Shown piece after piece: positions 1-64,000 of a stretch of DNA of 64,000 nt. Below the pieces are notes generated by a model, which was not told the origin of the DNA, searched no databases, and saw nothing but the letters and a program-made list of their open reading frames with translations. Within the stretch, counting starts at the first letter, position 1; each line of letters starts with the position of its first letter. Source of the DNA: Phycisphaerales bacterium (GTDB taxonomy: Bacteria; Planctomycetota; Phycisphaerae; Phycisphaerales; SM1A02); the NCBI GenBank assembly GCA_022447205.1, contig JAKVBQ010000016.1, positions 1 through 64,000 on the forward strand, in the 5' to 3' direction. A program made the position numbers and the translations under genes.

Positions 1-452
1 CGCCGCCCCCCCCCCCCCCCCCCCCCCCCCCCCGGCGGCGCCCCCCCCCCCCCCCCGGCCCCCCCCGCCCCCGCCGCCCCCCGCCCGGGCCAGGGGCGTC
101 AAGTTCCCCGCCGGGGGGGGGGGTAAACTCGCTCCCACTTCCCCCCGGGCCGGAAGGTCCACCCTGGGAGCCGCTGGAACCGCTTCGTCCACCGGGTCCG
201 CGCGGTCCACCTCCACCGACGGCATTCTCGGGGCGGATCCGTGTCATCTCGTGCGGCACCGGAGTCAGATCGTCTTGGCGTTGCGCGTTCGGGCGGGGCA
301 TGCAGTTGGATCCATTCGGATTTGGGGGCGTCCGTCCTTGCGGGCGGTGGTTGGCTGGTGGGTGGGCGCAGGTCCGGAAACGGTGGTTGGTCAGGTACCA
401 CGCCTCTTGCGAGTGTATCGGAGGGTTTGCATCGCGTCTTCAGATCTCTGGA
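1..452. other. contig-edge low-complexity sequence, no gene
   Basis: The first ~130 bases are almost pure C and G, with one uninterrupted C run of nearly 30 and a G run of about 12 near 113-123. This looks like unresolved sequence at an assembly edge rather than biology. From about 130 to 452 the composition becomes normal, but I see no reading frame with coding character, no RNA gene and no clear terminator. It is the 3' flank of the small membrane-protein gene that follows. Confidence 0.6.
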
Positions 453-803
453 TCATTCCTCGTCTTCTGTCGGCGATTGCGGGTCATTCCGATTGTGCGG
501 CTGCCTGGTCCGGGGGCGGATCCTGATCGCGTCGCTGTCTGCGGCAGTCTCCCGGACCTTCGCGATCATCTGCTTTTCCGCGGTTTCCAGTTCCTCCCGG
601 CTCAGCTTGCCTTCGGCATGAAGTCTTCGCAGGTCCGAGAGCGTGAAGCCGACCTGGTTGTCCACGGACTCCGTGCGCATCCACTTCCTGACGATCCCGA
701 TGACGATGAAGCCGACGACCACCACCCCGACGAGGACGAGGAGGACCGGCCATATGTCTGAGAAATCACTCCGGGGTGGAGTTGTCATGGAGGACCAGGG
801 CAT
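453..803 (-). CDS. small membrane protein with SHOCT-like C-terminal helix
   Basis: 116 aa. One hydrophobic helix at about residues 18-40 (WPVLLVLVGVVVVGFIVIGI), then a short charged helix pair with the pattern L..LR.LHAEGKLSREELE at about 54-75, which resembles the SHOCT motif found at the ends of small membrane or oligomerising proteins. The C-terminal ~30 residues are polar and probably disordered. I chose the start at 803 because AAGG lies 7 bases upstream; the internal Met at 788 has no such site. It sits about 50 bases downstream of trigger factor on the same strand and may be cotranscribed with it. The function is unknown. Confidence 0.7.
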   Translation of the reverse strand: MPWSSMTTPPRSDFSDIWPVLLVLVGVVVVGFIVIGIVRKWMRTESVDNQVGFTLSDLRRLHAEGKLSREELETAEKQMIAKVRETAADSDAIRIRPRTRQPHNRNDPQSPTEDEE

Positions 804-851
804 CTGTCAGCCTTGCGTGCGGGTTTCGGCTGCCGAGCGCATCCGATCGGA

Positions 852-2363
852 TCAGTCGTCCGTCTTCTTCTTGGTCTTCTTCTTGGTGGTCTTCTTGGTG
901 GTCTTCTTGGTTGTCTTCTTCGAGGACTTCTTGGTGGTCTTCTTGGCAGCCGTGGCGGTTCCGGATCCGGAGCCATCACGACGGGCCTCGGCCTTTGCCT
1001 GTGCCTGCTTGTTCCATTCGTCGGCAGGTATCTCCGTGACCTTGGCCTGGTCGACGATCCGGTCGGCACCCTTGTGCTCGACGATCTGGCGGGCGATCTC
1101 GTTGAGGGAGCCGTTCTTGACGAGTTCGCCGCGGACCTGGTCCGGTCGCTCCCCGCGCTGGCGGGCGATCGACGCGATGCGTCCGTTGATCTCCTCGTCG
1201 GTGACCTTGATCTCGAACTTCTGGGCGATCTGCTGCATGATGAACATCAGCTTCAGCCGGTTGAGTGCATGCTCCTCGGTCTGGCCACGAAGTTCGGCGA
1301 GGCGCTTCTCGACCACTTCGGGATCCTCGCCCCGGTAGAGCATCTCCATGCGCTGGCCTTCGATCGTCCTGGTGATCTGGGCTTCCGACATGCGTTCCGG
1401 CAGTGCGAGGGTCGTGTTCTCGATGAGATACTCGAAGACCTGCTCGCGCTCGGCGTTGCGCTGTTCGCTGTCGCGTCGGTTCTCCAGTTCGAGCCTGATC
1501 CGCTCCTCGAGCATCTTGGTGTCCTCGAGCCCGAACTGCTCGGCGACCTGGATGTCCTCGAGTGGCGTGATGCGTTCGGCATCGTTGATGGCGAAGGTGA
1601 TCGAGACCTTCTTGCCCCGAACCTCCTCGCGCTCATGGGTGGGCGGGCCGATCGTCTCGATCTCGATGGTGTCACCGGTCTTCTTGCCGAGGACCTGGGG
1701 GGTGAGATCATCGATCAGAAGTCCGAGGAGCTGGCCCTTGCCTTCGTCCTCCTCGCCGGGGACGACCAGGAGCACCTGATCGGTCTCGAAGAACGTGCCC
1801 TCGTGATCCTCGACCGTGACGGTGGCGCTGCCGACCATGCGATCAAGGTGCTCGAAGGGGCCGGTGATGCGTTCCGGAGTACCGAGTCGGTAGCGGAGTC
1901 GCTTCATTTCCCCGTCGATGTGGTCCTGCTCGATCTCGAACATCGGCTTCGTGACCTCGACGCCCTCGAGATCGGGCAGCTCGAAGTCCGGGACGACCTC
2001 CACGTTGCAGCTGAAGGTGTACGGCTTGCCGCGCTCGAGATGGTGTTCAGCGAGTTCCTCCGGGAACTCGGGTTCGCCGATCACCTTGAGCTCGTTCTCG
2101 GCGATCGCCTGCTGGTAGGCGGCGCCGATGAGCTGGCCTCGGGCCTCGAGGAGGAGGTCCTTGCCGAACCGCTTCTCGAGCAGCTGACGAGGGGCGCGTC
2201 CCTTGCGGAAACCGCGCATCTGGGCCTGGCCCTGCAGCGTCCCGAAGGAGAGCTCGATCTTCTCGTCAACGGCCTCGGCGGGGATCGTGACGGTGATCTT
2301 CCTTGCGGATGCGCCAGCTTCCTCGACGTTGATGTCGAGTTGCATCTGTTCGGCAGTTTCCAT
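852..2363 (-). CDS. tig: trigger factor, ribosome-associated chaperone
   Basis: 503 aa, longer than the usual ~430-450. The N-terminal ribosome-docking domain carries the signature GFRKGRAPRQLLEKRFG near residues 53-69. The middle FKBP-like region (about 170-270) is divergent from active prolyl isomerases. The C-terminal helical chaperone arm follows to about 460. By family knowledge it binds at the ribosome exit tunnel near L23 and shields nascent chains. Odd: the last ~40 residues are a tail of repeated KKTTKK-type blocks, absent from most trigger factors and similar in composition to histone H1-like tails. No clpP/clpX follows, unlike many bacteria. A GAGGCGAG stretch lies before the ATG. 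Confidence 0.95.
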   Translation of the reverse strand: METAEQMQLDINVEEAGASARKITVTIPAEAVDEKIELSFGTLQGQAQMRGFRKGRAPRQLLEKRFGKDLLLEARGQLIGAAYQQAIAENELKVIGEPEFPEELAEHHLERGKPYTFSCNVEVVPDFELPDLEGVEVTKPMFEIEQDHIDGEMKRLRYRLGTPERITGPFEHLDRMVGSATVTVEDHEGTFFETDQVLLVVPGEEDEGKGQLLGLLIDDLTPQVLGKKTGDTIEIETIGPPTHEREEVRGKKVSITFAINDAERITPLEDIQVAEQFGLEDTKMLEERIRLELENRRDSEQRNAEREQVFEYLIENTTLALPERMSEAQITRTIEGQRMEMLYRGEDPEVVEKRLAELRGQTEEHALNRLKLMFIMQQIAQKFEIKVTDEEINGRIASIARQRGERPDQVRGELVKNGSLNEIARQIVEHKGADRIVDQAKVTEIPADEWNKQAQAKAEARRDGSGSGTATAAKKTTKKSSKKTTKKTTKKTTKKKTKKKTDD

Positions 2364-2534
2364 GTGGCTCGCCTCGTTGTGTAGGGGACTTCGGATCGAG
2401 TGGTGTCAGGTCGGTCACGACCGTCATCGGGCGGTCGGCAAGACCGCCCAGCCTACCAGACAGGACAGCACCGCTCCAGTATCGGCATGGGCGTGCAAGG
2501 GGGCTTGGAAACGAACGCCGGCGGGGGGCGGCCA

Positions 2535-4724
2535 TCACCTCAGCAGGAGCATCTCCGCGTAGGTCGGCAGGGTCCAGAGGTCCCTGGGGATGATCTGCTC
2601 CAGCTGGTCGGATGCCATCCGGGCTCGTTCCATCGCGGGGACCAGGTCGTTTCGTCGGCCCTTGAGTTCCTTCTCCGGGGAGGCGTAGGTCTTGCCTCGG
2701 GCGGTATCGACGTCCTTGATGCTCGATTGGAGCTCGTTGATGCCGTTGATGACCGCCTTGAGGGATTCCTCGGTACCGGTGCACTCGGCACCGACGGAGT
2801 GCGTGGCGGAGACCGCTTCCGCGACCTGAGCCTGGGCCTGGATCGCAGCGGGCAGGACTTCCGTCCGGAGAATGGAGAGGAGGGTGTTCGCCTCGATCAT
2901 CAGCACGGTGTTGTACTGCTCGATGAGGATCTCGTATCTCGCCTTCAGCTCGCGATTGCTCAGGACGCCGTACTTCTTGAAGAGGTCGAGCGCCTTCTTG
3001 GTCTTGAGCGTCGGGAGCGCGTCGGCCGTCGAGTGGAGGTTGGGGAGTCCGCGTCGTGCCGCCTCCTCGACCCATTCCTGGCTGTATCCGTCACCATCGA
3101 AGCAGACCCTGCGATGGTTCTTCACCACCGACTTGAGGACTGCTCGTGCCGCGGCATCGCGCTTCGCCGCGGTGGGGTTCTTGCCGGCCTTCTTCTCGAG
3201 CTCGCGGACCATCCAGTCGATGCTCTCGGCGATGATGGTGTTCAGCACGGTGTTGGGCCAGGCCACGGACTGGCTCGAGCCGACGGCTCGGAACTCGAAC
3301 TTGTTGCCGGTGAACGCGAACGGGCTCGTTCGGTTTCGGTCGCTCGAGTGCCTGGGCAGCTGTGGGAGCGTGGTCGCGCCGAGATCCATCGTCCCACCCC
3401 GCTTGGTGGAGCTGGTCTTGCCGCTCTCCAGCTGGTCGAGGATGTCGGTGAGCATCTCGCCGAGGTAGATCGACATGATTGCGGGCGGAGCCTCGTTCGC
3501 CCCGAGGCGATGGTCGTTCCCGGCTCCCGCGATCGTCGCTCGAAGCAGGTCCGAGTGCAGGTCGATCGCACGCATCACCGAGCAGAGGAAGGCGAGGAAC
3601 TGGAAGTTGCTGTGCGTCTCCTGGCGGGGGTCGAGCAGGTTGACGCCGGTGTCGGTGGAGAGGGACCAGTTGTTGTGCTTGCCCGATCCGTTGACGCCTG
3701 CAAAGGGCTTCTCGTGCATCAGGCAGACGAAGTTGTGCTTCGAGGCCTCCTCCCTCAGGACGTGCATGAGGATCATCTGGTGGTCGGCGGCGACATTCGT
3801 GCTCTCGAAGGTCGGTGCGATCTCGAACTGTCCGGGAGCGACCTCGTTGTGGCGGGTCTTCACCGGGATGCCGAGCTCGAAGAGGCGATGTTCCACGCTG
3901 CTCATGAAGGCGAGGACGCGCTCCGGAATGGCTCCGAAGTAGTGGTCGTCCAGCTGGTGTCCCTTCGGCGCGGGTGCGCCGACCAGGGTGCGACCACAGA
4001 TCGACAGGTCGAGACGCTCCTCGACCTGCCACTTGTCAACCAGGAAGTATTCCTGCTCGCAGCCGAGGGTCGTGGTGATCTGCTTCACGCCAGTTTCATT
4101 GCCGAAGAAACGAAGCAGACGCATCGCCTGTTCCACGACGACCTGGTTCGAACGCAGCAGGGGGGTCTTCTTGTCGAGGGCTTCGCCGGTCCAGGAGACG
4201 AAGGCCGTCGGGATGCAGAGGGTGGATACGCCATCCTTGGTCTGGAGGATGAACGCCGGGCTGGTCGCATCCCATGCCGTGTAGCCGCGTGCCTCGTAGG
4301 TGTCGCGGATGCCCCCGGAGGGGAACGAGCTGGCATCGGGTTCGCCCTCGATGAGTTCCGCGCCGGAGAACTTCTCGATCGCGTTGCCGTCGCCGGTCGG
4401 CGAGAGGAAGGCGTCGTGCTTCTCGGCGGTGGTGCCGGTCAGTGGCTGGAACCAGTGGCAGTAGTGGGTGCAGCCGTGTTCGACGGCCCATTCGCGCATC
4501 GCACCGGCGACGGTGTTCGCGATGGCGGGGTCGAGCGGCTGCCCCGCGTGGATCGTCTGTTCGAGGGTCATGAAGACTTCGGGAGGAAGCCGCTTCAGCA
4601 TCACATCGCCGGTGAAGGTCAGCCTGCCGTAGATGTCGGAAGCCCGGGTCTGTTCCTGGTTCGTCAAGTTCATGTCCTCTTCGATGATGATCGAATCGAT
4701 CATTCCACGTCGTGCATCCTGCAT
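2535..4724 (-). CDS. glnN: glutamine synthetase type III
   Basis: 729 aa from the chosen start, matching the usual GSIII length (~700-730), against ~470 for GSI. It condenses glutamate, ammonia and ATP to glutamine in the cytoplasm. Diagnostic motifs: [16 protein letters not shown], then [14 protein letters not shown] (ATP/glutamate site), then GANEAPPAI. The frame is open from 4760, but the ATG at 4724 has a good AAGGGTGG ribosome site 4-5 bases upstream; a third ATG at 4673 would remove conserved N-terminal sequence. It is the only ammonium-assimilation gene in the window, with no glnB or amtB beside it. It sits 171 bases upstream of trigger factor on the same strand. Confidence 0.95.
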
Positions 4725-5049
4725 GAAGCCACCCTTGATCCTTTCGGGGGGGTACGCCACGGAACCACGCCGGCCAGGGCCTGATGCGACCGTCGAAACG
4801 GGTCTCGACGAGCCAGCAGGGACCGGGGTGGTGCGTACCGACCTCTGTCCGGAGTATCTGATGCTCGGAAATTCATCGCAAGGGATTCACGTGTTGAATC
4901 GGCACCTTTGTCGAAGATCCTGCCGGTCGCGAAGCATCGAGAAATCATGGCCATCCGGGCTTGTCGGATCGGTCGTCTCCGGCCCGCCCCGGGGCGGATC
5001 TCCGCCCCGGCCAGCACCGATCTCCCGGTGGCGGTAGTCTTCACGCCCC
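4725..5049. promoter_or_regulatory. divergent intergenic region between glnN and gltX
   Basis: About 325 bases separate the divergent glnN and gltX starts. The clearest element is a GC-rich inverted repeat at 4989-5010, with arms CCGGGGCGGA and TCCGCCCCGG around a 2-base centre, about 40 bases before gltX. It could form a hairpin in the gltX leader or be a protein site. I could not identify a confident -35/-10 pair for either gene, and gltX has no obvious Shine-Dalgarno sequence. Confidence 0.4.
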
Positions 5050-6738
5050 ATGACTACACAGGACACCACCGCTGCCGACATCGGGACCCGTTTCGCGCCA
5101 AGCCCTTCCGGCGACCTGCACGTCGGGGGCGCGCGTACCGCGCTCTTCTGCTGGGCGTTCGCCCGGGGTCATGCCGGACGATTCGTGCTCAGGATCGAGG
5201 ACACCGACCGGAAGCGCTCCTCGGGAGCCGCCGCCCTCGGGTTCCTCGAGGACCTGATCTGGCTGGGCATCGACTGGGACGAGGGGCCAGAGCTCGATGG
5301 GGGCGTGCGTGGGCCGCACGGGCCGTACTTCCAGTCCCAGCGGCTGGAGCTCTACCAGGCCCACATGCAGCGCCTGCTTGACCAGGATCTGGCCTACCAC
5401 GCCTTCGACACCCCCGAGGAGCTCGATGCCAAGCGTCGTGCCGCTCGGGAGGAGAAGAAGGCCTATCGGTACGATCGAGCCGGTCTCGAGGTCCCTCGCG
5501 AGGAACGCTTCGCACGCGCCGAGGCCGGTGAGCCGCACGTGGTTCGCTTCCGGACCCCGGATCGACCGATCGTGATCACCGATGGCGTGCTTGGCGAGGC
5601 GACCCTGCCGGCGGGGGAGGTCGATGACTTCGTGATCCGGAAGGCGGACGGCTACCCGACCTACCACTTCGCGGTCGTCGTCGACGATGCCCTGATGGAG
5701 TGCACTCATGTCCTCCGCGCCCAGGAGCACTTCAACAACACGGCGAAGCACCTGCTGCTCCAGGAGGCGCTGGAGTTCCCCCATCCGACCTACGGGCACC
5801 TGTCCCTCATCATGAATCCCGATGGCTCGAAGATGTCCAAGCGGGACAAGGACAAGGCGGTTCGTGCCGCGGTGAAGGGGGCCGGTCTTGACGCTCCGCC
5901 GGAGGGCATCATCGACGCCGAGGTGTTCTCGAACTGGCAGGCCGACAAGAAGTCCCAGCTCGACAACGACGATCTCCTGGCGCTCGCCGGGGCACTCGAT
6001 GTCGTCCTGCCGGAGATCAATGTCCGCGACTTCCGCCGTTCCGGCTACCTCCCGGAGGTGCTGTGCAACTTCCTCGCGCTCAACGGCTGGTCTCCCGGCA
6101 ACGACCTCGAGAAGTTCGACAACGCCTTCCTCTGCGAACATTTCGATCTGTCCCGGGTCCAGAAGACCCCGGCGCGTTTCGATCGTGACAAGCTGCTGGC
6201 CTTCAACCTGGATGCGATCCAGTCGATGTCGCCGGAGGAGTTCCGTGACAAGGTCCGCGCGCATGGCGAGGCCTACCATCCCGACTTCGTGGCCCGCCTG
6301 ACCGATGATCAGTTCGACCTTCTGGCCAACGCCAGCCACGAGCGTTCGAAGACCCTTGACGAACTCTATCGCGGGAACCAGTGGCTGATGACCCCTGACG
6401 AGGCGGTCACGTGGCCGGTGACCAAGGCGGTCCGGAAGGCGATGCTCAAGGGAGAGCCGTGCGGACTCGAGCTGCTCGAGGCGATCGCGCCCGTCCTCGA
6501 GGCTGCGGACTCGTTCGATGCCGAAGCGCTCCAGGCACTGGTCAACGAGTGGGCGGAGGCCCACTGCGAGGGCAACCTCGGGAAGATCGCGCAGCCATTG
6601 CGGATCGCCGCGACGGGGGGGACGGTCAGTCCACCGATCTTCGACACGCTCGCGATCCTCGGTCGGGATGCCTTCCGCACCCGCATGCGTCGTTGCATCG
6701 ACTCCATGAAGGCCTCGATGGGAGAGGGCGCCGCCTGA
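5050..6738 (+). CDS. gltX: glutamyl-tRNA synthetase
   Basis: 562 aa class I aminoacyl-tRNA synthetase charging tRNA-Glu. The HIGH-type signature appears as SGDLHVGGART at about residues 20-30, preceded by FAPSP as expected for GluRS rather than GlnRS. The KMSKR loop is SKMSKRDKDK near 260-269. The C-terminal anticodon-binding region ends in PLRIAATGGTVSPPIFDTL, typical of GluRS. It is longer than the common ~470-490 aa form. Transcription probably ends at the hairpin 40 bases downstream. Confidence 0.95.
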   Translation: MTTQDTTAADIGTRFAPSPSGDLHVGGARTALFCWAFARGHAGRFVLRIEDTDRKRSSGAAALGFLEDLIWLGIDWDEGPELDGGVRGPHGPYFQSQRLELYQAHMQRLLDQDLAYHAFDTPEELDAKRRAAREEKKAYRYDRAGLEVPREERFARAEAGEPHVVRFRTPDRPIVITDGVLGEATLPAGEVDDFVIRKADGYPTYHFAVVVDDALMECTHVLRAQEHFNNTAKHLLLQEALEFPHPTYGHLSLIMNPDGSKMSKRDKDKAVRAAVKGAGLDAPPEGIIDAEVFSNWQADKKSQLDNDDLLALAGALDVVLPEINVRDFRRSGYLPEVLCNFLALNGWSPGNDLEKFDNAFLCEHFDLSRVQKTPARFDRDKLLAFNLDAIQSMSPEEFRDKVRAHGEAYHPDFVARLTDDQFDLLANASHERSKTLDELYRGNQWLMTPDEAVTWPVTKAVRKAMLKGEPCGLELLEAIAPVLEAADSFDAEALQALVNEWAEAHCEGNLGKIAQPLRIAATGGTVSPPIFDTLAILGRDAFRTRMRRCIDSMKASMGEGAA

Positions 6739-6777
6739 GCCGCGCGGTGCTGACGAATCCACGAGGTGATCAGCGTG

Positions 6778-6803
6778 AAAATGGCCGCCTGCGGGGCATT
6801 TTT
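6778..6803 (+). terminator. terminator after gltX
   Basis: AAAATG...GCATTTTT hairpin with a GC-rich inner stem, 40 bases after the gltX stop and ending in five T. The matching A run on the other side makes it potentially bidirectional. Confidence 0.6.
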
Positions 6804-6985
6804 GGACCCGTTGTCCGTCCTTGCGTGCCCTGGTTTGGTTCGGCATTCGTCATGCCGACGGCATTGGGGACAAGTCATGAATTGTGCAAGTGCATGCATG
6901 GCGGTCGCTTGCATGTCCGATGTGAGTCGGCTCACCGATCGTTGGTGGAAGATCCGTGCAGAAACTGTCCGCAAGTGGGTTGGTG

Positions 6986-7013
6986 TTGTGCACTGTCGTG
7001 CGAACGGTAGATT
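6986..7013 (+). promoter_or_regulatory. possible sigma-70 promoter for the structured RNA
   Basis: TTGTGC at 6986-6991 and TAGATT at 7008-7013, 16 bases apart, match the -35/-10 consensus moderately (3-4/6 and 4/6). Initiation would fall near 7020. Hairpins are also visible further upstream (6840-6858 with arms TCGGCAT/ATGCCGA; 6921-6934 with arms GTGAG/CTCAC), so the true 5' end could be nearer 6830. Confidence 0.35.
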
Positions 7014-7019
7014 CGCCTT

Positions 7020-7811
7020 GTCTCGTGCCGAACGACGCGGGGCGCCGGCAACGGTGCCGACAGCTCGTTCAACCGAGGTTGCCGCCAAGGTGGGCGGCAT
7101 GCATCACGGATGTTCCGAAGCCCATTGGGACGTTCGCAGCAACCGAGATGCATGACAGGTCCCTTCACGCACGATCCAGGTCGTGTACTGGAAGGGATCG
7201 ACCGGTGGTGCGCATCGACGGATGCGCCGACTCCTTCCACGAACCGTCTCGACGGTGAGCGGATCGAACGCCGGACATGGGCCGACGGGACCATGTGCTT
7301 CGGCCGCCACGTGCGGTCGGGCGACAGTCAGGGCCGACATCCGCAAGGATCAGCTCCTGACGCTCGAGACACGTCGGCGGACGTGTCGACCGCAACACGA
7401 GGACGGGACTCGTTCCCGTTCTGCGGAAAGAGACAGGCACCCACGAGAGTGCGTGCCACCCAGGTGGGCCGAGCCCGGATCATTCGCTCCGGATCACGAC
7501 CCACCAGGCCGATGCGACCCGATGGAGACATCAGGTCACGAGACCGGACACGGGTCCGCCGGCAACGGCGCCCATGAACGGAAGGCCGGCGTGAACCGAC
7601 GGGTTGCGCGGCGAGTACCGAAGATGCGAGTGTCACCACTCGGTCCTAGGAGGAGGCTCGCCAGCCGGATCCTGCGCGTGCGCATGGAACGGCGCATCGG
7701 AGATCGCCTTCGGGCATCGACGAGCGACGGCCGGCAAGACACCTTCGGGTTCGTTCAGGCGGACCACGAGACGAACACCAGCGGTCTTTCGAGATCGCTG
7801 GTGTGTTTTTT
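7020..7811 (+). ncRNA. candidate large structured noncoding RNA (~0.8 kb)
   Basis: There is no coding-like frame in this kilobase, but it is packed with perfect hairpins and ends in a textbook terminator. Examples: CATGCATC/GATGCATG at 7098-7105 with 7147-7154, enclosing CGGA-TGT-TCCG; CCCTTC/GAAGGG (7161-7196) with inner CACGA/TCGTG; GCGCATC-GACG-GATGCGC (7210-7227); ACATGG/CCATGT (7275-7296); GTCAGG/CCTGAC (7327-7361) enclosing ATCC-GCAA-GGAT; GACACGTC-GGCG-GACGTGTC (7368-7387); CCGCA/TGCGG (7390-7426) enclosing ACGGGA/TCCCGT; GATG-GAGA-CATC (7521-7532); GCCG-GCAA-CGGC (7558-7569); CGAGTG/CACTCG (7627-7642). Three loops are GNRA tetraloops. It carries no tmRNA, SRP, rRNA or group II intron landmarks that I recognise, and RNase P RNA is elsewhere in the window. 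Size and position beside a tRNA recall giant ornate RNAs such as GOLLD and ROOL, but I see no specific match. The 5' end is uncertain. Confidence 0.55.
7775..7811 (+). terminator. strong intrinsic terminator with UUCG loop
   Basis: A 13-bp stem (ACACCAGCGGTCT pairing with AGATCGCTGGTGT, one G-U) capped by a TTCG tetraloop, followed by G and six T at 7806-7811. It points in the + direction and has no protein gene upstream within 1 kb, so it most likely terminates the structured RNA. Confidence 0.9.
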
Positions 7812-7891
7812 ACCCGGACCCGTTCGCACCGCCTCGGCCCGGCCGCTCGTCCTGGCCCGTGCGCCCTGCGCCCCGGTCGTCGAGCAATCGG

Positions 7892-7919
7892 TTGCGACGG
7901 TCACCAGATCGAGTATCCT
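7892..7919 (+). promoter_or_regulatory. probable promoter of tRNA-Val
   Basis: TTGCGA at 7892-7897 and TATCCT at 7914-7919 with a 16-base spacer. Initiation would fall about 35 bases before the mature tRNA. Confidence 0.5.
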
Positions 7920-7960
7920 GTGCAACTCGCCTGTTCCGGCGCATGTCGTCCGGAACGAAT

Positions 7961-8034
7961 GGGCCATTGGCGCAGTTGGCTAGCGCGCTTGTATGACACA
8001 CAAGAGGTCACTGGTTCAAATCCAGTATGGCCCA
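7961..8034 (+). tRNA. tRNA-Val (GAC)
   Basis: A complete cloverleaf can be folded: acceptor GGGCCAT/ATGGCCC, D stem GCGC/GCGC, anticodon stem CTTGT/ACAAG with loop ATGACAC giving anticodon GAC, and T arm ACTGG-TTCAAAT-CCAGT, with discriminator A. CCA is not encoded. It sits alone between its own promoter and terminator, 150 bases after the structured RNA terminator. Confidence 0.97.
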
Positions 8035-8040
8035 CTCACT

Positions 8041-8075
8041 GCCTCCCTTGGGAACACCCCTTGGGAGGCTTTTTC
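8041..8075 (+). terminator. terminator after tRNA-Val
   Basis: GCCTCCC/GGGAGGC stem with an inner GGG/CCC pairing and five T at the end, starting 6 bases after the tRNA. Confidence 0.85.
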
Positions 8076-8392
8076 ATGGCCGTAGAACCCGTCTGGAGCC
8101 TCCCGTGGGGAGCCTCGCGGAGAGGGTGTTCGTACTCGGCCTCAGATGTGTACGTACCGCGCGTGCGTGTGCGTACCTTGTGGCGCATCGGTCACGGCGT
8201 AGCTGGCTGATCAGGACCACAGCAGGCCATCTCAAACGGGTTCGCTCAGGCCCTTTGGTCCTTCCAGCATGACAGGCAGGCGGAATCAGACAAACCGATA
8301 ACAATGAGTTTGCAAGTCGTATCGTGCGACCAGTCTTCCTCCTCCCGTTTCTTTGCAAATGCGTTCTCGAGCTCGCATGGGCGGTACGTACG
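8076..8392. other. intergenic stretch, nothing recognised
   Basis: About 320 bases between the tRNA terminator and the glycosyltransferase. No coding frame, RNA gene or clear promoter pair was found. Alternating purine-pyrimidine stretches (GTACG, GCGTGCGTGTGCG) occur near 8150-8170. Confidence 0.4.
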
Positions 8393-8416
8393 ATGCTTGC
8401 ATGATCATGCAAGCAT
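8393..8416. repeat. 24-bp perfect palindrome over a start codon
   Basis: The half-site ATGCTTGCATGA is followed directly by its exact reverse complement, centred at 8404/8405. It covers the likely ATG (8401) of the glycosyltransferase, so it could be an operator or a translation-blocking hairpin. Confidence 0.7.
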
Positions 8417-9387
8417 CCAGCGCCGAAGCACCTGGAATCGGCTTCGTGGTGCCGATGCACGGCGAGGACTCACTGGTGCTTGAGACCCTCGAGTCCCTGC
8501 GGCAACAGTCAGTTCGGCCCGCCTCCGTGGTGGTCGTCGTCGACGGTGTGGTGTCTGATGAAGAATCGATCCGATCGCATCCGATCGTGGATCGCTTGGA
8601 GGTGCTCGGGACGACTTCGGGAGGACCGGCCACTCCGCGTAACCGCGGCTTCACGATCATTCAGGACGACTGCGATGCGGTCTGCTTCCTCGATCACGAC
8701 GATCTGCTGCATCCGGAGTTCGTTCGAACCGCGCAGGCCGCGCTGATCAAGGAGCCGGAAGCCGACCTCATTGCCTTCCGATTCCGGGTGTGGCATTCGG
8801 ACACTCCGCTCGTGGGGTTGTCTTCGCCACCGGAGTCACCTTCCCTCGAGCCGGTCGGGCTCGACGACTACCTCGCCTGCACCGGATCGATCCTGCCGAG
8901 TTTCTCCGTGCTGCGAAACAGGATCGCGTCCACCATCCGCGAGTCCGGCACCTTTTTCGACGCGAACTATCCATCGAACCAGGACTTCGATGCCTTCGTG
9001 CGGATTCTTTCCTCGTACAGCGGGGTCTGCTGTTCGTGGGAGTCTGGCTGGTACCGGGTGCACCCGGCAAGCATCTCGGCGAATGCGGCGCACGCCTGGG
9101 CGTGCCGGGCCAAAGCGTGCAATGATCTGACGAACTACTTCAAGGCACGCGGGGATGCGTCGTACATGCGCGGGTTCCGCCGGGCTCGTGCCACCGCGGT
9201 CCGTCGTTCGGCGCGTCACCTCTGGGTCGAGGGTCAACGCGGCGAGGCGATCCGACGACTGGGCGGGGAGGCCCTTCGGCGACTCGACATCCGCGCGCTG
9301 TCGCTCCTTCTTTTGCTCGGATCCGGACTCGATCGAAAGGTGCGGATGATGAGCTCGGGTGATCCTCGCGCCCGACGAGACTTCTAG
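8401..9387 (+). CDS. family 2 glycosyltransferase
   Basis: 328 aa from the chosen start. The N-terminus shows the GT-A nucleotide-sugar fold of GT2 enzymes: FVVPMHGEDSLVLETLESL, then VVVVVDGV, PATPRNRGF and the metal-binding DxD-type motif FLDHDDLLHPEF at about residues 96-107. The C-terminal ~130 residues are Arg-rich and poorly conserved in type. It probably transfers a sugar to a surface glycan or exopolysaccharide; donor and acceptor cannot be told. The frame is open from an ATG at 8353, but 8401 fits the start of the fold better. Neither has a convincing ribosome site. It converges with the beta-helix gene. Confidence 0.8.
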   Translation: MIMQASSAEAPGIGFVVPMHGEDSLVLETLESLRQQSVRPASVVVVVDGVVSDEESIRSHPIVDRLEVLGTTSGGPATPRNRGFTIIQDDCDAVCFLDHDDLLHPEFVRTAQAALIKEPEADLIAFRFRVWHSDTPLVGLSSPPESPSLEPVGLDDYLACTGSILPSFSVLRNRIASTIRESGTFFDANYPSNQDFDAFVRILSSYSGVCCSWESGWYRVHPASISANAAHAWACRAKACNDLTNYFKARGDASYMRGFRRARATAVRRSARHLWVEGQRGEAIRRLGGEALRRLDIRALSLLLLLGSGLDRKVRMMSSGDPRARRDF

Positions 9388-9481
9388 AAGGCAGTCGGTT
9401 TCCATGCTGGAGGAGCCATCCATGGATGGCACGGCCGGCATGGAGGTCTTCGTTCGGGCATCGACGTGACCCACGTGAAAA

Positions 9482-9509
9482 CCCCCGGAGATGTTCATCC
9501 CCGGGGGCT
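9482..9509 (-). terminator. terminator between convergent genes
   Basis: CCCCCGG/CCGGGGG stem; read on the - strand it ends in TTTT, so it terminates the beta-helix gene and could also stop the glycosyltransferase transcript. Confidence 0.7.
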
Positions 9510-9539
9510 GTTCGTTGGTCTTCGAATCACGGCTCGTGT

Positions 9540-11243
9540 TCAGGGGGTCAGCTGGTCATTGTCCAGGTAGTCCCGCTTCCGGGAACTCGAGAAGGTCGAT
9601 CCCGTCTCGTTCACGTAGTGGATCCCGGTGATGGGGGAGGTGTGGGGGAAGGTGTCCCTTCCGATCGTGAATCGGAGGTCGAAGTCCAGCACGGACCGGC
9701 GTCTCGAGACGTAGAAGAATTCCTCGGGACCGTCGATCGTCGGCATGACGTACTCACGCCGCGCACTCGTCCGGTAGTTGTTCGACCAGAGGATGTTCCT
9801 CCACTTGCGTGCGTCACGACCGAACGGATCACGGTAGATGCCGTCATCGGGATCCGCTCCGCCGCCGACCAGACACTGTCCGAACAGGATGTTGTCCATG
9901 AAGAGCATGTTGTCGCCCGCGGTGAAGAGGGAGAAGAGCACGGCGTTGCCGGAGTCGTCGCCGGAACTTGTGCCGGCCCAGCTGGACAGTGCGTTCCCGA
10001 CGAAGGCGAGGCCGCTGATGCGTGCATCGACGCCCTTTCGGTTGCCGAAGCTCGCGAAGACCTTCTGGCCGCCGTTCCCGTCCCACGCCTCGTTGTAGCT
10101 GAAGACGATGTTCTCTTCCCGGTAGGCCGCGTTCCCCGTGTAGTTCGACTGCCAGAAGTCGGAGTGGACGCTGGTGCCTTCCGGCACGTCGTTGCCGTGG
10201 TCGCCCTTCCATCCATGGCGGGTCAGTCGGCAGTCGGTCATGATGTTCAGGAAACCCGACTTCATGATGTCGCCGAGGATCCCGTCGAACCAGGTCCTGA
10301 TCGCCATGCGGGGCTTGTAGAACTGGAAGTGATTGGTGATGACGCAGTCGACGAGGTAGACAGGGCCTCCGGTGCCCTTGTTGACCATGGGTGCGGCGGT
10401 GCTGTGCCCGTCGATCGTGCAGTTCGACCAGATCGTCATGCCTCTGGGTCCGCTGTTCCCCAGCCACTCTTCCTGTGCCGAGGGATCCGCGTGCCTGAAG
10501 GTGATGTTGCGGTAGATCCACAGGCCGCGTTGCGAGCGTCCCCGGTTGATCACGACGCCCTTGCCGATGCCCTCGATGATTGCCGGTCGATTGCTTCCGT
10601 AGTTCCCGATCGGTGAGAGCTCGTGCTCTCCCGGGAGCAGCTGGATGTGCTCGTGGCCGGCGTTCCAGGCCTCGCCGATCGTGGGATAGTCCGTCGGAAC
10701 CACGGCGATCGGACGAGGGGCGTTGACGAACATGACGAGTCCCGGCTTCGAGAACTCGATCATCGGGTCGCCGGAAAGCGTCGTCACGACGCCATCATTC
10801 GGAATCAGCCGTGCGGAGAGCTCGATCCGACCGGTACCGAGCAGCGAGGTGTCGATGTCCGCGAACCAGCCACGCGTCCCGTTGGAGGGGTCGACCGTCT
10901 CGTTCCTGGCGATGGCGACAACCGGGGCCCGCATACCCCAGTTCCCGAGGATCGTGTTCAGGAGACGGCCCTTCTCGTCCCAGTGGGCGAGGCAGTCGCT
11001 CAGGTCGAATCCGTCGATCCTGCCGTCACCGTTCAGGTCGCCTTCCAGTCCGTCGGTGTAGAACTCCACCCGTGCGATCCCGAGGTGGTGGTGGGCGGCG
11101 ACCCCGACCCGTGCGGACGGGCCTTCATAGTCGAGCATCGGAGGCTGGAGCCATTGCCCGATGGCAGGTTCGGTTCGAGGTGTGTAATCGGGTGTGATCG
11201 TGTTGGAAGCGAGTGCCACGCAGGCGGTGGTGAGGAGAATCAT
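9540..11243 (-). CDS. secreted right-handed beta-helix protein with dockerin-like segment
   Basis: 567 aa from the chosen start at 11243, which gives a short signal peptide (MILLTTACVALA); the frame is open from 11327 but the extra residues are polar. One EF-hand-like dockerin repeat, GDLNGDGRIDGFDLSDCLAHW, lies near residues 67-87. From about 190 on, repeated short strands (TIGEAWNAGHEHIQLLPGEH, AIIEGIGKGVVINRG, NCTIDGHST, VYLVDCVITNH) are typical of pectate-lyase-like parallel beta-helices in exported polysaccharide-active proteins. Catalytic residues are not evident. It follows the esterase on the same strand after a 313-base gap, so it is probably transcribed separately. Confidence 0.75.
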   Translation of the reverse strand: MILLTTACVALASNTITPDYTPRTEPAIGQWLQPPMLDYEGPSARVGVAAHHHLGIARVEFYTDGLEGDLNGDGRIDGFDLSDCLAHWDEKGRLLNTILGNWGMRAPVVAIARNETVDPSNGTRGWFADIDTSLLGTGRIELSARLIPNDGVVTTLSGDPMIEFSKPGLVMFVNAPRPIAVVPTDYPTIGEAWNAGHEHIQLLPGEHELSPIGNYGSNRPAIIEGIGKGVVINRGRSQRGLWIYRNITFRHADPSAQEEWLGNSGPRGMTIWSNCTIDGHSTAAPMVNKGTGGPVYLVDCVITNHFQFYKPRMAIRTWFDGILGDIMKSGFLNIMTDCRLTRHGWKGDHGNDVPEGTSVHSDFWQSNYTGNAAYREENIVFSYNEAWDGNGGQKVFASFGNRKGVDARISGLAFVGNALSSWAGTSSGDDSGNAVLFSLFTAGDNMLFMDNILFGQCLVGGGADPDDGIYRDPFGRDARKWRNILWSNNYRTSARREYVMPTIDGPEEFFYVSRRRSVLDFDLRFTIGRDTFPHTSPITGIHYVNETGSTFSSSRKRDYLDNDQLTP

Positions 11244-11556
11244 TCCGATGTCGTCCTTGGTTCGAGTGGTCTGGTGCTCGATCCGGTGCGGGCATGCCTG
11301 CTCGTCACCGGATCCATCCTCGTGCACCTGCTTCAGTTCCCTGCTCGATGTCGCGCAACATGTGTCAAGCGGCTCGAAGGTGGGATCGGTTCTGCTGAAA
11401 CAGAGATGCCCCTACTGCCCGCACAACTCGGTGGATCTCGTTTCTGCTCGGGTGTCGATGCGTTTGGGGTGAACACCCCACCAGACAATCCTGCGGATCC
11501 CGTAGAGGTCGCGGTCGGTCCTGCGATGGTGCTGTCGTGGGAGGGCCGCCCGTGGT
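11244..11556. other. intergenic stretch between esterase and beta-helix genes
   Basis: Contains a compact inverted repeat GGGGTG-AA-CACCCC at 11466-11479 downstream of the esterase, with no T run. No coding frame was found. The promoter of the beta-helix gene must lie here; I could not place it confidently. Confidence 0.35.
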
Positions 11557-12567
11557 TCAGGGCGCGGCATCCTCGTTGATGTGCTCGAGGAGCCATCCGT
11601 AGATGTCGTGTCCGGCCTCGAGGTCGTAGGTCCTGGTCCAGGAATCGTGTCCGACGCCCTCGTAGATCGTCATCCGTGCATCGATCGGCTCGGGGTCGGT
11701 GCAGAGCTGCAGGCTGGCCAGCGGGAAGTAGGTCCCGATCACATTCACCACGTCGTCGGCGTCGCCATGGAACCCCCAGATCGGCAGGGCGCCGAGTTCG
11801 CAGCCGTGGGTGTTCCAGGCCTTGATGCCGGAGCCGCAGATCGGCACGGTGGCAGCGAGGAGGTCATCCTGCAGGTGGGCCTCGAGGTAGTTCCAGGTAC
11901 CGATCGCGCCACAGCTGAGTCCGGTGAGGTAGACACGAGTCCGGTCGACCTTGTAGGTGTCGATCGCCCAGCGGAGGAAGGCATCGATGTTCGCCGGCTG
12001 GTGGCACTCACCCGGAACCGGGTTCTGCGGTGAGAGGACGATGAATCGATCGCCCGCCGAACTGCCCTCGACCGGCCATCGGTCCTCCGTGACGAGTCGA
12101 GGCGGCCCGTTGCCGAGAAGACGCTCGAGCTCGTTCGAGGAGCCGTCGCCGTTGCTGCCGACGCCGTGCAGGAAGACGATCAGCGGCCAGTCATCACGTG
12201 CTTCATATCGATGCGGGAGGTACTCCCAGAATCCCTGCGCGGGGTACTTCGTTCCCACTGGCCACTTCGTGTGTCGTTCCGAGGAGGGGCCGGGGAGGCA
12301 GTCATCGGGAACCGTGCCCCAGCTCCCCAGAACGATCGAGAGATCCTGGCCGTCGATGACTCCGTTGGCATCGATGTCCGCTTCGCACCCCTCGCATGGT
12401 CCCCAGTAGGAGAGCAGCATCGCGAGGTCGGCACCGTCGACGACCCCGTCCAGGTCGAGATCCGGTGCACAGGCATCCCCCGATCCGGCGGAGGCGTGCG
12501 CCGTCTGCTGGAGGAGGCCACCGACCGCGAGCAGGGCCAGGGTCTGGATGATGAGGGTGTGTGACAT
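11557..12567 (-). CDS. secreted alpha/beta-hydrolase (esterase) with dockerin-like repeats
   Basis: 336 aa. Signal peptide at residues 1-26. Two EF-hand-like repeats follow, DLDLDGVVDGADLAMLLSYW and DIDANGVIDGQDLSIVLGSW (about 34-83), an N-terminal placement. The hydrolase domain shows DWPLIVFLHGVGSNG (oxyanion strand), the nucleophile elbow GLSCGA, an acid in IWGFHGDADDVV and the His in VGHDSW. This arrangement matches the feruloyl/PHB-depolymerase-like and carboxylesterase families; the substrate may be plant or algal polysaccharide esters. It lies 124 bases downstream of the acyltransferase on the same strand. Confidence 0.8.
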   Translation of the reverse strand: MSHTLIIQTLALLAVGGLLQQTAHASAGSGDACAPDLDLDGVVDGADLAMLLSYWGPCEGCEADIDANGVIDGQDLSIVLGSWGTVPDDCLPGPSSERHTKWPVGTKYPAQGFWEYLPHRYEARDDWPLIVFLHGVGSNGDGSSNELERLLGNGPPRLVTEDRWPVEGSSAGDRFIVLSPQNPVPGECHQPANIDAFLRWAIDTYKVDRTRVYLTGLSCGAIGTWNYLEAHLQDDLLAATVPICGSGIKAWNTHGCELGALPIWGFHGDADDVVNVIGTYFPLASLQLCTDPEPIDARMTIYEGVGHDSWTRTYDLEAGHDIYGWLLEHINEDAAP

Positions 12568-12691
12568 GATCCGACGTTCCGGGTTGAAGCCTCGTCGAAC
12601 ATACTTCGCGTCCGTTGCGATTGTCGGTACGAATGTCGCCCTTTGTCGAAAGTCGGTCCGTTCGTTCGTGAATCGGACCCGCCGTGCGGGG

Positions 12692-13888
12692 TCAGCCGGC
12701 GGTCTTCGCCCTCGAGGACTTCAGTGGGTTCAGGGCATGCCGCTTCAACTTCATCGCGGGTCGCTCGATGAGCACCCAGGAGATGGTCGCCAGGACGATC
12801 GTCGATGCGATGGCGAGGGCCAGATTGCCGAGGGTGCCGACGAGGCCGAACCAGATCAGGAGGTTCACGATCGGCATGTGATAGATGTAGACGCCATAGG
12901 AGATGTCGTTGCGTCGGAGGATCCGGCCGGCGAGTTCCGGCATCGTGTAGGCGGCGGAGAGGATGCACAGGCACAACAGGATGTAGCTCATCGGGTCGAG
13001 GTACTGGCCGGAGACGACCTTGCCGAAGAGCATCATCATGATCGAATGGAACACGCCGAAGATCGTGAGGAAGACGAGCAGGCGGATCGGTCCACGGGTG
13101 AATGCCCGCATCATCTCGAAGTTGCGCTGGGCCCAGACTCCGATCAGGAACATGTAGAACCAGGGCGGGAAGCTGATGTTGAACAGCTTGAAGAAGAGCA
13201 GTTCGCCGTCGATCAGGTCGAACGCCCGAAGGACCTTGAAGTAGGCGAGGTGCACCAGGATGAAGAAGACGATCAGCGCGATGATCGCCTTGTCGAAGGA
13301 GCGCTTCGGCAGTCGCCTGAGGCAGAAGTAGATGATGGGGGTGATCACGTAGAACTGGAGTTCGACGCAGATCGTCCAGAGTGCGCCGTTGAGCACGCCG
13401 CTTCCGTAGCCGCGCATGAAGTCCGGGTTCCAGAACTGGACGAAGGTCAGCTGACCTCCTATCCAGATCAGGAACTTGCCCCAGGGCAGGTCGATGGTCG
13501 CGAAGTATCCACTTGCCCAGACCAACAGGAGCGAGATCGCAAGGCAGCCCCACAGAGCGGGGAAGATCCTGAAGCCTCTGTTGCGGGAATACTCGTTGAG
13601 TCGTGAATTGGATTCGTAGGAGCGGCTGATGAGGAAGCCGCTGATGAAGAAGAAGATCGGCACGCCCGGGAAGTGGTGGAGGATGGAGAGGATCCAGGAC
13701 GAGTCCGGATCACCGACGTTCAGGTGGCCTGCGGAATGGAGGATCGCGACCTGCATCGCCGCCCCGAGCCGAAGGAGGTCGAAGTTGTTGGTGCGGAAGA
13801 CCTGCAGGTCGGCCTTGACGGCGTCGGTCGTCTGTCCGCTCGCTGTGTTGTCTGGGCCTGTGCTCGTCACGATGGGTGTTCCTCGCAC
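12692..13888 (-). CDS. acyltransferase 3 family membrane protein (OafA-like)
   Basis: 398 aa with about ten hydrophobic helices. The N-terminal signature FDLLRLGAAMQVAILHSAGH with its helix-embedded His, then HHFPGVPIFFFISGFLISRSY and the Arg-rich NRGFRIFPALW, are characteristic of acyltransferase-3 enzymes that O-acetylate or O-succinylate exported glycans. The first ~30 residues are polar and cytoplasmic. Likely role: decoration of a surface polysaccharide. Confidence 0.9.
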   Translation of the reverse strand: MRGTPIVTSTGPDNTASGQTTDAVKADLQVFRTNNFDLLRLGAAMQVAILHSAGHLNVGDPDSSWILSILHHFPGVPIFFFISGFLISRSYESNSRLNEYSRNRGFRIFPALWGCLAISLLLVWASGYFATIDLPWGKFLIWIGGQLTFVQFWNPDFMRGYGSGVLNGALWTICVELQFYVITPIIYFCLRRLPKRSFDKAIIALIVFFILVHLAYFKVLRAFDLIDGELLFFKLFNISFPPWFYMFLIGVWAQRNFEMMRAFTRGPIRLLVFLTIFGVFHSIMMMLFGKVVSGQYLDPMSYILLCLCILSAAYTMPELAGRILRRNDISYGVYIYHMPIVNLLIWFGLVGTLGNLALAIASTIVLATISWVLIERPAMKLKRHALNPLKSSRAKTAG

Positions 13889-13927
13889 GATCTGATTGTC
13901 CCGTTCTTATCGGTTCGCCGTTCGTGT

Positions 13928-15370
13928 TCAGGCCAGTAGATCGTGGATGACCTCGCCGTGGACGTCCGTGAGCCTGAAGTCCCGGCCCTGGTGGGGGAAC
14001 GTCAGGCGCTTGTGGTCGATGCCCATGATGTGCAGCAGGGTGGCATTCAGGTCATGCACGTGGACCGGATTCCCGGTGATGTTGTACCCGAGCTCGTCCG
14101 TGGTGCCGTACCGGGTTCCCGGCCTGGTCCCGCCGCCCGCGAGCCACATCGTGAAGCATCTCGGATGGTGGTCCCGCCCGTAGTCGTTCGTCGTGAGTGC
14201 GCCCTGCGAGTAGTTGGTCCGGCCGAATTCTCCACCCCAGATGACGAGGGTGTCCTCGAGCAGGCCGCGCTGGTCGAGGTCGCGCACCAGAGCCGCCGAG
14301 GCACGGTCGGTCTCACGTGCCTGGATCCTGATGTTTGCAGGGAGCCCGCCGTGCTGGTCCCAGCCCTGGTGGTAGAGCTGGACGAAGCGCACGTCCCGTT
14401 CCGCGAGTCGCCTCGCGAGCAGGCAGTTGGCGGCATAGGTACCGGGCGTGCGTGCGTCCTCGCCGTAAAGTTCGAAGGTCGAGTCCGGCTCGTCGGAGAT
14501 GTCCGTCGTCTCCGGGACCGACATCTGCATGCGGTAAGCCATCTCGTACTGTGCGATGCGGGCGGAGATCCCGGGATCCGATTCCCGCTCGTGCTGAAGT
14601 TCGTCGAGTCCGCGAAGATGATCGAGCATCCTGCGTCGGCGGGACCGCGAGATCCCTTCCGGGTCGGTCAGGTAGAGGACCGGGTCTCTCCCCGCCCTCA
14701 GTTGGACGCCCTGGTAGCGACTGTCGAGGAAGCCGCTGCCCCACAGTCGGGAGTAGAGCGGTTGTCCGCCCTTGTTCTTCGTGACCAGGACGATGAACGA
14801 GGGCAGGTTCTCGTTCTCGCTGCCCAGTCCGTAGCTGATCCACGATCCCGTCGAGGGCCTGCCGGCGATCTCCGATCCGGTCTGGAAGAAGGTGATGGCC
14901 GGGTCATGGTTGATCGCATCCGTGTTCATCGAATGGATGAAGCACAGGCGGTCGACGATGCGGGCCGTCTCCGGGAGGAGCTCGCTGACCCAGGCGCCGC
15001 ACTCCCCGTGCCGCTTCCACTTGAACTGGGCTCCGGCAAGCGGGAGTGATGACTGGTTGCCGGACATCCCGGTGAGCCGCTGACCTCGTCGAATCGTCTC
15101 CGGGAGTTCCTGGCCGTTCAGCTCCTCCAGTTTCGGCTTGTAGTCGAAGAGGTCCAGCTGGGAGGGGCCACCGCTCTGGAAGAGGTAGATGATCCGCCGG
15201 GCCCGAGGTGCGAAGTGCCGCGCCGCTCCGAGGATCCGCTCACCCTCCTCCGTGGTGATCGAACGCCCGCCGGACGCGAGGCTGCCGAGTGCCATGGTGC
15301 CCAGTCCGATCGACATCCGGGAGAGGAACTGCCGACGCGTGACGTCCAGGTTGTCGGTGGGTCGTGTCAA
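13928..15370 (-). CDS. DUF1501 family exported protein
   Basis: 480 aa. The N-terminus has a Tat-type twin-arginine signal (TRRQFLSRMSIGLGTMALG). The core shows FLFQSGGPSQLDLFDYKP-type sequence (here IIYLFQSGGPSQLDLFDYKP) and LEDTLVIWGGEFGRTNYS and DHHPRCFTMWLAGGG, hallmarks of DUF1501, a sulfatase/alkaline-phosphatase-fold family abundant in Planctomycetes. It starts 4 bases after the PSD1 gene on the same strand; this pair almost always occurs together and is thought to act outside the cytoplasmic membrane. The biochemical activity is not established. Confidence 0.93.
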   Translation of the reverse strand: MTRPTDNLDVTRRQFLSRMSIGLGTMALGSLASGGRSITTEEGERILGAARHFAPRARRIIYLFQSGGPSQLDLFDYKPKLEELNGQELPETIRRGQRLTGMSGNQSSLPLAGAQFKWKRHGECGAWVSELLPETARIVDRLCFIHSMNTDAINHDPAITFFQTGSEIAGRPSTGSWISYGLGSENENLPSFIVLVTKNKGGQPLYSRLWGSGFLDSRYQGVQLRAGRDPVLYLTDPEGISRSRRRRMLDHLRGLDELQHERESDPGISARIAQYEMAYRMQMSVPETTDISDEPDSTFELYGEDARTPGTYAANCLLARRLAERDVRFVQLYHQGWDQHGGLPANIRIQARETDRASAALVRDLDQRGLLEDTLVIWGGEFGRTNYSQGALTTNDYGRDHHPRCFTMWLAGGGTRPGTRYGTTDELGYNITGNPVHVHDLNATLLHIMGIDHKRLTFPHQGRDFRLTDVHGEVIHDLLA

Positions 15371-15374
15371 GCGG

Positions 15375-18300
15375 TCACCTCTTCATCACGGAGGCATCTG
15401 AGTTGAGTATCGTCGAACAGACGATGGTCATCGCCGCCACGTGCGTCGGGTCGAGACCCTCGCGACGTGGTGCATCCCCGGTTTCGGAGAGTGCCAACGC
15501 CTCCGTCGGGGTCAATGAGTCCCGTTCGGTCTCGTAGAGAGCCATGAGCAGGTCCGTCTCCTCCCGTGAAGGATGACGTCCCGTCAGGCCCCTGAAGGCG
15601 AACAGGATCTGTTCGCGCGGTGTCGTGCCTCCATCCTCGCTTGCTCGCTCCGCCAGCACGCGCGCAGCCTCGACGAACTGCGGATCGTTGAGGAGCACCA
15701 GGGCTTGCAGCGGAGTGTTGGTGCTGGATCGCCTCGTGATGCAGACGTTCCGCTTGCCGGCGTCGAGAATGATCATCGCGGGAGGTGGCGACGTCCGCTT
15801 CCAGAACGTGTAGAGGCTGCGTCGATACAACGCGTCGCCGCTGCCCTTCGGGTAGACCTGTCCGCTCTTCTCCTGCCAGAGACCCGATGGCTGGTGCGGG
15901 TGGACACTGGGGCCACCCACGCGGTCGACGAGCAGCCCGCTTGCTGCAAGGGCCTGGTCCCTGAGCATCTCCGCGGTCAGTCTTCGGCTCGGCCCGTGCG
16001 AGAGGAGTCGGTTCCCGGGGTCGATCGTGCGATGCCCGGGTGTCGTGTTCGATGCCTGTCGATACGTTGCCGAAAGGACGAGGCGTCTCATCATCGCCTT
16101 GACGTCCCAGCCGGATTCGATGAAGTCCAGGGCGAGCATGTCGAGGAGATCCGGATGGCTGGGGTGCGCGCCCTGTGAACCGAAGTCCTCCGACGTCGGG
16201 ACGATGCCGGTTCCGAAGACGATCTGCCACAGGCGATTGACCGCGACTCGGGCGGTGAGGGGGTGGTTCGGGTCGGTCGTCCACCGGGCCAGGCCGAGTC
16301 GGTCGGTGCGCGCTGATTCCGGGAGCGGCATGATGGCATCCGGGACGCCGGGGGGGACCTGCTCGCCGCGGAGGTCGTAGCGCCCTCGTTCGAGGACGTG
16401 GCTTGTTCGCGGCGTGGGGAGTTCCGACATGGTCATGATTTCGGTGGTGCCGTCGAGGATGGACGCTCGTTCCGACCGGAGTGTCCGAAGTTCATGCAGG
16501 TCCTTCCCGTACGTGTCGTCGACCGTGGCGAGGAAATAGGGGAGGAGCGCGTCAGGATCCTCGAGACGGGCGGACTCGAGGGCGACGCCATCGAAGAGAT
16601 GCCTGATCTCAAGCCGAGTCAGGCAGCGGTCGAAGACACGAAGCTCGTCGACGTCGCCGTTCCTGAACCCGCGATCCCTGAATCGCTGTCCGATCGTCAT
16701 CGCGCCGGGACCGCCTCCGGTGATCGCACGGGTCAGACCATCCCGCACGATCTCGATCTCGGCTCGTTCGCCGTCGACACTGATCGACAGGCCCTCGGCA
16801 CGCGATGAGCCGTCACTGGTGACGGTGACCTGGACCCACTGTCCGCTCGGGAGCGGCTCGGTGGTGCGGATGCTGATTGCGTTGCCCGGCCAGAAGTGGA
16901 CGAGTGACCAGCTCGCCCTGCCCTCCTCGAGGAGAAGCTGGTAGCCCTGACTGCCTGCATCCGTCCATGCCCTCGAGCGGTGGAGGATCACGTTCCGTTC
17001 CGCGGCTTCGTTGATGCGGAGCGAGAGCGAGATCGTGAAGGGCGTGTTCCGGTCGAACTCCCCGACGCCGGGGAAGTGCGCGTTGTCGTCACCACTCATG
17101 TGCAGCCCGTTGCCCCGAACGCCATCGGTCAGGGAAGGTGCTCCCGAAAGTGCTCCGGGGTTCTCCGGCGCGGCATCATTCTCGAGTCGGCCATCCGCGA
17201 TGCTCTCGAAATCGTAGGCACCGAGGAGTCCGGGGATCTCGAATGAAGAGGGTGGATCGGCGATCCAGGCTTCGAAGGCGTCGAGGCCGGTGTGATCGCG
17301 TTCCATGAGTCGGGATTCGATCGTCCTGAGTCCGGATTCGACGGCCTGCAGTCGTTGGTCCTGTTCCGGAGTCGACAGGCTGAGTGCGGGCGTCGGGGTG
17401 GCGTTGGTGAAATGGGAGTACAGGCCGGACTCATCGATGTCGTCGAAGTAGGCGAAGAGCCTGTAGTACTCGACCTGTGACATCGGATCGAACTTGTGGT
17501 CGTGGCACCTTGCGCACTCCGTCGTGAGCCCGAGCATCACGGTCCCGTAGGTCGCCACTCGATCCGCGACGTACTCGACCCGGAACTCCTCCTCGATGCT
17601 GCCGCCCTCGTTGGTCTGCCGATGCAGCCTGTTGAAGGCGGTCGCGAGGCGCTGCTCCCTGCCTGCATCGGGAAGCAGGTCCCCGGCAAGTTGCCAGGTG
17701 ATGAACTGGTCGTAGGGGAGGTTTTCGTTGAAGGCCTTGATGACCCAGTCCCGCCAGGGCCAGGTCGGCCGATGGACATCGGTCTGGTAGCCATGGGTGT
17801 CCGCGTATCGGGCCAGTTCCATCCAGTGCACGGCCATCCGTTCGCCGTAGGCATCCGTCTCCAGGAGTCGATCCACTGCACGTTCGTACCAGTCCGCGCC
17901 CTGTTCCGGTGCATGGGTGTCGAGCATCTCGACCGATGGCGGGAGGCCGGTCAGGTCGAGGCAGACCCTTCGGAGGAGGAGTTCGGGGGTGGCCTGTCCT
18001 GAAGGAGCAAGTCCTTCCTGTTCGAGTTGGTGCAGGATGAACCGGTCGAGCTCGTCGATGCACCAGTCGGTCTCGCTGACTTCCGGTGCCGGGATCCGTC
18101 GAGGTGGTTCAAACGACCAGTGTCTCGACCAGTCGGCACCATTCCGGATCCAGAGTCCGATCTGGTCGATCTCGTCCGGTGTCAGCTGATGTGGCGCCTC
18201 CTCCGGCGGCATGCGGTCCTCGGGATCGAGGGCACTGATCCGCTGGAAGAGGAGGCTGCCTTCCGGATCGCCGGGGATCACGAGATCCTCGGCGATCGTG

Positions 18301-18524
18301 TCCGGCGCGAAGCCGAGGTCGAGACGAAGCCCGGCCTTCCTGGCGGCCGCGTCCGGTCCATGACACTGGAAGCAGCTGCGGGAGAGCAGCGGCCTGATCG
18401 TTGCCTGGTAGTCGGGTGACTGGGCCGATACCTCGCCTGATGGGAACAGGAGGAGGATCGGAAGGAACAGATCGAGGCGCAGGATCAGCGGACCTGTTGC
18501 TGTGGGCGACGTCTTCACGAACAT
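15375..18524 (-). CDS. PSD1 protein: planctomycete cytochrome c, DUF1549, LamG, DUF1553
   Basis: 1049 aa. Signal peptide, then a planctomycete-type c-heme motif (SCFQCHG, about residues 50-56), DUF1549 (about 150-360, with LDLTGLPPS and MAVHWMELARYADTHGYQ), a LamG/concanavalin-like insertion (about 430-640, NAHFPGVGEFDRNTPFTISL and DGDVDELRVFD-type strands) and DUF1553 (about 740-1000, PLTARVAVNRLWQIVFGTGIVPTSEDFG and NTPLQALVLLNDPQFVEAARVLA). Together with the adjacent DUF1501 gene it forms the typical planctomycete pair, possibly linked to oxidative or hydrolytic attack on complex polysaccharides. No sulfatase gene accompanies it here. Confidence 0.95.
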   Translation of the reverse strand: MFVKTSPTATGPLILRLDLFLPILLLFPSGEVSAQSPDYQATIRPLLSRSCFQCHGPDAAARKAGLRLDLGFAPDTIAEDLVIPGDPEGSLLFQRISALDPEDRMPPEEAPHQLTPDEIDQIGLWIRNGADWSRHWSFEPPRRIPAPEVSETDWCIDELDRFILHQLEQEGLAPSGQATPELLLRRVCLDLTGLPPSVEMLDTHAPEQGADWYERAVDRLLETDAYGERMAVHWMELARYADTHGYQTDVHRPTWPWRDWVIKAFNENLPYDQFITWQLAGDLLPDAGREQRLATAFNRLHRQTNEGGSIEEEFRVEYVADRVATYGTVMLGLTTECARCHDHKFDPMSQVEYYRLFAYFDDIDESGLYSHFTNATPTPALSLSTPEQDQRLQAVESGLRTIESRLMERDHTGLDAFEAWIADPPSSFEIPGLLGAYDFESIADGRLENDAAPENPGALSGAPSLTDGVRGNGLHMSGDDNAHFPGVGEFDRNTPFTISLSLRINEAAERNVILHRSRAWTDAGSQGYQLLLEEGRASWSLVHFWPGNAISIRTTEPLPSGQWVQVTVTSDGSSRAEGLSISVDGERAEIEIVRDGLTRAITGGGPGAMTIGQRFRDRGFRNGDVDELRVFDRCLTRLEIRHLFDGVALESARLEDPDALLPYFLATVDDTYGKDLHELRTLRSERASILDGTTEIMTMSELPTPRTSHVLERGRYDLRGEQVPPGVPDAIMPLPESARTDRLGLARWTTDPNHPLTARVAVNRLWQIVFGTGIVPTSEDFGSQGAHPSHPDLLDMLALDFIESGWDVKAMMRRLVLSATYRQASNTTPGHRTIDPGNRLLSHGPSRRLTAEMLRDQALAASGLLVDRVGGPSVHPHQPSGLWQEKSGQVYPKGSGDALYRRSLYTFWKRTSPPPAMIILDAGKRNVCITRRSSTNTPLQALVLLNDPQFVEAARVLAERASEDGGTTPREQILFAFRGLTGRHPSREETDLLMALYETERDSLTPTEALALSETGDAPRREGLDPTHVAAMTIVCSTILNSDASVMKR

Positions 18525-18871
18525 CAGTCTAGATCAGGATCACGTGACTTCGATGCACGCGGATCTTGCATTTCATGGTCGGTTCCCGGTGAAGTCGGCC
18601 ATGAGCCTGCCTATCCTGAGCAGGCACGCATCGTGGCCGTCTGTCCGCCATCCCCCAGGAAGGGGCCCTGGCTGGCATCAGGACGGCCCCAGTCATGAAA
18701 CGATCGTTGACAAATGGCTGTTTCCATGCTATGAATACAGGGTACTGCCCATGTTGTGTCGGGCATTCGGTCCGTTGATGGATGTGATTGGCGTCAGAGT
18801 TGACCCAGCGAAGACCACGTGAAGCAAGCTTGATCTCCCCGGTCCCTGCTGCCTCGAGGGCTTGTTGTCGC
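18525..18871. promoter_or_regulatory. divergent intergenic region upstream of PSD1 and the dockerin-like protein
   Basis: 347 bases. It contains an inverted repeat GCCTGC/GCAGGC near 18606-18626 and the strong promoter annotated at 18707-18735. No coding frame was supported. Confidence 0.5.
18707..18735 (+). promoter_or_regulatory. sigma-70 promoter
   Basis: A perfect TTGACA at 18707-18712, a 17-base spacer and TATGAA at 18730-18735. Initiation near 18742 gives a ~130-base leader before the dockerin-like gene. This is one of the best consensus promoters in the window. Confidence 0.75.
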
Positions 18872-20593
18872 ATGAGTCGTTTCCTCGCTCTGGTCATGAG
18901 CGCTTCGTTGGCCGGGCTGGGTGCTCATGCGTCTGCTGATCCGCCTGTGAACGATGCCTGTGCCGATGCACTCGAGTTGGAGGATGGGATCCATGCATTC
19001 TCGACGGACGATGCCGAAACCGACGGGCCTGACTCGAGTTCCTGCATCACCTTCGGGTCACAGCAGACCTGGAACGACATCTGGTATCGATACACCGCAC
19101 CGATCGACGGGATCCTGCTGATCTCCACCTGTGGAACGGTCGACTTCGACAGCAGGATCGCCGTCTACACGGGGACCTGCGGGGATCTCCAGGAACACGC
19201 CTGCAACGATGATGGTGCGGGATGTCATGGGTACTCCTCGTATCTGCTCGCCCACTGCGTTGCCGGTGTGGAGTACCTCGTTCGAATCGGTGGCTACGCC
19301 GAAGGTGCCACCGGGAGTGGCACGTTCGGCGTGAAGTCGGTCGAGCCTTGTGTCACCACCTGCCTCGAGGGAAGCGATGTCGAGGACGAGCCTTGTGGCG
19401 GGGACACCAATTCGGGGTGTCCGGACGGTTCGCTTCAGCTGCTGCAGTCCGGTGTGCCGATGTGCGGTACATGGCATGTCACGGGCAACTTCCGAGACAC
19501 CGACTACTACACGATCCAGGTTGCGGAGCCCGGAGGCCTGCTCCAGGCCGACCTCTATTCCAATGACAACGTCACCGGCTACATCTACCTGGCAAAGGAT
19601 TCCTGTCCGTCCCATGTGCTGATGTACAGCTACGGTGGGTGCCCGACACCGCTCAGGAGCAGCTGGCTGGAACCCGGTTCCTATCGAATCATCGTCGCCC
19701 CGGGATTCGAGGCCCAGGTCGCGTGCGACGACCCGATGGGGGCGAACGGTTACGTCCTGCAGGTCGACGTCAGCGATGGTGGGATCACCGTCCCCGGCAA
19801 CGACCTCTGCGAGAACGCAGCGGTCGTCAGCAACGGGTCATGGGACTTCAACACCCTGCTCGCGGAAACCGACGGTCCCGACGAATCGCCTGCCGAGTGC
19901 GGTGCGTACAGCGACGGCATCGGATCCGACATCTGGTTCAGCTATACCGCGAGCTGCGAGGGTCTCGTCACCGCGTCCCTCTGCGAGTCAGCGGATTTCG
20001 ACACCAGACTCGAGATCTGGGAAGGCGGCTGCGACGGGGTGCTCCTGGCCTGCAACGATGACGGTGACGACTGTTCCGGCTACACGTCCCGGGTCGAGTT
20101 CCAGGGTCAGTGCGGAGTCGAGTACCTCGTTCGGGTCGCCGGATACGACGGGGCGGCCGGCACCGGCACGCTCCATCTCGACTGCGAGGGGACGTGCGAC
20201 TGCAATGGAAACGGCACGTCCGACCAGGATGAACTGGATCTCGGCAGCTCCACGGACTGCGACCTGAACGGCATTCCCGACGAGTGCGATCTCGCCGGGG
20301 CCGGTGAAGCAGGCGACTGCGACGGTGACGGGGTGTTCGACGCCTGCCAGATCATGCACGGCGAGGCGGATGACATCGATGCCGACGGCATCCTCGACGT
20401 CTGTCAGTGCGAGCTCCATCCCCAGGCATGCTGCCCCGCGGACATCGATGGTGACGGCAAGGTGACCGGTGCCGACCTCTCCCTGGTCCTCGGTGCCTGG
20501 GGCACCTCCGAGGAATCGGCCGACCTTGATTCGGACGGCCTCGTCGGTGGTGCCGACCTCGCGCTCGTGCTCGGAGCCTGGGGGGACTGTTGA
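18872..20593 (+). CDS. secreted repeat protein with dockerin-like C-terminus
   Basis: 573 aa from the chosen ATG at 18872, which gives the signal peptide MSRFLALVMSASLAGLGAHA; the frame is open from 18788. Two homologous beta-sandwich units (about residues 22-150 and 310-430) share DxWYRYTAP/DIWFSYTA, VDFDSRI/ADFDTRL, ACNDDG and VEYLVRIGGY/VEYLVRVAGY, resembling pre-peptidase C-terminal-like domains. They are followed by Cys-Asp repeats (DCDLNGIPDECD, DCDGDGVFDAC) of thrombospondin-3-like calcium-binding type. Two dockerin-like repeats close the protein (DIDGDGKVTGADLSLVLGAW, DLDSDGLVGGADLALVLGAW). Likely cell-surface or extracellular; no enzyme domain seen. Confidence 0.85.
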   Translation: MSRFLALVMSASLAGLGAHASADPPVNDACADALELEDGIHAFSTDDAETDGPDSSSCITFGSQQTWNDIWYRYTAPIDGILLISTCGTVDFDSRIAVYTGTCGDLQEHACNDDGAGCHGYSSYLLAHCVAGVEYLVRIGGYAEGATGSGTFGVKSVEPCVTTCLEGSDVEDEPCGGDTNSGCPDGSLQLLQSGVPMCGTWHVTGNFRDTDYYTIQVAEPGGLLQADLYSNDNVTGYIYLAKDSCPSHVLMYSYGGCPTPLRSSWLEPGSYRIIVAPGFEAQVACDDPMGANGYVLQVDVSDGGITVPGNDLCENAAVVSNGSWDFNTLLAETDGPDESPAECGAYSDGIGSDIWFSYTASCEGLVTASLCESADFDTRLEIWEGGCDGVLLACNDDGDDCSGYTSRVEFQGQCGVEYLVRVAGYDGAAGTGTLHLDCEGTCDCNGNGTSDQDELDLGSSTDCDLNGIPDECDLAGAGEAGDCDGDGVFDACQIMHGEADDIDADGILDVCQCELHPQACCPADIDGDGKVTGADLSLVLGAWGTSEESADLDSDGLVGGADLALVLGAWGDC

Positions 20594-20648
20594 GGCGAAA
20601 TCCCTCCTGCAGTTGACAACAGGCCCCTCCAGATGCAAAAAGGGGGGC

Positions 20649-22022
20649 GTGCAGACACGAGAAGTCAATTTCGATGGTTTGGTCGGCCCCACGCACAACT
20701 ATGCGGGGCTGTCTCCCGGCAACCTCCTTTCGACACGCCATGCCCGAGACATCGCCCATCCCAGGGCCGCTGCTCGTCAGGGACTCGCGAAGATGCGTCG
20801 GGTCGCGGACCTCGGCATACCGCAGGGCCTCCTGCCTCCGCATCCGCGTCCTCACCTGGATGTACTGCGTGAACTCGGGTTCACGGGGTCGGTTCCCGAG
20901 ATGCTCGCGGAGGTCCAGCGAAGTGATCCCGCGCTTCTCAGCGCCTGCTGTTCCGCCAGCGCGATGTGGACGGCGAATGCCGCGACCGTATCGCCTTCCT
21001 CCGACAGCGCGACGAACCGGGTGCAGATCACGCCGGCGAACCTCTCGACGCTCTTTCATCGCTCGATCGAGGTCTCGTGGACGACCCATGTCCTGAGATC
21101 GATCTTCGCGGATACGTCCAGGTTCACGGTCCATGATCCACTCGCAGGCTGCGCCGCCCTCGCGGACGAAGGTGCCGCGAATCACACGCGTCTCTCCTGC
21201 GGTCATGCCGGGCCGGGTGTCGAGTTCTTCGTGTACGGTCGCATCGGTCTTGCCGGCGGTGGTGAGGTTGATGAAGCGATCGGTGGCTCGCGCCGTTTCC
21301 AGGGGAGGCAGACCCGCGAGGCATCCGAGGCCATCGCACGCCTGCACGGACTCGATCCCGAGCGCGTGGTCCTTGCATGCCAGAATCCGGATGCGATCGA
21401 CGCCGGCGTCTTCCACAACGACGTGATTGCGGTCGGCAACGAACACGTGCTGCTCTACCACGAGGACGCGTACCTCGATACCGACCGGGTCCTCGGCGAA
21501 CTGCGCACGAAACTGGCGGCCTGTCCCGGTTCCGAGGCGTTCCTGCCCTTGTGCGTGCAGAGGGAGGAGCTCTCCCTCGAGGATGCCTCCGACTGCTACC
21601 TCTTCAACTCACAGCTGCTCTCCCTTCCGGGAGAACCCGGGTCGATGCTCCTGCTGGTCCCGACGGACTGCGAGGAGAATCCCCGTGCCAGACGGGTGCT
21701 GGAACGCATCGAGGGAGAGGACAATCCGATCGTTCGTGTCGAGTACGTCGACGTGAGACAGTCGATGCGCAATGGTGGCGGCCCGGCCTGTCTTCGTCTT
21801 CGCGTCCAGCTGACCGATGACGAGCTCGCTTCGGTCGAGAAGGGGGTCATGCTGGATGACGCGAAGTTCTCCGAACTCGAGGCCTGGGTGGACCGAAACT
21901 ACCGCGAGGATCTTGCGCCGACGGATCTCGCCGATCCCGAGCTGTCTACCGAGGTCGAGCGTGCCCTGACCGAACTCTCGGAACTGATCGGAATTCCTCT
22001 GGATGTTCCGACCGGAACCTGA
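20649..22022 (+). CDS. astB: N-succinylarginine dihydrolase
   Basis: 457 aa from GTG 20649, close to the 447 aa of E. coli AstB; the frame is open further upstream, but only from here does the sequence align (EVNFDGLVGPTHNYAGLSPGN at the N-terminus). Other family motifs: HRSIEVSWTTHVL, DEGAANHTRL, QTREASEAIARLHGL, FHNDVIAVGN and MRNGGGPACLRLR. It hydrolyses N2-succinylarginine to N2-succinylornithine, CO2 and ammonia in arginine catabolism. The GTG follows AGGGGGG by one base only, an unusually tight spacing. No other ast gene is in the window; the next gene starts 4 bases after its stop. Confidence 0.9.
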   Translation: MQTREVNFDGLVGPTHNYAGLSPGNLLSTRHARDIAHPRAAARQGLAKMRRVADLGIPQGLLPPHPRPHLDVLRELGFTGSVPEMLAEVQRSDPALLSACCSASAMWTANAATVSPSSDSATNRVQITPANLSTLFHRSIEVSWTTHVLRSIFADTSRFTVHDPLAGCAALADEGAANHTRLSCGHAGPGVEFFVYGRIGLAGGGEVDEAIGGSRRFQGRQTREASEAIARLHGLDPERVVLACQNPDAIDAGVFHNDVIAVGNEHVLLYHEDAYLDTDRVLGELRTKLAACPGSEAFLPLCVQREELSLEDASDCYLFNSQLLSLPGEPGSMLLLVPTDCEENPRARRVLERIEGEDNPIVRVEYVDVRQSMRNGGGPACLRLRVQLTDDELASVEKGVMLDDAKFSELEAWVDRNYREDLAPTDLADPELSTEVERALTELSELIGIPLDVPTGT

Positions 22023-22026
22023 GCGC

Positions 22027-23058
22027 ATGCACGAAGTTCCGACGATCATCATCGGATGCGGGCCGATCGGCCTGGAGACCGCCGTCGAACTGAAACGGCG
22101 TGGTCTTCCCTACCTGCAGTTCGATGCGGGTGCGGTCGGGCAGCAGATCGTCGACTTTCCATCGGGCACCCGCTGGTTCTCCTCGCCGGAACGGCTCTCG
22201 ATCTCCGGTGTGCCCTTCATCACCGCGACCAACGAAAAGGGGACCAGGGAGGAGTACCTTGCCTATCTCCGTGCCGTCGTCGAGCAGTTCGATCTCGAGG
22301 TGAGGACCTTCGAGCGAGTGATCGAACTTGGTCACGGCGATGGGGGAGGGTTCCGGCTCAGGACACGGACGCTCTCGGGACTGACGCATGAATTCGCCTG
22401 CGAACGCCTCGTGATCGCGAGCGGTGGGACGGCCCGGCCTCGTCGACTCGGCGTTCCCGGGGAGGATCTTCCCCATGTCCATCGCTCCCTCGGTGAGGCA
22501 CACCGGTACCTCGGACGCCGGGTCCTCGTCGTGGGCGGTCGGAACTCGGCCTGCGAATCCGCGCTTCGCGCGTTCAGGTGCGGGGCCGAGGTGACCATCT
22601 CCTATCGCGGGAGCGAGCTCCACGAGCGTGTGAAGTACTGGATCCGACCGGAGCTCATGGCGATGATCGCAAGCGGGCAGGTCCGCTGCCTGCTCGAGAC
22701 CGAGCCTGCGGCGATCGAATCGGATCAAGTCGTCCTTCGCTCCCTCAAGGACGGTTCGACGAGCACGATACCGGTCGACGATGTCCTGCTCGAGATCGGA
22801 TACGAGGCTGACGGCTCGCTTTTCGAGGCGCTTGGTGCCCGTCTCGAGGGAGAGGATCGCGCCGTCGTACATGATCCGTCGACCATGGAGACGACCGTGC
22901 CCGGCCTTCATGTCGCAGGCACCGCGGTGGCGGGGACGCAGTCCAGGTTCAGGGTCTACATCGAGAACTCGCACATTCATGCGAAGCGGATCGCGGCCGC
23001 GTTCAGCGGTGAGCCCGTCCCCCCGGATCCGGTCCTCCCGAAGCTCCCCGAAAGCTGA
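22027..23058 (+). CDS. YpdA-like FAD/NAD(P)-dependent disulfide-reductase family protein
   Basis: 343 aa from ATG 22027 (an alternative ATG at 22003 overlaps astB). The N-terminal FAD-binding Rossmann motif is IIIGCGPIGLETAVEL (GxGPxG). The second nucleotide motif, VLVVGGRNSACESALRAF, is the NADPH site. The C-terminal PGLHVAGTAVAG is the FAD closing motif. The sequence pattern (IVDFPSGTRWFSSPERLSISGVPF) matches YpdA, the bacillithiol disulfide reductase, more than thioredoxin reductase, and there is no CxxC. Bacillithiol itself is not known from this window, so the physiological thiol is uncertain. Probably coupled to astB; it converges with ubiB. Confidence 0.8.
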   Translation: MHEVPTIIIGCGPIGLETAVELKRRGLPYLQFDAGAVGQQIVDFPSGTRWFSSPERLSISGVPFITATNEKGTREEYLAYLRAVVEQFDLEVRTFERVIELGHGDGGGFRLRTRTLSGLTHEFACERLVIASGGTARPRRLGVPGEDLPHVHRSLGEAHRYLGRRVLVVGGRNSACESALRAFRCGAEVTISYRGSELHERVKYWIRPELMAMIASGQVRCLLETEPAAIESDQVVLRSLKDGSTSTIPVDDVLLEIGYEADGSLFEALGARLEGEDRAVVHDPSTMETTVPGLHVAGTAVAGTQSRFRVYIENSHIHAKRIAAAFSGEPVPPDPVLPKLPES

Positions 23059-23069
23059 ATGGAATCGGC

Positions 23070-24809
23070 TCAGCCCCTGCGCTTCGAGGCGCGCTTGGCG
23101 GCGTGCTTGACGCGCGCCTTCGAGCTTCGGCGGTGCCTCCAGATCCCGAAGACGAGGCCGAACGCCATCACGGTGGCGATGATGAAGCCGAGCATCCCGA
23201 TGATCGCGAGGAAACCCCACTTCCCCTCTGGGGCGGCATGGACGAGGATCGCACTCGCGACGATCAGGGAACTGATGAGCACCGCCATCGCGATGTTGTT
23301 GGTCGCGGCCTCCGCGGTCTCGATGAGCTCCTCGATGGAGCGAAGTTCGAGGTTGAACTTCAGCTCGTTCTTCCTGAGCTTCCTCACGATCGAGGCGACG
23401 TCCTGTGGAACGTGCTCGACCAGCTTGACGTAGGAGCTCGAGGCCGAACGGAGACGGCGCCACATCGCCCCGGGGCTGTAGCGTTCCTTGATGAGCCGTG
23501 CCAGGTACGGGTGCGCGAAGGACACCATGTCGAACTGCGGATCGAATCTCGCTCCGACGCCCTCGATGGTGGACATCGCCTTGATCAGGAGGACCACGTC
23601 CGGCGGGCACTGCAGGCCATACCTGCGCAGGGTCTGGAAGAAGTCCTCGAGGACCTGTCCGAGATCGATGCGGTCCATCGGCACGCCGACGAACTGGTCC
23701 ACGAGCTGCTGGACGTCGCCCTTCGCCCGCCTGAGGTCGACCTCGTCCTCGTCGACGTCGGTCAGGTTCAGAGCACAGTTCATCACGAGCTGGGCGTCGT
23801 TCTTCGTCACCCCGTAGACGAGTTCTGCGATCGACATCCGCGTTTCGAGGTCGACATGGCCGACCATCCCGCAGTCGATGAACACGATGCCGCCGTCGTC
23901 GCGGACGAAGATGTTGCCGGGGTGCGGATCCGCATGGAAGAAGCCCATGTCGAGCGTCATCCTGAAGACCGCCCTGGCACCGTTCTCGACGAGCGCCTTC
24001 CTGGTCTCTTCCGGAAGATCCTCGGGTTCGACTCGAGAGAGCAGTTGCGCCTTGATCTCCTCGACGCAGAGGACGTGCTTGCTGGTCTCGTCCCAGTACA
24101 CGATGGGGAAGTCGACTCCCGGATCATCGGCGAAGGCCGTCCGGAGGTTGTCGGTCGAGCGGGCCTCCTGAAGCAGGTCCACCTCGCGCTCGAGTTCCCG
24201 GGCGAATTCATCGGCCACGGCGACCGGGTTGAAGCCCATGTTGTCGAAGTAGTCCTCGACGACGCTGGCGATGAACCTCAGGATCTCCATGTCGCTCTGG
24301 AGGATGTCCTCGATGCCCGGGCGGAGGATCTTCAGGACGACGTTCGTACCGTTCGCCAGAACCGCGCGGTGCGCCTGGGCCATCGACGCTGCTGCCAGCG
24401 GCTTCTCCTCGATCGACTTGAACAGGGTGTCGACCTGCCCGGGGAACTCGTCATCCAGTCGCTTGCGGATGTCCTTGAAGGGCACCTCGGGGCATTCGCT
24501 CTGGAGTCGGGCGAATTCCTCGGCGATCTCGTCGGGGACGAGGTCACGTCTGGTGCTCAGGACCTGCCCGAGCTTGATGAAGGTGGGGCCGAGCTCCTCG
24601 AGCGCCAGGCGGAGCCTGACGGACCTCGGTTGATTGATCAGGTCCGCCTCATAGCGGCCTCGCTTGCCGAAGCTGCCGATCGACTTGGTCACGACCGCCG
24701 AGAGGCCGGTGTGTCGCACGAAGTCCGCGAAGCCGTGCCGGACGAGGACCATCAGGATCTGGCGATAGCGACCGAGGTTTCGAAGTTGTTGTGCGATCTG
24801 GACTGACAT
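23070..24809 (-). CDS. ubiB: UbiB/ABC1 family atypical kinase
   Basis: 579 aa. The KxGQ-type motif FIKLGQVLSTRRDLVP lies near residues 75-91, the Ala-rich loop AAASMAQAHRA near 139-149, HADPHPGN near 290 and the DFG equivalent FIDCGMVGHVD near 305. The Phe of DFG is Cys here. Two hydrophobic helices near the C-terminus (about 515-560) anchor it to the membrane, and the end is Arg/Lys-rich. Family members support quinone biosynthesis or lipid handling through ATPase activity. No other quinone gene is adjacent, so the gene symbol reflects family rather than proven role. Confidence 0.88.
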   Translation of the reverse strand: MSVQIAQQLRNLGRYRQILMVLVRHGFADFVRHTGLSAVVTKSIGSFGKRGRYEADLINQPRSVRLRLALEELGPTFIKLGQVLSTRRDLVPDEIAEEFARLQSECPEVPFKDIRKRLDDEFPGQVDTLFKSIEEKPLAAASMAQAHRAVLANGTNVVLKILRPGIEDILQSDMEILRFIASVVEDYFDNMGFNPVAVADEFARELEREVDLLQEARSTDNLRTAFADDPGVDFPIVYWDETSKHVLCVEEIKAQLLSRVEPEDLPEETRKALVENGARAVFRMTLDMGFFHADPHPGNIFVRDDGGIVFIDCGMVGHVDLETRMSIAELVYGVTKNDAQLVMNCALNLTDVDEDEVDLRRAKGDVQQLVDQFVGVPMDRIDLGQVLEDFFQTLRRYGLQCPPDVVLLIKAMSTIEGVGARFDPQFDMVSFAHPYLARLIKERYSPGAMWRRLRSASSSYVKLVEHVPQDVASIVRKLRKNELKFNLELRSIEELIETAEAATNNIAMAVLISSLIVASAILVHAAPEGKWGFLAIIGMLGFIIATVMAFGLVFGIWRHRRSSKARVKHAAKRASKRRG

Positions 24810-24926
24810 GCGTGGTACCGGCCCTGATGCTACACAGACTCGGGATGGGCTGCTGGTTCCACGCGAAAATCCTCCGTCGTGCGGAGGCCGGTGGGGGAGT
24901 CCGATTCACTGTTCAAGGGCGTGGGA

Positions 24927-25679
24927 TCAGCCTTCGCCGACCAGGAGTTCCGGCTGCGAGAAGACCCTGGCGATGCACTCGTCCCAGTTGCGGGGGAGTT
25001 TCGGGATCTGGGCTTCCGTGATCCGCCTCTGGAGTTCCTGCGCGTCTTGGACGGCGAATGTCCTGCAGTAGGACCTGATGAACTGTTCCGTCTTCACGAG
25101 GAAGGGCAGGTCAGTCAGCTGCATGTGTCGCATCACGAGCAACGGGGTCGGTGATTGCAGTGGTCGGTAGTCCGCGTTGTGCAGCCCCTCCGCATCGCAG
25201 CTCGGGTAGAACTGTCCGAGCATCAGGCCCATCTTGACCCAGTCCGGCTTCAGCCTGCTGTGAACGGATTCGATGAACTCGGGGCCTTTCTCGAGATCGC
25301 AGAGATCGGGAAGCATGACCAGGATCGTCTTGAAGTTGCGCTTGACGCAGTCGGTCGGTTCGAGTCGCGTGAACCAGTCTCGATACCCGTAGAGCTTTTC
25401 CGCGAGTGCGTCCACGTTCAGGTGCGGTGTCCGGACGCTGGTCAGGAACAACGAACGGTGCTGTTCAAGCGCAGGCTTGACGAACGGGCACACCGGCCCC
25501 TTTCGCCCGAGGCGCGGTGAGGGCTTGAAGAGGTAGTGCCTCGCCCAGTCGAGGATCTTCCGCATGGGAGCGATTTCGTATTCATCCAGGCCCGTACAGC
25601 CGCTCTTGATGGCGTCCGGATCGAGGAGGAAGAGCTTGTTGTGTTGGTCCTGGCGTAGCAGCATTCGAAAACCAATCAC
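24927..25679 (-). CDS. uncharacterised protein, DUF6875-like
   Basis: 250 aa, soluble, no signal or membrane helix. Conserved-looking blocks: SPRLGRKGPVCPFVKPAL at about residues 54-71, then LGQFYPSCDAEGLHNADYRP and RPLQSPTPLLVMRHM at about 155-185. The GPVCPFV motif and the FYP...CD.EGLHN block recall DUF6875 proteins, sometimes found near biosynthetic genes. The function is unknown. It lies 25 bases after the small coiled-coil gene on the same strand and probably shares its transcript. Confidence 0.65.
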   Translation of the reverse strand: MIGFRMLLRQDQHNKLFLLDPDAIKSGCTGLDEYEIAPMRKILDWARHYLFKPSPRLGRKGPVCPFVKPALEQHRSLFLTSVRTPHLNVDALAEKLYGYRDWFTRLEPTDCVKRNFKTILVMLPDLCDLEKGPEFIESVHSRLKPDWVKMGLMLGQFYPSCDAEGLHNADYRPLQSPTPLLVMRHMQLTDLPFLVKTEQFIRSYCRTFAVQDAQELQRRITEAQIPKLPRNWDECIARVFSQPELLVGEG

Positions 25680-25704
25680 TCACGCGGAAACCGTACGGAC
25701 ATCC

Positions 25705-25992
25705 TCACGTTTCATCCGGGTCCTGTCTGTCTCGCTCCCGATTGGCCTGTTCGACGAGCCTTCTCAGGTACGCATTCTCCCGCCTGGTCGCTTCGAGATC
25801 GAAGACCAGATACTTGACGCTCAGCCTCAGGTAGTCGAGTGACTCCTGGAGCTCCTCGACGGACAACCGCAGTGTGTTCTGCGGCGACCCTGTCGCGTCG
25901 ACTCTTTCCGGCCGGGATGGTGTGCGGACCGGAAGGTCTCGAATCCGTTCGATGAGTTCACTCATTTTACGTTGGAAAGCTTTTTCATCCAT
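25705..25992 (-). CDS. small conserved coiled-coil protein
   Basis: 95 aa from the ATG at 25992 (MDEKAFQRKMSELIERIRDL). The C-terminal half (LSVEELQESLDYLRLSVKYLVFDLEATRREN...) is a long amphipathic helix predicted to form a coiled coil. The ORF extends upstream, but those residues are not compatible with a folded start. It is the first gene of a probable two-gene unit with the DUF6875-like protein. It could be an adaptor or regulator; no DNA-binding motif is recognisable. Confidence 0.6.
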   Translation of the reverse strand: MDEKAFQRKMSELIERIRDLPVRTPSRPERVDATGSPQNTLRLSVEELQESLDYLRLSVKYLVFDLEATRRENAYLRRLVEQANRERDRQDPDET

Positions 25993-26029
25993 CGTGTAAT
26001 TCCGCTCTTTTGTTGTAAATCGTCGAGGC

Positions 26030-26053
26030 ATGCGAACATGCGGTACTTCGCAT
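26030..26053. repeat. inverted repeat upstream of the small coiled-coil gene
   Basis: ATGCGAA and TTCGCAT arms separated by 10 bases, about 40 bases before the coding start at 25992. A possible operator or leader hairpin. Confidence 0.4.
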
Positions 26054-26220
26054 ACACATGGCCACAAGCTCCGGGTGAGGGAAGGCGTCGATGGCGAATT
26101 GGATCTGCATGCGGTGCGATCGCGCGGTCTGTGCGGCTGAGATGTGATGCGCGTTGCATTACCGGACGGGCAAGAGGGTCCTGTCGGAGTTCTCGTCCCT
26201 GCGTGGGGACGGCTATCGGC

Positions 26221-26823
26221 TCATGAACGAGTCGACTTCTCCCGGATCGCCTTGCTCAGCTGTTCGGTTCCGGCTTCGAGGAGGTCGTCGAGTGACTCAC
26301 CGTTGCGCCGCGCTTCCATGAAGAGCTGATGCGCCTGGTTGTCACGGTCCGTCGACCATCGATGGAAGAACTCCTCGAGTTCATGGCGGTTGAAGCGACT
26401 GAGGGGGTCGTCGAGTCCGCTTTGTGCGATCGCCCAGTCGATCAGCGATCCACCCTTCGAGTTGAACCTGTAGAGATTGGCGAGGTGCTTGAATCTGGTG
26501 CGAATGGAGCTGAACGGATCGGTGGTCTCCGGTGGGAGGGAGGTCATCGCCTCCTCCGGTCGATTCTTCGCGATCTCCCCGAGCCAACCGGATTCGTGGG
26601 CGTTCTCCCGTGCGACAAACGTGTGGTCCTCGTCGGAGGACTTGTTCATCTGCTCGAGTTTTGCAGCACCCGCGAGGATCGTCTTCATGCCGACGTTCGG
26701 GAATCTGATCCAGATTCGCTGGTCACGTTCACCATCTCGAGTGACATGTTCGACCTTGGTGACACGTCCAGTGCCCCATTCCGGTCGAGTGCAGAGCTTG
26801 AGCTCGTCGCCTTGCTTGTACAT
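26221..26823 (-). CDS. DUF3553 domain protein
   Basis: 200 aa. The N-terminal ~60 residues (GDELKLCTRPEWGTGRVTKVEH) match the DUF3553 pattern, a small beta-barrel related to the CarD/UvrD-tail type fold that may contact nucleic acid or RNA polymerase. The C-terminal ~110 residues are helical (LIDWAIAQSGLDDPLSRFNRHELEEFFHRWSTDRD) and unassigned. It is divergent from ymdB across a 250-base gap. The role is unknown. Confidence 0.75.
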   Translation of the reverse strand: MYKQGDELKLCTRPEWGTGRVTKVEHVTRDGERDQRIWIRFPNVGMKTILAGAAKLEQMNKSSDEDHTFVARENAHESGWLGEIAKNRPEEAMTSLPPETTDPFSSIRTRFKHLANLYRFNSKGGSLIDWAIAQSGLDDPLSRFNRHELEEFFHRWSTDRDNQAHQLFMEARRNGESLDDLLEAGTEQLSKAIREKSTRS

Positions 26824-27073
26824 GTTGACTTTGAAGCTGCTTTCGTGCCCATCGGTTGATGGGATCGGGTGGAGGTTCTCTGCATTCAGCCTTGCAGGGT
26901 GTCCCTGGACGATCCTTCAAGGGAACAGGTTCTCACCTGGATCGCCTCGAGTGCGTGTTCACCGGCTGTGATGCTCGTGGGTGTCGGGGTCGCAGTCTGA
27001 AAAGGCCGCAGGACCGACGTGCTGAGTGTACCATCTTGTCGATTCGACGCCAAACCATGCCTGAAAGCACGAG

Positions 27074-27904
27074 ATGACATTGTTGAAACCGCTCACCATC
27101 GCCTTCCTGGGTGACGTCAACGGGGCTCCAGGACGGAATGTTCTCGGTCAGAGACTGCCTGATCTCCGGGCTGAACACGAGCCGGACGTGGTCATCGCGA
27201 ACGGAGAGAACATTCGTTCCGGGTCCGGGATCAACCCCGACCTGTATGGCTGGCTGAGGAAGAACGGGGTCGATGCGGTGACCCTCGGAGATCATGTCTA
27301 CAGGGACCAGCGCATCCTGCCGCAACTCGAGGATCCGGCGGAACCCATCGCACGTCCCGCCAATCTGTCGTCCTCCTCGGCGGGGAAGCACCTGATCCGT
27401 CTGGACCTGCCCGGTGGAGGAGAGCTCTGGGTGGTGACGCTGCTGGGGAGGATCTTCTTCCCGCTTCCTGCGAACGATCCGTTCCAGGCGATCGACGAGG
27501 TCCTTGAACGCATTCCCGGCAAGAACCCCCTGGTGTTCGTTGAAGTCCACATGGAGGCCACCAGCGAGAAGGTCGCACTGGCGCATCATGTCGATGGCAG
27601 GGTCGCTGCGGTCGTCGGAACCCACACCCACGTTCCGACCGCCGATGCCAGGGTGCTGCCTGGTGGGACCGCATTCATCACCGACGTCGGCATGTGCGGA
27701 CCGTACGACTCGGTGATCGGCCGCAACAAGAGGGCTGTCCTCCAGCACATGCGCACCGCGATGCATGCACCCTTCGACATGGCGTCCGGTGGAGAGGCGC
27801 TCTGTGGTTGCATCGTGAAGGTTCGCAGAGAGACCGGACTCGCGATCTCGATCGAGCGCGTCCAGTACGACGCGGATCTCTCGCGCGAACCCTTCCTGCG
27901 CTGA
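27074..27904 (+). CDS. ymdB: YmdB-type metallophosphoesterase
   Basis: 276 aa, the normal family length. Metal-ligand motifs in order: FLGDVNGAPGR (about residues 11-21), ANGENIRSG (about 42-50), GDHVYRD (about 73), VEVHMEATSEKVALAHHVDGR (about 154-175) and VVGTHTHVPTADARVLPGG (about 180-198). The family is a dimetal phosphodiesterase; B. subtilis YmdB hydrolyses cyclic nucleotides and affects biofilm and motility choice. It ends 30 bases before the convergent oplAH gene. In other bacteria it often sits by rny, which is absent here. Confidence 0.92.
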   Translation: MTLLKPLTIAFLGDVNGAPGRNVLGQRLPDLRAEHEPDVVIANGENIRSGSGINPDLYGWLRKNGVDAVTLGDHVYRDQRILPQLEDPAEPIARPANLSSSSAGKHLIRLDLPGGGELWVVTLLGRIFFPLPANDPFQAIDEVLERIPGKNPLVFVEVHMEATSEKVALAHHVDGRVAAVVGTHTHVPTADARVLPGGTAFITDVGMCGPYDSVIGRNKRAVLQHMRTAMHAPFDMASGGEALCGCIVKVRRETGLAISIERVQYDADLSREPFLR

Positions 27905-27934
27905 GTCTCGAAGGGTCGGGTCCACTGTGCGTGT

Positions 27935-30900
27935 TCAGGCCCCCCAGCCACCACCGCCCGGTGTCGAGATCTCGATGACGTCTCCGACCTGAAGCGAGCA
28001 TTCGGCACTTCCCTCGAGTGGTTCGATCGAGCCGTCCACCCTGATCGCCCTGGCCTCGCCGACCGTTCCCGGGCCGCCACCCGACAGGCCGAACGGCGCT
28101 TCCTTCCGATGCTGGGCGACCAGTGAGATGTCGAGTGGTTCCAGAGCTCGCAGCGCCCTTGTCACGCCATCGCCTCCGGGATGTCGTCCGGTTCCGCCGG
28201 TTCCGCGCCTGATCCGGAAGGTCTCGAGGCGGACCGGATACCGAGCTTCGAGCGTTTCGGGATCGGTGATGCGCGTGTTGGTCATGTGGGTGTGGACCGC
28301 AGGGCATCCGGGACCATGTTCGGTGGCGCCGGCACCGCCGCAGATCGTCTCGTAGTAGCCGAAGGTGTCGTTGCCGAGCAGGAGGTTGTTCATGGTGCCC
28401 TGACTGCAGGCGGCGAGTTCGAACGCCAGCAACAGGGTGTCGACGATCCGTTGCGAGGTCTCGGTGTTTCCGGCGCAGACCGCGGGATCCCTGGTCGCGT
28501 CGCCGGAGAAGGCGGGGTCGAGCATCCCGGGGGGGATCACCAGGTCGACGGGGTCCAGGAGTCCCTCGTTCATCGGAATCGGGCGGTCTGCAAGCAGGCG
28601 CATGATGTAGACCGTCGCGCCGGTCGCGATCGCCACCGGCGCGTTGAAGTTGCCCGGATGGAGTCCGCTGGTTCCGGTGAAGTCGATGAGCAGTCTTCGG
28701 CCATCGCCCTTGACGTGCAGCTTGATGGCCGAACCGTCATCGAGGCTCTGGGTGACCCTTCGTTCGAAGTCGCCCAGCGTCGCGATCGAATCGGCCGCTG
28801 CACGGGCGGCGTTCCGGCGCACCTTGTCGGACAGCTCGAGATAGCGATCGGTGCCGAGCGCGGCGGCGAGTTCGATGATCCGCTCCACCCCGTGTCGCGT
28901 CGAGGCGACCTGGGCGGCAAGATCCGCGAGGTTCTCCTCCCTGCGGCGTGTCGGCCATGGGGCACCGTCGAGGAGTGCGGCAAGATCGTCGAAGCGTTCC
29001 CTGCCGTCCGCGACCAGACGGGTGGGGGGGATGAGGACGCCTTCCTCGACGAGAGTTCGTGCAAAGGGGGGCGTCGAACCCGGTCGGCTGCCACCGATCT
29101 CCGCATGGTGCGCACGGACCGCGACGAAGCCGAGTCGTCTGCCTCCGTCGATCCGTTCGTGGATCGGAGCGATCGTGGTGACATCGGGCAGGTGGGATCC
29201 TCCGCACGCCGGGTGGTTGGTGACGATCACGTCGCGAGGGCCGGGATCCAGCATCTCGACCGTTCGGCGCACGCAGAGTCCCATGGAGCCGAGGTGGATC
29301 GGCATGTGCGGTGCATTGACGAGCAGGTGGCCCTTTGCATCGAGGATCGCGCAGGAGAAGTCGAGCCTCTGTTTGACGTTGACCGACAGTGCCGTCCGTT
29401 CGAGAAGCCTGCCCATTCCGGTTGCGATCGCGCCCAGTCTGGAGGACACGAGTTCCGCCGCTGCCGCTCCATCGCCTCCGTGCAGTTCCGGTTCTCGTGA
29501 AAGTGCGTGACGCTCCCGGGTCAGGATCAGTGAGCCGTTGGGCTGGACGACGCCGTACCATCCGGTCTCGACGACCACGGTCGCTCCCGCCTCCTGGACC
29601 AGTGCGGGTCCGTGGATCCCGTCGCCGGTCCTGAAACGATTGCGAAGGTGCAGCGGAACCTCCACCGGCCCTTCCCTGGTGTTCATCGTCCTTCTTTCGG
29701 CGACTTCACAATCCCGCGAGGGCGTCTCGAGTCGCTGGACCTCTTCACGCTCGCCGGATCGATCGATCGTGACCACCCTGGCCCAGGCCACCTCGATCGG
29801 ACGTCGCGGAGTGGGGTATCCGTAGATCGCTTCGAATGCATCCGCGAAGGAGCGGCTCATGTCGAGGTCGTCGTCGTATTCAAGCTGGATGACCGAATCC
29901 TGGCCTTCGAGTCGCAAGGCGACCAGTCGCCGTCGAACCTCTCCGTCGGGCGATGCCAGGCTGGCCAGGGCTTCGTCTTCGAGTTCCCGGATCGTGTGAC
30001 GGAGTGGAGGATCGAGCGTGTCGAGCCGCTGCATGATCGTTCGTTCTGCGAACCGTTCCTCCTCGGCATGCAGGAGTCCGACGGCGCTGAGGAGTCCCGT
30101 GTCGGAGGGGATGAGGATGGTCTCCATGCCGAGGCGTTCCGCGATCGCGCATCCGTGCTGCCCGCCTGCCCCGCCGAACGGGACCAGGATGTGCCTGCGC
30201 GGATCGACGCCTTCCCTGATCGATATGGAACGCATCGCCTCGGCCATGCGTTCATCCGCGATGTCGCGCAGGCCCTCGAGGATCTCCATGCGCCCGGCAT
30301 CATCGAACCCCCGGCCACGGAGGTCCCTGCGGAGCTCCTCGAGCGCTGCTTCGGAACGTGTCAGGTCGATCGGGATGCCGAAGTGTTCGGGTGCGCCTCT
30401 TCCCAGGAGGAGATTGACGTCGGTGATCGTCAGTGGTCCGCCCGCTCCATAGCATGCGGGGCCTGGTGAGGCACCGGCACTTCGTGGTCCCACCGCAAGC
30501 CCCTCGTCCGTCACATGGCAGATCGAGCCACCGCCGGCGGCGACGGTCTCGATCGCGATGCAGGGTGCCTGGATGCGTGCGGGTCCGACCTTCGTCTCGA
30601 ACCTGTAGACGAAGTCATCCTGGTGCCTGGAGACGTCGGTGCTGGTGCCGCCCATGTCGAATCCGAGCAGGCCTTCGAATCCGGAGGCGCCGGCGGAACG
30701 GGCGGCGCCCGAAACCCCGCCAGCCGGGCCGCTGAGCAAACCGTCCTTGGCTCGGAAGGTGCCGGCAGGTTCGAGACCTCCTGCGCTTGTCATCACGAAG
30801 ACGGCGTCATCCTTCCGATTCACGGAGTCGGGGAGCAGGTCGTCCAGGAACCGGCCGAGGATCGGTGACAACGTCGCCTCGACGGCGGTGGTCTCGGCCC

Positions 30901-31735
30901 TCGGAAGGAGTTGGTCGGAGCGCGAGAGTTCCGTCGAGCAGATCACTCGCTCGAATCCCCGCTTGCGAAGCGCGTCGGCGACCGCCTCCTCCCGTTCGGG
31001 GGTGCGCCAGGCATGTGCCAGTGCGATGCCGATCGTCGAACCACGTTGCGAGGACAGTGCGGTCGCGATGTCATCGAAGTCGACTTCATCGATCGGTTTC
31101 GTGCTGCTGCCATCGGAGGCGAGTCGGCCGCCGATGCCCCTGATCTCGGCGGGTCGGAGCCTGTCCCGCCTGACATCGAGTGCGAAGATGTCCGGCCGGG
31201 ACTGGTCACCGATCTCGAGCAGGTCCTCGAGTCCCTCGTCGAGGACCATGGCGAAGGGCGCACCCTTGTTCTCGAGCAGCGCGTTCGTGCCTCGCGTCGT
31301 CGCCACCCGAAGTGCAAGGGCCTTGTCGGAGATCGTGTCCTCGTTCGTGCCGAGGAGCAGGTGCATCGCCAGTCGAGGCGCATCGAACGGTGCTCGCAGC
31401 TCGATCTGCTCGCCGCGTTCGAGTTCGATGGTCCGGTCGAGCTCCAGTTCGAAATCACCCTGCTGGCCGCGCACGACGGCAAGCGGCTCGCCTCCCGGTC
31501 TTGATGCGGTGAAGCCGATGAGGAGTTGCTTCGGAACGAACAGAGGCGCGAGATCCACCTGGATCCGGTTCCCTGACGGCGGGTCCATGACCCTGCCTCG
31601 CAGCGCTGCGTTCGAGAGCACCTTGACGCGCCTGGTCTCACCATCCTCGAGCACCGCGATCCCGTCGGTGAAGGTGCCACCGGTGTCGATTGCGATGCGG
31701 GAGACGGGATTTCGTCCGGTCTTGTCGGGTTTCAT
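27935..31735 (-). CDS. oplAH: 5-oxoprolinase / hydantoinase A-B fusion
   Basis: 1266 aa, fusing HyuA-like and HyuB-like halves as in eukaryotic and some bacterial OPLAH. It would hydrolyse 5-oxoproline to glutamate using ATP, or a related lactam. N-terminal ATP-grasp-like actin-fold motif: IAIDTGGTFTDGIAV. HyuA region: RVATTRGTNALLENKGAPFA, LGFDMGGTSTDVSR and PFGGAGGQHGCAIAERLG. HyuB region: HLLVNAPHMPIHLGSMG, VIVTNHPACGGSHLPD and RRGTGGTGRHPGGDGVTR. Unusual: about 90 extra residues (roughly 45-135), beta-rich with strands like QVDLAPLFVPKQLLIGFTAS, separate the first motif from VATTRGTNALL. Confidence 0.88.
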   Translation of the reverse strand: MKPDKTGRNPVSRIAIDTGGTFTDGIAVLEDGETRRVKVLSNAALRGRVMDPPSGNRIQVDLAPLFVPKQLLIGFTASRPGGEPLAVVRGQQGDFELELDRTIELERGEQIELRAPFDAPRLAMHLLLGTNEDTISDKALALRVATTRGTNALLENKGAPFAMVLDEGLEDLLEIGDQSRPDIFALDVRRDRLRPAEIRGIGGRLASDGSSTKPIDEVDFDDIATALSSQRGSTIGIALAHAWRTPEREEAVADALRKRGFERVICSTELSRSDQLLPRAETTAVEATLSPILGRFLDDLLPDSVNRKDDAVFVMTSAGGLEPAGTFRAKDGLLSGPAGGVSGAARSAGASGFEGLLGFDMGGTSTDVSRHQDDFVYRFETKVGPARIQAPCIAIETVAAGGGSICHVTDEGLAVGPRSAGASPGPACYGAGGPLTITDVNLLLGRGAPEHFGIPIDLTRSEAALEELRRDLRGRGFDDAGRMEILEGLRDIADERMAEAMRSISIREGVDPRRHILVPFGGAGGQHGCAIAERLGMETILIPSDTGLLSAVGLLHAEEERFAERTIMQRLDTLDPPLRHTIRELEDEALASLASPDGEVRRRLVALRLEGQDSVIQLEYDDDLDMSRSFADAFEAIYGYPTPRRPIEVAWARVVTIDRSGEREEVQRLETPSRDCEVAERRTMNTREGPVEVPLHLRNRFRTGDGIHGPALVQEAGATVVVETGWYGVVQPNGSLILTRERHALSREPELHGGDGAAAAELVSSRLGAIATGMGRLLERTALSVNVKQRLDFSCAILDAKGHLLVNAPHMPIHLGSMGLCVRRTVEMLDPGPRDVIVTNHPACGGSHLPDVTTIAPIHERIDGGRRLGFVAVRAHHAEIGGSRPGSTPPFARTLVEEGVLIPPTRLVADGRERFDDLAALLDGAPWPTRRREENLADLAAQVASTRHGVERIIELAAALGTDRYLELSDKVRRNAARAAADSIATLGDFERRVTQSLDDGSAIKLHVKGDGRRLLIDFTGTSGLHPGNFNAPVAIATGATVYIMRLLADRPIPMNEGLLDPVDLVIPPGMLDPAFSGDATRDPAVCAGNTETSQRIVDTLLLAFELAACSQGTMNNLLLGNDTFGYYETICGGAGATEHGPGCPAVHTHMTNTRITDPETLEARYPVRLETFRIRRGTGGTGRHPGGDGVTRALRALEPLDISLVAQHRKEAPFGLSGGGPGTVGEARAIRVDGSIEPLEGSAECSLQVGDVIEISTPGGGGWGA

Positions 31736-31781
31736 CGACTGGGGAGGCTACCATGTGTGCGGCATTCATCGGAGCATGTGG

Positions 31782-32441
31782 ATGAGCTCACCACGCAACG
31801 TCCAGTTCACCCGCGGTCTGGCGGCCGGCAAGATCCTGGTTCCCCTGTTCATCGTGGCAGGGGTGATCGGTTACGTGGCCGTCGCCGGCAGCACCGGATT
31901 CTGTCCCACGTGCGAGGCGATCGTCCGCACGATCACCGGAGGCGAGGAGACGGTTCAAGCCACCGCGGGCCCGGGTGCGGGCAGGGATGTCGCAGCCGGC
32001 ACCATCCACCAGCTGGTCATGACGGACCTCGATGGAAGGGACGTCCCACTTGCGCAGTTCGCCGGCAAGCCGATGCTGATCGATGTCTGGGCCACCTGGT
32101 GCGGACCCTGCCGGAAGGCACGCACGGTCCTTCACGACATCGCCGAGGAAGTCGGACAGTATGGAACGCTCGTCTCCCTGTCGGTGGACAAGGAAGGTCC
32201 GTCCGTCGTCAGGGAGTACATCGACCGCAACGAGGGTGGTGTCTCCCCGTTCCTCGAACTCATGAGTTCGGATCCGAGGCTCAACGCCGTTCTTCGACCG
32301 CATGACCGCAAGCCGACGATTCCCAAGCTGGTCTTCGTCGACGCCCGAGGGAGGGTCATCGACATCGAATACGGCATCCCGCGACCGAACTGGGTGTTGA
32401 AACGACTCAGGGTGCTGGCCGAGGCCGGCTCAAGGGGCTGA
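31782..32441 (+). CDS. membrane-anchored thioredoxin-like protein
   Basis: 219 aa from ATG 31782, with GGAG 7 bases upstream; an ATG at 31776 is in frame but too close to that site. Residues about 12-32 form a signal anchor, placing the rest outside the cytoplasmic membrane. The thioredoxin fold follows with WATWCGPCRKA near residues 102-112 and a cis-Pro in KPTIPKLVFVD. An extra CPTC motif sits just after the membrane helix (GFCPTCEAIV), seen in some planctomycete thioredoxins. Likely a TlpA/ResA-type reductase for exported proteins. The gene starts only 46 bases from the divergent oplAH. Confidence 0.85.
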   Translation: MSSPRNVQFTRGLAAGKILVPLFIVAGVIGYVAVAGSTGFCPTCEAIVRTITGGEETVQATAGPGAGRDVAAGTIHQLVMTDLDGRDVPLAQFAGKPMLIDVWATWCGPCRKARTVLHDIAEEVGQYGTLVSLSVDKEGPSVVREYIDRNEGGVSPFLELMSSDPRLNAVLRPHDRKPTIPKLVFVDARGRVIDIEYGIPRPNWVLKRLRVLAEAGSRG

Positions 32442-32451
32442 ACGAACACTC

Positions 32452-33708
32452 ATGGGCATGTTGGTGGATCTTGCCTATCTTGCTGGCGTGACCGTGGCAT
32501 CACCGGTCCTCATCCCTCGCCTCGTGCTTCGGGGGCGTCATCGCACGGATTGGGCGGCTCGTTTCGGCGAGACGCGTGATCTCGGCAGCACCTCGCAACC
32601 GCGCATCCTGATCCATGCCGTCTCGGTCGGTGAGGTCAACGCGATCAAGGTGCTCGTCCGCACGCTCCTCGAATCCGACCGTGCGCCGGAGGTCGTCGTC
32701 GCCGTCACCACCGACACCGGCTTCAGGAGAGCGGTGGAACTCTATGACGAGCCATGTCACGTGGTGCGCTATCCACAGGACCTGGGTTGGAGCGTGCGCC
32801 GCTTCCTTGATTCGGTCCGGCCTGACGTGGCCGCGATGGTCGAACTCGAGCTCTGGCCGAACTTCACCGCGGAGTGCGCACGGAGAGGCATTCCGCTGGC
32901 GGTCGTGAACGGACGCCTGAGCAGCAGGAGTCACCGGGGCTATCGACGAGCGCGTCCGTTCATTCGGCCGATGTTCGGTCGGGTCGAGTGTGCGGGTGTC
33001 CAGAACCAGGAATATGCGAGCCGTTTCGAGGACCTCGGAACACCGCGAGGTTCGATCGTCAGGACGGGAACGATGAAATGGGATGCCGCGATCATCGAGG
33101 ATTCCGTCGAGGGTGCGGACGAACTGGCCGAACGGCTCGGCATCGACCGTGCGCGCCCCCTGGTCGTCGCGGGCTCGACCGCGCCGGATGAACATCGACT
33201 CCTCAGGGATTCGGTTCCGGACGGCGCCCAGTTGCTCTGCGCTCCCCGCCGTCCTGAATGGTTCGACGATGCCGCCGAGGTGCTTGTCGGCTGCGCCCGG
33301 CGAAGCAGGGGCGATCGTGGCTCCCAGACCGGACGCTTCCTGCTCGACACGATCGGTGAACTGCGCATGGCGTATGCCCTCGCCGATGTCGTCGTGGTTG
33401 GCAGGAGTTTCGGTTCACTCCACGGCAGCGACATGATGGAGCCTGCGGCCCTCGGGAAGCCGGTGGTCGTCGGCCCCTCGACGAGCGACTTCGCCGAGAC
33501 GGTCGAGAAGCTTGCGGCTGGTGGCGGCATCGTCGTCACCGATCGCGATGACTTGAAGCATGAACTCGGCGCGTTGCTCCGTGATGCCGAACGACGCGAG
33601 CATCTCGCCAGCAATGCCAGGTCGGTCATCCGTGCCGAACAAGGTGCATCGGAGCGGACTTCGGAGCTGTTGCTCTCCCTGCTCGAGGGAGGTGGCGCTG
33701 ATGCGTGA
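32452..33708 (+). CDS. waaA: 3-deoxy-D-manno-octulosonic acid (Kdo) transferase
   Basis: 418 aa GT-B enzyme (GT30) adding Kdo to lipid A at the inner membrane. A short N-terminal hydrophobic helix is followed by LIHAVSVGEVNAIKVLVR, VVVAVTTDTGFRRA, AAMVELELWPNFTAECARRGIPLAVVNGRLSSRS and the C-terminal VVVGRSFGSLHGSDMMEPAALGKPVVVGP. This implies lipopolysaccharide in the host. It lies 10 bases after the thioredoxin-like gene and overlaps thiL by 8 bases. Confidence 0.93.
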   Translation: MGMLVDLAYLAGVTVASPVLIPRLVLRGRHRTDWAARFGETRDLGSTSQPRILIHAVSVGEVNAIKVLVRTLLESDRAPEVVVAVTTDTGFRRAVELYDEPCHVVRYPQDLGWSVRRFLDSVRPDVAAMVELELWPNFTAECARRGIPLAVVNGRLSSRSHRGYRRARPFIRPMFGRVECAGVQNQEYASRFEDLGTPRGSIVRTGTMKWDAAIIEDSVEGADELAERLGIDRARPLVVAGSTAPDEHRLLRDSVPDGAQLLCAPRRPEWFDDAAEVLVGCARRSRGDRGSQTGRFLLDTIGELRMAYALADVVVVGRSFGSLHGSDMMEPAALGKPVVVGPSTSDFAETVEKLAAGGGIVVTDRDDLKHELGALLRDAERREHLASNARSVIRAEQGASERTSELLLSLLEGGGADA

Positions 33709-34621
33709 GTTCGAACTGATCGAGGCGATCAGGCGATCGAACCCCGACCTGGGTCCTTCGGTCATCGTGCCGCCGGGTGACGATCTCGGGATGGTCCGGC
33801 TTCCGGAAGGGACGGAATTGCTTGCCGGTGTCGACCAGGTCGTTGCGGGTGTCCACCTCGCGGCTGATGCTCCGCCGGAGGCGTACGGACGCAAGGTGGT
33901 CAATCGAAGCCTGAGTGACGTGGCTGCGATGGCCTGCATTCCTGTCGGAGCGCTCGTCACGGCGGTCCTGCCGACCGAACTGATGTCGGACGACGAATGG
34001 AGCCTCGCGTTTGCGAAAGCCGCGCGGGAGGCGGCTCTCGCTTTCGATGTTCCGTTGTTCGGTGGTGATGTCGCGACGTTTCCCATGGGGGCAGGTGCGT
34101 TCACGGCAAGTGCCACGGTCCTCGCGGTTCCGGATGGAGAGGTCGGTGGTCGGGTGGTCCTGAGGAACGGAGCTTCTCCCGGTGACCGCCTGTACGTCAG
34201 TGGACGGTTCGGTTGCTCCCTCGATGTGGATGGTGGCGGCCATCACCTTGACTTCGTGCCGCGGGTCGAGCTTGCTCGGAGGCTGCATGCCGAACTCGGT
34301 GACGCCCTGACCGCCATGATCGACGTTTCCGACGGCCTCGCTTCCGAGATCGGCCACCTCGCCGCGGAGTCGGAGGTCTCGATCTCGCTCGATGCAGGTG
34401 CCGTGCCACGTCGCCATGGCGCGGACGCCATCCGTGCCCTTTCGGACGGCGAGGATTACGAGCTCTGTTTCACGGTTGGTCCCGGTGGAGTCGTGCCTTC
34501 GGAACTCGACGGTGTCCTTCTGACCCGGGTCGGTGAGGTGGATGTCGGTGGGGGGGTGGTCATGCACGAGGATGGACGACCGGTCGCCCTCGATCGGACC
34601 GGCTGGGAGCATGCCGAATGA
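33701..34621 (+). CDS. thiL: thiamine-monophosphate kinase
   Basis: 306 aa from the ATG at 33701, preceded by GAGGGAGG; start codons further upstream lie inside waaA. It phosphorylates thiamine phosphate to thiamine diphosphate. Motifs: MREFELIEAI, VIVPPGDDLGMV, VNRSLSDVAAMACIPVGAL, FGGDVATFP and AMIDVSDGLASEIGHLA. It overlaps waaA and tsaE at either end, so the cluster is translationally coupled. I see no TPP riboswitch upstream. Confidence 0.93.
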   Translation: MREFELIEAIRRSNPDLGPSVIVPPGDDLGMVRLPEGTELLAGVDQVVAGVHLAADAPPEAYGRKVVNRSLSDVAAMACIPVGALVTAVLPTELMSDDEWSLAFAKAAREAALAFDVPLFGGDVATFPMGAGAFTASATVLAVPDGEVGGRVVLRNGASPGDRLYVSGRFGCSLDVDGGGHHLDFVPRVELARRLHAELGDALTAMIDVSDGLASEIGHLAAESEVSISLDAGAVPRRHGADAIRALSDGEDYELCFTVGPGGVVPSELDGVLLTRVGEVDVGGGVVMHEDGRPVALDRTGWEHAE

Positions 34622-35262
34622 AGGAGATGACCACGATCCGCAAGGTGCTGGGGGCGCCATCGGAAACGCACGAACTGGGCCGAGTGATCGGCGCCTCCTG
34701 TCACGGCGGCGAGCGCATCCGACTGGAGGGCGAGCTCGGTGCCGGCAAGACCGCCTTCACCCGAGGTCTTGCCGACGGGCTCGGGCTGTCGCCGGCTTCG
34801 GTTTCGAGTCCCACCTTCACCATTCTCCACGAGCATGCGGACGGTCGTGAGGGCATTCGTCTGGTCCATGCCGATCTCTATCGCGTCTCTGATCGGGACG
34901 AACTCGAGGCGCTGGGCTGGGATGAACTCGAGGCGGATCCAACCACGGTGCTTGCCGTGGAATGGCCGGACAGGGTCGATGGCATCCTCGAGGAACCGCA
35001 CCTGGTCGTCCGGTTGTCGCATGGTCTCGATGAGGACTCGCGGGAACTGGAGCTGTCCATCGCCGCCGGTTCCGAGTACCTGCAGCCTCAGGATCAACGC
35101 AGTTGTCCCGCATGCGGCACTTCGGTCGCATCCGGTGATCAACATCATCCATTCTGTTCGGGTCGCTGCCGCATGGCGGACCTGGGGAACTGGTTCTCCG
35201 GTCGGTATGCGATCTCCCGCGACATCGAGGAGGACGACCTCGTCGATCCCGACGTTCAGTGA
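34618..35262 (+). CDS. tsaE: TsaE-YacG fusion: t6A ATPase with zinc-ribbon tail
   Basis: 214 aa, longer than the ~150 aa of TsaE. Residues 1-150 are TsaE, with a Walker A-type ELGAGKTAFTRGL, SPTFTILHEH and HADLYRVSDRDELEALGWDE, then VEWPDR; it drives the TsaBD complex making tRNA t6A37. Residues about 162-205 are a complete YacG zinc ribbon: CPACGT, then HHPFCSGRCRMADLGNWFSGRYAI (four Cys). YacG is known as a small GyrB-binding inhibitor in E. coli and is normally a separate protein. The ATG overlaps the thiL stop; an in-frame ATG at 34627 is less likely because AAGGAG directly abuts it. Confidence 0.88.
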   Translation: MKEMTTIRKVLGAPSETHELGRVIGASCHGGERIRLEGELGAGKTAFTRGLADGLGLSPASVSSPTFTILHEHADGREGIRLVHADLYRVSDRDELEALGWDELEADPTTVLAVEWPDRVDGILEEPHLVVRLSHGLDEDSRELELSIAAGSEYLQPQDQRSCPACGTSVASGDQHHPFCSGRCRMADLGNWFSGRYAISRDIEEDDLVDPDVQ

Positions 35263-35275
35263 CACCTCGCAGGCA

Positions 35276-35794
35276 TCACTCGGATTGTTCGGTGTTCTCC
35301 GGGTCCTCTTCCACCGGGGCGGGACTCAGCGCGTAGATCTGGAACCGGTGTCCCACCGGTTCCCATCCCAGCTCCCTGCAGATCCGGTCACGCAGTGCAC
35401 TCAATTCCGGGTTGGTGAACTCGATGAGCTTTCCGGTCCGCATGCAGAGCATGTGATCGTGCGGCTCCTGTCCGTAGATCAGGCGATAGTGCGCCTGCTT
35501 CGAGTCGAACAGCGCCTGGGTGATGATGCCCGCATCAACCAGCAGGTTGATGGTTCGATAGATCGTGGCCTTCGAGATCCGATGGCCGTTGCCCTGCATC
35601 TCGAGGAGGAGTTCCTCGACCTCGAAGACACCGTCGCGAGCGATGATGGCATCAAGGACCTCGGCACGTTCCGGCGTGTATTTCAGGTTCCTCGACTTGA
35701 GGAAGCGACGGAACACCGAGCAGAGCGGAGCCATGATCTCGGGGGTGTCTCCGGTTCGATCCGGAGGCGGCATGTTCGAGGGGATGTTTCGCAT
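35276..35794 (-). CDS. fur: Fur family transcriptional regulator
   Basis: 172 aa from the ATG at 35794, which has GGAAGG close upstream. The winged-helix domain includes YTPERAEVLDAI and HRISKATIYRTINLLVDAGII (recognition helix). The dimerisation/metal domain has EPHDHMLCMRTGKLIEFTNPEL: the HDH regulatory-site residues are kept, but the usual CxxC structural zinc pair is reduced to one Cys (CMRT), and no second CxxC occurs at the C-terminus. Iron, zinc or peroxide sensing cannot be separated from sequence alone. It converges with tsaE and is divergent from the next gene with only about 27 bases between starts. Confidence 0.85.
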   Translation of the reverse strand: MRNIPSNMPPPDRTGDTPEIMAPLCSVFRRFLKSRNLKYTPERAEVLDAIIARDGVFEVEELLLEMQGNGHRISKATIYRTINLLVDAGIITQALFDSKQAHYRLIYGQEPHDHMLCMRTGKLIEFTNPELSALRDRICRELGWEPVGHRFQIYALSPAPVEEDPENTEQSE

Positions 35795-35821
35795 CGCCTT
35801 CCAGTGTACTAGGCTGGGCGC

Positions 35822-36952
35822 GTGCAGCATGTCTGTCCTGAAATTCTCGCTTTCCAGCCATGGGACGGAGGTTCCCATGCTGCCGTTCGTGGGTCGATCG
35901 AACGGCATTCCAGGGCGAACTGGCGATGGTTCGGCCTCCCCCCGGTCGGGCCCCGATGGCGACTCCGGCTGGGTGCCGCGGAACTGGTCGACCAGGCGGC
36001 TGCAGCGGGGGGGCTCGATGCCCCGGCCGACCTGGTCTTCACGACCGGGCTGCTCGATGCGGCTCAGCTTCGGGGCCTGCTGCCCCCTCATCTTGCCGGC
36101 CTCCCGCTCGTCGTCTACATGCACGAAAACCAGGCCGCTTACCCGGCATCGGACCACGTCGAACAGTCGGTGCGGGACAAGGATGCGCACCTGGTTGCGA
36201 CCAACATCGCGTCACTGATCGCTGCGGATGTCGTTCTCTGGAACAGTGCGTTCAATCGAGATTCCTTCCTCGAAGGGGCGGCCCGGCTGCTCACGCATGC
36301 ACCGGGTGGCATGCCGGCTGGCTGGCTTGCCAGGATCGAGGAGCGGAGCCTGATCGCGTGGCCACCTGTCGAATCGATTCCAGAGGCTGTTTTACGTAAC
36401 CCGGGAAAGTCCGATTATCCGGACGGTGTCCGAATCGCCTGGCCGCATCGGTGTGAGCATGACAAGGGTCCGGATGAGCTGCTTGAGGTCGCTGATCGCC
36501 TTGCAGAACGTCTCGACCTGCGCTTCGTCCTGATGGGGGAGCGGTCGGGGGTGGTTCCCGACGCGATGAAGGCCTTTCGTGAGCGACATGGCAACAGGAT
36601 CGAGCACGATGGGTGGGTCGAGGATCGAGAGGCGTACCTTCGGCATCTCGCAGGCTGTGACTGGGTCCTGTCGACCGCTCGCCATGAGTTCTTCGGTATC
36701 GCGGTCGTTGAGGCGATGCTGTGCGGATGCCTGCCCTGGCTGCCTGATCGATTGAGCTACCCCGAACTCCTGCCCGCCGAGGCCAGGGGGCTTTCTCCCG
36801 AACGACCGCCTGTGGATCCGGGCTCGGTACGAGAGAAGATCCGGGACCATCTCCGGGAAGCCCTTGCGGAGCATGCGGTGTGTCGCATCGACCGTCTGCT
36901 GGACGATGCAATCGAGGGGCATCGGGTTCCAACCGAAGGAGGCATGCGATGA
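35822..36952 (+). CDS. tRNA-queuosine alpha-mannosyltransferase-like glycosyltransferase (DUF3524)
   Basis: 376 aa from GTG 35822. The N-terminal domain is DUF3524: ILAFQPWDGGSHAAVRGSI, WFGLPP, DLVFTTGLLDAAQL, VVYMHENQAAYP and VATNIASLIAADVVLWNSAFNRDSF, patterned like animal GTDC1/QTMAN, which mannosylates queuosine in tRNA-Asp. The C-terminal half is a group 1-type GT-B domain (IAWPHRCEHDKGPDELLEVADRL, HEFFGIAVVEAMLCGCLPWLP). Bacterial members may modify queuosine or another target; inference only. It is coupled by an ATGA overlap to the DapA-family gene. A QueC-like gene lies at 61 kb. Confidence 0.8.
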   Translation: MQHVCPEILAFQPWDGGSHAAVRGSIERHSRANWRWFGLPPVGPRWRLRLGAAELVDQAAAAGGLDAPADLVFTTGLLDAAQLRGLLPPHLAGLPLVVYMHENQAAYPASDHVEQSVRDKDAHLVATNIASLIAADVVLWNSAFNRDSFLEGAARLLTHAPGGMPAGWLARIEERSLIAWPPVESIPEAVLRNPGKSDYPDGVRIAWPHRCEHDKGPDELLEVADRLAERLDLRFVLMGERSGVVPDAMKAFRERHGNRIEHDGWVEDREAYLRHLAGCDWVLSTARHEFFGIAVVEAMLCGCLPWLPDRLSYPELLPAEARGLSPERPPVDPGSVREKIRDHLREALAEHAVCRIDRLLDDAIEGHRVPTEGGMR

Positions 36953-37893
36953 CCAGAGGGAATGCGGACGTCGGTGGGCTGCTCGTTCCACTCGTCATGC
37001 CGATGCGTCCGGATGGGTGTCTTGATCCTGATTCGTATGCACGTCATGCACGTCGGGTCCTTGATGCCGGTGCCCGGGGATTCTGGGTCAACGGCAGCTC
37101 CGGGGACTTCCATGCGATCGGCGAGGACGACTCGATCGAAACGGTGGTGATCGCGCGTGCGGTGGCGGGACCCGATGTTCCGATCATCGCGCACGTCGGC
37201 GACACCGCGACCGCTCGTTCGGTGCGCAAGGCGCGGCGGTCGATGGATGCGGGTGCGGACCATGTGGCGGCGATCACGCCGTACTACGCCGACTACACCC
37301 ATGAGGAACTGGTGTCACATCATGCGCGGATCGCGGAAGCCTCCGGAAGGTCCGTATTCCTCTATCAGCATCCGGCAACCGGCAAGGCGCCCTTGCCGGT
37401 CGGAACGATCATCGGCATGGTCAAGGATGGGGTCTGTGGTGGGATCAAGGAGAGCGGTGTCGATATCGACTACTTCGAGGAGCTGGTCACATGCGCTCGT
37501 GAGCATGACTGCGGATTACGGACCTTCCATGGAGCCGGAGGGCGTGCGCTCGAGACCCTGGGCATGGGGTCAAGTGGGATCATCACGGTGCTGGCGAACC
37601 TGCTGCCCGGGACCTGTGCGAGCCTGTACCGGTGTGTTGTCGAGGATGATCTCGAGCAGGCCCGACGTCATCAGGACCGTGTGGACGAGCTGGCACGTGC
37701 ACTCGCCGCTTCGATGCCGACTCGATCCACGGCGGCTCCGGCGGTGGCCGCGATCAAGTACGTCCTGTCGGAACTCGGCATCCACCAGCATGACCTGGTC
37801 ATGGATCCACTGAGGCCCCTGGATGAACTCGAACGATCTGCGTTGCGACAGCAGGTCCTGCCGATGGCTGCCGAGGAACTCACCGGGAACTGA
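36949..37893 (+). CDS. DapA/NAL family lyase (class I aldolase-type)
   Basis: 314 aa from ATG 36949, preceded by AAGGAGG 6 bases upstream and overlapping the previous stop. TIM-barrel motifs: GLLVPLVMPMRPDG, WVNGSSGDFHAIG (the usual GTTGE is GSSGD), YYADYTHEELVSHH, VFLYQHPATGKAPLP with the catalytic Tyr, and GGIKESGVDIDYF with the Schiff-base Lys. These departures make a role in sugar-acid or hydroxyproline-type breakdown more likely than lysine synthesis. The true substrate is unknown; pairing with a glycosyltransferase may suggest sialic- or keto-sugar chemistry. Confidence 0.85.
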   Translation: MTRGNADVGGLLVPLVMPMRPDGCLDPDSYARHARRVLDAGARGFWVNGSSGDFHAIGEDDSIETVVIARAVAGPDVPIIAHVGDTATARSVRKARRSMDAGADHVAAITPYYADYTHEELVSHHARIAEASGRSVFLYQHPATGKAPLPVGTIIGMVKDGVCGGIKESGVDIDYFEELVTCAREHDCGLRTFHGAGGRALETLGMGSSGIITVLANLLPGTCASLYRCVVEDDLEQARRHQDRVDELARALAASMPTRSTAAPAVAAIKYVLSELGIHQHDLVMDPLRPLDELERSALRQQVLPMAAEELTGN

Positions 37894-38027
37894 CCGTTCC
37901 GCCCGGCCGGATCCGATAGCCTCACGGGCCCCCTCCAGCGATCCCCTGCGTCTGATAATGGGTGTTACGTAAAACGGACCAGCGGGCGGAATCGCCCCTT
38001 CCCGGGCTGTGGGCCTTGTTTCCGGGG

Positions 38028-39284
38028 TCACCCTTCCCGTGCGTTCTCAGTGGCCGGCATGCCCAGGTCGAAGCATTGATGGACCGCTTCGAGTGCCCTG
38101 ACTCCGTGCTCCTGGGGCACCAGGCACGAGATCTTGATCTCGCTGGTGGTGATGTTTCGGATGGGGATCGACCGGTCCGCCAGTGCACCGAACATCCTGC
38201 TTGCGATACCGGTGTGGGTCTTCATCCCGGTCCCCACCGCGGACACCTTCGCGAGCCCGATCTCGACCTCCGGATCGGTGTGTCCGCCTCCAAGATCATC
38301 CAGTGATTCGCTGATCGCCGTTCTGACCACGGCCAGATCGGCATGCTCCACGGTGAAGGCGACGTGCACCCGACCGTCATGTTCGGTCTGGATGATGTCA
38401 TCGACGACGATGCCTGCTCGTGCCGTTGCTTCGAAGATCGCGGCCTGCGCGCCCGACTCGCCGGCGGGCACGCTCAGGGCTATTCGTCCGATATCCTCTT
38501 TCAGTGCACATCCGACGACACTCGGTCGTTCCATGTCTTCCTCCATCGATGTGATCAGTGTCCCCGCGCCGGGTCGCGTGCTGTGTCGCACCAGGATCGG
38601 GACGCTGTACTTCTCGCCGAACACCAGTGCGCGCGGGTCCATCACCCGTGCACCATGCAGTGCAAGTTCGAGCATCTCCTCGTAGGAGATCTGGTCGAGG
38701 CGTCTCGCCTCGGCGATCAGTCTCGGGTCCGCGGTGTGGATGCCTGCGACATCGGTGTTGATCTCGCAGTACCCGCCTTCGGCGGCGACATTGAGGGCCG
38801 CGGCCAGGGCCACTGCCGTGGTGTCCGAACCTCCCCTGCCGAACGTCGTCAGTTCGCCCTCGTTGGTGACGCCTTGGAACCCCATCACCACCGGGACCCG
38901 GTCGGCGTCGAGTTCACTTGCCAGCCGCGAGGTGCGGATGTCCTTGATTCGGGCCCTGCCGTGCACCTCGTCGGTCATGAATCCGGCCTGGGCCCCCGTC
39001 AGTGCGGTGGCACCGACACCGAGGGATTCGAGGGCCAGGGCCATGAGCGCGGCCGAGACCTGTTCGCCCGCAGCCATCAGGAGATCGAATTCACGGCGGT
39101 TCCCGTCCGGATTCATCATCCGGCCCTGCTCGACCAGCCTGTCGGTCGTTTCGCCCATGGCGCTCACCACCACCACGACACGATCGCCATGCTCGTGTCG
39201 GGTCGCGATCCTTCGAGCACAGCGGACGACGGCCTCCCTGTTGACGAGCGACGTGCCACCGAATTTCTGGATGACCGTGGGCAT
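38028..39284 (-). CDS. lysC: aspartate kinase
   Basis: 418 aa, typical for the ~400-aa monofunctional enzyme with two C-terminal ACT domains. First step of the lysine, threonine and methionine pathway. Motifs: VIQKFGGTSLVN (residues 4-15), VVVVVSAMGETTDRLVE, TFGRGGSDTTAVALAAALNVAAEGGYCEINTDVAGIHTADPR and SYEEMLELALHGARVMDPRAL. The ACT region runs from about 265, suggesting feedback inhibition. It stands alone, and no lysine riboswitch is visible upstream. Confidence 0.95.
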   Translation of the reverse strand: MPTVIQKFGGTSLVNREAVVRCARRIATRHEHGDRVVVVVSAMGETTDRLVEQGRMMNPDGNRREFDLLMAAGEQVSAALMALALESLGVGATALTGAQAGFMTDEVHGRARIKDIRTSRLASELDADRVPVVMGFQGVTNEGELTTFGRGGSDTTAVALAAALNVAAEGGYCEINTDVAGIHTADPRLIAEARRLDQISYEEMLELALHGARVMDPRALVFGEKYSVPILVRHSTRPGAGTLITSMEEDMERPSVVGCALKEDIGRIALSVPAGESGAQAAIFEATARAGIVVDDIIQTEHDGRVHVAFTVEHADLAVVRTAISESLDDLGGGHTDPEVEIGLAKVSAVGTGMKTHTGIASRMFGALADRSIPIRNITTSEIKISCLVPQEHGVRALEAVHQCFDLGMPATENAREG

Positions 39285-39427
39285 GGCGTCCAGATGGTAT
39301 GCCCACCGGCCGAATCGTGTCGGGAAATTCGTTTTCCCCTTGTTGCGAACAACCCATCGTGGCGCTCGACCGAGCCCCCCGTCCTCCTTGCCCCCCCGCC
39401 AGGATGTCTTCCGGTTCGATCACGAGA

Positions 39428-39451
39428 ACAGCCGGCCCGGAAGCCGGCTGT
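39428..39451 (-). terminator. probable terminator of the lipoprotein gene
   Basis: Nine-bp perfect stem ACAGCCGGC/GCCGGCTGT with a 6-base loop, 52 bases after the stop at 39503. The T run on the - strand is weak (TTCTCG follows). Confidence 0.5.
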
Positions 39452-39502
39452 CCCCTGGTGAATGGGCATTCACCTCGTGGAAGAGCAAGTCAGGAGGTTC
39501 GT

Positions 39503-40561
39503 TCAGAATGAGTTCTCCCAGCGCTCCATGAAGTACTTCATGTCCTCGCCGTCGACGGTGCCATCGAGGTTCAGGTCGGTCCTGCCGTCGATGAAGTCCT
39601 CGAGGAAGAGGACGTAGTCGACATCATTCACGATCCAGTCCCCGTTCCAGTCCGCGATGGCGTTCGGCTTCTCGGGGGCCAGGTCGAGCCCAGACAGGTT
39701 CTCGCAACGGATCGCGATGCCGTCGAGGGTCATCCGGACCGGGAACTCGAACCAGACGACATCGTTGATGACACCGATCGGTGCCGAGGTGTCGTAGGTG
39801 GTGGCGACCTTGAGTGTCCCCTGGCCGTTCCGATCGATCGTGATCCTGTTCTTCTCGTGTTCGACGAGGCCCAGGGTCGTCGTCAGGTCGCCGGTCCTGG
39901 CGATCAGTTCGAAGAAGGTCGGTCGGTAGTTGCGGACATGCGTTCCCTGCTGGAGGGGCATTGGGACGTATCGGATCCGTCCCTTGCCGGTCCCGCAGAG
40001 AAGCCCTGCGTCGTCACCGATGCAGACGGTTCCCCTGAACCGGTTGCCGGTGGTCCCGATCCCCCCCGCATCATGAAGGGCGTTCTCGGCAGCTTCCGAC
40101 TCCACGGGCTGGGGCGCCCTTGAAGGAAGCGGCTTGAGATCGATGCTGACGTCGTCGAGATGCTCGATGGGAGACGAGATGTTCGCCGTCTCGCTTCCGT
40201 TGGAAGCAATCAACGCACCCAGGCAGCCGGGGCTCGTCATGTTGAGGATCAACTGTTCGATGAACTCCATGCGATCACTGTTCTCATTCTCGCAGGCGAC
40301 CTGCCATGAGGTGATCATCGATCCCGTGTCGGCGGCATCCTGCTCGAGCTTCTCGAAGCATTCCGCGGCTTCCCGGTTCGCGCCGAGATCCATCAGCTTC
40401 TGGCAGCAGGCCCACCTCTGGTCGTAGAAATCCTTCCATGTCGCACGGAGATCCCTCGCCTTGTCGCCGCATGACTCGCAACCGATGATCGGCAGTGCTC
40501 CGGTCGCCGCGATGAGAGTCAGGGTGATCGTGTTGCGCCTGATGTCTTTTCGATGGTTCAT
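39503..40561 (-). CDS. exported protein with C-terminal dockerin-like repeats, function unknown
   Basis: 352 aa. The N-terminal hydrophobic segment ends in IIGCESC, so it may be a lipoprotein (lipobox PIIGC is imperfect). Residues about 30-110 are Cys-rich and helical (RWACCQKLMDLGANREAAECFEKLEQDA). The middle is beta-rich with no family I recognise. Two short EF-hand-like segments end it: DWNGDWIVNDVDYVLFLEDF and DLNLDGTVDGEDMKYFMERW. It lies downstream of the subtilase but is separated from it by a terminator hairpin, so it may have its own promoter. It could be a substrate or partner of the operon's proteases; this is inference. Confidence 0.7.
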   Translation of the reverse strand: MNHRKDIRRNTITLTLIAATGALPIIGCESCGDKARDLRATWKDFYDQRWACCQKLMDLGANREAAECFEKLEQDAADTGSMITSWQVACENENSDRMEFIEQLILNMTSPGCLGALIASNGSETANISSPIEHLDDVSIDLKPLPSRAPQPVESEAAENALHDAGGIGTTGNRFRGTVCIGDDAGLLCGTGKGRIRYVPMPLQQGTHVRNYRPTFFELIARTGDLTTTLGLVEHEKNRITIDRNGQGTLKVATTYDTSAPIGVINDVVWFEFPVRMTLDGIAIRCENLSGLDLAPEKPNAIADWNGDWIVNDVDYVLFLEDFIDGRTDLNLDGTVDGEDMKYFMERWENSF

Positions 40562-40668
40562 GGTCCTGTCCTGTCGTGCTGCATGCAGCAGTGGTTGCCT
40601 CGTTCACCTGAATGAGTCGCTCCGCGCGTCGTTCGTACATCGAATGACGATTCATGCGACAAAATGGA

Positions 40669-40701
40669 AACGGGCCCTCGACACGTCGTCTCGGGCCCGT
40701 T
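40669..40701 (-). terminator. terminator after the subtilase gene
   Basis: AACGGGCCC/GGGCCCGTT, 9 bp perfect, then TCCATTTTG on the - strand, 45 bases after the subtilase stop. Confidence 0.65.
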
Positions 40702-40744
40702 GAACGAGTTCGATTTGTTCGCAGTGGTCACTGCCGCGGACGGG

Positions 40745-42247
40745 TCACGGGTCGGAGGGGGAATGCCAGCTGCCCAGGATCATCGAGAGGTCCGCTCCGT
40801 CGATCAGGTCATCCGGGATCAGGTTCATGTTGTGCAACGAACCGTTGGCCGGCAAGGGGCCCCATGCCCCGAGCAGGACCGCGAGGTCCCGCCCGTCGAC
40901 CTTCCCGTCGCCATCCATGTCTCCGATGACCGTCAGCCCCGGCCCCGTCGCGGTCCCTTCATAGGCATTGAGCATGGGCTTGTCCTCGATGGGGTTCGAC
41001 GGCTCGGCCGGCATCGTGACGTAGGTCGTTGATTCATCCACCTTGTTCGTCACGTGGTATGCGATCATCCCGGCCACGACATGTTCGTCCGGCCATGACC
41101 TGTGCTGGGACCGTGCAAGTGCGGCGACACCTGCCGCGAATCCCGTCGAGAAGCTGGTTCCGTTGCCGGCCGCGTATTCGCCACCAGGAAGGGGTCCGAT
41201 GACCGCTTCCGCGGGGTCGGGTGAGCCGTCGGACCTCATGATCGTCTCTGCCGGTGCGCAGAGTGCCACCTTCCAGTGGTAGTTCGACATGGTGGCGTGG
41301 TGGCCGAGGGAATTGCACCCCCCCACTGCCAGGACGCCGATGTTTCCGCCATGGAGCCCGTTGTAGCTCGCTGGGAAGAGGATCGAGGGTTCGGTGGGTG
41401 ACGGCAGGGTGTTGCCGGCGGCTGCGAGGACCGTCGCACCGTTCATGATGGCGATGTCGATCGCCTCACGCATCGCGTTGCTCTGGGTGGTGGTGCCGAG
41501 TGCGAGGACGATCACGTGCGCGCCCTGATCGACGGCGTGCAGGATGCCATCCGCGACATCGGAGGAGACCCCGGTCCCGTCGGGCTTGAGCACGGTGACC
41601 GGAAGGAGTCGGGCGTCCGGAGCGACGAGGGCCACGAGTCCCGCCACGAACGTGCCGTGTCCGGCATGAACTCCGTTCCCCGAGTCGTCGGTCTCGGTCT
41701 GGTTGACGATCATGTTGGCGCCCAGATCGGACACCCGTCCCTCGAGTGCAGGGTGGTCGGGATCGATCCCGGTGTCGATGATCGCCACCAGGGTTCCCGC
41801 GCCACGTGCATTGTCGGCATGGGTGCGTTGGAGTTCCATCTGTCGCGCTGCATACTGATCCCGGTAGCTGGTGGCATCGATGCCGAGTCCGCTGACCCAG
41901 AGGCTTCCGGTCTGACCATGGGCATCGATGATCCGGTTCGGTTCGTTCCAGATGATCGACCCGTCGTCCTCGGCTCCAGAGAAGATCTCGTTGATGGCAT
42001 CGCTGTCCTCCTGATGGGGCGGAGGCGGATACTTGATGATGTACATGTTCAGCCGGTTCGAGAGGCGGGCCATCGAAGAGGTGCCCTCACCGGTGATCTC
42101 CTCGATTCGGTCCTGGACCAGCTCCGCGGTGGATGCATTGACGGCCTTGAAGAGGTACTGCCCGGGAACGGGAGCGCCGTCCACTTCGGTCTGGGCCAGC
42201 GCTGTCGCCGGCAGGAGGAACACCAGGGTCGCGAGGGTTCGAAGCAT
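40745..42247 (-). CDS. secreted subtilisin-like serine protease (S8) with dockerin-like end
   Basis: 500 aa. Signal peptide MLRTLATLVFLLPATALAQ. An inhibitor-like propeptide may lie at about 25-90. The catalytic triad is complete: Asp in IIDTGID (~158), His in HGTFVAG (~197), Ser in GNGTSFSTGFAAG (~365), with the oxyanion Asn in AAAGN. Two C-terminal EF-hand-like repeats, DMDGDGKVDGRDLAVLLGAW and a degenerate one ending DGADLSMILGSW. It starts 1 base after the CHAT stop with AAGGAG 7 bases before its ATG, so it is the last gene of the sigma-CHAT operon and would act outside the cytoplasm. Confidence 0.93.
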   Translation of the reverse strand: MLRTLATLVFLLPATALAQTEVDGAPVPGQYLFKAVNASTAELVQDRIEEITGEGTSSMARLSNRLNMYIIKYPPPPHQEDSDAINEIFSGAEDDGSIIWNEPNRIIDAHGQTGSLWVSGLGIDATSYRDQYAARQMELQRTHADNARGAGTLVAIIDTGIDPDHPALEGRVSDLGANMIVNQTETDDSGNGVHAGHGTFVAGLVALVAPDARLLPVTVLKPDGTGVSSDVADGILHAVDQGAHVIVLALGTTTQSNAMREAIDIAIMNGATVLAAAGNTLPSPTEPSILFPASYNGLHGGNIGVLAVGGCNSLGHHATMSNYHWKVALCAPAETIMRSDGSPDPAEAVIGPLPGGEYAAGNGTSFSTGFAAGVAALARSQHRSWPDEHVVAGMIAYHVTNKVDESTTYVTMPAEPSNPIEDKPMLNAYEGTATGPGLTVIGDMDGDGKVDGRDLAVLLGAWGPLPANGSLHNMNLIPDDLIDGADLSMILGSWHSPSDP

Positions 42248-42248
42248 G

Positions 42249-45092
42249 TCACATCTCCTTCTCGATCACGGCATCTTCAATTGGTTTTAGCCCATGGATC
42301 GGGCCGTTTCCAACAGGACTTTCAGAACAGAAGAAAGGAGCCCAGAATGCGGGGTGCGGGTGCTCCTTCCTCAGCAGCAGCTGGGCGGATCGGAGCGCCT
42401 CCGAGACCATGAGGTCTCCATCGACCTCGACCAGATGGCGATGCATCTCGGTCATGAGCCTGGTCGACGTGCGATCATGCACGTTCCAGAGGCTTGCCAC
42501 CACCGCCCTGCTGCCGTTCGCGGCGAAGCCTCGGGTCAGACCGAGGAGTTCGTCCGCACCCTCGCCTGGATGGAGGCCGGTCTCGCATCCGGAGAGGATC
42601 ACGATGGATGGAGCCGATTCGAGTTCGTTGATGTCACGAACCGTCAGCCATCGGTCATGCAGGCGAAGCCCGCTCGAACGTGGTGAGCTCGAGAGGAATC
42701 GTCCGTGGCATGCGACATGGGCGATCCTCGCGCCGGCGAGGGCGGTCTTGAGTCGGTCCGCGGTTGCGTCCGAGGCATCGAGCCTCGTGAAGTCCTCGTT
42801 GTCGCGATAGAGGGCGGAGATCGCCTCGCCTTCGGAGTCGATGCCCGGTGCGAGTTCGTCGGAGACCGTCGCCACCAGCGTTCCGCGGCCGCTCGTCTTG
42901 AGTTCGGAGAGGTGTGCGGCGACGGACGCACTTGGTGCGGTCGAGATGATGTGGCGCTCGATGAGGTCGACGCTGCCATCGTTCAGGGCGTGGAACGGGA
43001 TTCCCACCAGTGCACCCATCGGGATCACCAGCCAGCGTTCCCGGTCCCTGGCTTCTGCCGGAAGCGGTGCGATGACCAGATCGTGGATCTTCCCGAGGAT
43101 GGCACGGCAGGCCTGTTCCATCTTGGCATCGAGTCGTTCTCCCGGCGTGCCGCGAAGCCTTCGCCTGCACTGGAAGTGCAGTTCATTCGCGAGTCGATCG
43201 ATCTCGGGAACGACCCCTTCGCTCGTCGTCGCGGCAAGTTCCCCGTCGACAAGCGTGAAGGTGATCAGATCGTTCCCGGTCATGAAGAACTCGATCAGTG
43301 CGGTTTTCTCACCAAGCGAGTCGGAGATGGCCCGTGTCTCGAGAGACGCTGGCTTCGAGTCGATCTGGGCATCGAGATCCAGCAGCCTGCGATCAAGCTT
43401 GATCTCGAGGGCGTCGATCTCCGCCTGCCTGGCGTCGGTGCGCAGTCTTCTCTGTTCCTCGAAACCCTCGTCAGCGAGCGCGGCATAGAGGGCGTTCAGG
43501 CGATGCCTCAGTTCCGTGATCTCGGGAGTGTCCTGTTGGTCGGGCGAGGTGCCTTCGAGCTGGCTCGAGATGCGCTCCACCAGACCCCGATTCCGCACGC
43601 GTTCGGTGATCTCGAAGGCAAGCCTGGTGTCGGCGCGCTCTCCCCGTCGGAGAAGGGCCCGGATCCAGGCCTCGTGTGCCGAGACCCTCGAGGCGAGGAA
43701 TGCGGCCCGCAGCCGGGAGCCATGCAGGCTGCCATGGATTCCATCGAGTGTCTCCGCGGCATGGCGCCCCGACTCGATCGCTTCCTCGATCGAATCACAT
43801 TCGAGCAGCAGGTGGGCGCGACGTGCTTCGAGATCGACGATCAGGGGGCGGATGCCTGTCTCGGCCGCCGCTTCACAGGCGGCCCCAGCTCGTTCCAGCG
43901 CCTCGTCGAGTCGGCCTTCTGCCTCGAGCAGCAGTCCTTCATGGTGCGCATGGAGCGCGTGTTCGTACGGTCCGTCGATCACATCTTGCAGCGAGGCGAG
44001 TTTCCCGGCGGCCTCGTCGAGTCGATGCTCGCCAAGGCAGGCCTCGATGGATGCGATGGCCGCTCTTCGCGCGAGGCGTTCGTTGCCGATTGCGCGGAAG
44101 CGACGGGATGCATCATCAAGATGATTGATCGCACGTCGATACCGTCGCTTTCGAAGTGACAACCTCCCCAGTGCGAAGAGCCCCCTGGCATGTTCGAAGG
44201 CCAGGTTGGCATCTTCGAGCCTGCCGATCGCATCTTCGAGTTCGGCGTGGGCCTCGTCATGCAGTCCTGCCGTCTCGAGTGTCTCCGCGCATTCGACCGC
44301 GAGCCTGAGTTCGTGTGATCGCGCTCCATGATCGCTGAGGAGGCGGCGTGCCTTCTGGAAATGGTCGAGTGCGTCCTGGAGTCGTCCTTCCCTGCCGGCC
44401 ACATCCGCGCGGTTGCCGGTGATCAGGGCCGAAGCAAAGCCGCCATCCTCACCGAGGCGTTCCAGTGCTTCCTTGAAGGCTCGATCGGCTCCAGCATGGT
44501 CGTCAAGGACGTACCTGCACTCCCCCACCGCATTCAAGGCATGAGGACGGATCGGGTCGTCGGGCGGGAGCGTTTCAAGAACACGGTCGAGGTGTCCGAG
44601 CGCCTTCTCGGCATCTCCCCGCATCTTGTGGACGTTGCCGAGATTCAGGTCGACGCGTGCCGCAAGGAGATCCTCCCCGGCATCGAGCAGCTCGAGGCGG
44701 GCACGTTCGCCGGTATCGATGGCTTCATCGACGCGACCGGTCTCGCAGAGTGGTTGCATGCCGGCCACGAGGGCACGGGCTGATTCAACGGTCTCGCCTG
44801 ATTCACTGGCGAGTCTGCGTGCCCTGGCCGTCTGTTCCAGCGCCGCATCATGCCGTCCGAGATAGGCGTTCGAGGTGGCTCCGAAGCGGAGCGCGCGGGC
44901 GGCAACTCCGAGTTCCGCCAGGTCCGTCGCCAGCTCGGAGATGACCATGGCGGCCCGGACGACGTCCTCCGCTCGTCGGTGCACGAGCCCCTCGACCTCG
45001 TCGAGGACCTCGCCGAGGTCGAACGACTTCCGTTCACCCTGGCCGGCCTCCATGAAGAGATCGAGGATCGAATGTGCATGTTCGTCGTTCAC
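42249..45092 (-). CDS. TPR-CHAT caspase-like protease
   Basis: 947 aa, starting with GTG overlapping the previous stop. Residues about 40-480 are helical TPR-type repeats (ALRFGATSNAYLGRHDAALEQ, ARVDLNLGNVHKMRGDAEKA, FARGLFALGRLSLRKRRYRRA-type units). A helical linker at about 480-590 precedes the CHAT domain (about 630-925), a clan CD peptidase related to separase and caspases. The catalytic pair is intact: His in HVACHGRF (~796) and Cys in VILSGCETGLHPGEGADE (~835). No signal peptide, so cytoplasmic. The neighbours (sigma factor, small adaptor-like protein, subtilase) suggest a signal-responsive protease. Its substrate is unknown. Confidence 0.92.
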   Translation of the reverse strand: MNDEHAHSILDLFMEAGQGERKSFDLGEVLDEVEGLVHRRAEDVVRAAMVISELATDLAELGVAARALRFGATSNAYLGRHDAALEQTARARRLASESGETVESARALVAGMQPLCETGRVDEAIDTGERARLELLDAGEDLLAARVDLNLGNVHKMRGDAEKALGHLDRVLETLPPDDPIRPHALNAVGECRYVLDDHAGADRAFKEALERLGEDGGFASALITGNRADVAGREGRLQDALDHFQKARRLLSDHGARSHELRLAVECAETLETAGLHDEAHAELEDAIGRLEDANLAFEHARGLFALGRLSLRKRRYRRAINHLDDASRRFRAIGNERLARRAAIASIEACLGEHRLDEAAGKLASLQDVIDGPYEHALHAHHEGLLLEAEGRLDEALERAGAACEAAAETGIRPLIVDLEARRAHLLLECDSIEEAIESGRHAAETLDGIHGSLHGSRLRAAFLASRVSAHEAWIRALLRRGERADTRLAFEITERVRNRGLVERISSQLEGTSPDQQDTPEITELRHRLNALYAALADEGFEEQRRLRTDARQAEIDALEIKLDRRLLDLDAQIDSKPASLETRAISDSLGEKTALIEFFMTGNDLITFTLVDGELAATTSEGVVPEIDRLANELHFQCRRRLRGTPGERLDAKMEQACRAILGKIHDLVIAPLPAEARDRERWLVIPMGALVGIPFHALNDGSVDLIERHIISTAPSASVAAHLSELKTSGRGTLVATVSDELAPGIDSEGEAISALYRDNEDFTRLDASDATADRLKTALAGARIAHVACHGRFLSSSPRSSGLRLHDRWLTVRDINELESAPSIVILSGCETGLHPGEGADELLGLTRGFAANGSRAVVASLWNVHDRTSTRLMTEMHRHLVEVDGDLMVSEALRSAQLLLRKEHPHPAFWAPFFCSESPVGNGPIHGLKPIEDAVIEKEM

Positions 45093-45679
45093 GGGATGTC
45101 GATGCTTCCGATGCTGAGTGTCTGGTCGTTGAACCTGAAGGCGAATTCATACGTTCCGGGCGGAAGCAACAGGTCGAAACGACCGTCCGCTTCCGTCTTC
45201 GTCGTGGCGGCGACTCGATCGGTGCCTCCGACCAGGACGATCACTTCGACACCGTCCGGCGTGTCCTGTTCGCCCTCGATCTGTCCGTGCAGGTGGGTGT
45301 TGCCTGGTGCTTCCGGGTCGTCATCCGGTGCCATCACGACCTCGAGATCGAGTCGATGTTCGTCGGTTGCGAACGTGCACTGCCTGAGTTCGTTGCCACG
45401 AAGGCCGTGGGCGAGTCGCGGCCCGTCGTCGAACAGCGGCGCCATCACGATGGCCACCGCCCGGTCGAACCAGTTGGGAATGACCGGCAGTTCACTGCCG
45501 AGGGCGTGGGCTGCGCCGAGCACGCTCTCCGGGACCGGATCCAGCTGATCCAGCCTGATGGTCTGGATCGCGGTTCTGATCATCCGGACGAACCTGGCCT
45601 GCTCCGGAGGGAGTCCTTCGGGGGACTCCTCGCCCAAGGCGGTCTTCAGCAGTTTGTCCTGGTCGGATGGATCCGTCAT
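45089..45679 (-). CDS. 196-aa helical plus Ig-like protein, candidate adaptor or anti-sigma
   Basis: Residues 1-70 are helical and acidic (LPPEQARFVRMIRTAIQTIRLDQLD); about 75-105 contain WFDRAVAIVMAPLFDD; about 120-196 form a beta-sandwich like the carboxypeptidase regulatory/Cna-B fold (VEVIVLVGGTDRVAATTKTEADGRFDLLLPPGTYEFAF). No signal peptide or membrane helix, and no HxxxCxxC zinc anti-sigma motif. AGGAAAGG precedes the start. It lies between the ECF sigma gene (63 bases away) and the CHAT gene (4-base GTGA overlap), the position where an anti-sigma or protease substrate would be expected. That role is inference. Confidence 0.75.
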   Translation of the reverse strand: MTDPSDQDKLLKTALGEESPEGLPPEQARFVRMIRTAIQTIRLDQLDPVPESVLGAAHALGSELPVIPNWFDRAVAIVMAPLFDDGPRLAHGLRGNELRQCTFATDEHRLDLEVVMAPDDDPEAPGNTHLHGQIEGEQDTPDGVEVIVLVGGTDRVAATTKTEADGRFDLLLPPGTYEFAFRFNDQTLSIGSIDIP

Positions 45680-45742
45680 GGCATGGCCTTTCCTGGATGG
45701 ATGAGCCGCTGGCCGGGCGGTTCGTACGGTGCAGGTCGGATT

Positions 45743-46306
45743 TCAGTCAAAAAGATCGGAATCGGCTTTCTGGAGCTCCGCAAGGAGCTTGTCGAGACAT
45801 CGACGCCTGGTCGGTCCGACGGAATTCGGGGCGACATCGAGTCGTTCCGCGACCTGCGTGTAGGAGGGTTCGCCTGCCGCACCGAAAAGGGTGATGAGCA
45901 GGTCACGGCAACGCTGATCGATGTGTTTCAGGGCGGTGCGAACGGCCTGCTGGCGCTCCCTTGCCTCGATGGGGAGGTCGTCCGTTGCCACTTCCAGTTC
46001 ACTCGTGGCGTGGCCCATGGGCCCCTGCCGTCGTTTCCGCGCTGCGACCCGCCAGGATGCTCGTTTGGCGCTGGTCACGAGCCAACCCGTCAGTGACGAC
46101 GGATCCTCGAGGTGCGGGAGCCTTCGGACCAGGGCGATGAAGACCGTCTGTGCGACATCCTCGGCATCCGCCTGATTCAGGCCGCATCCTCTGGCAACCG
46201 ACCAGATCAGGCTGGCATGTCGATCACACAACCGCTTCCAGGCGCGTTGGCTGCCCTTGAGGGCGTCCTCGATGAGCTGGCTGTCATGGCTTTCGCTCGC
46301 TCGCAC
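45743..46306 (-). CDS. ECF-type RNA polymerase sigma factor
   Basis: 187 aa, beginning with GTG. Sigma-2 region at about 10-75 (LCDRHASLIWSVARGCGLNQADAEDVAQTVFIALVRRL) and sigma-4 helix-turn-helix at about 115-178 (RCRDLLITLFGAAGEPSYTQVAERLDVAPNSVGPTRRRCLDKLL). A TAGAAT -10-like box ends 6-7 bases before the GTG, suggesting a leaderless transcript. No classical membrane anti-sigma gene is adjacent. It heads the run of 196-aa protein, TPR-CHAT protease and subtilase, which is probably its regulon or regulator. Confidence 0.92.
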   Translation of the reverse strand: MRASESHDSQLIEDALKGSQRAWKRLCDRHASLIWSVARGCGLNQADAEDVAQTVFIALVRRLPHLEDPSSLTGWLVTSAKRASWRVAARKRRQGPMGHATSELEVATDDLPIEARERQQAVRTALKHIDQRCRDLLITLFGAAGEPSYTQVAERLDVAPNSVGPTRRRCLDKLLAELQKADSDLFD

Positions 46307-46312
46307 GCCGTG

Positions 46313-46318
46313 ATTCTA
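46313..46318 (-). promoter_or_regulatory. -10-like box immediately before the sigma gene
   Basis: TAGAAT on the - strand (5/6 to consensus) with a weak -35 (TTCGAA, 18-base spacer). It would start transcription at or next to the GTG at 46306. Confidence 0.35.
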
Positions 46319-46362
46319 CCCACGATGGAAACGCAGTTCGAACGAAGACCTGCGTATTGCGC

Positions 46363-47094
46363 TCAGGGGCCGAATCCGAGTGCATGGGCGGCGATCAGGA
46401 CCAGCGCGACATCCACGATGGCGTGGCTGATCCAGCCCGGAACCAGGCTCCGCCACCGTCGCAGGCAGATCGACCACAGGAGTCCTCCGACGAAGACCCC
46501 TCCGGAACCGAGGACGACGACCAGGGTGTCGAAGTACGCCGCGAGGACGATGACATGGTGCATCGTGAAGATCAGGGCGGAGAGGGGCAGTGCGAGGGCG
46601 AGCGGTGTTCGGAGTCGATCAAGGCTGGAATCGATGAACCAGCGGAACACGAACTCTTCCAGGAGGCTGTTGCCGACACACATCCATGCCGCGAACAGCC
46701 AGAATCGTACCGGGCCTCCAAGACCGCTTTCCTCGATCTTCTCGACCAGACGGGGAACGTCCGACCAGTTCGCGAGCCACCCGTACCAGAGCACGAGGAT
46801 CCCCGCCCCGATCAGGATGCCCGAGACCAGACCGAAGAGCACCGGTCGCACACGCATGCCACGAAGGAGACCCTGTCGAGTGTCCGAGCGTCGGATGGTC
46901 TTCCATGCGACGATGGCGGGGATGCCGTAGAGAAGGCTCTTGCATGCGGCATAGATCAGACTGCCGACCAGCCCGGGCCAGAGCCACAGGGCGGATGCGG
47001 CGCCGATCGATGGTGCGATCGCCACCACGAGCAACATGAGCATGGTGCTGCCGTTGGTCCCGTGTCGCGGGTTGTGCGTGGCGCCTGTCATCAT
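46363..47094 (-). CDS. CPBP family intramembrane glutamic endopeptidase
   Basis: 243 aa with about seven membrane helices. The three catalytic motifs are present: EEFVFRW (about 166-172), FTMHH (about 195-199) and the C-terminal SHAIVDV (about 224). Family members (Rce1/Abi) cleave prenylated or membrane substrates, and some give bacteriocin self-immunity. It lies 56 bases upstream of the sigma gene and overlaps the GNAT gene by 4 bases, so it is part of the same - strand run. Membership of the sigma-CHAT system is uncertain. Confidence 0.88.
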   Translation of the reverse strand: MMTGATHNPRHGTNGSTMLMLLVVAIAPSIGAASALWLWPGLVGSLIYAACKSLLYGIPAIVAWKTIRRSDTRQGLLRGMRVRPVLFGLVSGILIGAGILVLWYGWLANWSDVPRLVEKIEESGLGGPVRFWLFAAWMCVGNSLLEEFVFRWFIDSSLDRLRTPLALALPLSALIFTMHHVIVLAAYFDTLVVVLGSGGVFVGGLLWSICLRRWRSLVPGWISHAIVDVALVLIAAHALGFGP

Positions 47095-47945
47095 GGTTCC
47101 GGATTCAGGTGAACCAGTTCCTCGAGGGGCTCGTATCCGATCGACTTGTAGAGGGCGTCGGTGCCTTCATTCGCCGCATCGGTGAACAGGCAGGGAGCGA
47201 TGTCGTCGTTGATCACCTCCAGGGTGATCGCTCGAACGATGGTCGCGGCGTGCCCCATTCTGCGGTATCGCTCCGGGACATAGACGAGTCCGATCCGGAC
47301 CTGTCCGACGCTCGGTGTCATCCCACGCTGGGCGATGGCAAGCAGCGCCCCCTCCTGTTCGAGCATTCTGATGCCGCCTCGATCGATCGCCTCCTCGACG
47401 GCCTGATCGGTGTTGTCGGGTGCACCAAGTCCCGTTTCGACGCCGAATCGGTCAAGGAAACCGGCGAGTGCCTCCGAGTCCCCGGCACCGGGGGTGCGCA
47501 GCACGGGGCGCGGATCCTGTTGGAGACGATCCACGTGTTCCCTTGGAAAGCGGTAGAGGCGGAGTGGCATGTGTTCGACCAGGGGCCTGCCGCCGAGTGC
47601 GGCGTTTGCGCTTCGAGCATTGGCCTCGAGTTGGCGGGAGACGACCAGGCCGCCGTCACCTCCGATTGCGTTGAACATGGCCATGAGTTCGACCACGCTG
47701 GGGTCGGGTCGGTCATGACGGGCTGCAAGGAGGCGAGGGCCATCCCCTCCCCTGCTGCAGGCGGCGATCACTTCGTCGTTGCGTTCCAGGAGCGCATGCA
47801 GTTTCTCCTTGCCACCGGAGGAGAAGTTCGTCGGCAACGTCCAGCGTTCAGGGAGTCCCTGGTGGATCCCTTCGACCGCTGCATTGAGTTCATCGAGGCT
47901 GCAGCAATACGCCCTGAAATTGTCCGTGGAGCTCGATGGCTTCAT
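47091..47945 (-). CDS. GNAT family N-acetyltransferase
   Basis: 284 aa. The C-terminal half (about 165-280) is a GNAT domain with IGLVYVPERYRRMGHAATIVRAITLEV, the acetyl-CoA binding R-x-x-G-x-A type motif, and DAANEGTDALYKSIGYEPLEE at the end. The N-terminal half resembles the degenerate GNAT-like domain seen in two-domain members. The substrate is unknown. It directly abuts the M32 peptidase stop and overlaps the CPBP start, so the three are coupled. Confidence 0.85.
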   Translation of the reverse strand: MKPSSSTDNFRAYCCSLDELNAAVEGIHQGLPERWTLPTNFSSGGKEKLHALLERNDEVIAACSRGGDGPRLLAARHDRPDPSVVELMAMFNAIGGDGGLVVSRQLEANARSANAALGGRPLVEHMPLRLYRFPREHVDRLQQDPRPVLRTPGAGDSEALAGFLDRFGVETGLGAPDNTDQAVEEAIDRGGIRMLEQEGALLAIAQRGMTPSVGQVRIGLVYVPERYRRMGHAATIVRAITLEVINDDIAPCLFTDAANEGTDALYKSIGYEPLEELVHLNPEP

Positions 47946-49466
47946 TCAGATTCCATAGAGGGGACGGAGCTTGTTCTCGAGGTAGTCGACGAGTGGATCG
48001 GAGGAAAGAGGTCTTCCCGTCACCTTGAGGCAGAGTTCCGATGCCGAATAGCGGCGACCATGACGATGGATGTTCTCGCGGAGCCAGTCGAGGAGCGGTG
48101 CGAATTCCCCACGAGAGAACCCGTCCTCGAGTCCGGGGATCTGCTCGCATGCGGTGTTGAAGAACTGCGCGCAGTACAGGTTGCCGAGGGTGTAGGTCGG
48201 GAAGTAGCCCATGGCCCCCATCGACCAGTGCACGTCCTGCAGGCAACCGACACGATCTTCGGGGACATCGAGCCCGAGGTAGTCCTTGTACATCCTGTTC
48301 CATTCGCCCGGGATGTCGGCGACCGCAAGATCGCCTCCGATGATCGCGCGTTCGAGTTCGAACCGGATCATGATGTGCAGGTTGTAGGTGGCCTCGTCGG
48401 CTTCGACCCTGATGAAGCCGGGTCTGACGATGTTGGCGCCACCGTAGAAGTCCTCGAAGGAGAGGTGGGCAAGCGGTGCGCCGATCTTCTCCTTGGCGCG
48501 TGGTGCGCACCACTTCCAGAAGGCTTCACTCCGCCCGACCTGGTTCTCCCACATGCGGCTCTGGCTTTCATGGATGCCGAGGGAGATCGCCTCACCGAGC
48601 GGGAGTCCCACCATCGAGAATGGCAGGCCCTGTTCGTACAGCCCGTGGCCGGCTTCGTGCATCGTCGAACCCAGGGCGTCGTTGAACTCCGTCGGCTGGA
48701 ACCTGGTCGTCAGCCGGACGTCGTTGCAGTGACTGCCGCCGCAGAAGGGATGGACCGAACGATCGAGGCGGCCTCTCTCGAAGTCGAAGCCGAATGCCGT
48801 CGCGATCTCGCGAACGAACGTGGACTGCGCGTCGATTTCGATGGTTGCTTCGTTGAAGGCGTTGCTCGGACCGTTCGAGGACGCCCCCAGTTCCTTGATC
48901 AGGTTGCTGAGTCGATCTCGCAGTGGTTCGAAGACGGCAGCAACCTCGCTGGCGCGCATCCCGGGCTCGTAGGTGTCGGCGAGCGCATCCCAACGCTCAC
49001 CACCTTCGGGAATGCCGAGGCAGTCGGCCTTCCGGCGGGAGAGTTCGACCAGTTGCTCCAGGTGTGGCTTGAAAGCCTGGAAGTCGCTGTTCTTTCGTGC
49101 GTCAGCCCAGACATGCTGCGACACCGACGAGAGCTTCGCGAATTCCTCGACCAGATCCGCGGGAAGCCTGGTCGCCATCTCGTAGTCCCGACGGATCTCC
49201 CTGATCTGGGCATGCTCCGGCGAGTCCTCGGCGTGACCCTCGGCTTCCGCTTCATTGAGCAGTTCCTCGAGCCGCGGATCGGTGCGACGTTCATGGGAGA
49301 GGCGTGCCAGGAGCGCCATCTGCCTGCTGCGATACTCGAGGCCTCCGGAGGGCATCATCGTCTCCTGGTCCCAACTGAGGATCTCTGCGGTGGAACCGAG
49401 GAGGGAGCCCTCTTGATGGAGGTTCAGCAGGCGGTCGTAGGCCGTACCGGCAACGGTGGTGGTCAT
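47946..49466 (-). CDS. M32 family metallocarboxypeptidase (Taq-type)
   Basis: 506 aa, the usual size of thermostable carboxypeptidase 1. Zinc site: MHEAGHGLYEQGL (HExxH, about residues 260-272) with the third ligand Glu in GIHESQSRMWENQVGRSEAFW. Other M32 features: ILSWDQETMMPSGG at the N-terminus, DVRLTTRF and GYFPTYTLGNLYCAQFF. It removes C-terminal residues from peptides in the cytoplasm. It is the first gene of a long - strand run leading into the sigma-CHAT operon. Confidence 0.95.
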   Translation of the reverse strand: MTTTVAGTAYDRLLNLHQEGSLLGSTAEILSWDQETMMPSGGLEYRSRQMALLARLSHERRTDPRLEELLNEAEAEGHAEDSPEHAQIREIRRDYEMATRLPADLVEEFAKLSSVSQHVWADARKNSDFQAFKPHLEQLVELSRRKADCLGIPEGGERWDALADTYEPGMRASEVAAVFEPLRDRLSNLIKELGASSNGPSNAFNEATIEIDAQSTFVREIATAFGFDFERGRLDRSVHPFCGGSHCNDVRLTTRFQPTEFNDALGSTMHEAGHGLYEQGLPFSMVGLPLGEAISLGIHESQSRMWENQVGRSEAFWKWCAPRAKEKIGAPLAHLSFEDFYGGANIVRPGFIRVEADEATYNLHIMIRFELERAIIGGDLAVADIPGEWNRMYKDYLGLDVPEDRVGCLQDVHWSMGAMGYFPTYTLGNLYCAQFFNTACEQIPGLEDGFSRGEFAPLLDWLRENIHRHGRRYSASELCLKVTGRPLSSDPLVDYLENKLRPLYGI

Positions 49467-49562
49467 GGTCGGTGCTCCTTTGGCGTTGAAACGGCCATTC
49501 TACCATTCTGCTGGGTTCAGTCGTAGTGGGCTGGGCGGCCGCTGGAGGAAGAATTGCAACGA

Positions 49563-49592
49563 CAACGCCCACCGCATGGGCGGTGGGCGTTG
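49563..49592 (-). terminator. hairpin terminator after the ankyrin lipoprotein
   Basis: A 13-bp perfect stem (CAACGCCCACCGC with GCGGTGGGCGTTG) and 4-base loop, 27 bases after the stop at 49620. The T content that follows on the - strand is modest. Confidence 0.65.
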
Positions 49593-49619
49593 ATCGAGTT
49601 CGGTTTGTCAGGGCCGATG

Positions 49620-51419
49620 TCAGTCGGCCTTGGGTGCTTCGGCGGGCTCGGCTTCGGTCTCGACGAGTGGAGTCAGGTAGGCGATGACCTGGAAGCGGCC
49701 TTCGTCGACCCGGTTCTTCGCGTAGTCGAGTGCGTTCCAGCCGGGGGTCCGTGAGTCGACTGCCTTGGGATCAAGGCCGTTCTCGACCAGGATCTTGACG
49801 ATGTCGGCTGACCCGTATTCGGAGGCGATGTGCAAAGCACTGCCACCAAGCTTGGTCTTGATGCCGGTATCGGTTCCGCTCTCGAGGAGCAGGTTCACTG
49901 ATTCGACCTTGCCACTTCGGGCTGCTCGCATCAGGACGGATTCCCCACCGAGGAGGTCCACGGCGTTCACGTCCGCGCCGGCAGCGATGAGGATCTTCAT
50001 CGAGTCGGTCTTGCCGGTCTGGGCCGCCCACTGGAGCGGGGTCAGGCCGTTGATGTCGCGGACATCGACGTTGCCACCGGCCCCGACGACGATCGCCAGG
50101 GTCTCGGCGTTGCCGAGGCCTGCGGCCCAGAGGACGGAGTTGCCACCGACGAGGTCGCGCTGGTTCACGTCCGCGCCGGCTGCGATGAGCTTGTTGGTGA
50201 GGTCGACCTTGCCGCTTTCAGCAGCGTGCGAGAGTGCGGTCTTGCCTGCCTGGTCACCCTTGTTGACGTCGGCTCCGCCTTCGATCAGGAGATCGACGAT
50301 CTCGGCGTTGCCGTTGCGCACTGCCCAGTGCAGGGCGGTCCGGCCACCGGCGCTGTCGGACTGGTTCGGGTCCTTGCCGTCGGCAAGCAGCAGCTTCACG
50401 CGATTGGCGTCGCCGGCGCGTGCCGCTCCGCTCAGGTCGTTGATGCTGGGGGTCTTGGTGACGGTGTCGTCAGTGGGAAGCTTCGGTGCATTGGCGCGCC
50501 TCTTGACGAGTGCGGTGACCTGGCTTGCCTTGGGGTGGTCGGTCTTGAAGGTGAGCTTCACGGGGCGGCCCGCCTCTTCCCAGGCGTTCCAGTCGAGGTG
50601 CATGACATGCTCGAGGCTGCTTTCGCTGCCGGCATCGAGGACGACTGCCGGTTCGATCGCGGTGACGACGAATGGCGTGCCGTCCGCAGCGGAGAGGACG
50701 ATGTCCTCGCTCAGTTCATCACCTTCGACCTGTGCCGAGATGATGTCGGGGCTGATCGTGACGTAGGCAGCCACATCGCCTTCGACGCTCAGGATCTGCG
50801 AGGGGTGTCCCGCGATCTGGAAGGTCACTCGCTTCTTGAGCCTGATGCCCTGCTTGGGGCCGGGCTTCAGCGTGATGTCGACGTCGGCTGATTCACCCGG
50901 GGGGATCGGATCCTTGGGCCAGCCGAGGGTCGTGCAGCCACAACCGGGGATCGCCTTGGTGATCGTGACCGGTTCACTGCTGCTGTTCGTGATCGTGACG
51001 GTTCCCGTCTTGGCGATTCCGGCGGTCATTTCGCCGAGGTCAAGGGGATCCGGAGAGAAGGTGATCGGGTTCGCGGGTCGATTGGCGTCCCGGGTGCTGC
51101 TTGCGTTGCCATCCGCGGCACTGACGTTCGAGAGATCCGCGGGAATCGAGGCTCCCTTGTCGAGGGGTGTCTTCGACCTGGTCTCGCCGGCCGAGGCATC
51201 CGCGGTCGCGGTGTCCGGAGCCTTGAGGCTCTTCGTGTCACCGGCGTCCGAGGTCACGACCGTCGGGGTCGTGTCCCCATTGCTCGGATCGGCGGTCTGG
51301 TTGCCACTGCTGTTTCCATCACAGGATACGAGGGCCAGCACCAAGGCGGCTGAACCGACCGTGATGGAAGTCCTTGCTGCGCGTGATTTACGGATTGAAC
51401 TCAGTCGGTTCATGATCAT
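49620..51419 (-). CDS. lipoprotein with DUF1573 and ankyrin repeats
   Basis: 599 aa from the ATG at 51419; the frame is open further upstream, but GGAG 9 bases before this ATG and the lipoprotein signal (ALVLALVSC, Cys about 35) fix the start. A Thr/Ser/Asp-rich linker follows. A DUF1573-type Ig fold (about 110-200, PDPLDLGEMTAGIAKTGTVTITNSS and IPGCGCTTLGWPKDPIPPGES) with its Cys-Gly-Cys follows, then a second beta domain. About seven ankyrin repeats (about 330-580) carry the usual G.TALHWA..NGN.EIV.LLIE.GADVN pattern. Ankyrin repeats placed outside the cytoplasm on a lipoprotein are unusual. Likely a surface or periplasmic protein-binding scaffold. Confidence 0.85.
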   Translation of the reverse strand: MIMNRLSSIRKSRAARTSITVGSAALVLALVSCDGNSSGNQTADPSNGDTTPTVVTSDAGDTKSLKAPDTATADASAGETRSKTPLDKGASIPADLSNVSAADGNASSTRDANRPANPITFSPDPLDLGEMTAGIAKTGTVTITNSSSEPVTITKAIPGCGCTTLGWPKDPIPPGESADVDITLKPGPKQGIRLKKRVTFQIAGHPSQILSVEGDVAAYVTISPDIISAQVEGDELSEDIVLSAADGTPFVVTAIEPAVVLDAGSESSLEHVMHLDWNAWEEAGRPVKLTFKTDHPKASQVTALVKRRANAPKLPTDDTVTKTPSINDLSGAARAGDANRVKLLLADGKDPNQSDSAGGRTALHWAVRNGNAEIVDLLIEGGADVNKGDQAGKTALSHAAESGKVDLTNKLIAAGADVNQRDLVGGNSVLWAAGLGNAETLAIVVGAGGNVDVRDINGLTPLQWAAQTGKTDSMKILIAAGADVNAVDLLGGESVLMRAARSGKVESVNLLLESGTDTGIKTKLGGSALHIASEYGSADIVKILVENGLDPKAVDSRTPGWNALDYAKNRVDEGRFQVIAYLTPLVETEAEPAEAPKAD

Positions 51420-51692
51420 TTTCAGTAGCTCCAGAAATCGCCGGTTCGAATCTCGATCGGGTGTTGAATGGGGTGGATCAGTCTGGTCAGGAAGCCCGTC
51501 TCGGATTGGACAGGATACAAAGATCCCCCCTGCGGGGCCGGTCTGGGTACAACCATCAACGTCGATGGTCGCACATGGCATCGGGCTCTTACGCACAATT
51601 CTTCAGGCCGGATTGGCGGATTCCGGATCTTCATCCAAGTTATGTCCCCTCATCGGGCAAAAATGGGGGTCCGTGGCAGGTACACTCCCTGC

Positions 51693-52919
51693 ATGAATCA
51701 GGAAACAGACGGTAATGAGCGATCTGAGGGTCAGGAACACCTCCTCAGGCCGCATCTCAGGCAGTTTCAACCACTTCCGGTGCAGTCGCCCGAAGGCAAG
51801 CAGCTGGTCCTCCTCAGGGATCCGCTGAATCTGGTTCCCAAGCCGTTGGTCATGGTCCCCGAGGCGCTGCGGGTGATGGCCCAGTTCCAGGGGCAGCGAA
51901 CCGTGCATGAAATCGCGGAGCAGTTCTCCATTCCGCTCGAGAAGGTCGAGGAGCTGGTGTCCATCCTGGACGCACATGCCCTCCTCTGGGGACCGGTCTT
52001 CACCGAGAAGGAGCAGGAGCTCAAGGCGTCCATCGCGGCAAGCGGCCGGATGCCCCGAGGGGCCGCCTTCATGCTTGGTGAGGAGGAAGCGAAGGTTCGT
52101 GAGCAGCTTGAAGCCTGGTTGGCGGAGACCGAGGATCCGGAGTTGGAATCACCGCCCCTTGCCCTGGTCGTGCCGCACCTTGACTACCACCGGGGCTGGC
52201 CGCTCTATGCGGCAGGCTACAAGTGCCTCGAAGGCATGTCGGCTCCGGACCGGGTGGTCGTCCTCGGCACGAATCACTTCGGGATCGGAGATGGTTGCGT
52301 CGCCACGGAATGGTCATGGGAGAGTCCGCTTGGTGACGTTCGGGTCGATGAGGCCCTGGTCGAGGCGATGCGGAGTCGGCTCGGCAAGGGGTTCTATGCC
52401 GACCAGCTCGACCACATTCCCGAGCATTCCGTTCAGCTGCACCTTCCCTGGATCAAGCACGTGTTCGGAGACGTCCCCGTCTTCGGCGTGCTGGTGCCTG
52501 ATCCGAATCTGCCCATGGTCGAGGATGATGGCCAGCGGACGGCCGGAACCGAGTTCATCTCCGCTCTTCGCGAGGCCCTGGCCGAACTCGGGGGCACCAC
52601 CTTCTTCATCGCCTCGAGTGACCTCAGTCATGTCGGTCCCCAGTTCGGCGAACCGGCCGCCGTCGATGACGAACGCAAGGTCGAGGTCGAGAAGCACGAC
52701 CGGGAGATGCTTGCGAAGTTCCTCGAGGGTGATGCCGGTGCGTTCACGGAAGCGATGAACTGGTCGAAGAACCCGACCCGCTGGTGTTCGGTCGGCAACA
52801 TGTCGGCGCTGGTCGAGCTCATCGGTTCGGAGAACGAATTGGAACTGCTCGACTACCGGCAGGCCGTCCAGGAAAACGGTGCGGCACTCGTCTCCGCGGC
52901 TGCCTGCGTCGTGCTCTGA
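51693..52919 (+). CDS. MEMO family protein (AmmeMemoRadiSam system protein B)
   Basis: 408 aa from ATG 51693. The N-terminal ~110 residues are an extra domain with a winged-helix-like segment (LRVMAQFQGQRTVHEIAEQF). The MEMO domain follows with conserved His residues: VPHLDYHRGWPLYAAGY, VVLGTNHFGIGDG, PEHSVQLHLPWIKHVFG and FIASSDLSHVGP. MEMO is a dioxygenase-like fold found next to radical SAM and AMMECR1 genes; neither is visible here. The function in bacteria is not established. It is followed 15 bases later by dtd. Confidence 0.88.
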   Translation: MNQETDGNERSEGQEHLLRPHLRQFQPLPVQSPEGKQLVLLRDPLNLVPKPLVMVPEALRVMAQFQGQRTVHEIAEQFSIPLEKVEELVSILDAHALLWGPVFTEKEQELKASIAASGRMPRGAAFMLGEEEAKVREQLEAWLAETEDPELESPPLALVVPHLDYHRGWPLYAAGYKCLEGMSAPDRVVVLGTNHFGIGDGCVATEWSWESPLGDVRVDEALVEAMRSRLGKGFYADQLDHIPEHSVQLHLPWIKHVFGDVPVFGVLVPDPNLPMVEDDGQRTAGTEFISALREALAELGGTTFFIASSDLSHVGPQFGEPAAVDDERKVEVEKHDREMLAKFLEGDAGAFTEAMNWSKNPTRWCSVGNMSALVELIGSENELELLDYRQAVQENGAALVSAAACVVL

Positions 52920-52934
52920 TCGGCAGGTCACACC

Positions 52935-53390
52935 ATGCTCGCCGTCGTCCAGAGAGTGAGTGAGGCGTCCGTCGAGGTCGAGGGCCACGGTGTGAGTGGT
53001 GCCATCGGGCGTGGATTCTGTGTCTTCCTCGGCGTGGTCAAGGGAGACACGGAGCAGGATGCGACCTGGATCGCCGGCAAGATCGCTCGCATGAGGATCT
53101 TCAACGACGAGGAAGGCCGCTTCAATCGTTCACTGCACGATGTCGAGGGCGCGATCCTTCTCGTGAGTCAGTTCACCCTCGCCGGCGACTGCTCACGGGG
53201 GAACCGACCCAGTTTCATCGATGCCGCCCCACCGGAGCTCGCCGAGGCGCTCTATGAATCGGTCGCGACCGCCCTGCGCGAAGCGCACGGGCTGAGCGTC
53301 GAGACCGGCATGTTCAGGACGTCGATGCGCGTGCACATCGAGAACGACGGCCCCGCGACGATCCTGCTGGATTCAAGCCGCGCCGGTTGA
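52935..53390 (+). CDS. dtd: D-aminoacyl-tRNA deacylase
   Basis: 151 aa, standard length. It removes D-amino acids (and glycine from tRNA-Ala) from mischarged tRNA. Motifs: [15 protein letters not shown] at the start, [25 protein letters not shown] (SQFTL) and the cross-subunit NDGPATI (NxGPVT type). It is cotranscribed with the MEMO gene by spacing. Confidence 0.95.
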
Positions 53391-53609
53391 GCACGCAGCG
53401 GTGCGGATGAAAAAGAGAGCCTGGACAGCGGCAGCGACGCTGTGACAGGCTCATCGTGGGGGGCATGGGTTGAACGATGATCCGGCAAGAGGTCGGAGTC
53501 ATCGTCCCCCGAGAATCCGCATCCCCCACCATCTGGGTTCCACGAAAATCCGGAATCGTTCGATTCTTCTCGTATCCCCTTGGATGACACGGCTCTGGAA
53601 GTGCGTCGG

Positions 53610-54479
53610 TCAGCCCTGCTCGGTGATCTTCTTCATCGCCGACTGGAGGTCGTTCCAGACCTGGGACCGGACTTCATGGGTGTAGTTCCTGAGCAGGTAC
53701 GCGGGGTGGAACGTGGGCATGACGGGAACCACAAGTGAACCGACCTGGTACTGCCCCCAGATGCCACGGAGTCGCGTGATGCCCTTCTCGGTGGACAGGA
53801 GGAGCTTGGCGGCCGGACCGCCAAGGGTGACGATCACCTTCGGCTGGATGATCCCGACCTGTTCGGCGAGGTACGGGCTGCAGGAGGCGATCTCATGTTC
53901 GAGCGGTGTTCTGTTGTTGGGCGGTCGGCTCTTCAGCACGTTCGCGATGTAGACATCCTCCCGTTCGAATCCCATGGCCTTGATCATCTCGTCGAGCTTC
54001 TGGCCTGCAGGGCCCACGAAGGGACGGCCGGTCCGGTCCTCCTCGGCACCGGGGGCCTCACCGATGAACATCAGGTCTGCCGACGGGGCACCTTCGCCGA
54101 AGACGGTATTGGCATGGGTGTCCGAGGATGAACAGTGCTGGCATTCGGCGTCATGTCGTGCCTTCAGTGATGCCAGGCGTTCGGCAGGTGTCGTGCCATC
54201 GATGTCGCCGACGCCTGTGGTCGATGCTGCGATGACTCGAGGCGGTCCTCCACCGTCATTCGGCGTCGGCACCGGTTTCGGTTCGGGGGCCGGCGCACTT
54301 GTGCGGGTCCGTGGTGCAGGCACCGGCGTGGCGTCCATGGTTGCAGCGTGCCCCCCTTCCGACCCGGGTCGGGCCGGCGGCCGTGCCAGGATCTCGTCGA
54401 TCCCGAGCATGCGGTCGATCTGGATCGCCTGGCGAGCTCGATCGGCGATGTCGGCACTTGTCTCCAGTTGATCGTTCAC
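53610..54479 (-). CDS. family 4-type uracil-DNA glycosylase
   Basis: 289 aa from a GTG whose codon overlaps the EamA stop (GTGA). The N-terminal ~90 residues are Pro/Thr-rich and probably disordered. Catalytic motif A GEAPGAEEDRTGRPFVGPAGQKLDEMI and motif B MPTFHPAYLLRN are intact. It excises uracil from DNA. The first two Fe-S cysteines (CQHC) and the Cys in EIASCSPYL are present, but the remaining ligand, normally in a KCRPP motif, is Ser (VLKSRPPNNRTP). Whether it still binds a 4Fe-4S cluster is open. Confidence 0.9.
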   Translation of the reverse strand: MNDQLETSADIADRARQAIQIDRMLGIDEILARPPARPGSEGGHAATMDATPVPAPRTRTSAPAPEPKPVPTPNDGGGPPRVIAASTTGVGDIDGTTPAERLASLKARHDAECQHCSSSDTHANTVFGEGAPSADLMFIGEAPGAEEDRTGRPFVGPAGQKLDEMIKAMGFEREDVYIANVLKSRPPNNRTPLEHEIASCSPYLAEQVGIIQPKVIVTLGGPAAKLLLSTEKGITRLRGIWGQYQVGSLVVPVMPTFHPAYLLRNYTHEVRSQVWNDLQSAMKKITEQG

Positions 54480-55576
54480 GGAGGGAATTCTACCGACTCG
54501 ATGCTCGTTGATGGCCCATCGGCAGCCTCTCCACCGTCCATGTCCGGCGTCGTCCCCAGGGCGAGCATGCCCACTCCGAGCACGCCGACCACCGCACCGA
54601 TGATCGCCCGCGTTGATGGGTTGCTGCCCTCGATCAGGCGGTTGAACGGGAGGATCGCGACCGGGGTGAGTGCGACGATGGTCGCGGTGACCCCCACTTC
54701 GATGAGCGCAGCCGAATACAGGAAGAAGAAGATCCCGAAGACCGGTCCGAGGATGGTCCCCACGCCAAGCGACCCGATGGCCAGCCAACGTGCCGGCCGT
54801 CGGGATGGATCGGGTTCCGGAGGGGTGCCGATCCGCCTGCCGGTGAGCCCTGCGAGGCAGGCCATGACCACGATCATCACTGCGCCGGCGATCATCCTGG
54901 CATCCTGCGCCACGAGGGGGTCGACACCGGTCCCCTGCCCGGCATCGCTCGTCGCCGGCAGCATGCCGAGCTTGGCGAGGACATTGCCTATCGAGACCGC
55001 GATGACCCCCGACAACGCAAGGGTGATGCCGAGTTTCGCATTGAAGAGCATTGATCCGCCCTCGACCTTTTCCTGCTTCGGGGCGTCGCCTTCGCTGATG
55101 ACGGCACTCACTCCTGCGATCGTGATCACCATGCCGAGCCAGCCCAGCATGTGCAGCGGTTCTCCGAGGACGGGCCATGCAATGAGTGCGGTCGCGACCG
55201 GAGCGAGGTTGAGGATGAGGAGGGTCAGTCTCGGTCCGATTCGATTGAAGGCGGCGAAGATCAGTTGGTCGCCGATCGCCAGTCCCGCGATGCCGGAGAG
55301 TGCGAGCCAGAGGAGCCTGGTGTCCTCGGGGAACGGCATGAAGCTTCCGGAGAGTGCCTTCACCATCACGAGGATGAGCACCATGGCGAGCAGGCTCCGG
55401 GTGACGTTGACCGTGGTCGTTCCGTAGCGGCGTCCTGCGGTGGTGAAGGCCATGGAGGTGATGACCCAGCAGAGCATCGAGGCGAGTGCGGAGAGGATGC
55501 CCAGCGTGTGGTGCAGCCCGGGATCATCGGGTATCGGGATCAGTGTGACTTCGGCGAGGGTCGCCATGTGGTGCAC
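54476..55576 (-). CDS. EamA/DMT family transporter
   Basis: 366 aa with about ten hydrophobic helices in two repeats (EamA at about 20-165 and 190-340), and a hydrophilic loop with RRPARWLAIG between them. The N-terminal His-rich MHHMATLAE could start at 55576 or 55567. Exports or imports small metabolites; the substrate is unknown. It is coupled to the downstream uracil-DNA glycosylase through a GTGA overlap. Confidence 0.85.
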   Translation of the reverse strand: MHHMATLAEVTLIPIPDDPGLHHTLGILSALASMLCWVITSMAFTTAGRRYGTTTVNVTRSLLAMVLILVMVKALSGSFMPFPEDTRLLWLALSGIAGLAIGDQLIFAAFNRIGPRLTLLILNLAPVATALIAWPVLGEPLHMLGWLGMVITIAGVSAVISEGDAPKQEKVEGGSMLFNAKLGITLALSGVIAVSIGNVLAKLGMLPATSDAGQGTGVDPLVAQDARMIAGAVMIVVMACLAGLTGRRIGTPPEPDPSRRPARWLAIGSLGVGTILGPVFGIFFFLYSAALIEVGVTATIVALTPVAILPFNRLIEGSNPSTRAIIGAVVGVLGVGMLALGTTPDMDGGEAADGPSTSIESVEFPP

Positions 55577-55591
55577 CTGCGTGGCTGTCCT

Positions 55592-55634
55592 GTGAACAAG
55601 AAAACAGGCGAGCCGATGCTCGCCTGTTGTTCAC
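55592..55634 (-). terminator. terminator after the DUF2617 gene
   Basis: ACAGGCGAG/CTCGCCTGT stem extended by GTGAACAA/TTGTTCAC with a GAAA bulge. Read on the - strand it is followed by TTTTCTTGTT. Confidence 0.8.
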
Positions 55635-55686
55635 GGTGATCAGGATCGGGTCCGGACATCATGGCATCAAGCCGTCCGGCTGTCGA

Positions 55687-56262
55687 TCAATCCTCTTCCT
55701 CTTCCTTCTTGTCATCGTTGCTGTCGATCTGGAAGAGGCTCTGGGTCCTGAGGACCAGGCCGCAATCGGATCGAAGATGGTAGCCCTGAAGGTGGACTTC
55801 CAGGCGGTAGCGCTGGACGTCCAGGAGGGAGAGGTTCGGGCGACCCTGTTCGTCGGTCCAGACGGACATGATCGCATCGGATTCTCGTGCGTGCTCGAGC
55901 ATCTCCTTGTAGGTGCTCATGTAGAGGTGGTCGGAGAGCGTTTCCGTCTGCATGCTGGTCATGTAGACCAGCCGCTTCGAGAAGCGCTCCTCGAAGTCCT
56001 TCTCGCCCGCGCAGGGCAGGGAGGAGACCAGGCCTCGCTCGGGCAGGGAGTCTGCCTGATCGATGACCACTTCACTGACGCAATGGCCGTCGATCTGGAA
56101 CCGGGCGGCATGACCGCCACGGAAGATCCAGCCTTCGAAATCCATGCCTTCATTTGCAATGTGCTGACGGCCTTCGATCCCGAAGAACTCGGGGTGAAGG
56201 GCCTTTCGATACACGAGCATCGAATAGGACTGAAGCGTAGTCGTACGTGATTGGAGGGACAT
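55687..56262 (-). CDS. DUF2617 family protein
   Basis: 191 aa from the ATG at 56262, with AAGGA 6 bases upstream; an upstream in-frame Met at 56283 lacks this. It resembles DUF2617 proteins of Planctomycetes: SYSMLVYRKALHPEFFGI near the start, the middle YMTSMQTETLSDHLYMSTYKEML and the C-terminal CGLVLRTQSLFQID. The C-terminus ends in an acidic-lysine tail. The function is unknown. A long hairpin-rich leader precedes it. Confidence 0.75.
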   Translation of the reverse strand: MSLQSRTTTLQSYSMLVYRKALHPEFFGIEGRQHIANEGMDFEGWIFRGGHAARFQIDGHCVSEVVIDQADSLPERGLVSSLPCAGEKDFEERFSKRLVYMTSMQTETLSDHLYMSTYKEMLEHARESDAIMSVWTDEQGRPNLSLLDVQRYRLEVHLQGYHLRSDCGLVLRTQSLFQIDSNDDKKEEEED

Positions 56263-56283
56263 TGTGATTCCTTGGCCGAACAT

Positions 56284-56692
56284 CCGTGGCCTCTATCCGC
56301 CTGGCTCCGCACATCTGGAGGCCTGACGTCCGCCGTAGCGGAATTCCTCTCGGTGACTTCCGTCCTGAACAGCCCTGTCTTCTCGACCGACCTGTTTCGA
56401 AGTCACCCTTGCTGGTACCTACCCGGCGCAGGTACACAAGCTCAGTCGGCCGTCCGTGGAGACCGACTCTAATTTGTTGGTGGAACCCGGTTCATGGTTC
56501 CGCCAGTACTACTCTGATCCTCAAGCCACCGTTGCGGGTCGTTCGTTCCTGGGTTGGTCTTCGAAGACTTTCGATCCATGCTGCTCTTGCAGCTGACCTT
56601 CCCAACGTCTCCAACTTCTGGCCTCTGTCCTTAAAGGGTATGGGCGGCTTGTGGTTTTTCCACCGGATCTTCGTCCGGTTGATCAAAGAGGG
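56284..56692 (-). ncRNA. hairpin-rich leader or small structured RNA
   Basis: About 400 bases with lower GC than the surroundings and no coding-like frame. Local pairings, given on the + strand: GGCCTC/GAGGCC (56289 region), TCCGC-CGTA-GCGGA, GGTGACTT/AAGTCACC, GTACCT/AGGTAC, AGTCGG/CCGACT, TGGTGGAACC/GGTTCCGCCA (10 bp, one G-U), GTCT-TCGA-AGAC, GCTGC-TCTT-GCAGC and ACCGGA/TCCGGT. A promoter at 56693-56720 reads on the - strand through this region into the DUF2617 gene with no terminator between. It could be a long cis-regulatory leader or an RNA gene. No known riboswitch or tmRNA signature was recognised. Confidence 0.45.
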
Positions 56693-56720
56693 ATTATCGC
56701 TGGTTCGCCCCTGAAGACAA
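56693..56720 (-). promoter_or_regulatory. sigma-70 promoter, - strand
   Basis: TTGTCT (56715-56720) and GATAAT (56693-56698) with a 16-base spacer; -10 is 5/6 and -35 is 4/6 to consensus. Start expected near 56685. Confidence 0.6.
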
Positions 56721-56845
56721 GAGGAAAAGTCGAAATAGAAACCCCCGTTTTCGGCCGGGAAAGCCCGTTCTATCGGATATTGGAGCATCGGCACTGCATC
56801 AGCCGAGATCCTTGATGTGGGTGGAACCCCTTGAAGGCAGGCAGG

Positions 56846-58735
56846 ATGCGGATGCCGGACTTGCAGGACAGAATTCAGCTGTACTTCGGCCAAAAAGGCC
56901 TTGGCTGTTGCCCTGTTTCACTGCAAAGAATTTTGGCTCCGGTCCTCCGCCACGGGACATCGACGGAACTGCTCGAACTGGGCCGGGTGCTCCTGGGCCA
57001 GCCCGCCCCCGAAGCGGCTCTGGCAGGTCTGGACGCGATCGATCGAGCCGAGCCCGGCCATCGGAGCAGGCCTGATGACGACCTCCCCACGATCGAACGA
57101 CGGGCTCGTCTCTACGCCGGTTGCTTCGTCCGATCCCAGGTTCTTGGTGCAGCGTATGAAGGTGTCTCCGAGGCGTTGCGAGGCGATCTGTTGCTGGCAT
57201 CGTTTGGTTCAGCGGCCCACGTCGAGCCTCGGTTGCTCCTCGACGAACTCGAGGGAGGCACGCCCTGGTCGGGTTTCGTCGGCAGGTTGCTGCTTGCGTT
57301 CACAACCGGAACATGTTCGGGATTCGAGTCCGGGCAGGATGTGCTCGAGCGGATCCTGATCAGCTCGCTGGACTCCTGGGAGAACCACCGACAGCCGGAG
57401 GTCCTGCTCGCGGCGGTGGTCATGGCGGCGAGGTCGCGTGATCGTTTCGCCAGGGAGCTGGCCGCACGGGAAGGTCCCGGCCTCTCGGCACTGAAACGAG
57501 CGGTTCGTGAATCCTCGGACCCCCTTGTTCGTTCGAACCTGGTGGCACTGGTCGGTGTTCGCGGATTGTCCGAAGCGGCGGTTGGCGCACTCGAACAGTT
57601 GAGACTCTCGCAGATCGACTCCGTGCTCGCCCAAGGAGGTCATCTCCTTCGCTCGCCCCGCCGACATCGCCGTCTCATCAGGTCGCGCATGCCAGCTCGA
57701 GTCTCGGGGCGTCTTGGCCAGAGGCGTCCACTCGAGGCGGGGGCTGCTCGAGCGGTGACACGACTCCTCTCCGGTAACGACGCGCATGGTGACCAGTACA
57801 TGAACCGGTTGGTCGAGCTGGCCTCGCATCCCGATCCGCTTGCTGGCGTGCTCGCTTCGGCGCAGTTGCTCGATCGGCCTGCCGGACCGAGACGAGAGGC
57901 CGCCCTCGACTCGATTCGAACGCACTCCAACAATCCGCTTGCCGTCCGGCTTGCGTCACTTGGTGCGACGTCCGGTGATGCCGGACGCGCTTCCCGTTCG
58001 ATCGAGGCCTTCGAGCGATCACTCGAAGCCCGGCCTGGCTGGTGGTGTGCATCCTGCGCGCTTGCCCATCTTGAATCCGATCCGAAACAGATCCTGTCGG
58101 TGTTGGAGAGGGTGCTTGAACACGGAAGCGATCGTGCCTTTGAGACGGCTCTCGAGGTGATTCACCGGCGGCGTCTCGTGCCCGACCTCGAGCGTGCACT
58201 GGTCGAACTGGTGCAGACCGACGACTCGAGACGCGCGCCTCCACTTCTCGCCCGGGTCATCCGTCTGCTTGCCATGGGCCCCACCGACCGCAGCGCTCGC
58301 GTGATCATCAGGTCTCTGGCAAGCCACCACGCCCTCCTCCAGGCGGCGGCTCTGGATGCGGCAACCGACCGGAAGGCCTCCCCCGCAGTCAGGGCCGGAT
58401 GCAGCCTGGTCGATGTCGCACTCCTTGAGCGACTCTCTTCCTCACCGGAAGAGGCGGTTCGGCAGGGTGCGCTCAGGGCCTTGCGGGTTCGATCCGGCAG
58501 TCGCGCCAGAGACATGGTCCAGAGGTTGCTCGTCGCCACCACTCCGGAGCTCAGGTTGACCGCTCTTGATGCGATTCATTCCGGGGGCGATCCGGAGCTG
58601 AGGTCCTCGGTGCTTCGGCTCATGGAACGCGAGGATGTCCCGAACATCATCACTCGTGGCAGGTCGGTCCTTGCCTTCCTCGAGTCCCGGGCCCGCATTT
58701 CATCGCTGGTCACTCCATCGGAGGTCGAGGCATGA
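56846..58735 (+). CDS. HEAT-repeat-like protein, function unknown
   Basis: 629 aa from ATG 56846 with AAGG 8 bases upstream (the frame also offers TTG 56831 and ATG 56852). The protein is all-helical with many Ala/Leu-rich units of about 30-40 residues (VRSNLVALVGVRGLSEAAVGALEQL, EEAVRQGALRALRVRSGSRARDMVQRLL, TPELRLTALDAIHSGGDPELRSSVL) resembling HEAT/PBS-lyase repeats. No signal peptide or catalytic domain. It probably acts as a binding scaffold. Its stop overlaps the start of the next small gene (ATGA), so the two are coupled. Confidence 0.75.
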   Translation: MRMPDLQDRIQLYFGQKGLGCCPVSLQRILAPVLRHGTSTELLELGRVLLGQPAPEAALAGLDAIDRAEPGHRSRPDDDLPTIERRARLYAGCFVRSQVLGAAYEGVSEALRGDLLLASFGSAAHVEPRLLLDELEGGTPWSGFVGRLLLAFTTGTCSGFESGQDVLERILISSLDSWENHRQPEVLLAAVVMAARSRDRFARELAAREGPGLSALKRAVRESSDPLVRSNLVALVGVRGLSEAAVGALEQLRLSQIDSVLAQGGHLLRSPRRHRRLIRSRMPARVSGRLGQRRPLEAGAARAVTRLLSGNDAHGDQYMNRLVELASHPDPLAGVLASAQLLDRPAGPRREAALDSIRTHSNNPLAVRLASLGATSGDAGRASRSIEAFERSLEARPGWWCASCALAHLESDPKQILSVLERVLEHGSDRAFETALEVIHRRRLVPDLERALVELVQTDDSRRAPPLLARVIRLLAMGPTDRSARVIIRSLASHHALLQAAALDAATDRKASPAVRAGCSLVDVALLERLSSSPEEAVRQGALRALRVRSGSRARDMVQRLLVATTPELRLTALDAIHSGGDPELRSSVLRLMEREDVPNIITRGRSVLAFLESRARISSLVTPSEVEA

Positions 58736-59073
58736 TCCAGGGTCAGGGGTCCATGCTCGGTATCGGTCTGGTCATGCTCGGTCTGTTCGGGCTCTGGTTC
58801 GCGATCGGGAGCGTGACCCTTTCTCTTCCTGCGCACGGACGACGGGCACGCAGACGACTCGAGCGTGGTCTCGGGCTCGGGTTTCGAGACAGACGTCTGC
58901 TCCAGCGGCTGGCACGCTCACTCGGGGTGGCTGACCGGACCTCCCTCCTGATCGGTCGAGGCTGCTTCGAGGACGCGGTTCGCAGGATGGCACCTGGTGA
59001 ACGGCTCATGCCCAGGATCGAGTCCCTCCGCAACGCGATCTTCGACATACCGATCGATGTTCGTTGCAGGTGA
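58732..59073 (+). CDS. small membrane protein
   Basis: 113 aa. One hydrophobic helix at about residues 8-34 (MLGIGLVMLGLFGLWFAIGSVTLSL), then an Arg-rich cytoplasmic-type segment (GRRARRRLERGLGLGFRDRRLLQRLARSLG). No family recognised. It is coupled to the HEAT-like gene and ends just before the convergent RNase P RNA. Confidence 0.7.
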   Translation: MIQGQGSMLGIGLVMLGLFGLWFAIGSVTLSLPAHGRRARRRLERGLGLGFRDRRLLQRLARSLGVADRTSLLIGRGCFEDAVRRMAPGERLMPRIESLRNAIFDIPIDVRCR

Positions 59074-59082
59074 ATGCACACG

Positions 59083-59111
59083 ACGGCGGCCTCCATGATG
59101 GAGGCCGCCGT
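59083..59111. terminator. long hairpin between convergent transcripts
   Basis: Arms of 14 bases (ACGGCGGCCTCCAT and its complement) around a 1-base centre. It separates the small membrane-protein gene from the rnpB 3' end, and no T run is visible on either side. Confidence 0.55.
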
Positions 59112-59119
59112 ATGGTTGC

Positions 59120-59528
59120 GCATGGATGTAAGCCGAGTTCTGTCGCGGCGCGAACGCCGTGGCGATCATTTCTCTCGAGTCGCCGTTGCCGACGACCTCC
59201 GGAGCCGGCCGGGTTGCCCCGAAACGACTCCAAGCTTGCGACCCGCTCCAACCGCGGACCGCGGCCACGCCGGCAAGCCGACGAAGGAGCTGCTTGCAAT
59301 TGCACGCGGTGGGGTTTGCCGTGCCTCGTCCGTCTCCGGAACGAGCGGTGCGCTCTTACCGCACCGTTTCACCCTTGCCGCCCGCCGAAGCGGGGTAGGC
59401 GGTCTGTTCTCTGTGGCACTTTCCCTGACTCGCAACCTGAGCCGGTGGGTGTTGCCCACCACCGTGTCCTGTCGTGCTCGGACTTTCCTCTCTCCGGCCG
59501 GGGCCGGAAAGCGATCGCCTTTCCACAT
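59120..59528 (-). ncRNA. rnpB: RNase P RNA (class A)
   Basis: On the - strand the 5' region contains GAGGAAAGTCCGAGC, the conserved P4 5' strand, and the 3' region contains ACAGAACTCGGCTTAC, the P4 3' strand and end. GATGT near 59529 pairs with ACATC near 59125 to close P1. About 410 nt, normal size. It is the catalytic RNA that processes tRNA 5' ends. The interior has the expected long paired arms (e.g. GCCGGCCGG-type stems) and no coding frame. Confidence 0.95.
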
Positions 59529-59532
59529 CGGG

Positions 59533-59538
59533 AGTATA
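59533..59538 (-). promoter_or_regulatory. -10 box of rnpB
   Basis: TATACT on the - strand, 5/6 to consensus, about 7 bases before the rnpB 5' end. No clear -35. Confidence 0.5.
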
Positions 59539-59598
59539 CGCCCATGACCTGGCGGGAGCGCGGTCAGCTTTTCGATCAACTGACGTTAGACTCTCGTC

Positions 59599-60609
59599 AT
59601 GGATTCAGCCCGCGCTCACGATTCCGAGAACCCCGGTGGCCGCACCGGATCAGACCCACCAGCCATCGCGCTCTGGGGGGCATCGCGGAGCCTCGGGTAT
59701 CTGGAAGCCGCCGTCAGGCAGTCGGAGCTGCCGATCAGGGCCTGTGGCGGCCCCGATGAGACCGTCAGGCGGGCCATGGAATCGACCATCGGCGCACCGG
59801 TCTTCGATGACCCTCGTGTCGGGCCGATCGACAGTCATGCGGAATGCGTCTTTGCCGCCGATGCCCGGTTCGATCCGCTCCCCCACCTCAAGGCCGGTCG
59901 ACTTGTCGGCATGATCGAACCTGCCGCGCCGGTCATGGTCGACCGCAACACGCCGGTGATGTTGGGCGAATTCATCCGGTCCCCGGGCTTCATGGCTGTC
60001 GAACAGATCCTCGAATCCTTCGGCCCGATCGCATCCGTCCACGTCACGAGTCAGTGCGGAAGCGGACAGGGCACCCTCTTCGCCCGGCTCTACGATGCGA
60101 TGCGTGTGCTTGAACATCTCTGCGGTGGCGTCGAGATGGTCGATGCGATGCTGGTGGGTCCCAATGCGGCGCAGTCCAATGAACCGGCCCACGCGCATGT
60201 CGATGCCATTCCCGACGATCTCCCCGACCTGACCGGACACATTGGGGTCCTGGTTCGACATGCCCCTCGCGCGCTGGCCACGATTTCAGCGAGCGACCAG
60301 GGGTGCTGGCATCGTGCCGTCCACCTCAACGGGCCTGGTGGAACGTTGCAGGTCGACGAGGCCGGGGTTGCCTGGACGGACCCGTCCGGTGCACAGGTCG
60401 AGTCGCACGCCGGTCTCACCGGGTCGTTCGAACATGCCTGCAGCCAGCTTGGGTCGGAGTTCCGTGACCTGGTCAGCACGCCGAGAAGGCTTCCGGCCGC
60501 GGAGCTCAGCAAGGAAGCATATTCGGCCTGTGAAGCTGTCCGGCTCAGTTGCAGGACACGTGCCCCGGAATCCACCGACTTGATCAGGCACGTGCTCGAC
60601 CGAACCTGA
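59599..60609 (+). CDS. uncharacterised protein, possible Rossmann-type
   Basis: 336 aa, soluble. The N-terminal part (AIALWGASRSLGYLEAAVRQSELPIRACGG; FAADARFDPLPHLKAGRLVGMIEPAAPVMV) recalls the nucleotide-binding half of Gfo/Idh/MocA-type oxidoreductases, but the GxGxxG is not clean. The middle contains SVHVTSQCGSGQGTLFARLYDAMRVLEHLCG and ends with a helical C-terminus. I do not recognise a defined family. It is divergent from rnpB, with a 70-base gap, and converges with rplU through a strong hairpin. Confidence 0.65.
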   Translation: MDSARAHDSENPGGRTGSDPPAIALWGASRSLGYLEAAVRQSELPIRACGGPDETVRRAMESTIGAPVFDDPRVGPIDSHAECVFAADARFDPLPHLKAGRLVGMIEPAAPVMVDRNTPVMLGEFIRSPGFMAVEQILESFGPIASVHVTSQCGSGQGTLFARLYDAMRVLEHLCGGVEMVDAMLVGPNAAQSNEPAHAHVDAIPDDLPDLTGHIGVLVRHAPRALATISASDQGCWHRAVHLNGPGGTLQVDEAGVAWTDPSGAQVESHAGLTGSFEHACSQLGSEFRDLVSTPRRLPAAELSKEAYSACEAVRLSCRTRAPESTDLIRHVLDRT

Positions 60610-60621
60610 CCCCGGATGAGA

Positions 60622-60652
60622 AAGGACCGTCCCCCTGCGGGGAACGGTCCTT
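60622..60652. terminator. bidirectional terminator hairpin
   Basis: AAGGACCGT/ACGGTCCTT, 9 bp, with inner CCCC/GGGG, between the convergent uncharacterised gene and rplU. Confidence 0.75.
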
Positions 60653-60682
60653 GGTGATCTCTTGAATCGGTGCGAGCGTCGA

Positions 60683-60997
60683 TCAGCCCTCGATCGAGGC
60701 GATCTTGACGCGGAGGTACGGCTGGCGATGGCCGAGCTTCCGTCGATAGCCCTTGCGTCGCTTGTACTTGAAGACGTGCAGCTTCTCGCCGCGGATCTCG
60801 TCGATCAGTTCGGCCTTGACCGATGCACCGTCGAGGTACGGGTGTCCCATGCGTGCAGCCTGGTCACCGTCCCCGATCGCAAGCACGCGATCGAACACGA
60901 TCTGGTCCTTGTCGACACCTTCTCGCGGATCGATTTCGACGATGTCTCCTTCGGAGACCTTCAGCTGAGAACCACTGTCTTCGATGATCGCGTACAC
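60683..60997 (-). CDS. rplU: 50S ribosomal protein L21
   Basis: 104 aa, standard length. MYAIIEDSGSQLKVSEGDIVEID at the start and the RNA-binding C-terminal KYKRRKGYRRKLGHRQPYLRVKI are diagnostic. It binds 23S rRNA domain II. Usually followed by rpmA (L27); here it is followed directly by a terminator, so L27 is encoded elsewhere. Confidence 0.97.
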   Translation of the reverse strand: MYAIIEDSGSQLKVSEGDIVEIDPREGVDKDQIVFDRVLAIGDGDQAARMGHPYLDGASVKAELIDEIRGEKLHVFKYKRRKGYRRKLGHRQPYLRVKIASIEG

Positions 60998-61103
60998 GGT
61001 CGGCTCCTCATGGGTCCAGACGACTCTGTCCCCGGACGCTTCCGCCGGGGGGGAATCGAGCAGGGTACCGGGGAATCCGGATCAGCTCAAGGCCAATTCA
61101 CCC

Positions 61104-61706
61104 TCAGCTGGGCTGAAGGGCTCCCAGGGGCCATTCCTGGGCCAGCTTTTCAGCAGCCGATCGCCATGGCTGGCAGCCCTCGCAGTCACCACAGGGGGCC
61201 GCCCCCCCCTCTTCACACGGCCATGAAGCGCCCAGCGGGCCGTTCAGGTCGAGTGCAAGCTCGAGCACCTGGCATTCGTCGAGGTCGATGATCGGGGTCA
61301 GGATGCTGATCGGCTCCTGCCTGGTCGATAACGACCAGGCATGGCTCATGTGCCGGGCGAGCTCGAGTCCTTCGGCAACCGCCGTTGCGTCCGGACCGCA
61401 GCGGAGAGGCCAGATCACCACCCCACTTCCCTCGACCGCCTGGAGCGCGAGCCCGAGCTCCTGCGCCATCGGGGGCAGGTGGTTGTTGGGTGGCATGATC
61501 TCGAGATCCTGCTCCATGAGCTCCGCCTGGAGGCGGGCACTTCGTTCTCTCTGCCCTGCATTGGCGCCGTCGCGCTTCAGGTGAAGAAGGCGCAGTCGGG
61601 AGGTCGATTCCTGTTCAGCGATCAGGGTGCAGACCAGCGATTCGACGTCTCCTCGCGTCAGGAGGATCGACGTGTTCTTCTCGTCGTTTCGATCAGGATC
61701 ACGCAT
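61104..61706 (-). CDS. QueC-like protein with degenerate PP-loop
   Basis: 200 aa from the ATG at 61706, with AAAAGG 7 bases upstream; the Mets at 61712 and 61766 are alternatives. The C-terminal zinc-binding region, SWPCEEGGAAPCGDCEGCQPW, matches 7-cyano-7-deazaguanine synthase QueC (four Cys). However, the N-terminal ATP-pyrophosphatase P-loop, normally SGGxDS, reads SILLTRGDVESLVCTL. It may have lost ATP chemistry or changed substrate. It would act in queuosine/preQ0 synthesis if active. It starts just after the aminotransferase stop. Confidence 0.7.
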   Translation of the reverse strand: MRDPDRNDEKNTSILLTRGDVESLVCTLIAEQESTSRLRLLHLKRDGANAGQRERSARLQAELMEQDLEIMPPNNHLPPMAQELGLALQAVEGSGVVIWPLRCGPDATAVAEGLELARHMSHAWSLSTRQEPISILTPIIDLDECQVLELALDLNGPLGASWPCEEGGAAPCGDCEGCQPWRSAAEKLAQEWPLGALQPS

Positions 61707-61722
61707 CGGCATGCCTTTTCGG

Positions 61723-62904
61723 TCAGAGTCGTTGAAGTCCTCGAAGCCTCTTGAGCGCCTCTTCAAGAACCGTCAACGGCTTGCAGAAGGCGAAACGGAC
61801 GTAGTCACGGGTTCCAAGCCCGTCGCGGGTGAAGATGCTGCAGGGAACGGCAGCGACCTTGACCGTCTCCAGAAGACGGTCGCAGAAGGCGATGTCGTTC
61901 TCGTCACCCAGCGGAGTGTAGTCGGTGAGTATGAAATAGGTGCCTTCCGGCTCGATCGGTTGCATGCCCACTTCACGCAGACCGTCGAGGAGGAATGACC
62001 GACGTGCCTGGTAGCTGTCGGTCAGGGTCTCGTCCCAGGCCTCTGCATGGTGGTTCAAGGCTCGTGCCGCAGCCTCCTGGAGTGGTTGGGGGATGGAGAA
62101 GACCAGGAACTGGTGTGCCGCCCGGATCGCCGCGGTGAGGTCCGGCGGTGCGCAGGCCCAGCCCACCTTCCAGCCCGTGCAGGAATAGGTCTTGCCCATG
62201 CTGGAGATGACGATGGTTCGATCCCTCATCCCGGGCAGGGTCGAGATCGAACGGTGTGGCGCGGTGAAGACCATGCGTTCATAGACCTCGTCGCTGACGC
62301 AGATGAGGTCGTGCTGCCTGCAGATGTCGGCGATGATCCCGAGCTCACCATCGTCAAGGATCCTGCCGGTGGGATTCCAGGGGGTGTTGACCAGGATCAT
62401 CCGGGTTCGTGGCGTCAACGCCTTTTCGATGAGCTCCCGGGTGATCCTGAACTCCGGAGCGGCCGGTGCCAGACGGACCGACTTCGCACCCGCCATCGCG
62501 ACGAGCGCAGGGTAGGCGTCGTAGGCGGGGTCGAAGAGGATGACCTCGTCATCCTGTTCGAGGGTGCCGAGGATCGAGGCGGCGAGTGCACCGGTTGCTC
62601 CCGAGGTGACGGTGATCTCGTCGCTCGCAGCCCATGTCCCCCTGCCACGCCCGGCCTGGTCATCCGCGATCGCCTGGCGCAGCGAATCGATGCCCGGCAT
62701 CGGGGCGTATTGGTTGTGGCCGGCACGCAGCGAATCGATCGTCGCCTGGATGAGGTCTTCAGGCGGATCCTCGTCCGGGAAGCCCTGACCCAGATTCACG
62801 GCGCCGACGCTGTTCGCTCGCCTTGAGATCGTGGTGAAGATCGTCGTCCCGAAGGGCGTCAGGCGAGAACAGATCCTGCCGGTGCTGTCGTCCTGCTGGT
62901 TCAT
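61723..62904 (-). CDS. class I/II aminotransferase (fold-type I)
   Basis: 393 aa, the usual length. Motifs: VNLGQGFPDEDPPEDLI, YAPMPGIDSLRQAIA, VTSGATGALAASILG, NTPWNPTGRILDD (PLP-binding Asn), SDEVYERMVF and the PLP Lys in SSMGKTYSCTGWKVGWAC; substrate-binding Arg in YVRFAFCKP. Closest in pattern to methionine or kynurenine-type aminotransferases (YbdL group). It lies 16 bases upstream of the QueC-like gene and may share its transcript. The substrate is not defined. Confidence 0.92.
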   Translation of the reverse strand: MNQQDDSTGRICSRLTPFGTTIFTTISRRANSVGAVNLGQGFPDEDPPEDLIQATIDSLRAGHNQYAPMPGIDSLRQAIADDQAGRGRGTWAASDEITVTSGATGALAASILGTLEQDDEVILFDPAYDAYPALVAMAGAKSVRLAPAAPEFRITRELIEKALTPRTRMILVNTPWNPTGRILDDGELGIIADICRQHDLICVSDEVYERMVFTAPHRSISTLPGMRDRTIVISSMGKTYSCTGWKVGWACAPPDLTAAIRAAHQFLVFSIPQPLQEAAARALNHHAEAWDETLTDSYQARRSFLLDGLREVGMQPIEPEGTYFILTDYTPLGDENDIAFCDRLLETVKVAAVPCSIFTRDGLGTRDYVRFAFCKPLTVLEEALKRLRGLQRL

Positions 62905-63013
62905 CGGGTTCTTGCCGCCATCCTTGTCGTTCGGGCGCTTCGTCCGGAGCGATCACCTCGATATTCTATCACAGGCGACACATGGCCCACTCGAACAGAG
63001 GGAGCGCAACGGC

Positions 63014-63547
63014 ATGACCTCCGGACCAGAGAACAGAGAACCGAAGCTGCTGCATCGCGGCGTGCACCTTGATTTCCTCGCCACTTCGGGTTGGGAGTTC
63101 GTGCGCCGACGTTCCGGGACGGGAGTCGTCGGTGTGATCGCCTGCACCGAGGCCATGGAGGTGGTCCTCGTCGAGCAGTACCGGCGGCCGCTGGGGTGTC
63201 AGGTGATCGAACTCCCGGCGGGTCTGGTCGGTGACCAGGGAGCGGAGACGATCCTGGAGGCCGCGGCCCGGGAGCTTGAGGAGGAGACGGGATACCGGGC
63301 CGGCGTCCTCGACCTCCTCTGGTCTGGTCCGAGCAGCGCTGGGCTCACTGACGAGGTGCTGACGGTCGTGCGGGCTCGTGAACTGGTTCGGGTCGATGCC
63401 GGCGGAGGGGTGGATGATGAATGCATCGAGGTCCATCTGGTCCCACTCAAGGACCTGGATTGCTGGCTCGACCAGCGAGAAAGTGCGGGAGCACTCGTTG
63501 ATTTGAAGGTACGCTTGGCACGACAGGCACTGGAGTGGACACCGTGA
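63014..63547 (+). CDS. Nudix hydrolase, ADP-ribose pyrophosphatase-like
   Basis: 177 aa from ATG 63014, with GAGGGAG about 10 bases upstream. The Nudix box GLVGDQ...ILEAAARELEEETGY lies near residues 75-98. Preceding strands VVLVEQYRRPLGCQVIELPAG match ADP-ribose/NDP-sugar pyrophosphatases. It would hydrolyse ADP-ribose or a related nucleoside diphosphate linkage, cytoplasmic. Divergent from the aminotransferase; its stop overlaps the next gene's GTG. Confidence 0.85.
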   Translation: MTSGPENREPKLLHRGVHLDFLATSGWEFVRRRSGTGVVGVIACTEAMEVVLVEQYRRPLGCQVIELPAGLVGDQGAETILEAAARELEEETGYRAGVLDLLWSGPSSAGLTDEVLTVVRARELVRVDAGGGVDDECIEVHLVPLKDLDCWLDQRESAGALVDLKVRLARQALEWTP

Positions 63548-64000
63548 CTCGACACCGCATTCATCGAACAGGCATCCTGCTCCTCGGCCTTGCCGTCGCC
63601 TGCTGCGTGGCCTCCGCCTGCAGCCAGCGGAAGGTGCATGTCAGGATGCGGGATGATGGCGGCCTGCCCCAGCGGACGTATTCCGACAGCGACCTCTCTT
63701 CCGGTGACATGGACCTCCTCAGTGAGACCTATGGCCACGCTCCGGAGCGTGACGAGGAGCGCGGCGGCGTGCGGTTCCATGCGACATTCGGTGAGGAGCT
63801 TCCCAACGAGCTTGATGGTGCGAACGGATGGAGTCGAATGTCGGGATTGCTCGGCGAGACCACCTTCTGGTACGAAGCGCCTGCCGATACGAGGAATGCC
63901 TGGCCACGACTGGTCAAGAGGGTCGAGTCAGGCATTCTCTGGCTGAGGATCCTCAAGCGCTGGGCCCAGAATCGCTATCGGGATGAGGCGACCAGGACCC
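63544..64000 (+). CDS. lipoprotein, partial at window edge
   Basis: At least 152 residues, with the end beyond the window. Begins with GTG overlapping the Nudix stop (GTGA). The signal GILLLGLAVACCVASAC has a lipobox-like VASAC, with the lipid-bearing Cys about residue 26. The remaining visible part is polar with a Trp-containing segment (GWSRMSGLLGETTFWYEAPADT) and an amphipathic RLVKRVESGILWLRILKRWA. No family recognised. Confidence 0.6.
   Translation, partial: MTRHRIHRTGILLLGLAVACCVASACSQRKVHVRMRDDGGLPQRTYSDSDLSSGDMDLLSETYGHAPERDEERGGVRFHATFGEELPNELDGANGWSRMSGLLGETTFWYEAPADTRNAWPRLVKRVESGILWLRILKRWAQNRYRDEATRT

Follow-up and report, generated by a model that had tools for sequence, protein, structure and literature searches.

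Positions 7019 to ~7811 on the + strand of the window (the whole 64,000-nucleotide stretch analyzed here) are almost certainly an independent gene for a structured noncoding RNA (ncRNA) of ~790 nt, with its own promoter region and a Rho-independent terminator. We put the full reading, in which this independent gene encodes an architectural RNA, at about 50%. An earlier note made from the sequence had proposed an undescribed large structured RNA here. The proposal is upheld by a negative Rfam search, by homologues in related genomes, and by covariation, and a search of the available literature found no description of this RNA. Homology, a common architecture, covariation, strand, and terminator were established by comparison of four genomes; transcription, suggested by conservation in the promoter region and by the terminator, and the exact ends we infer. 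To our knowledge, few bacterial RNAs of such size and complexity exist outside the ribosome and introns. Most known ornate RNAs are phage-borne or come from Gram-positive bacteria. A chromosomal RNA family with strong covariation in uncultured planctomycetes enlarges the ornate RNA set and offers a compact object for study by cryo-EM and probing.

Locus, extent, and distribution

The RNA gene sits on a planctomycete chromosome between two ordinary genes, without a phage setting. The features of the locus are as follows.

5050–6738, + strand: gltX (glutamyl-tRNA synthetase), the upstream flank (PF00749, E 5e-86; PF19269), at an orthologous locus in relatives
6956–6969, + strand: conserved upstream DNA element GTGCAGAAnYTGTc, 14 nt, in all four homologous loci
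6986–7013, + strand: candidate promoter (TTGTGC, 16 nt, TAGATT)
7019–7811, + strand: large structured ncRNA gene, ~790 nt, with predicted ends; called on fold z, covariation, and + strand tetraloops
7775–7811, + strand: intrinsic terminator, a 13-bp stem (stem-loop 7775–7804) with a UUCG loop, then TTTTTT
7961–8035, + strand: tRNA-Val(GAC), the downstream flank

The tRNA-Val neighbor named in the earlier note is the tRNA-Val(GAC) listed above. The extent given there, 6830–7811, starts too early: structure in 6740–7010 is no more than ordinary (z −0.33), so the RNA begins near 7019 and runs to ~7811. A glycosyltransferase family 2 gene (8407–9384, +) lies 3′ of the tRNA.

The GC-rich interval contains open frames of up to 266 codons. 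The earlier statement that it has no coding frame is therefore inexact, but none of the frames is conserved as protein among the homologues by tblastn. All stop-to-stop frames gave short matches only, in frames of both strands, the longest with 38% identity over 106 aa where DNA identity is ~70–75%. This pattern is not that of a gene under protein-level selection. None of the four homologues matched a family in Rfam 15, the window locus having no hit at gathering score, and relaxing the search to E ≤ 10 produced sub-threshold chance matches only. Among candidate identities, tmRNA, RNase P, SRP RNA, 6S RNA, and group II introns were rejected, with no Rfam match at the locus, in agreement with the earlier note, which had set aside all of these except 6S RNA. 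A tmRNA is located elsewhere in the window genome, G001, and G202, and a bacterial RNase P class A RNA lies at 59113–59527 (−; RF00010, 218 bits). As in other large ornate bacterial ncRNAs, several hundred nucleotides carry a conserved covarying structure, and the region is noncoding.

Homologues upstream of tRNA-Val(GAC) were identified in three further Phycisphaerales genomes, giving a set of four sequences from two genera of the same family: the window and G001 (JAQWMQ010000026) from genus g1, and G013 (PKCS01000042) and G202 (NHEC01000016, TMED75) from genus g13. The public records of G001, G013, and G202 are metagenome assemblies. DNA similarity, searched in 101 relatives and 181 family genomes, clearly reaches only G001, the one other species of g1 (76% over the last 250 nt); G202 and G013 were added by a covariance model of the RNA 3′ end (R1). 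All four RNAs lie 3′ of gltX and 5′ of tRNA-Val(GAC), and the locus is therefore orthologous. The RNA is present in both species of g1 and in two of the five examined species of g13, two of these five being incomplete assemblies. G050 and G204, also of g13, keep gltX and the tRNA without the RNA. Loss or gain of the RNA within g13 is clear, and its absence from these close relatives means that it is dispensable over evolution.

No RNA was found elsewhere in the family by DNA search or P4 motif (181 genomes) or by synteny. The motif of the P4 hairpin (listed below) had no further match at ≤2 mismatches in these 181 genomes, and when the exact P4 pattern was sought across the GTDB species collection (84,980 species), only these relatives and chance matches came up, the latter accounting for six of the nine. 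A class-wide sample of 397 genomes contained no homologue by a second model, R2; of its seven best matches elsewhere in the class, five were unstructured and two folded well but lie in long open frames. Weak R1 matches (L065–L072) were rejected as being without the P4 motif. Phages and plasmids had no homologue and viral contigs no credible match; a 17-mer from the RNA 3′ end had 36 matches in viral contigs, none of them significant by covariance model. Forty tRNA-Val loci of other species were also scanned by synteny, and no homologue lay upstream of the tRNA gene. By these sequence comparisons, the RNA family has a narrow range and a rapidly changing sequence.

The interval between gltX and tRNA-Val(GAC) (window 6739–7960; orthologous intervals L086–L125) is a site of variable insertions in this bacterial family. 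It is nearly empty in some species, such as G106 and G058. In G050 and G204 an RCC1-like gene lies between gltX and the tRNA and the RNA is absent; other species have a GH81 gene and the RNA, joined in g13 by RCC1. In G001, G013, and G202 a divergent GH81 glucanase gene is upstream of the RNA. Each also occurs alone, the RNA in the window genome and GH81 in G204; the two are therefore not obligate partners, and a GH81-linked function was rejected. Three window stretches of ~53 aa (12313–12471, 20432–20590, and 40760–40921) show similarity to a segment of the G202 RCC1-like protein; secreted proteins of this lineage may carry them as a dockerin-like module.

Occurrence in only some genomes, at an interval that varies, would also be expected of a remnant rich in hairpins, or of a mobile repeat, with no function as RNA. 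We consider this scarcely credible for a single-copy RNA in which compensatory changes preserve one architecture across two genera, and which has a conserved promoter-region element, a terminator, and strand-specific tetraloops. A cis-acting leader or attenuator would instead serve the gene downstream, and the RNA does lie directly upstream, on the same strand, with a terminator at its end. However, the next gene is tRNA-Val in g1 and the RCC1-like gene in g13, the same-family tRNA-Val genes that were checked are without the RNA, and size also counts against this role, as we know of no attenuator near 790 nt; it is very improbable.

The independent-gene reading draws on the sequences at both ends. 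The element GTGCAGAAnYTGTc lies 37 bp upstream of a −10-like box in g1 and 28 bp upstream in g13, and is possibly an activator site. A regulon reading of GTGCAGAA sites was rejected, because in these genomes the other copies are inside coding frames, chiefly that of a MiaB-like gene. For the promoter suggested earlier at 6986–7013, a generic sigma-70 scan found no consensus promoter at the window locus, whereas a TAGnnT box is common to all four homologues and ends 5–10 nt 5′ of the RNA; a −35-like hexamer is not evident in g13. The terminator was correctly described in the earlier note (13 bp, UUCG, six T), and its homologues directly abut the closing helix P1 in all four genomes.

Fold, covariation, and common architecture

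The window RNA (7010–7812) folds at −405.9 kcal/mol compared with −349 ± 8.6 for shuffles (z −6.7, 50 shuffles), and its homologues have z values of −8.9 (G001), −7.2 (G202), and −8.7 (G013). Predicted folds contain 17–19 hairpins, consistent with the dozen or more first noticed. Within the window RNA, 400-nt z values are about −2 to −5, compared with −2.6 to +1.6 in the orthologous gltX/tRNA-Val interval of six relatives without the RNA. GNRA caps had been recognized before but undercounted at three. There are five (GCAA three times, GAGA twice), against 0.4 per shuffle and a maximum of 2. Across the four homologues, + strand GNRA loops number 5, 7, 2, and 1 (− strand 0–1; shuffles 0.2–0.4) and + strand GNCG loops 3, 4, 3, and 3 (− strand 0; shuffles ~0.2–0.4). 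This enrichment only on the + strand, together with the terminator, identifies the + strand as the RNA strand.

Covariation was counted by predicting the structure from one sequence and scoring it on a sequence-only MAFFT alignment. For the window and G001, 84.3% of cells are paired with 38 two-sided changes (2–7 when slid; 18.8 ± 3.0 when shuffled), and for G013 and G202, 80.7% are paired with 40 two-sided changes (slid 7–14; shuffled 21.2 ± 3.1). Sliding the partner by 1–3 columns as a control left 32–43% paired and 2–14 two-sided changes. Between genera, structure-alignment scores are 1474–1549 versus 547–974 for dinucleotide shuffles and 1047–1117 for equally stable reverse complements. 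The covariation that the earlier note had named as a check is thus strong across most helices in these four sequences.

One architecture is common to all four homologues, and their folds match helix by helix. The four-way consensus has 29 helices and 272 pairs in an alignment fitted to structure with an in-house structural aligner, in which pair counts are inflated; the MAFFT covariation, cross-genus scores, and tetraloop counts are independent of it. The main elements are listed below, with per-helix two-sided changes counted in that structure-fitted alignment.

7019–7027 (5′ strand) and 7765–7773 (3′ strand), + strand: P1 closing helix; joins the RNA ends and covaries
7030–7070, + strand: P2 hairpin with GNRA loop; 16 pairs, 12 with two-sided changes
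7074–7081 (5′ strand), partner within 7735–7747, + strand: P3 long-range helix; covaries
7082–7097, + strand: P4, the most conserved hairpin; CCGCC-WWGGUG-GGCGG then CRYGCA, exact in all four
7098–7154, + strand: P5 hairpin; 20 pairs, 12 two-sided changes
7158–7199, + strand: P6 hairpin; 17 pairs, 14 two-sided changes
7208–7228, + strand: GNCG-loop hairpin 1 (GACG, GACG, GACG, GCCG); 9 pairs, 8 two-sided changes
7275–7296, + strand: GNCG-loop hairpin 2 (GACG, GACG, GUCG, GUCG); 8 pairs, 4 two-sided changes
7368–7387, + strand: GNCG-loop hairpin 3 (GGCG, GACG, GACG, GACG); 8 pairs, 7 two-sided changes
7610–7662, + strand: 3′ domain stem 7610–7616/7656–7662 around hairpin 7625–7643; 7 + 7 pairs, 6 + 6 two-sided changes, 100% canonical

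P1 reads GUCUCGU/ACGAGAC in three homologues and GUCUCAUC/GAUGAGAC in G202, a compensatory difference. The P2 loop is GCAA, GAAA, GAAA, and GCAA across the four, and P3 covaries between CGAGGUGC/GCACCCG and CGAUGUGU/ACACAUCG. The 8-bp stem 7098–7105/7147–7154, first taken for a long-range pairing, exists as the base of the local hairpin P5; the long-range stem 7019–7027/7765–7773 had been missed. Overall there are ~20 hairpins, which leave little of the enclosed chain unfolded. Shape is kept while sequence changes quickly. Because the sequence diverges within one taxonomic family and the fold stays, genome scans keyed to sequence conservation can miss such RNAs.

Two alternative pairings were observed. 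The invariant P4 loop GGUG (7087–7092) is complementary to an invariant CACC in the terminator 5′ strand (7776–7781), as UUGGUG/CACCAG in genus g13, and may form a pseudoknot or antiterminator; both partners are invariant in all four sequences, so the pairing has no covariation signal. GUUCGU (7749–7754) can form the consensus pairing with GCGGAC (7759–7764), or it can match perfectly to ACGAAC (7771–7776), which overlaps P1 and the terminator; this may be a switch in genus g1.

Architectural role and alternatives

Few unpaired nucleotides are invariant, and apart from those in P4 and at the 3′ end they lie scattered. This weighs against a large ribozyme of unknown chemistry, which the size, GNRA tetraloops, invariant P4 hairpin, and compact multihelix core would otherwise suit. 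There is also no Rfam match to known ribozymes, group I or II introns, or RNase P, whose gene is elsewhere, and we regard catalysis as improbable. The conserved shape, fast-changing sequence, and few invariant unpaired positions point instead to an architectural role. Our tentative preference, held at slightly less than even odds, is for a scaffold, RNA-only or with protein, rather than a catalyst or base-pairing regulator. P1 pairs the RNA ends, P3 is a second long helix nested inside, and the chain between them folds into ~20 hairpins, many capped by GNRA or recurrent GNCG loops, with the invariant P4 near the 5′ end. In a compact scaffold of this kind, the projecting hairpins would make docking contacts among themselves, with further copies of the RNA, or with a protein, in the way of ROOL, GOLLD, and OLE.

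All four homologues have three GNCG loops in equivalent places, on greatly altered stems, which suggests that they are docking sites for RNA-RNA contacts or for protein. The same loops speak for an RNA that titrates a protein or forms an RNP core, in the manner of CsrB, 6S, or OLE, with GNCG- and/or GNRA-capped hairpins binding a single protein, which the RNA would sequester or assemble. Their stems covary as the loops stay GNCG, and each RNA has 3–4 of them compared with ~0.2 in shuffles. However, they may merely be stable caps, and no partner gene co-occurs: the neighboring GH81 gene is not found in the window genome, and G204 carries it but not the RNA. We consider this alternative rather unlikely, though the most probable of those weighed against the architectural scaffold.

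Comparison with known ornate RNAs

The earlier note had loosely compared the RNA with GOLLD and ROOL. The likeness holds for size, ornateness, and a tRNA neighbor only; it does not extend to an Rfam match, a viral context, or a tRNA island, the tRNA neighbor here being one host gene. GOLLD is ~800 nt with many hairpins and unknown function; its genes lie in phages and prophages, close to tRNA islands, and it forms RNA-only nanocages (PMC12286853). The new RNA likewise has ~800 nt, many hairpins, and a nearby tRNA gene. None of its four homologues matches the Rfam covariance model of GOLLD (conserved 3′ region), and it lies between gltX and tRNA-Val rather than in a phage or prophage, with no viral context found. 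ROOL (Rumen-Originating, Ornate, Large; 659 nt in one example) has a complex fold, a tRNA neighborhood, and no known protein partner (PMC12286853). The new RNA shares its size class, complex fold, and tRNA neighborhood. It differs from ROOL in having no Rfam model match, in not being found in phages or plasmids, and in being closed by a 5′/3′ helix with a terminator immediately after.

OLE (Ornate, Large, Extremophilic) is chromosomal, ornate, and ~600 nt, and forms RNA dimers and an RNP (PMC12286853, PMC9723947). It has been described chiefly in Gram-positive bacteria, and parts of its sequence are highly conserved (PMC9723947). The new RNA is also chromosomal and ornate but, unlike OLE, has no Rfam model match and keeps little sequence. 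GOLLD, ROOL, and OLE all form RNA homo-oligomers (PMC12286853). By analogy, the new RNA could be a giant ornate class native to planctomycetes and not carried by phages, in which GNRA/GNCG hairpins and P4 loops would build a homo-oligomeric RNA-only particle, an independently arisen chromosomal counterpart of the GOLLD/ROOL nanocage; we find this doubtful. As judged from sequence and predicted fold, the new family falls within the loose GOLLD/ROOL/OLE kind, which it resembles in size and ornateness and not in sequence.
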